From IMG/VR virus record IMGVR_UViG_3300047361_000067, positions 1 to 20,272 of that record: DNA of 20,272 nt; one strand, written 5' to 3'. The DNA is from a virus. Position 1 is the stretch's first letter; every line of letters starts with the position of its first letter. The position numbers and the translations under genes were made by a program. Under the pieces are notes generated by a model. It was not told the origin of the DNA and made no database searches. It saw only the letters and a program-made list of their open reading frames with translations. This document shows positions 1 to 20,272 of this stretch, in pieces.

Positions 1-132
1 AGAGCTATGACAGCTAACCCAGGTGGGATTGCTGCTTCTGCTCAACTAGGATTAGATGGTGGTGGAGTAAGAGCTACTGACGATCAAATGTTTTGGTCAG
101 GCGCTGTATTCAGCTCTGTTGACGATATATAA
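1..132 (+). CDS. 3' end of an unrecognised phage protein (partial)
   Basis: An open frame enters from the left edge and stops at TAA 130-132. The visible 43 residues are rich in Gly, Ala and Ser (an NPGGIAASAQLGLDGGG stretch) and end in FSSVDDI. There is no membrane segment or recognisable motif. The next gene begins 8 bases after the stop, so it probably belongs to the same transcript. A Met codon at 7-9 could in principle be a start, but it would give only a 41-residue protein without any leader inside the window, so I treat this as the tail of a longer gene. I do not recognise the product; a virion protein is only a guess from the Gly/Ala-rich composition and the neighbourhood. Confidence 0.55.
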   Translation, partial: RAMTANPGGIAASAQLGLDGGGVRATDDQMFWSGAVFSSVDDI

Positions 133-140
133 ACTAACTT

Positions 141-299
141 ATGAAATCTAGAGGTTTAGGTGACGACATAGAGAAGTTTACAAAAGCTTCTGGTATCAAA
201 AAATTAGTTGATAATGTATCAAAAGGTTTAAACATTCCCTGCGGCTGCTCAAGTCGTAGGGATGCTTTAAACAAAATGCTTCCATACAAAAATAGATAA
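141..299 (+). CDS. 52-residue conserved phage protein with CGC motif
   Basis: ATG 141 to TAA 297-299 encodes 52 residues. The N-terminal half (GLGDDIEKFTKASGIKKLVD) looks like an amphipathic helix. The C-terminal half contains a Cys-Gly-Cys pair (C35-G36-C37) followed by SSRRDALNKMLPYK. The pattern GLGD..I.K.TKA.GI, then CGC..R...LN...PY, is one I associate with small proteins of unknown function scattered through phage genomes. The paired cysteines could bind metal or form a disulfide, but two cysteines alone make no complete zinc site, so this would need a dimer. It sits 8 bases after the preceding stop and 1 base before the next start, so it is almost certainly co-transcribed with both. 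No function is assigned. Confidence 0.75.
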   Translation: MKSRGLGDDIEKFTKASGIKKLVDNVSKGLNIPCGCSSRRDALNKMLPYKNR

Positions 300-300
300 T

Positions 301-609
301 ATGGCTTTTAAATTAACAAACCCTCCTTACAAAACACATCAAACTCCAGTTTATCACGTTGATATGGAAGATGATGTAATGGGTAAAGCTAATAATAATG
401 GAACAATAATTATAAATAAAAACGTTGATCCTAAGGATATACCTTCTGTTATTGCTCATGAGGAAGTTCATATAGATCAAATGAAACGTGGTGATTTAGA
501 TTACGACGATGAAAACGTTTATTGGAAAGGTAAGAAATATTCACGAGCTGCTATGGAAGAAGGTGCTAAAAACCTACCATGGGAAGCTGAAGCGTATAAA
601 AACGCATAA
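301..609 (+). CDS. Small HExxH zincin-like protein
   Basis: A 102-residue protein. Residues 53-57 read HEEVH, the HExxH signature of zinc metallopeptidases, inside a helix-like IAHEEVHIDQM context. A later LPWEAEAYKNA segment (E95 or E97) could supply the third ligand, as in gluzincin-type folds. The middle (GDLDYDDENVYWKGKKYSR) reads as a beta-hairpin between them. The N-terminal NNNGTIIIN strand is typical of the beta-sheet preceding the HExxH helix. There is no signal peptide or membrane segment. At this size it is a minimal domain, so it may be a metal-binding structural protein rather than an active protease. A role in prohead or virion processing, or in lysis, is inference. It ends in a TAATG overlap with the next gene, which suggests translational coupling. 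Confidence 0.8.
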   Translation: MAFKLTNPPYKTHQTPVYHVDMEDDVMGKANNNGTIIINKNVDPKDIPSVIAHEEVHIDQMKRGDLDYDDENVYWKGKKYSRAAMEEGAKNLPWEAEAYKNA

Positions 610-812
610 TGAATTTTTCAGAAAAAGGTTATCTAAGTGATAGTCCTGATGTAGATAAACATCAAAATATAATACAAGGTAATAAAATAACAATGAAAGG
701 TGTTGAATTTAAAGTTCTAGGAACAGACGATAGAGGATATACTAAGATAATGTATCCAGGATATGACTACACGTTTCCAGGGGCTAAATACGTAATAGAA
801 ACAAAAATTTAA
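609..812 (+). CDS. Conserved hypothetical phage protein, 67 aa
   Basis: The ATG at 609 overlaps the previous stop by one base (TAATG), which both fixes the start and suggests coupled translation. The 67 residues contain NIIQGNKITMKGVEFKVLGTDDRGYTKIMYPGYDYTFPG, split here as short beta-strands around a VLGxDD turn and a MxPGxDYxFPG motif. That pattern is familiar from small proteins of unknown role near tail or lysis genes in marine phages. It is probably a small all-beta domain. There are no cysteines, no membrane segment and no catalytic signature. I cannot say what it does; a minor virion component is one possibility. Confidence 0.7.
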   Translation: MNFSEKGYLSDSPDVDKHQNIIQGNKITMKGVEFKVLGTDDRGYTKIMYPGYDYTFPGAKYVIETKI

Positions 813-822
813 AATAAAAAAA

Positions 823-1182
823 ATGAGTTCAGCATTTTATCAAAAGCATTCAGCAAAAAATCCAATAAAGCAATTACAACAAGCGTATGAAAATGCAGAA
901 ACTGGAGATCTTATAGACGAAAGTGTACATGAAAATACTACATACAAGTCTAATAACTTGAAAGATAAAATATCAGGAATGAAGTATAACGTTGAAAATA
1001 TTAGTGAAGTACAAGAAGATGACAAAGGTCAATTCATGACAACTCTAGATCAAGACGAGTCTTACGGTGGTCCAAGACCTACAAGTTCTACTGTTACAAA
1101 TTACGATCAAGGAAAAGATCAACCTAGAGATACGTTAAGACCTTACGCTGGAAAGTATTTTAAAAAACCAAGAAAAAGCTAG
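823..1182 (+). CDS. Hypothetical hydrophilic protein, 119 aa
   Basis: The ATG at 823 follows an A-only stretch (aaaataaaaaaa). The product has 119 residues. The N-terminal quarter (KNPIKQLQQAYENAETGDLI) may be helical. The rest is polar and acidic (SEVQEDDKGQF, TLDQDESYGGPRPTSS) and ends in a basic tail RPYAGKYFKKPRKS. It looks mostly disordered, without a hydrophobic core or recognisable motif. The stop TAG 1180-1182 shares its last base with the GTG start of the holin-like gene, so the two are tightly linked. A small antisense reading frame lies across its 5' part, but the sense frame has the proper leader and neighbours. Function unknown. Confidence 0.7.
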   Translation: MSSAFYQKHSAKNPIKQLQQAYENAETGDLIDESVHENTTYKSNNLKDKISGMKYNVENISEVQEDDKGQFMTTLDQDESYGGPRPTSSTVTNYDQGKDQPRDTLRPYAGKYFKKPRKS

Positions 1183-1580
1183 TGAAAAAAATTTGGGAAT
1201 GGTTAAGCGGTAACGTTATCAAAGATGTTGGTGAGGTTATTGACAATTTAACAACCACTGAAGAGGAAAAACTTCAAATCAAAAAAGACATACAAGTTAT
1301 AGTTGAGAAAGCAGCTGCTACAGCTGAAGATCAAATAACAAAACGATGGGAAGCAGATATGACGTCTGACTCTTGGCTTAGTAAGAACACGCGTCCTATG
1401 GCACTTATTTTCTTATCGTTTATGGCTATAGCTTTTATATGGGTGGATAGTCATCATGAAATATCTTTCACTGTAGAACAAGAGTGGATAGAATTATTAA
1501 AGCAATTATTAACAACCGTATACGTAGCATACTTTGGCTCACGTGGTTTCGAAAAATATAAATCAATAAGTAATAAATAA
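1182..1580 (+). CDS. Probable holin (gene-transfer-agent 3TM holin-like)
   Basis: A 132-residue protein starting with GTG at 1182, in a TAGTG overlap with the previous stop. The N-terminal 60 residues are charged and helical (WLSGNVIKDVGEVIDNL, then a TTTEEEK turn). Next comes W56 and a TSDSWLSKNTRP segment, leading into a membrane helix at about residues 72-88 (MALIFLSFMAIAFIWV). A second hydrophobic or amphipathic helix at about 101-119 (WIELLKQLLTTVYVAYFG) is followed by a basic GFEKYK end. The charged domain, then SDSWLSKNxRP, then hydrophobic helices is what I expect of the gene-transfer-agent type of phage holin. These proteins assemble in the inner membrane and release the endolysin or trigger lysis. 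No endolysin is visible in this window. The holin role is inferred from this architecture. Confidence 0.75.
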   Translation: MKKIWEWLSGNVIKDVGEVIDNLTTTEEEKLQIKKDIQVIVEKAAATAEDQITKRWEADMTSDSWLSKNTRPMALIFLSFMAIAFIWVDSHHEISFTVEQEWIELLKQLLTTVYVAYFGSRGFEKYKSISNK

Positions 1581-1583
1581 AAA

Positions 1584-1892
1584 ATGGGACAATACGCAAA
1601 TCAACCTGACTTTATAACACATGACATAAAAGCTGTAACACCTATAGCTGTAGGCGCTTTAAAAGCTACAGATTCTTTAAATGGATCTGTATTATACATA
1701 GGAGGAAGTACAACGGGTCAAACCTTAGAAGTTATACCCGTAGGCGCTACTGGAAGTAATGGAAAAGGATTACCTGGTCAAGCTCAAGCTATCACATTTA
1801 CAAATCCTCCTCAAGGAGAATGGTTTTCTGTAGTAGTTGATTATGTTTTATCAGGTAACACTAATGTCACTAACATTATAGCAGGTAAATAA
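1584..1892 (+). CDS. Small beta-rich protein, possible virion decoration
   Basis: A 102-residue protein beginning MGQYANQPDFITHDIKAV. It is rich in Gly, Thr and Val, with alternating strands: SVLYIGGSTTGQTLEVIPV, then AITFTNPPQGEWFSVVVDYVLSG, then NVTNIIAGK. There are no long helices, no cysteines and no signal peptide. It looks like a small beta-sandwich of the sort phages use as head-decoration or fibre-base domains. The ITFTNPP motif recurs in the N-terminal domain of the adaptor-like gene at 12282, which supports a virion role. The gene begins 3 bases after the holin stop and is the last before an AT-only gap. Decoration function is inference; I am confident only that it is a real gene. 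Confidence 0.75.
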   Translation: MGQYANQPDFITHDIKAVTPIAVGALKATDSLNGSVLYIGGSTTGQTLEVIPVGATGSNGKGLPGQAQAITFTNPPQGEWFSVVVDYVLSGNTNVTNIIAGK

Positions 1893-1946
1893 CTAATATA
1901 TAGGTGACTATATAAATATATAATAACAATTAAATTAAATTAAATT
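1893..1946 (+). promoter_or_regulatory. AT-only intergenic leader, possible promoter
   Basis: This is the only gap above 40 bases in the left half. It contains TAGGTGACTATATAA at 1901-1915, which resembles the SP6-type phage promoter core with two bases missing, and a TATAAT at 1919-1924. The sequence is almost entirely A and T, so a -10 match means little by itself. Four AATTA units (1928-1947) run directly into the ATG. A new transcript starting here for the coiled-coil to portal genes is plausible but unproven. Confidence 0.25.
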
Positions 1947-1947
1947 A
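1928..1947 (+). repeat. AATTA x4 tandem repeat abutting a start codon
   Basis: Four perfect AATTA units; the final A is the A of the ATG at 1947. This is the most extreme case of the A/T-only leaders seen before the free-standing genes of the window, and probably keeps the start site unstructured in place of a Shine-Dalgarno sequence. Confidence 0.85.
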
Positions 1948-2195
1948 TGGCAAAAGCTAAGAAAATTAAAGAAGAACAATTAAAATTAGTTACAGCTCAG
2001 CAATCTAAATTGAGTGAACTACTAAGAAATCTTGGGGTTTTAGATTCTCAAAAAATGAACATACACACAAGCATTAAAGAACTTAGTGCTGAAATAGATT
2101 CTACTAAAAAAGAACTAGAAGAAGAGTATGGTTCAGTTAATATAAATCTAGAAGACGGATCTTATACTGATATAGAAAAAGAAGATGCCGAGTAA
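1947..2195 (+). CDS. Short coiled-coil protein, prefoldin-like in outline
   Basis: An 82-residue protein. Residues 1-58 are nearly all helical with heptad hydrophobics: a first helix around EEQLKLVTAQQSKLSELL, a break at NLGVLDSQK, and a second helix KELSAEIDSTKKELEEEY. The end is a short strand-like segment VNINLEDGSYTDI. Two antiparallel helices joined by a turn resemble the coiled coils of prefoldin and related chaperones, but this is only an outline match. The protein precedes the GroES-like gene by one small gene, so a role in virion protein folding is conceivable. It could equally be a structural coiled coil. Its last 11 bases overlap the next gene. Confidence 0.75.
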   Translation: MAKAKKIKEEQLKLVTAQQSKLSELLRNLGVLDSQKMNIHTSIKELSAEIDSTKKELEEEYGSVNINLEDGSYTDIEKEDAE

Positions 2196-2412
2196 TATTA
2201 GAAAAATTAGTATTGGATCTGACTACAAAAATGATGCTATGCATTATTCAGTAGGTCAACAGGTTTATGGTGGTCATGAAATATCTCATATACTTTTTGA
2301 AGATTCAGACAATTCTTATAATATACATATAAAGAAAAGCAACGAAGTATTGCCGTGGAAGAAATTTAACTCTAACATGGCAATATCAGTTGAGTATGAT
2401 TTAGAGTATTAA
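2185..2412 (+). CDS. Conserved small phage protein, 75 aa
   Basis: The ATG at 2185 lies inside the end of the coiled-coil gene (11-base overlap). The product begins MPSNIRKISIGSDYKNDAMH and continues with GQQVYGGHEISHILFED, YNIHIKKSNEV and PWKKFNSNMAISVEYDLEY. It reads as an all-beta protein of about six short strands. The S.RKISIG..YK..MHY.VGQ start and W..FNSN...S.EY end look like a small conserved phage family of unknown function. There is no catalytic motif. It ends in a TAATG overlap with the GroES-like gene, so both are likely made from one message with coupled translation. Confidence 0.75.
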   Translation: MPSNIRKISIGSDYKNDAMHYSVGQQVYGGHEISHILFEDSDNSYNIHIKKSNEVLPWKKFNSNMAISVEYDLEY

Positions 2413-3017
2413 TGAATAGTTTATATGACTTTATTGTAGAACCTGTAGGTGAAAAATACAGCAATACAATAAAAGTGGGTAACAAAGAATTAGTAGTTAA
2501 CACTAAAATAGAAAACTGGAAATTCGTAAATAGAATAGCTAAGGTTATTAAGACACCTTTAGCATTTAAAACTTTAATAAAAAAAGGAGACCTAGTAGTT
2601 GTTCATCAAAATGTTTTCAGAACATTTTATGACATGAAAGGTGTTAAGAAAAAAAGTAGATCTTATTTTAAAGATAATTTATATTTTTGTGCTATAGATC
2701 AAGTTTATTTATATAAAAATAATAAAGGTTATCACTCGTTTGGTGATAGGTGTTTTATACAACCTATAAAAGATAATCAAGATCTAACACTAGATAAAGA
2801 GCGTAGTCTTATTGGTATACTGAAATATGGCAATAGCTCGTTAAACAAGCTAGAAATAACTCCTGGTGACCTAGTTGGTTATACACCAAATGGTGAATGG
2901 GAGTTTTTAGTTGATAACGAAAGACTTTATTGTATGAAATCAAATGATATTGTAATTAAGTATGAAAACCAAGGAGACGAAGAAAAATATAATCCAAGCT
3001 GGGCAAGTAGCAGTTGA
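2412..3017 (+). CDS. Tandem GroES-like (co-chaperonin-type) protein
   Basis: A 201-residue protein with two successive segments that each follow the GroES layout. Segment 1 (about 4-102) has an opening strand YDFIVEP, a VGNKELVVN region, the IAKVIKTP strand, then KKGDLVVVHQNVFR (K58-G59-D60) and a closing AIDQVYLYKN. Segment 2 (about 111-185) has GDRCFIQPI, a 15-residue loop where GroES carries its mobile loop, then LIGILKYGNSS, TPGDLVGYTPNGEWEFLVDNE, and SNDIVIKY, matching the GroES order of VxP, GxVxxVG, GDxVxxxxxxG, DGExY and DIxA. GroES and the phage T4 equivalent gp31 cap the chaperonin chamber; T4 needs gp31 for capsid folding. A similar job for the downstream capsid gene is inference. 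The last 18 residues are overprinted on the next gene. I rely on pattern, not on a search. Confidence 0.6.
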   Translation: MNSLYDFIVEPVGEKYSNTIKVGNKELVVNTKIENWKFVNRIAKVIKTPLAFKTLIKKGDLVVVHQNVFRTFYDMKGVKKKSRSYFKDNLYFCAIDQVYLYKNNKGYHSFGDRCFIQPIKDNQDLTLDKERSLIGILKYGNSSLNKLEITPGDLVGYTPNGEWEFLVDNERLYCMKSNDIVIKYENQGDEEKYNPSWASSS

Positions 3018-3237
3018 AGAATTAATAAAGGTAGCTAAAGAACCTATTGTAGATTCAGATGATGATATATCTGCTGATCGTTTAAAAAATGCAGCAGCAA
3101 CAAAAAAATTAGCAATATTTGATGCTTTTGAAATATTAAATAGAATACAAGAAGAGCAAGATATGTTAGATGAAAAACCAAAAGAAATAAAACAAAGTAA
3201 TTTTAAAGGCTTTGCGGAGGGTAGATCTAAAAAATAA
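2962..3237 (+). CDS. Terminase small subunit-like protein, 91 aa
   Basis: The ATG at 2962 lies 56 bases inside the GroES-like gene in another frame, and the stop overlaps the terminase ATG as TAATG. The 91 residues are mostly helical: IIQAGQVAVEELIKVAKEP, an acidic loop DSDDD, then SADRLKNAAATKKLAIFDAFEILNRIQEEQDML, given here as a single long helix, and a basic GFAEGRSKK tail. Small size, helical character and position directly before the large terminase fit the small subunit, which recognises packaging DNA and stimulates the motor. I see no clear helix-turn-helix, so it may be an associated factor. The ATG is accepted because an overlapping start gives the full conserved-looking helix, and no nearer internal ATG would keep it. 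Confidence 0.6.
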   Translation: MKTKETKKNIIQAGQVAVEELIKVAKEPIVDSDDDISADRLKNAAATKKLAIFDAFEILNRIQEEQDMLDEKPKEIKQSNFKGFAEGRSKK

Positions 3238-5459
3238 TGTATCAACAAAATCTATATAAAGTATTACCCAACCACATAAAACCTAAGATTCTTAAAAAGA
3301 TGAATAGGTACAAAAAGTGGGAATACGGTTACAACGAGGATCATGATGTAGTTGTGATAAGTAAAACCGGTAAAATTGGAGAGGTTTATGAAATACAAAA
3401 CCTAAAAATAGCTTTGCCTGAAAAAAAAGATATTCATACGTTTGATAATAACAAATGGAACAAAACTGAATATCCTAAGGTTCTAAGCAAGATAAAAACA
3501 ACGTTTGACTGGAAGCAATATCCACAAGATTTTAAAGAAAAATGGTATGATTACATTGATAAAGAGTTTACCCGTAGGGAGGAAGGTTTTTGGTTTTATA
3601 ACAAAAACGTTGCTACTTACCTTACTGGTACTCATTACATGTACTTGCAGTGGAGTAAAATTGACGTTGGGGCACCAGACTTTCGGGAATCAAATAGATT
3701 ATTCTTCATTTTCTGGGAAGCTTGTAAGGCCGATATACGATCCTACGGACTGTGCTACCTTAAGAATCGTCGATCAGGCTTTTCCTTTATGGCATCAGGA
3801 GAGGTGGTCAACTTGGCTACAATATCCTCCGACTCTAGATATGGAGTATTATCTAAGACTGGACCTGATGCGAAGAAGATGTTTACAGACAAGGTGGTAC
3901 CGATATCCGTTAATTATCCATTCTTTTTCAAGCCGACCCAGGACGGTATGGACAGGCCCAAGACCGAGCTTGCCTATCGTGTCCCAGCCACAAAATACAC
4001 CCGTCGTAAGCTTACCTCGTCCACCACGGAAGAAATTGCCCAAGAAGAATTACAAGGCTTGGACACCACAATCGACTGGAAGAATACGGGTGACAACTCC
4101 TACGATGGTGAGAAACTCAAACTCCTCGTCCACGATGAGAGCGGTAAATGGGAAAGGCCGAACAACATCCTCAACAACTGGCGTGTTACGAAAACAACCT
4201 TAAGACTAGGTAGTAGAATTATAGGTAAGTGTATGATGGGATCAACATCAAACGCTTTAGATAAAGGTGGTAGAAACTTTAAGAAATTATATGACGACTC
4301 TGACGTTACAAAAAGAAACAGCAATGGACAGACTCGCTCAGGACTCTATTCTTTGTTCATACCTATGGAATGGAACTACGAAGGATACATTGATTCTTAT
4401 GGCTTACCTGTATTCGACACACCAAAAAAACCTATTGAAGGACCACAAGGTGATAAAATAAAAATAGGTGTAATAGAGTATTGGAACAACGAGGTAGAAG
4501 GACTTAAAGACGATCAAGACGGTTTAAATGAATTTTATAGACAGTTTCCACGTACAACTAAGCACGCTTTTAGAGACGAATCAAAAGAGTCTTTATTTAA
4601 TCTAACTAAAATATATCAACAAATAGATTTTAATGAAGATTTAAAAAACTCTATAAATGTAACAAAAGGTAGTTTTCAATGGGAAAACGGAGACAAAGAC
4701 ACTAGAGTTATATTTGTGCCAAACAAAAACGGTAGATTTTTTATAAGTTGGGTACCTCCTGTTAGTTTACAAAATAAAAGGTTTTTAAAAAATGGAGTTA
4801 ATTATCCAGGTAACGAACACTGTGGTGCTTTTGGTTGTGATCCATATGATATATCAGGGACAGTAGATAAAAGAGGTTCTAATGGATCTTTACACGGTTT
4901 AACTAAGTTTAGCATGGAAGAGGTTCCAGCAAATCATTTTTTCTTAGAATACATAGCTAGACCACAAACTGCTGAGATATTTTTTGAAGATGTATTAATG
5001 GCTTGCGTGTTTTACGGCATGCCAATATTAGCTGAAAACAATAAGCCAAGATTACTTTATTATTTTAAACGTAGAGGTTATAGAGGTTTTGCTATGAATA
5101 GACCAGATAAAAAAAGAAACAAACTATCTGTAACAGAAAGAGAAATAGGTGGTATACCTAACTCAAGCGAAGATATTAAACAAGCACACGCTTCTGCTAT
5201 AGAAACTTACATAGAGCATTTTGTTGGATTAAAAGAAACTGGATATGGTGATATGTATTTTCAACGAACCTTAGAAGATTGGTCTAAATTTAATATAAAC
5301 AACAGAACGTCTCATGATGCTTCTATTAGTTCTGGCTTAGCTTTAATGGCTTGTAACAAACATAGGTATTCACCGACAAATAGAAAAGAATTAAAACCAG
5401 TTGATTTAGGTATTAAAAAATACGACAACAAAGGAGCTATATCAAAAATTTTAAATTAA
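3237..5459 (+). CDS. terL: Terminase large subunit
   Basis: A 740-residue DNA-packaging motor. The ATPase half has a deviant Walker A, LKNRRSGFSFMASGE (about 175-189), in which the usual GK[ST] reads G181-F182-S183. Walker B is LKLLVHDES with D300-E301. A coupling-type motif, GKCMMGSTSN, lies at 330-339. The nuclease half has an RNase H-like acidic set: D535 in AFGCDPYD, E600 in PILAENNKP, and D694 in SHDASISSGLALMA. The family cuts concatemeric DNA and pumps it through the portal. Length is typical for a two-domain terminase with an added N-terminal region (about 1-150). Both ends are fixed by TAATG overlaps. Bases about 3720-4195, from before Walker A to after Walker B, have roughly 50% GC and CGN/CTC/ACC codons, unlike the rest of the gene. 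The protein itself is uninterrupted, so this is a synonymous-codon mosaic, not an insertion. Confidence 0.95.
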   Translation: MYQQNLYKVLPNHIKPKILKKMNRYKKWEYGYNEDHDVVVISKTGKIGEVYEIQNLKIALPEKKDIHTFDNNKWNKTEYPKVLSKIKTTFDWKQYPQDFKEKWYDYIDKEFTRREEGFWFYNKNVATYLTGTHYMYLQWSKIDVGAPDFRESNRLFFIFWEACKADIRSYGLCYLKNRRSGFSFMASGEVVNLATISSDSRYGVLSKTGPDAKKMFTDKVVPISVNYPFFFKPTQDGMDRPKTELAYRVPATKYTRRKLTSSTTEEIAQEELQGLDTTIDWKNTGDNSYDGEKLKLLVHDESGKWERPNNILNNWRVTKTTLRLGSRIIGKCMMGSTSNALDKGGRNFKKLYDDSDVTKRNSNGQTRSGLYSLFIPMEWNYEGYIDSYGLPVFDTPKKPIEGPQGDKIKIGVIEYWNNEVEGLKDDQDGLNEFYRQFPRTTKHAFRDESKESLFNLTKIYQQIDFNEDLKNSINVTKGSFQWENGDKDTRVIFVPNKNGRFFISWVPPVSLQNKRFLKNGVNYPGNEHCGAFGCDPYDISGTVDKRGSNGSLHGLTKFSMEEVPANHFFLEYIARPQTAEIFFEDVLMACVFYGMPILAENNKPRLLYYFKRRGYRGFAMNRPDKKRNKLSVTEREIGGIPNSSEDIKQAHASAIETYIEHFVGLKETGYGDMYFQRTLEDWSKFNINNRTSHDASISSGLALMACNKHRYSPTNRKELKPVDLGIKKYDNKGAISKILN

Positions 5460-7864
5460 TGAATATATATACTAACACGAGAACTTCATTTCCTAGCCAA
5501 GTGGTTAGCGACGCAGAAAAAGCCAGTATTGAGTATGGTAAACAAGTCGCACAAGCAATAGAAGGCGAATGGTTTTCTCAAGGTAGAACAACTGGAAATA
5601 GATATTTAACAGCTTGGAATAATTTTCATAATCTAAGATTATACGCTAGAGGAGAGCAGTCTATACAAAAATATAAAGATGAATTGTCTATTAATGGTGA
5701 TTTGTCTTATCTTAATTTAGACTGGCAACCAGTACCTATATTATCAAAATTTGTTGATATAGTTGTAAATGGAATATCTGCTAGAACATACGATATAAAA
5801 GCTTACGCTCAAGATCCTGACTCTATAAAGAAAAGAACAGCTTATGCTTCTAAGATATATGAAGACATGCTGGCTAAAGATTATCTAGATGGATTAAAAG
5901 AAACATTAGGTATAGATTTGTATCAAGTTCCTAATCCAGATCAACTACCAGAAAGTGAAGAAGAGTTAGAATTACATATGCAGCTTAGTTATAAGCAGTC
6001 TATAGAAATAGCAGAAGAAGAAGCTATATCTTCTGTAATGGCTCAAAATAAATATGATTTAATAAAACGTAGATTAAACATGGACTTAACAGTTTGTGGT
6101 ATTTCTGCAGCTAAAACAAATTTTAACTTAGCTAATGGAATAACTATAGACTATGTTGATCCTGCTTACATGGTTTATTCATATACTGAAGATCCTAATT
6201 TTGAAGACATATACTACGTTGGCGAAATAAAAGCTATAACAATACCGGAACTTAAAAAAGAGTTTCCAGACTTATCTAATAAAGAGTTAGAACGTATACA
6301 AAATATGCCAGGTAATAGATCTTATATAACCGGATGGGGAGATTATGATGATAATACAGTTCAAGTTCTTTATTTTGATTATAAGACTTACCATAATCAA
6401 GTTTTTAAAATTAAACAAACAGATCAAGGCTTAATAAAAGCTATTGAAAAAGATGATAGTTTTAATCCACCTGAAAACGAAAGCTTTGAAAGAGTATCAA
6501 GATCAATCGAAGTTTTATACAGCGGAGCTAAAGTGCTAGGTACTGATACTATGTTAAAGTGGGAATTAGCTGAGAACATGTCAAGACCTTATGCTGATAC
6601 TACTAAAGTAAAAATGAACTACTCTATATGTGCGCCTAGAATATACAAAGGTAGAATAGAATCACTAGTTAGCAAGTGTATAGGTTTTGCAGATATGATT
6701 CAATTAACTCATTTAAAGTTACAGCAGGTTATGTCTAGAATAGTGCCTGATGGTGTTTACTTAGATATGGATGGTTTAGCTGAAGTTGATTTAGGTAACG
6801 GCACAAACTATAATCCAGCAGAAGCATTAAATATGTATTTCCAAACTGGTAGTATTGTTGGTAGATCACTCACGCAAGACGGTGATATGAATCCTGGAAA
6901 AGTACCAATTCAAGAACTAAACTCTAGTTCTGGTCAAGGCAAAATACAAAGCTTAATACAGACGTATCAATATTATTTACAGATGATACGCGACGTAACC
7001 GGACTTAATGAAGCTAGAGATGGTAGTACTCCAGACAAAAGCACTTTAGTAGGATTACAAAAAATGGCCGCTAACGCGTCCAATGTAGCTACTAGACATA
7101 TAAAGCAAGCTGGTTCTTATTTAACGCTTAGAATTGCAGAGAACATAGCGCTGAAAGTGGCAGATGCTTTAGAGTTTCCACTAACAGCTGAATCACTAGT
7201 TAATTCTATAAGTGACTATAATGTAAACACTCTAAAAGAAGTTGTTAATTTAAATCTTCATGATTTTGGAATATTCTTAGAGTTAGAACCAGACGAAGAA
7301 GAAAAACAACAGTTAGAACAAAACATACAAGTTGCTTTACAACAAGGTGGTATTGACTTAGAAGACGCTATTGATTTAAGGCAAATAAAAAATCTTAAAT
7401 TAGCTAACCAGCTTCTAAAAGTAAAACGTAAACAAAAAGCTGTTAAAGAACAAGAGAACGCTCAAGCTAATATAGTAGCTCAAAGTGAAGCTCAAGCTGC
7501 TGCTAATGAAAAAATAGCAATGAACGAGGTTCAAAAGCAAGAAGCTATTAGTGGTTCTAAGGTTCAATACGAGCAGTCAAGAACTCAAATGGAAATTCAA
7601 AAAATGCAAACTCAAGCTCAGCTTGATATGCAGAAGATGCAAATGCAGCATCAATTTGACGTTGAATTAGCTAAGATGCAACTTCAACAACAACAAGAAA
7701 AACAAAAACAGCAAGAAGAAGCTAAAGACAAGCGTATACAAATGGAAGGTACGCAACAAAGTAAAATGATAGAACAAAGAAAAAACAATGGACTACCTAT
7801 AGACTTTGAAAGCCAAGGTGCATCAAGTGAGCCATCTGTGGCGCAGAGTGAGCAACAAGCTTAA
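5459..7864 (+). CDS. Portal protein
   Basis: An 801-residue protein directly after the terminase (TAATG overlap), in the usual portal position. The N-terminal part has the features of portal clip and stem proteins: RYLTAWNNFHNLRLYARGEQS, DWQPVPILSKFVDIVVNGIS, and AEEEAISSVMAQNKYDLIKRRLNMDLTVCGISAAK (shown in part). A central region with VPDGVYLDMDGL, a DMIQLTHLKLQQVMSRI helix and VTGLNEARDG is characteristic. From about residue 610 to 800 the chain is a long Gln/Met/Ala/Lys-rich helical region, including MQTQAQLDMQKMQMQHQ. This could form an extended coiled-coil barrel reaching into the head, as in P22-type portals. The dodecameric ring would be the DNA gate and terminase docking site. The end (ESQGASSEPSVAQSEQQA) is disordered. 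Confidence 0.88.
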   Translation: MNIYTNTRTSFPSQVVSDAEKASIEYGKQVAQAIEGEWFSQGRTTGNRYLTAWNNFHNLRLYARGEQSIQKYKDELSINGDLSYLNLDWQPVPILSKFVDIVVNGISARTYDIKAYAQDPDSIKKRTAYASKIYEDMLAKDYLDGLKETLGIDLYQVPNPDQLPESEEELELHMQLSYKQSIEIAEEEAISSVMAQNKYDLIKRRLNMDLTVCGISAAKTNFNLANGITIDYVDPAYMVYSYTEDPNFEDIYYVGEIKAITIPELKKEFPDLSNKELERIQNMPGNRSYITGWGDYDDNTVQVLYFDYKTYHNQVFKIKQTDQGLIKAIEKDDSFNPPENESFERVSRSIEVLYSGAKVLGTDTMLKWELAENMSRPYADTTKVKMNYSICAPRIYKGRIESLVSKCIGFADMIQLTHLKLQQVMSRIVPDGVYLDMDGLAEVDLGNGTNYNPAEALNMYFQTGSIVGRSLTQDGDMNPGKVPIQELNSSSGQGKIQSLIQTYQYYLQMIRDVTGLNEARDGSTPDKSTLVGLQKMAANASNVATRHIKQAGSYLTLRIAENIALKVADALEFPLTAESLVNSISDYNVNTLKEVVNLNLHDFGIFLELEPDEEEKQQLEQNIQVALQQGGIDLEDAIDLRQIKNLKLANQLLKVKRKQKAVKEQENAQANIVAQSEAQAAANEKIAMNEVQKQEAISGSKVQYEQSRTQMEIQKMQTQAQLDMQKMQMQHQFDVELAKMQLQQQQEKQKQQEEAKDKRIQMEGTQQSKMIEQRKNNGLPIDFESQGASSEPSVAQSEQQA

Positions 7865-7874
7865 ATTTATTAAT

Positions 7875-7899
7875 TATTTAATTATATTATATTATGTCA
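7875..7899 (+). repeat. 25-base leader repeat, copy 1 (scaffold gene)
   Basis: Bases 7875-7899 are identical to 10632-10656, including the ATG and the next three bases. The unit begins TATTTAATTATATTA and ends TTATGTCA. It covers the start of the probable scaffold gene and most likely acts as a translation leader, possibly also as a promoter. Confidence 0.85.
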
Positions 7900-9090
7900 G
7901 AAATCAAAACAAATGAACCTGTTAAGCAGGAAGGTGAATTCAAAATAAAAAAGAAAACGCCTAAAAACCTAGTAGAAAAAGATCAAATTAAACCTATAAA
8001 AGTAGATCTAAATAAAGATCCAAACGTTAATATAGAAAAGCCAATAAAGGTAGAAATAAAAAAAGAAGACGATGCCATTCAAATCGGAGAAACAAAGAAG
8101 GTATCTGTGGAAGAACCATCCGGAGATAGCGCAAAGGTGGGAGAACCTGTACAAGAGTCCGACGAGACTACTGAAGGGTTTTCTCCGATCAAAGAAGTAA
8201 CTGATGAAGTTAAAGAAATTGAACAAGAAGTAAAAGAAGCTGTAAGAGATGAAAAGGTAATAGGTAAACCTTTACCAGAAAACATTGAAAAGCTAGTTTC
8301 TTTTATGGAAGACACTGGTGGAACTATAGAAGATTACACTAGATTAAACGCTGATTACACAAGCGTAGATGACAATACTTTATTAAAAGAGTATTATAAA
8401 AAATCTAAACCACATTTAGATTTAGAAGAAATTAATTTCATAATGGAAGAAAACTTTGATTATGATATAGATATTGACGAAGAGCGAGAAGTCAAAAAAA
8501 AGAAACTCGCTAAAAAAGAAGAGGTTGCAAAAGCTAAAAACTTTTTAGAGGAAACGAAAAAGAAATATTACGACGAAATCAAGTTGAGACCCGGCGTAAC
8601 TCAGGACCAACAAAAAGCTATGGATTTTTTCAACCGATATAATAAGGAGCAAGAAATAGCTACACAACAACACGATTTATTTAAACAAAAAACTAAAAAT
8701 TTATTTAATGACGATTTCGAAGGTTTCGATATTAAAGTTGGAGATAAAAGATATAAGTATAATGTCGTTAATCGTGATAAAGTAGCCGAAAGCCAATCTA
8801 ACATAACAAACCTTGTCGGGAAGTTCCTAGACAGCGAAGGTAATGTGGAAGATGCTAAAGGTTATCATAAAGCTATTTATGCTGCTGAAAACGTAGATAA
8901 GATTGCCGCTCATTTTTATGAGCAAGGAAAAGCAGATGCTGTAAAGGAAGTTGTAAACAAATCAAAAAATCTAAGTGATACTGAAGGTAGAAAATCACAA
9001 GGAGATGTATTTGTTGGCGGAATGAAAGTAAAAGCTATTTCTGGTGCAGACTCTACAAAACTTAAAATTAAAACAAAAAGGTTTAACTAA
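7894..9090 (+). CDS. Probable scaffold / internal head protein
   Basis: A 398-residue, highly charged protein between portal and capsid genes, the standard place for a scaffold. Residues 1-120 are Lys/Glu-rich and probably disordered, with repeated KPIKVDL and KPIKVEI units (33-55) and an EVKEIEQEVKEAV helix. Residues 130-260 contain helices such as NTLLKEYYKKSKPHLDLEEI and KKLAKKEEVAKAKNFLEETK. Residues 295-355 form a helical part (ITNLVGKFLD, AEDKxAAHFYEQGKADAV-like). The end is basic (KLKIKTKRFN), as in scaffolds whose C-terminus contacts capsid protein. Scaffolds direct procapsid assembly and then leave or are degraded. No protease domain is seen. Short GC-rich stretches, most clearly about 8070-8195, differ in codon use from the rest of the gene. 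An alternative is an ejected internal protein. Confidence 0.7.
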   Translation: MSEIKTNEPVKQEGEFKIKKKTPKNLVEKDQIKPIKVDLNKDPNVNIEKPIKVEIKKEDDAIQIGETKKVSVEEPSGDSAKVGEPVQESDETTEGFSPIKEVTDEVKEIEQEVKEAVRDEKVIGKPLPENIEKLVSFMEDTGGTIEDYTRLNADYTSVDDNTLLKEYYKKSKPHLDLEEINFIMEENFDYDIDIDEEREVKKKKLAKKEEVAKAKNFLEETKKKYYDEIKLRPGVTQDQQKAMDFFNRYNKEQEIATQQHDLFKQKTKNLFNDDFEGFDIKVGDKRYKYNVVNRDKVAESQSNITNLVGKFLDSEGNVEDAKGYHKAIYAAENVDKIAAHFYEQGKADAVKEVVNKSKNLSDTEGRKSQGDVFVGGMKVKAISGADSTKLKIKTKRFN

Positions 9091-9106
9091 TTAAAATTAA
9101 CAAATT

Positions 9107-10570
9107 ATGAGTTTATCTCCACAATTTGGTAGTATTGTACCTTCGCAAATCCAACAAACTTTAGCTAACAATTATTTAGCTTTTGATGGTGGTGCTAATG
9201 ATTTTGCGCAACAATATTTACCAGAAATTTACGAACAAGAAGTAGAGCGTTATGGAAACAGAACGTTATCTGGCTTCTTAAGAATGGTTGGCGCTGAAAT
9301 GCCAATGACATCTGATCAAATAATTTGGTCTGAACAAAATAGATTACATGTATCATACGACGGATGTGCGCAAGCAAACGTTGGTGGTTTAAACAACGGT
9401 AGTAAAATAACAATCGGCGGTGGCGCTACGGCGTTTAACGTTATGAGTGTAAATGACACAATTGTAGTTCTTGATCCAGCTACTGGATTAGAAGCAAAGT
9501 GTATTGTTATGGTTAGTACTGCTGGTGCTGGTGGTGCTGGAAACGTAGATGTACAATGTTTAAATCCTGCTACTAGTTTAACCACTCAAGGTTTCTCTGC
9601 AACTGGATTAAAGATATTTGTATACGGTTCTGCTTATACTAAAGGAACAAGCTTAGGTGCTGGAGCTGCTGGAACTAATTCAGCTGCAAGAACTTCTATT
9701 ACTCCTTCTTTCACACAATTTTCTAACTCACCTCTTATTTTGAGAGATCAATTCCAAATAAATGGATCTGATATGGCTCAAATTGGATGGGTTGAAGTTG
9801 CAACTGAAGATGGTGCTTCTGGTTTTTTATGGTACTTAAAAGCTGAGTCTGAAACAAGACTACGTTTTGAAGATTACCTAGAAATGGCTATGGTAGAAAG
9901 TGAGTTAAATGCTCATGCTGCAGGAAATGTTGCATATCAAGCTGGACGTTTACCAGGATCTGAAGGTTTATTTGCTGCTATCAGAAACAGAGGAAATGTA
10001 GAAGTAGGATTTACTGCTGCTGCTGGATTAGATGAATTTGATGCAATTCTTAAAAACTTAGATACTCAAGGTGCTATTGAAGAAAACATGCTTTTCTTAC
10101 AGAGACAAACTGCTCTTGATTTTGATGATATGCTAGCAAGCATTTCTGGCGGATTCGCTGGAGGAACTGCTTTTGGTTTATTTGAAAACTCAGAAGAAAT
10201 GGCTCTTAACCTTGGATTCTCAGGATTTAGAAGAGGTTCTTATGACTTTTACAAAACTGATTGGAAATACTTAAATGACGCTTCTACTCGTGGAGGTATT
10301 GTTGGTGTTAATTCAATTGAAGGTGTATTAGTACCTGCTGGAACTTCTACAGTTTATGATCAAGTACTTGGTACAAACATCAGACGACCATTTTTACACG
10401 TGCGTTATAGAGCTTCACAAGCTGATGACAGACGTATGAAATCTTGGTTAACTGGTTCTGCTGGTGGTGCTTTCACTTCAGATTTAGATGCGATGCAAAT
10501 CAACTTCTTATCTGAAAGATGTTTAGTAACTCAAGCTGCTAATAACTTTGTATTATTCCAAGGATTGTAA
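9107..10570 (+). CDS. Major capsid protein
   Basis: A 487-residue protein after the scaffold and followed by a terminator, as expected for the most abundant virion protein. It starts MSLSPQFGSIVPSQIQQTLA and has the N-terminal AQQYLPEIYEQEVERYGNRTL and SDQIIWSEQNRLHV segments. A Gly/Ala-rich insert lies around 125-190 (TAGAGGAGNVDV, SLGAGAAGTNSAA), which could form a surface loop. The later helices (SESETRLRFEDYLEMAMVESE-like, and DFDDMLASISGG) and the end FLSERCLVTQAANNFVLFQGL suit an HK97-type capsid fold. HK97 assignment is by size and context, not by search. Codon use favours GCT, GGT and ACT, consistent with high expression. The leader is AATTAACAAATTATG, with no Shine-Dalgarno sequence. 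No cleavage site at the N-terminus is evident. Confidence 0.88.
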   Translation: MSLSPQFGSIVPSQIQQTLANNYLAFDGGANDFAQQYLPEIYEQEVERYGNRTLSGFLRMVGAEMPMTSDQIIWSEQNRLHVSYDGCAQANVGGLNNGSKITIGGGATAFNVMSVNDTIVVLDPATGLEAKCIVMVSTAGAGGAGNVDVQCLNPATSLTTQGFSATGLKIFVYGSAYTKGTSLGAGAAGTNSAARTSITPSFTQFSNSPLILRDQFQINGSDMAQIGWVEVATEDGASGFLWYLKAESETRLRFEDYLEMAMVESELNAHAAGNVAYQAGRLPGSEGLFAAIRNRGNVEVGFTAAAGLDEFDAILKNLDTQGAIEENMLFLQRQTALDFDDMLASISGGFAGGTAFGLFENSEEMALNLGFSGFRRGSYDFYKTDWKYLNDASTRGGIVGVNSIEGVLVPAGTSTVYDQVLGTNIRRPFLHVRYRASQADDRRMKSWLTGSAGGAFTSDLDAMQINFLSERCLVTQAANNFVLFQGL

Positions 10571-10588
10571 AATCCATTAATGTAATTC

Positions 10589-10615
10589 TTACCCTCGTTA
10601 AATTAACGGGGGTAA
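10589..10615 (+). terminator. Hairpin terminator after capsid gene
   Basis: TTACCCTCG at 10589-10597 pairs with CGGGGGTAA at 10607-10615, with one G-T wobble, around a TTAAATTAA loop that can itself pair further. TTATTACTTTT follows. It lies 18 bases after the capsid stop and is the first GC-rich stretch in an otherwise AT-only gap, so a transcription terminator is the simplest reading. The T-run is interrupted, so it may be partial, thinning transcription after the capsid gene. Confidence 0.75.
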
Positions 10616-10650
10616 TTATTACTTTTATAACTATTTAATTATATTATATT
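10616..10650 (+). promoter_or_regulatory. Short A/T-only leader, candidate promoter of isolated gene
   Basis: The 255-residue gene lies between two terminators. If the first is strong, this 35-base A/T-only leader is the only place for a separate promoter. TATAAC at 10626-10631 and the shared leader repeat are present. No convincing -33 or -35 box is seen, so read-through is equally possible. Confidence 0.2.
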
Positions 10651-10656
10651 ATGTCA
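10632..10656 (+). repeat. 25-base leader repeat, copy 2
   Basis: Identical to 7875-7899 over 25 bases, including the start codon and the following TCA. The identity stops one base either side. The two genes share only the first residues Met-Ser, so the repeat is not explained by related proteins. Confidence 0.85.
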
Positions 10657-11418
10657 AAAATAAAAGAAAACCCAGTTAAAGAAACCTGGGAAATCAAAGA
10701 TAGAGTTTACTATCTAAAACAAAATAAAAGTCCATTAACATTAACAATACCAGGAAAGCATACAAGAAAACATGCTTTATTGTATTTTGATGAAACAACT
10801 GGACAACAAAGAGAATTAAGATACGCTACAAATCAAGGATCTCCTTTTGTAGACGAACAAAAAGGTGAAGCTACAATGGGTCACATAATGTTTAGAGATG
10901 GCACGTTAACTGTTAATAAAAACGATGTTGCATTGCAAAAGTTACTTTCTTTATATCACCCTTTAAGGAATAAATTATATGAAGAGTTTAGCGCTGTCAC
11001 TGAAGCTGAAGATGATTTAGATGTTATAAATTTAGAAATAGATGCTATGACGGCTGCTAGATCTATAGACATTGATCAAGCAGAGGCGATATTAAGAGTT
11101 GAAAAAGGATCAGTTGTAAACACGATGAGCTCTAAAGAATTAAAAAGAGACTTATTATTATTTGCTAAAAACAATCCTAAAATGTTTATATCGTTAGCTA
11201 AAGATGATAATGTTCAACTTAGAAACTTTGCAATAAAAGCTCAAGAAGCTGGAATTATAAAACTATCTCAAGATCAAAGAACATTTACATGGGGATCAAA
11301 TGATAGAAAATTAATGAACGTACCTTTTGATGAAAATCCATATTCAGCATTTGCTGCTTTCTTAAAAACAGATGAAGGTGTTGAAATCTATAAATCTATA
11401 GATAAAAAACTAAAATAA
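10651..11418 (+). CDS. Conserved post-capsid protein, 255 aa, function unknown
   Basis: A 255-residue protein. Residues 10-110 form a beta-rich domain: WEIKDRVYYLKQNKSPLTL, TIPGKHTRKHALLYFDETTG, QRELRYATNQGSPFVDEQKG and GHIMFRDGTLTV. A Lys/Glu helix (LLSLYHPLRNKLYEEF) follows, and then an acidic linker. Residues 150-250 form a helical domain, SSKELKRDLLLFAKNNPKM, then DNVQLRNFAIKAQEAGIIKL and TDEGVEIYKSI, which looks like a small winged-helix-type or SAP-like bundle. The pattern is one I associate with a conserved protein found after the capsid gene in marine phages, but I know no function for it. Its isolation between two terminators and the leader shared with the scaffold gene suggest a distinct expression level. 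Possible roles are head completion, capsid stabilisation or a DNA-binding virion protein. Confidence 0.82.
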   Translation: MSKIKENPVKETWEIKDRVYYLKQNKSPLTLTIPGKHTRKHALLYFDETTGQQRELRYATNQGSPFVDEQKGEATMGHIMFRDGTLTVNKNDVALQKLLSLYHPLRNKLYEEFSAVTEAEDDLDVINLEIDAMTAARSIDIDQAEAILRVEKGSVVNTMSSKELKRDLLLFAKNNPKMFISLAKDDNVQLRNFAIKAQEAGIIKLSQDQRTFTWGSNDRKLMNVPFDENPYSAFAAFLKTDEGVEIYKSIDKKLK

Positions 11419-11436
11419 CAAGTGATACTATATATA

Positions 11437-11457
11437 GGCGGATTCGTCCGCCTTTTT
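11437..11457 (+). terminator. Rho-independent terminator
   Basis: GGCGGA (11437-11442), tetraloop TTCG (11443-11446), TCCGCC (11447-11452) and TTTTT (11453-11457). A perfect 6-bp GC-rich stem with a UUCG-type stable loop and a T-run is a textbook intrinsic terminator. Flanking ATACTA (11425-11430) and TAGTAT (11457-11462) can extend the stem. It lies 18 bases after the stop of the 255-residue gene. Confidence 0.95.
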
Positions 11458-11476
11458 AGTATATAAAAAATTAATA

Positions 11477-12277
11477 ATGGTAAACGTAAATACAGTATAT
11501 ACAACAGTCTTGTCTATTTTGAACAAAGAACAAAGAGGTTATGTTACGCCAGATGAGTTTAATAGGTTAGCTGCTCAGGTTCAATTAGAAATATTTGAAT
11601 CTTACTTTCCTGACGGAACACAATTAAACCGTCAAAATCAAAACAATACACAAAACGATACAGAGTTTTTCAATATATTTAAAAACCAAGAAGAAAAACT
11701 TTATGAATTTCAAAAAGAAATTAACTTTTCTTTAAATGCTCAAACACTATTGTGGTATCAAACCGCGGCAGTTAATTCAACAGATTATGTTGCTTCTATA
11801 TATTGGATGGGTGACATATTATCAACATATAATTCTTCTTTAGTAGGAAACACTGACCCTAGACCTTCTTCTTCAGGCGGTCAATTTGTTACTCAATTAG
11901 TAAGCAAGAGAGATTATAATAAAATTACAAGATCTAGACTTACTGCTCCTACGTATCAATTTCCTATAGCATTTGCTAACACATCAACAGTTGCAAATTT
12001 TGACAATGTTGGTTTAACAATATTGCCAACTCCAAACGCGGTTAATGTAAACTGCGTTGTTATGCCTAGAGTTCCTTCTTGGAGCTTTAACGTTGGACAA
12101 GCTGGTCAATATATTTTTAATCCAGGTAGCGCCGTAAATTTTCAGCTTCACATTTCTGAACAAACTAATATTATAATAGGAATATTGAAATATGCAGGTG
12201 TTATTATAAACGACCCTACGATAATAGATGTAGCTGCTCAAGAAGCGGCTCAAGTACAAGCTAACGAAAAATCTTAA
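11477..12277 (+). CDS. Head-tail connector / ring-like protein, 266 aa
   Basis: A 266-residue protein starting MVNVNTVYTTVLSILNKEQRGYVTP, shown here with breaks. The N-terminal third is helical: VNTVYTTVLSILNKEQRGY, then PDEFNRLAAQVQLEIFESYF. A Gln/Asn-rich linker (RQNQNNTQNDTEFF) follows. The central and C-terminal parts are mixed: QTLLWYQTAAVNSTDYVASI, LVSKRDYNKITRSRLTAPT, VNCVVMPRVPSWSF and a final helix PTIIDVAAQEAAQVQANEKS. The opening, in which a short helix-rich domain carries KEQRGYxTPxEFNxxAxQxQLEIFE, is one I associate with phage virion proteins next to adaptors. Its place after the head genes and before the adaptor-like and nozzle genes suggests a ring protein at the portal-tail junction. 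The exact ring position is unknown. It is the first gene after the strong terminator. Confidence 0.72.
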   Translation: MVNVNTVYTTVLSILNKEQRGYVTPDEFNRLAAQVQLEIFESYFPDGTQLNRQNQNNTQNDTEFFNIFKNQEEKLYEFQKEINFSLNAQTLLWYQTAAVNSTDYVASIYWMGDILSTYNSSLVGNTDPRPSSSGGQFVTQLVSKRDYNKITRSRLTAPTYQFPIAFANTSTVANFDNVGLTILPTPNAVNVNCVVMPRVPSWSFNVGQAGQYIFNPGSAVNFQLHISEQTNIIIGILKYAGVIINDPTIIDVAAQEAAQVQANEKS

Positions 12278-12281
12278 ATAA

Positions 12282-13550
12282 ATGAGTTTAGTAACAGAAA
12301 CAAATCAACAATACTACCAAGGCGCGCAGGGCTTTAGAGGTACCACACTAGCTGATGGCAGTTTACAAAGTACTTTTATAACTACTTTTGATACAGATTT
12401 AGTTTTTGGAGGCACAGACTCTAGTGGTGTAGAATCTTGGAATCCAGCTAGTATCAACTATGCTTTAAATAATTTTAAGATATACACGAGCACCGACGCT
12501 GTTCCAGGAAATTGGCAAGAATACATATTAGCTTATAGTGTTGTAGGTAATTCTATAACTTTTACAAATCCTCCAGCTGCAAATTTATATATAGTTGTTC
12601 AATTAAAAAGACTAGATGGTGGTCAATACGCTAGCACTATAGCGGAAGAAGCATTGGGTGATGCAGTTGAAGAAAACTATGGGACTTATCAATATGTTAA
12701 ATTATCTGATATTATAGACAATTACATGGTTGGTTACGTTGGTGATGGTAAAATAATACAACAAGCTAAAAAATCAGATGTATTGTTTTTTGCAAAAAGA
12801 TCTTTGCAAGAATTTAGTTATGATACTTTAAAGAGTATTAAATCTCAAGAATTAACAATACCTGAAAGCTTACAATTGATAATGCCTCAAGACTATGTTA
12901 ATTATGTATCTTTGTCTTGGATAGACAACTTAGGCGTGAAAAGACCTATATATCCAAATAATAATTTAACGACTAATCCTTATTCTAAATTACTACAAGA
13001 CAATAAAGGAATACCTACGCAAGATAATTTTGGGGAAGACTTAGAAGGAACTTCATTAACAGTAGAAAGATGGAGAGATGCAAATGACAAACTAATAAAC
13101 AATCAAGCTTATAATCAATTTTGGGACGATGCAGCTTACGGTTTGTATGCTGATGGTTTTTATGGATCTGGTCCTTGGAATTGGGGTAGACTATATGGTC
13201 TTGACCCACAAAAATCACAAGTAAACGGTTGGTTTGGAATAAATGAAAGAGATGGTATGTTTACTTTTTCTAGCAACTTAGTAGACAGACTTATAGTTTT
13301 AGAATACATATCTGATGGCTTAGCTTATGATCTAGATACTAGAGTTCCAAAGCTTGCTGAAGAGGCGATGTACATGAGTATATCATATAATTTACTAGCT
13401 AATAGAGCCAATACATCAGAAGGCATAATAGCTAGATTTAAGAAAGATAGAAGAGCAGCTCTTCGAAACGCTAAGATAAGATTATCTAATATTAAACTTG
13501 AAGAAATAGTACAAGTTATGAGAGGTAAATCTAAATGGTTAAAACACTAA
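12282..13550 (+). CDS. Tail adaptor-like protein with beta N-terminal domain
   Basis: A 422-residue protein 4 bases after the previous stop. Residues 1-115 are beta-rich: YYQGAQGFRGTTLADGSLQS, FITTFDTDLVFGG, NYALNNFKIYTS, then NSITFTNPPAANLYIVVQLKRLDGG. This pattern of an ITFTxxPP strand and a VVQLK strand recalls the attachment domains of T7-type tail fibres. Residues 140-230 hold a conserved-looking helical part, KSDVLFFAKRSLQEFSYDTL, followed by SQELTIPESLQLIMPQDYVN and YVSLSWIDNLGVKRPIYPN. Later parts include FGINERDGMFTFSSNLVDRLIVL and a C-terminal basic helix, KKDRRAALRNAKIRL, near the end. Position between the ring-like and nozzle genes supports a connector or adaptor. The two-domain combination, fibre-attachment-like plus adaptor-like, is inference from the sequence pattern. 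Confidence 0.72.
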   Translation: MSLVTETNQQYYQGAQGFRGTTLADGSLQSTFITTFDTDLVFGGTDSSGVESWNPASINYALNNFKIYTSTDAVPGNWQEYILAYSVVGNSITFTNPPAANLYIVVQLKRLDGGQYASTIAEEALGDAVEENYGTYQYVKLSDIIDNYMVGYVGDGKIIQQAKKSDVLFFAKRSLQEFSYDTLKSIKSQELTIPESLQLIMPQDYVNYVSLSWIDNLGVKRPIYPNNNLTTNPYSKLLQDNKGIPTQDNFGEDLEGTSLTVERWRDANDKLINNQAYNQFWDDAAYGLYADGFYGSGPWNWGRLYGLDPQKSQVNGWFGINERDGMFTFSSNLVDRLIVLEYISDGLAYDLDTRVPKLAEEAMYMSISYNLLANRANTSEGIIARFKKDRRAALRNAKIRLSNIKLEEIVQVMRGKSKWLKH

Positions 13551-13556
13551 AATTTA

Positions 13557-16500
13557 ATGGCTAAAGTTCAAAATACTTTTTTAAAGTCCAAGATGAATAA
13601 AGACTTGGACGCTCGTATATTACCAGAAGGTGAGTACAGAGATGCTAGAAACGCACAAATAAGTAAGTCTGAAAGTTCTCAAGTTGGAAACTTAGAAAAC
13701 ACTTTAGGTAATCATTCTATACAAAATTATCAAACGTTAACTCAAAGCACAAACATAAAATGTATAGGACATTTTTCAGATGAAATAAACTCTACAGTTT
13801 ATTTGTTTTTTACTGATTATATTGATCCTTTTCCAAACAGATTTATATATAATCCTCAAGCTAAAAACTTTATAATATCTACAAATGTTTTAACTAATCA
13901 GTCTAATATATTAGTTCAAGGTGCTTTTTTAAATTTTTCTCAAACAAATATTATAACTGGAGTTAATATACTAGAAGATCTATTATTTTTTACTGATGAT
14001 AGAAATCAACCTAGAGTAATAAATACTTTATTAGCAAACCCAGATCCTACTAATATATTTCCTACTTATTATTCAACTGAAGATCAAATATCAGTAGCTA
14101 AATATAACCCATATAGTTGCATGGAAATGTTTCAAAAAAGCACTTTAGATCCAGGCTCTTATGAAACTACTATGAAAGATGTTAGTAGTAAATTTTTACC
14201 TAACGGAGGCCAAGCTACAACTACTAGTAATCAAACAGGCGCTACTATAAATGTAGCTCTTAGTATAATAGGTCAAGTTAATACAGCAACGTCTCCTTGG
14301 GGATCTGCAAATGTTTCATTGTTTGATTCATTTGATAACACCTTAATACCTACTGGAGCAACAGTAAACAGCATCACTTTAGATACAAGCACGTCACCAA
14401 ACAGTTATAACATTGCATTAGATACTAGTATAACAACTACTTCAACAAGAAACACATTGGTGTTTGAACCAAATCCGTATTTTAACGGAGCTTTTGGTGG
14501 AGATGCAGATTACTTAGAAAGTATATTTCCAAGGTTTAGCTATAGATTTAAATTTACGGACAATACATATTCTATATTTGCACCTTTTACTCAAATAGCA
14601 TTCATACCTAAGCAAGATGGTTATTTTATGTTTGCTGAAAATCCTGATCAAGAAAAAGACGATCAAAACGAAGCTTATAGAAGTACAATAGTTTATTTTG
14701 TAGAAAACAAAGTAAACAATATTGGTTTAAGAATACCATTACCTTTTAATAACTATACTTTATCAAATGCTTTAAAAATAGAAGAGATAGATATACTGTA
14801 TAAAGAATCTGATGGCATTGCTGTTAGAGTTGTAGAAACTGTACCAATAGGCAGAGTTCAAAGTCAATCAGGTGTTTGTTTAACTAATGGTGCTCAAACA
14901 CCAGGAGCTTCGGGTAATAATATAGCAATAGATAGTCTTCAAGGCGGCATAACAATAGGTGATCCAATAACAGGTCCAGGTATTAATGATGGAACTACAA
15001 TTTTAAGTTTTACACCTACAGACCCTAGTAACGCTGTGTCTGGAAACATAACTGTAAGCTCAACTGTTCCTCAATTAGATGACAATGTTTTATTAACAAT
15101 AGGTAGTCCAAACTTTTTTGTTTATGATTACACATCTACAAAACCTACAAAAACTTTACCTGAATCTAATTTAGTTAGAGTTTTTGATAAAATACCAGTA
15201 AGAGCTAAGGCTCAAGAAGTTACTGGTAATAGAGTTATATATGGTAATTTTTTAAATAAAATTGATCCACCTGCTTTTTTAAACTATAATGTAGCTTCTA
15301 CTGTTAAACCCGAGTTTGCAATAAACGAAATAACAGCGGCTTACGCTGGAGCAGCGGCAACGTATACAGCTTTTGTAGATACTATAGCTATAAATGTATC
15401 AAAATCAGACTCACCATGGTACGTTGGGTATACTATAACTTCTAATACATACGGAGTTATAATTCCTCCAGGCACGCAAATAGCTAGTACAGATAGTAAT
15501 ACTACAGGTGCAGCTAATATAACTTTAACTGAAACAGTTACTTTTCCAGCAGGCACACCTATAAACGTTGTTTTAATAATGGAACCTGGAGCTGATACAG
15601 AAAACTCAGAATCTATTATAGAATACCCAAATCACTCTGTTAAAACAAATAGAAATTATCAAATTGGTTTTGTATTATCAGATAGATACGGAAGACAATC
15701 AAGCGTTATACTGTCTAATAATGAAACTAAAATAAAAGTTGCTGGAGTAGAATACTCAGGCTCTACTTTATTTTCTCCATATATAGATGAAAGTGTAAAT
15801 ACAACTTCTTGGCCAGGTAATTCTTTAAAAGTTTTAATGAATGAACCTATTAATGAAAATTTATATAATGGAGATGTAACAAGTGCGGATTATAATCCTT
15901 TAGGTTGGTATTCATATAAAATAGTTGTAAAGCAAACAGAACAGGAATATTACAATGTTTATCTTCCTGGTATTATGGCTTCTTATCCTGAGGATCGAAC
16001 TCTTGAAATTGGTCAAACATCTCATATTGTTTTAATAAATGATAATATAAATAAAATTCCAAGAGATTTAACAGAGGTTGGTCCTGATCAAAAACAATTT
16101 AGAAGCTCTGTTCAATTATTTGGTAGAGTTCAAAACATAACAACAGCTACTACGCCTATTTCTGGAAACACTAACACACAGTATTATCCAGGAACTAATT
16201 CAGATACTGTTTCAATAATTTCTACTGTTAATGATTTATTTGATTATAATCCTATAAACCCAAATCAACCAAATTATTTTCCTCAGTTTTATTCTTTAGA
16301 TTCAAATCCTTTAGTAGCTAGAATATCGACAGAAGCTCAAATAGGACAAATAGCAACAACTGGTCAAACATATAACTACATACCAGCCGCTGGTACTATA
16401 GTAAACCCTCCTAACACAGATGATGGTACTGGAAATCCTGTTGTTCCACTAGTACCAACAAATCAAATACTTATAACAAACGTAGCTAGCCAAACACCTA

Positions 16501-18935
16501 TTACGCTAAATAGTCTTGTAAATTATTTAGTAACAGGTCAAGGCGTGCCAGAAGGAACGTATGTAAGTGGCAATAATGCAGCAGCCGCAGATGGTAGTGT
16601 AAATAATATAACCTTAGTTAACAGCGCTAATGTTTCTGTTTTTGTAAATTTAACAGATGGAATAGAAGTGGTCTTTACACCGGCGTCAGCTACAACAGAT
16701 TTATTAACACCAGGTATTCAGTATTTAGCTGTTTACGAAACAGAAGCTGTAAAGAGTGCTATTGATATATTTTGGGAATCATCTTCAACTGGTTTAATAG
16801 GTGATCTTAACGCAGCTATACTAAACAATCAAGATCAACCTGCTGGGTCAAACATATCTTGGAATCCAAGTGAGTTTAATGAAGGTTTAGCCGCACAAGG
16901 CAGCATATTAAACGGTAACGGATTTAACATAGTAGATAATTTTGGACAAACAATAACTATAGATCCATCAACTGACACTGTAGAATTTGGAGCACCTAAC
17001 AATTTACCTGCAATAACAGATGGCTACGGAAATGACTGTAATGGATCTCCTTCTACAAGCACAACCGAAGTTAGAGATTATTTTAGACTAGTACCGCAAT
17101 CAAGCACAGGTCCTTGGCAGGTTAGAACAACATCTCAAACAGATGGTTTAGCAGAAAGTGTAAATTATTTTGATAATATTTTTTACATGTATGATGATAA
17201 CGAAGCTCTAAGGCAGTTTAATTTTAATTTTAAAATAACAGTAGGTGGTCAAGTTAATTACATAACAAATGTTCAAGCTAATCTTCAGAATGTAGCGCCT
17301 GAATACTACAAAATAACAGCTAAAAATACTGTTAATGCTGGTGATGTAACATATGGTCCAGGTGGAACTCTTCCACTTCAAGAATTTATACCTGTAAGAA
17401 CTAGAAAAAATGATGGAGATATCGCGATCATAAACTTTAGTAACGGTTCAGCTAACAAAAATGACTCGCTAAGTAGTGGAGCTTTATCTGTTAAAGATCT
17501 ACAAATAATTAATTCTTTTGGTGATAATTTTAGCGTTTATGATCAAAGAATAGGTAGTCCAAATGGACAACCAGCTGAGGTGTTATTTATGGGTGATACA
17601 GAACCTATATTTGCTATTCAAGAAGAATCTAGTAGTAGTGAAGCAGGGACTCTGCAAGTAAAACTAATAAATCAATTTGCAAATAATGAACAAGCGAACG
17701 TGCCTGCCGCTCTTTATTTTGTAACAGTACTTATACAAGATGGTCAAACTACTGTTGAACAAAAGTTTGAAATTGATATGAGACTAGAGCTCAACAACAA
17801 TAATTTTTTAAATAAATTTCAAAGATCTAAAGACTTTGGTGCAGCCGATGTTCAAGGTCAATTTAACGCAGTACCGGCCCCTGATTCGATTACTAAATAT
17901 GGGCAATGTGGTACAAACGATTTTTATATTTACGGGGAAAGCAGTAAAGACTGGAAATCTCATAATATGACATTAATAAATATACCTTCAACAACACCGG
18001 GTATAGGGAATGATGAAATTGGTTATTATATATATGCCGCTGGATTCTTTAAAAACCACAATCCAGTGTTATCACAAGGTTGCACGGAAGAATATTCTCC
18101 TAGCGTAGACTTAGTTACTTACGCTCAAAACGCTAATGAAGTTTTTAACAACACTATAACAATTCCATTTAATACTCCAAATATATGGGGTCACAAGGTT
18201 CAAAAACAAAAATCTTTTGTTACAAGTGAAAATTGGCAGCTACCGCCTTATTGTCATGGTAAAGGAAAAGTAGTTGGAACTAACATTAATGTTGATGGTA
18301 TTACATATAATTATGAAATAGAACCAGTTGGATCAGAAACAACTCAAAATGACATAAGCGCGTGTATGTTGTTTTTTAAAAATTCCTGGAATAATGGAAC
18401 CGCTGACGCAGGAGAGCATGTTAGGCAAGGAAGAAAAGCTAATACAATAAATACAGGGGATGCTTCTAATAGAATCGCCGCAGCTGTTAATTTAAACAAC
18501 GGAAACGTAGCTATTAAATTTTCACCAAATACTTATGATAATATCTCTTTACAATTAAATGATCACATATATACATATGGCGGTGGTTTTAATGAGACAA
18601 CAAGTCCTTGGTTTTTTTCCCCAGGCATAGACTCTGATTCTGTAATGAAAGTGTGGGCGATGTGGATATACAGCGAATGGCTTCCACCGTATTGGGAAAA
18701 TTCAGATAGAAATTTTTCAAGATGGTCTCCAGCGTGGGAGCCATATACTGGCCCTAACACAACGGGTGAACCCGTACCTAATTTTCCTTTAGTTATAGCT
18801 GCGTTTTCTCAAGAAGACTGGATGTCTCAGGTTAATTCTAGTTCTACACAAGAACAATGCGCTTCAGCTCCTATATATGTTAATCAAAACTACGAGGTTA
18901 CAGAGGCTAACAACTATCTTTATTCAATACAGTAA
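13557..18935 (+). CDS. Very large tail stabilization / nozzle-like protein
   Basis: At 1792 residues this is the largest gene here. The start MAKVQNTFLKSKMNKDLDARIL, given with its key MNKDLDARILPEGEYRDA core, is followed by VGNLENTLGN. This is the hallmark opening of phage tail-stabilization or nozzle proteins (P22 gp10 and T7 gp12 type), which form a beta-propeller ring under the portal. Blade-like segments follow: HFSDEINSTVYLFFTD, VNILEDLLFFTDDRNQPRVIN and FPRFSYRFKFTDNTYSIFAPF. The propeller appears to be interrupted by four modules of about 80 residues with a GIPxGT-like core (near residues 228-307, 442-519, 594-671 and 965-1051). Residues about 1060-1792 are Asn/Thr-rich beta structure with several Trp-rich turns near the end (WAMWIYSEWLPPYWENSD), suggesting a receptor-contacting region. 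No signal peptide or protease motif is seen. Confidence 0.82.
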   Translation: MAKVQNTFLKSKMNKDLDARILPEGEYRDARNAQISKSESSQVGNLENTLGNHSIQNYQTLTQSTNIKCIGHFSDEINSTVYLFFTDYIDPFPNRFIYNPQAKNFIISTNVLTNQSNILVQGAFLNFSQTNIITGVNILEDLLFFTDDRNQPRVINTLLANPDPTNIFPTYYSTEDQISVAKYNPYSCMEMFQKSTLDPGSYETTMKDVSSKFLPNGGQATTTSNQTGATINVALSIIGQVNTATSPWGSANVSLFDSFDNTLIPTGATVNSITLDTSTSPNSYNIALDTSITTTSTRNTLVFEPNPYFNGAFGGDADYLESIFPRFSYRFKFTDNTYSIFAPFTQIAFIPKQDGYFMFAENPDQEKDDQNEAYRSTIVYFVENKVNNIGLRIPLPFNNYTLSNALKIEEIDILYKESDGIAVRVVETVPIGRVQSQSGVCLTNGAQTPGASGNNIAIDSLQGGITIGDPITGPGINDGTTILSFTPTDPSNAVSGNITVSSTVPQLDDNVLLTIGSPNFFVYDYTSTKPTKTLPESNLVRVFDKIPVRAKAQEVTGNRVIYGNFLNKIDPPAFLNYNVASTVKPEFAINEITAAYAGAAATYTAFVDTIAINVSKSDSPWYVGYTITSNTYGVIIPPGTQIASTDSNTTGAANITLTETVTFPAGTPINVVLIMEPGADTENSESIIEYPNHSVKTNRNYQIGFVLSDRYGRQSSVILSNNETKIKVAGVEYSGSTLFSPYIDESVNTTSWPGNSLKVLMNEPINENLYNGDVTSADYNPLGWYSYKIVVKQTEQEYYNVYLPGIMASYPEDRTLEIGQTSHIVLINDNINKIPRDLTEVGPDQKQFRSSVQLFGRVQNITTATTPISGNTNTQYYPGTNSDTVSIISTVNDLFDYNPINPNQPNYFPQFYSLDSNPLVARISTEAQIGQIATTGQTYNYIPAAGTIVNPPNTDDGTGNPVVPLVPTNQILITNVASQTPITLNSLVNYLVTGQGVPEGTYVSGNNAAAADGSVNNITLVNSANVSVFVNLTDGIEVVFTPASATTDLLTPGIQYLAVYETEAVKSAIDIFWESSSTGLIGDLNAAILNNQDQPAGSNISWNPSEFNEGLAAQGSILNGNGFNIVDNFGQTITIDPSTDTVEFGAPNNLPAITDGYGNDCNGSPSTSTTEVRDYFRLVPQSSTGPWQVRTTSQTDGLAESVNYFDNIFYMYDDNEALRQFNFNFKITVGGQVNYITNVQANLQNVAPEYYKITAKNTVNAGDVTYGPGGTLPLQEFIPVRTRKNDGDIAIINFSNGSANKNDSLSSGALSVKDLQIINSFGDNFSVYDQRIGSPNGQPAEVLFMGDTEPIFAIQEESSSSEAGTLQVKLINQFANNEQANVPAALYFVTVLIQDGQTTVEQKFEIDMRLELNNNNFLNKFQRSKDFGAADVQGQFNAVPAPDSITKYGQCGTNDFYIYGESSKDWKSHNMTLINIPSTTPGIGNDEIGYYIYAAGFFKNHNPVLSQGCTEEYSPSVDLVTYAQNANEVFNNTITIPFNTPNIWGHKVQKQKSFVTSENWQLPPYCHGKGKVVGTNINVDGITYNYEIEPVGSETTQNDISACMLFFKNSWNNGTADAGEHVRQGRKANTINTGDASNRIAAAVNLNNGNVAIKFSPNTYDNISLQLNDHIYTYGGGFNETTSPWFFSPGIDSDSVMKVWAMWIYSEWLPPYWENSDRNFSRWSPAWEPYTGPNTTGEPVPNFPLVIAAFSQEDWMSQVNSSSTQEQCASAPIYVNQNYEVTEANNYLYSIQ
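14239..14478 (+). repeat. GIPxGT-type module, copy 1 (coding)
   Basis: Within the 1792-residue protein, about residues 228-307. Strands INVALSIIG lead to LIPTGATVNSI, then YNIALDTS and NTLVFEPNP. It follows the same order as copies 2-5 but is the most divergent, with no GxG before the IP pair. Confidence 0.4.
14880..15115 (+). repeat. GIPxGT-type module, copy 2 (coding)
   Basis: About residues 442-519 of the large tail protein: NNIAIDSLQGGITIGDPI, then GPGINDGTTILSF, then SGNITVSSTV and DNVLLTIGSPN. The core GxGIxxGTxIxS, the following xNITVS strand and the final strand match copies 3-5. Confidence 0.55.
15336..15570 (+). repeat. GIPxGT-type module, copy 3 (coding)
   Basis: About residues 594-671 of the large tail protein: FVDTIAINVSKSD, then GVIIPPGTQIAST, then AANITLTETVTFPAGTPINVV. 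The IPPGTxI core and the xNITLT strand match copies 2, 4 and 5. Confidence 0.55.
16450..16710 (+). repeat. GIPxGT-type module, copy 4 (coding)
   Basis: About residues 965-1051 of the large tail protein: NQILITNVASQTPITL, then VTGQGVPEGTYVSG, then VNNITLVNSANV and GIEVVFTPASA. It has the full GxGVPxGTxVS core. Confidence 0.6.
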
Positions 18936-18964
18936 TTTAAATATAAAACAAGTAATAATTAATT

Positions 18965-20272
18965 ATGGCAGGTGCAGTAATAGAAGTAAAATACTTTAAT
19001 ACCTTTTTGCTTAAAAAAGTAAACGATTCATCAAATAAAGTTGTTTGGAACGGTTCTAGAGGTATCCCAAAAGATATTGGAGGTTATCCTGCTATAACTG
19101 GATTAAACAATGACGATACTTGGGCTATTGAAGAATCAAGAATTAGAGGTGGGTATAATAATACTTCTGTTGATTTTGGAGCAAAAGCTTACTTAGTTGA
19201 AGACGAACCTAACGGCACAAGAAGGTTTAATACTTTAATATACTCTGGAATATTTAATTCAAGAACAGGTATAAACAATACAAATGTTTTTTCTGTAGCA
19301 GACGATATAACTAAATCAGCTGATCCAGCTAATGGTTCAATACAAAAACTATACGCTGAGGATACTAATTTAACTATATTTCAAGAGTTAAAATGCTCAA
19401 GAGCTTTAATAGATAAAGATGCTATATACTCTGCAGAAGGTGGTGGTGCTGTGACAGCTAGTAATTTAGTTATTGGTGTTATTCAACCAATAGCTGGAAA
19501 ATATGGCATATCTAAAAATCCAGAAAGTTTTGCTGTTTATGGTAATAGAAAATATTTTTCTGATGAAAACAACAATGTAATACTTAGACTTGCTGGTGGT
19601 ATAGAAGAAATATCTTCTAATGGCATGAAAGACTTTTTTAGAGACGAGATAAATAAAATAAATTCAGCTGGAGCATTAGGCAATATAATTGGAGCCTATG
19701 ATATATACGGAAGCGAATATGTTATATCTCTACAAACACCTTCTTCTTTAAGAACTGTTTCTTTTGATCCAACTCAGACTAATAATCCTGATTTATACAA
19801 GACTTTAAACTTTGACGAAAGATCTAGAGGTTGGGTTAGCTTTTTTGACTACAAGCCAGATCAAATGTTTAGTTTAAGAAATAATTTTTATTCTGTTAAA
19901 TCTACGCCAGGACGTGGAACTGTTGCTAGTAGTGGAACCGGTTTTACTTTTGTTTTAAACAATGTAAGTGGATTTATACAACAACACTCTATTGTAACAG
20001 GTACTGGTATTCCTGCTGGAACTACAGTAACTAGTTTTGTTTCTGCAACAAATACTGTGACCATCAGCATTGGAGCTACGCTGTCAGCTGGAACAATACT
20101 TAGATTTAGTAGCGTGCCACAGTTATGGAGACATTATGATAGTAGTGTTAATAGAAGTAATTTTTATGGTGTAGATTATCCAAGTACTATTACTTTTATT
20201 TTTAATCCAAACGCAACTAATTCTAAAAGTTTTAAAACAATAGGTTACGAAGGAAGTAATGGTTGGCAAGTT
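18965..20272 (+). CDS. Tail structural protein (5' part, runs off right edge)
   Basis: An ATG at 18965 (leader AATAATTAATTATG) opens a frame of 436 codons that is still open at the last base. Segments include VIEVKYFNTFLLKKV, EESRIRGGYNNTSVDFGAKAY, LIYSGIFNSRTGINNTNVFS, NGSIQKLYAEDTNLTIFQE, SRALIDKDAIYSAEGGGA, KYGISKNPESFAVYGNRKYF and a final KTIGYEGSNGWQV. Repeating strands with turns, and the pairing with the large nozzle-like gene, suggest a beta-propeller-type tail protein that completes the tail tube or its tip. The pattern is familiar from marine phage tail proteins, with no biochemical role known to me. Near residues 314-384 a GIPxGT module interrupts what should otherwise run from FSLRNNFYSVK to LWRHYDSSVNRSNFYG. 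The C-terminus lies outside the window. Confidence 0.82.
   Translation, partial: MAGAVIEVKYFNTFLLKKVNDSSNKVVWNGSRGIPKDIGGYPAITGLNNDDTWAIEESRIRGGYNNTSVDFGAKAYLVEDEPNGTRRFNTLIYSGIFNSRTGINNTNVFSVADDITKSADPANGSIQKLYAEDTNLTIFQELKCSRALIDKDAIYSAEGGGAVTASNLVIGVIQPIAGKYGISKNPESFAVYGNRKYFSDENNNVILRLAGGIEEISSNGMKDFFRDEINKINSAGALGNIIGAYDIYGSEYVISLQTPSSLRTVSFDPTQTNNPDLYKTLNFDERSRGWVSFFDYKPDQMFSLRNNFYSVKSTPGRGTVASSGTGFTFVLNNVSGFIQQHSIVTGTGIPAGTTVTSFVSATNTVTISIGATLSAGTILRFSSVPQLWRHYDSSVNRSNFYGVDYPSTITFIFNPNATNSKSFKTIGYEGSNGWQV
19905..20115 (+). repeat. GIPxGT-type module, copy 5 (coding)
   Basis: About residues 314-384 of the right-edge tail protein: GTGFTFVLNNVSGF, then VTGTGIPAGTTVTSF, then TNTVTISIGATLSAGTILRFSS. 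This is the cleanest copy of the module and appears inserted between FYSVKSTPG and VPQLWRHYD. Confidence 0.65.

Follow-up and report, generated by a model that had tools for sequence, protein, structure and literature searches.

crAss-like phages are abundant, and much is still to be learned about how their tail tip makes contact with the cell. The muzzle of crAss001 is a hexamer at the tail tip, built as a propeller with inserted domains (PMC10172136), and is thought to gate ejection and to touch the cell (Bayfield et al., 2023; PMC10172136). The domains inserted in the propeller of this protein, gp44, include Ig-like and crass domains (PMC10172136), and variation in muzzle length by insertions has already been reported (Bayfield et al., 2023; PMC10172136). 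The nozzle of phage SU10 likewise has extra domains between its propeller blades; these four domains lie at one opening and form the extending nozzle (PMC9509320). Small barrels are also found on tail-tip proteins of siphophages, as in the OB-fold extension of T5 Dit pb9 and in the baseplate barrel and Dit OB domains of JBD30. Plug-in beta domains that are modular and variable in number are also present in phage tail proteins in the form of BACON and Ig-like repeats. BACON repeats occur in tandem in crAssphage (PMC6949934).

The stretch of DNA analyzed here (the window) is a 20,272-base IMG/VR record that holds the structural block of a marine crAss-like phage, with terminase, portal, and other virion proteins. 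Its muzzle belongs to the same scaffold family as gp44 and carries a module at six sites, which we designate I to IV in the first muzzle gene and B1 and B2 in the second. In gp44, by contrast, a turn of 3 residues takes the place of B1 and the C-terminal site lacks a barrel; the study of that protein does not describe the modules (PMC10172136). Unlike the four SU10 domains at one opening, the modules are one family dispersed over six sites and variably present; unlike the tandem arrays of BACON and Ig-like repeats, they are dispersed insertions without a BACON or Ig match in Pfam. The barrels of siphophage tail tips sit on a different scaffold and have no detectable sequence similarity to the modules; structural alignments of module II with them give Z-scores of 6.4-9.0. 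Inserted nozzle domains and small tail-tip barrels are already known kinds of structure. What is new is the module family itself, the six fixed sites that it fills in some relatives and not in others, and its presence in further, unrelated proteins of the nozzle class; the open-licence papers searched yielded no description of the family.

The muzzle genes of the window

ORF A (13557..18935, + strand) encodes 1792 aa, which make up the N-terminal end and the middle of a crAss-type muzzle, or nozzle, protein. ORF B (18965..20272, + strand) is open at the window end, encodes the first 436 of ~648 aa, and forms the C-terminal part; its full length was seen in a near-identical contig, L003. Residues 5-194 of ORF A matched the N-terminal part of the PHROG 14478 profile (E = 3e-35), and ORF B aligned with positions 921-1220 in the C-terminal part of that profile. 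Pfam placed crAss_MUZ at B 120-313 and crAss_MUZ_C at B 396-436, and module B1 lies exactly in the gap that separates them. Both ends of the crAss-type muzzle (PHROG 14478/PF25731/PF25729) are therefore found in A+B in the right order, and the pair is collinear by BLAST with the muzzles of phi38:1, elemoE, Gundel_1, and Panino. Judged by these matches, ORF A and ORF B are two halves of one crAss-type muzzle protein; the sequence-only reading had called the 1792-residue product nozzle-like.

The muzzle is split at 18936-18964, the two ORFs lying 29 nt apart, and close relatives are split too, unlike crAss001 and the cultured flavobacterial phages phi38:1, Gundel_1, and elemoE, in which one ORF spans both A and B. 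The match of Panino likewise extends over two ORFs, so that being one polypeptide does not define a muzzle. The gap between A and B is ~430-510 nt rather than ~30 nt in five relatives (L041, L053, L054, L059, and L065), where an extra gene or extension may sit.

The modules had been credited with much of the great length of the protein, and this holds in part. They make up ~500 of 2440 residues and ~45% of the excess over the phi38:1 muzzle (1324 aa), but the variable region A1071-1792 accounts for a similar share of that excess. This region (16767-18932), the last 720 residues of ORF A, is highly variable, with identity down to 3-30% and frequent gaps, and is much longer than its cultured counterparts (258 aa in phi38:1); the module does not explain it.

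Module copies in the window protein

All five segments in which a GxGIPxGTxV module had been noticed were found where they had been placed, although the strict motif, GxG(I/V)xxGT, occurs in three only (A473, A994, and B346) and a looser form is present at A228 (IPTGATV) and A633 (IPPGTQI). Even without a profile, tblastn aligned B 315-410 with A 444-530 (32%, E = 3.7e-5). In the strictest test, a profile was built from the other sites in other genomes, with the window clade left out, and compared with the window protein as well as with its reversed sequence and 50 shuffled versions. Clear matches were obtained at site II (A440-525; 14874..15131, + strand; E = 1e-11) and at B1, which occupies a propeller hairpin turn (B313-386; 19901..20122, + strand; E = 4e-15). 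A sixth copy, B2, was found at ~487-563 of gene B (E = 1e-14), past the window end and seen in L003, so the count is six rather than five. Sites III (~A600-680; 15354..15599, + strand; E = 0.004) and IV (A966-1048; 16452..16700, + strand; E = 0.003) scored 9-10 bits against a background maximum of 5-8. Site I (A219-305; 14211..14471, + strand; pLDDT 82-96) was aligned over its full length at the right place at 3.4 bits, which is not significant alone. The same site holds clear modules in two relatives, L064 (E = 7e-18) and L079 (E = 8e-14), and for this reason, together with the predicted strand order described below, we accept site I as a module. The module profile gave no matches in the reversed and shuffled window proteins, and a chance motif was thereby excluded as the source of the repeat. 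The five segments and the sixth copy are one domain family of ~75 residues; that they share ancestry as a cassette domain is close to certain.

Predicted fold of the modules

The fold data cover sites I-IV and come from an AlphaFold2 model of A195-1070 made with 67 relatives (mean pLDDT 73, higher in the modules); a single-sequence AlphaFold2 model of full gene B reached a pLDDT of 31. Modules I-IV have the same predicted order of elements, namely a strand ending in an INxxN-like motif, a short strand, GxGIPxGT, a strand, the ITL strand, and a closing strand. Module II matched residues 480-556 of JBD30 baseplate chain 8rk3_b (Z 9.0, rmsd 2.0 over 70 residues), residues 90-168 of T5 pb9 (Z 6.4-6.9, rmsd 2.2 over 71 residues; module II only), and EF-Tu-type domain II (Z 6-7), and module III matched Pbp11 (7anu_B; Z 7.0) and eEF1A (Z 6.4); structural matches below Z 8 can be chance arrangements. 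The 727-residue chain 8rk3_b is most likely the JBD30 baseplate hub, since the described domains of the distal tail protein end at residue 567. Domain VI of this hub has been described as a small six-stranded barrel, to which a role in stabilizing the baseplate is ascribed rather than one in binding glycans. Modules I and IV gave no match to the small-barrel fold with the structural aligner, and Foldseek returned nothing from the PDB at E <= 0.001. Sequence searches of the PDB with ORFs A and B and an A profile yielded chance matches only, such as antibody light chains; the module profile found nothing beyond chance there at E 0.5 and did not match T5 pb9. Structure prediction thus bore out a common strand order in the four segments to which it was applied, and matches to small six-stranded barrels were obtained for II and III. 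From the models, the modules are quite probably a small beta-barrel like those of other phage tail tips.

Filled and empty sites in relatives

Eighty related loci were fetched, and the length of each site was taken between conserved anchors in 72 non-redundant relatives. All six sites proved to be bimodal: a site has either ~65-125 aa (filled, in some cases double) or 1-22 aa (empty). At site I, 71 of the 72 relatives are filled (66-109 aa, one of double length); the exception is L052 (2 aa), in which all six sites are empty. Site II measures 77-95 aa in 45 relatives and 8-13 aa in 27. Site III is 87-111 aa long when filled, of double length (~180-190 aa) in five relatives and empty (14-22 aa) in six, while site IV is filled with 83-183 aa and empty (14-22 aa) in nine. 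B1 is filled in 11 relatives (74-91 aa) and empty in 61 (3-20 aa), and B2 has 75-81 aa, a double length of 141-145 aa, or 1-20 aa when empty. Four cultured phages (phi38:1, Gundel_1, elemoE, and Panino) have 3 aa at B1 and 10 aa at site II. Site III is 6 aa in phi38:1, Gundel_1, and Panino; in elemoE (L086) an unrelated 316-aa insert lies at about this site, so the loop may accept other domains too.

These site lengths indicate that the modules are insertions at fixed sites, with the scaffold around them conserved. The module in gene B was said to interrupt a segment that runs from FYSVK to LWRHYD, and most relatives do have a 3-residue turn there, as does crAss001 gp44 (FYAFK-DGK-MWEQF, with the turn DGK). 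Comparison with homologs that lack modules gave clean empty sites with conserved flanks at all six positions, which together with the shared strand order agrees with one diversified beta domain inserted at loops.

Mapped by parsimony on the scaffold tree, the filled and empty states require 1-5 changes at each site. The combinations of modules are nearly nested: none (L052), I, I+III, I+III+IV, then with II added, then with B2 added, and all six in the window's group. The scaffold tree is midpoint-rooted, and the order of gain that this series suggests is to be read accordingly. Among 27 whole records, the module profile matched muzzle genes only and missed the four cultured phages. A profile-profile scan of the cultured muzzles gave one candidate, at the B2 position (score 26.4, E = 0.0045; next score 15.2, reversed 12.8). 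If this is a divergent copy, B2 may be the ancestral one.

Divergence and selection

The best distant relative of a module was at the same site for 253 of 271 site segments. The insertions are therefore old, their copies having long evolved in place, much as the sequence-only reading had supposed when it called them old and diversified; recent duplication within the window genome is excluded on the same ground. Modules at different sites of one ORF A are unusually alike in L064 and L079 (e.g., VNQAQTL), which suggests more recent copying between sites in their lineage.

Identity to relatives is mostly 60-96% in the scaffold blocks that flank the modules and 11-27% in the modules. Relative to L005, dN/dS was 0.15 for the A scaffold, 0.07 for the B scaffold, and 0.18-0.32 for the modules, and synonymous divergence was also raised in modules I, IV, and B1. 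The window was also compared with the near-identical contigs L003 and L004. Of the differences from L003 in modules or core, 14 of 15 fall in modules, though nine of these 14 are adjacent changes in the linker that precedes module IV (16419-16428) and may go back to a single event; of those from L004, 10 of 13 do so. In these alignments the modules diverge faster than the scaffold. Because synonymous changes are raised in the modules and dN/dS is below 1, the data point less to clear positive selection than to recombination or a local hotspot. At the linker where the alleles of the window and L004 differ from that of L003 (window 16419-16428), contig L014 has a frameshift in ORF A, around its position 7450, which looks like a mixed-strain assembly consensus.

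Proposed role of the modules

We favor, as the likelier account overall, a swappable exterior decoration of the ejection nozzle by plug-in barrel cassettes. The small beta-barrel of ~75 residues would serve as a cassette in the muzzle, the hexameric nozzle that closes the tail tip. By analogy with the architecture of crAss001, the module sites would be exposed loops, in which case a muzzle hexamer would carry 36 barrels outside the channel. Such cassettes could let the phage vary the envelope-facing part of the nozzle without disturbing propeller and gate, and weak contacts of the barrels with surface polysaccharide or outer membrane might help to seat the nozzle before it opens. Receptor or glycan binding and a part in host range, as put forward in the sequence-only reading, are likewise conjectural. 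Whether contact with the host envelope is the main role of the modules seems to us evenly balanced.

The main rival is that the barrels are structural spacers, which brace adjacent subunits of the muzzle or make the nozzle thicker and have no binding partner on the host. It owes this standing to the stabilizing role described for the six-stranded JBD30 baseplate barrel, the best structural match, and to the nozzle domains of SU10, which touch neighboring subunits and stabilize the tail; selection on the modules is purifying, as bracing would also have it. However, each of sites II, III, IV, B1, and B2 lacks a module in some or many relatives, and all six are empty in L052, so no module is needed for assembly in general; the modules also change far more quickly than the scaffold, which is not the behavior of an interface. 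We regard bracing as a serious contender that is nonetheless rather doubtful. Quite improbable, in our judgment, are selfish or neutral insertions, that is, domains spread by recombination to sites that tolerate them, with little effect. Sites that are short turns, the raised synonymous divergence inside modules between close phages, and the cross-site similarity within single genomes (L064 and L079) would all fit such spread, but purifying dN/dS, conservation of the core motif and predicted fold, and long inheritance at the same site argue that the modules are maintained.

It is hardly credible that the modules are not insertions but integral to the propeller or crass fold, as blades or domains of it. 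Nearly all close relatives have site I filled, and the divergent B2 copy in cultured relatives could mean that B2 is native to the muzzle. Against this, each of the six positions has an empty form of 1-22 aa between conserved flanks, and the B1 turn has 3 residues in crAss001 and the cultured phages; for II, III, IV, B1, and B2, the empty sites already contradict an integral blade. Returning to exterior decoration, a role in decorating the tail tip is testable in the natural series of muzzles, which share one conserved scaffold and range from no module to six.

Occurrence outside the muzzle

A DNA pattern scan of viral contigs found at least 120 contigs, at least 83 of them with a module by profile, in counts biased towards the GxGIPxGTTVV subtype, whose copies the scan favors. 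Among the matches listed, 28 of 40 non-redundant carriers match PHROG 3287, whose relatives are annotated as stabilization proteins; other carriers in this set match crAss_MUZ (two), Phage_nozzle (T7-type; one), and Baseplate_J (one). The PHROG 3287 'phage stabilization' proteins (e.g., L207 and MW202545) have the same module as the muzzle by profile, but their scaffold family is different by sequence and they mostly carry one copy per protein. Filled and empty states occur here too, the site of the module in the stabilization protein being cleanly empty in Caulobacter phage RLK. The module had been noticed in two adjacent tail genes, and both do carry copies; it is not special to the window phage and extends to unrelated phages. 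We consider it unlikely, though worth stating, that the module is an uncatalogued small-barrel cassette, inserted and swapped by recombination in surface loops of ejection nozzles across unrelated phages, an ancestral C-terminal barrel of flavobacterial crAss-like muzzles having colonized five further loops and driven fast change in host contact.

A search of viral contigs with a single module reached the window's own clade only, and tblastn with the module consensus found no matches in phage and plasmid records. In Pfam, the 59 module members had no convincing family match, including BACON, Ig-like, and carbohydrate-binding families (best E = 0.011; CBM49 at 0.018 in one member), and no curated Pfam or NCBIfam family covers them. 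Since this recurring nozzle part lacks a curated family, the module profile would improve the annotation of its carriers. PHROGs gave scattered weak matches to phage structural families. A second recurrent stretch was observed in the L207 protein (490-574) and twice in the L099 protein (28-142 and 495-595); it matches many PHROG structural families (6005, 5342, 438, and 4406) and is apparently a further domain of the plug-in type in phage structural proteins.
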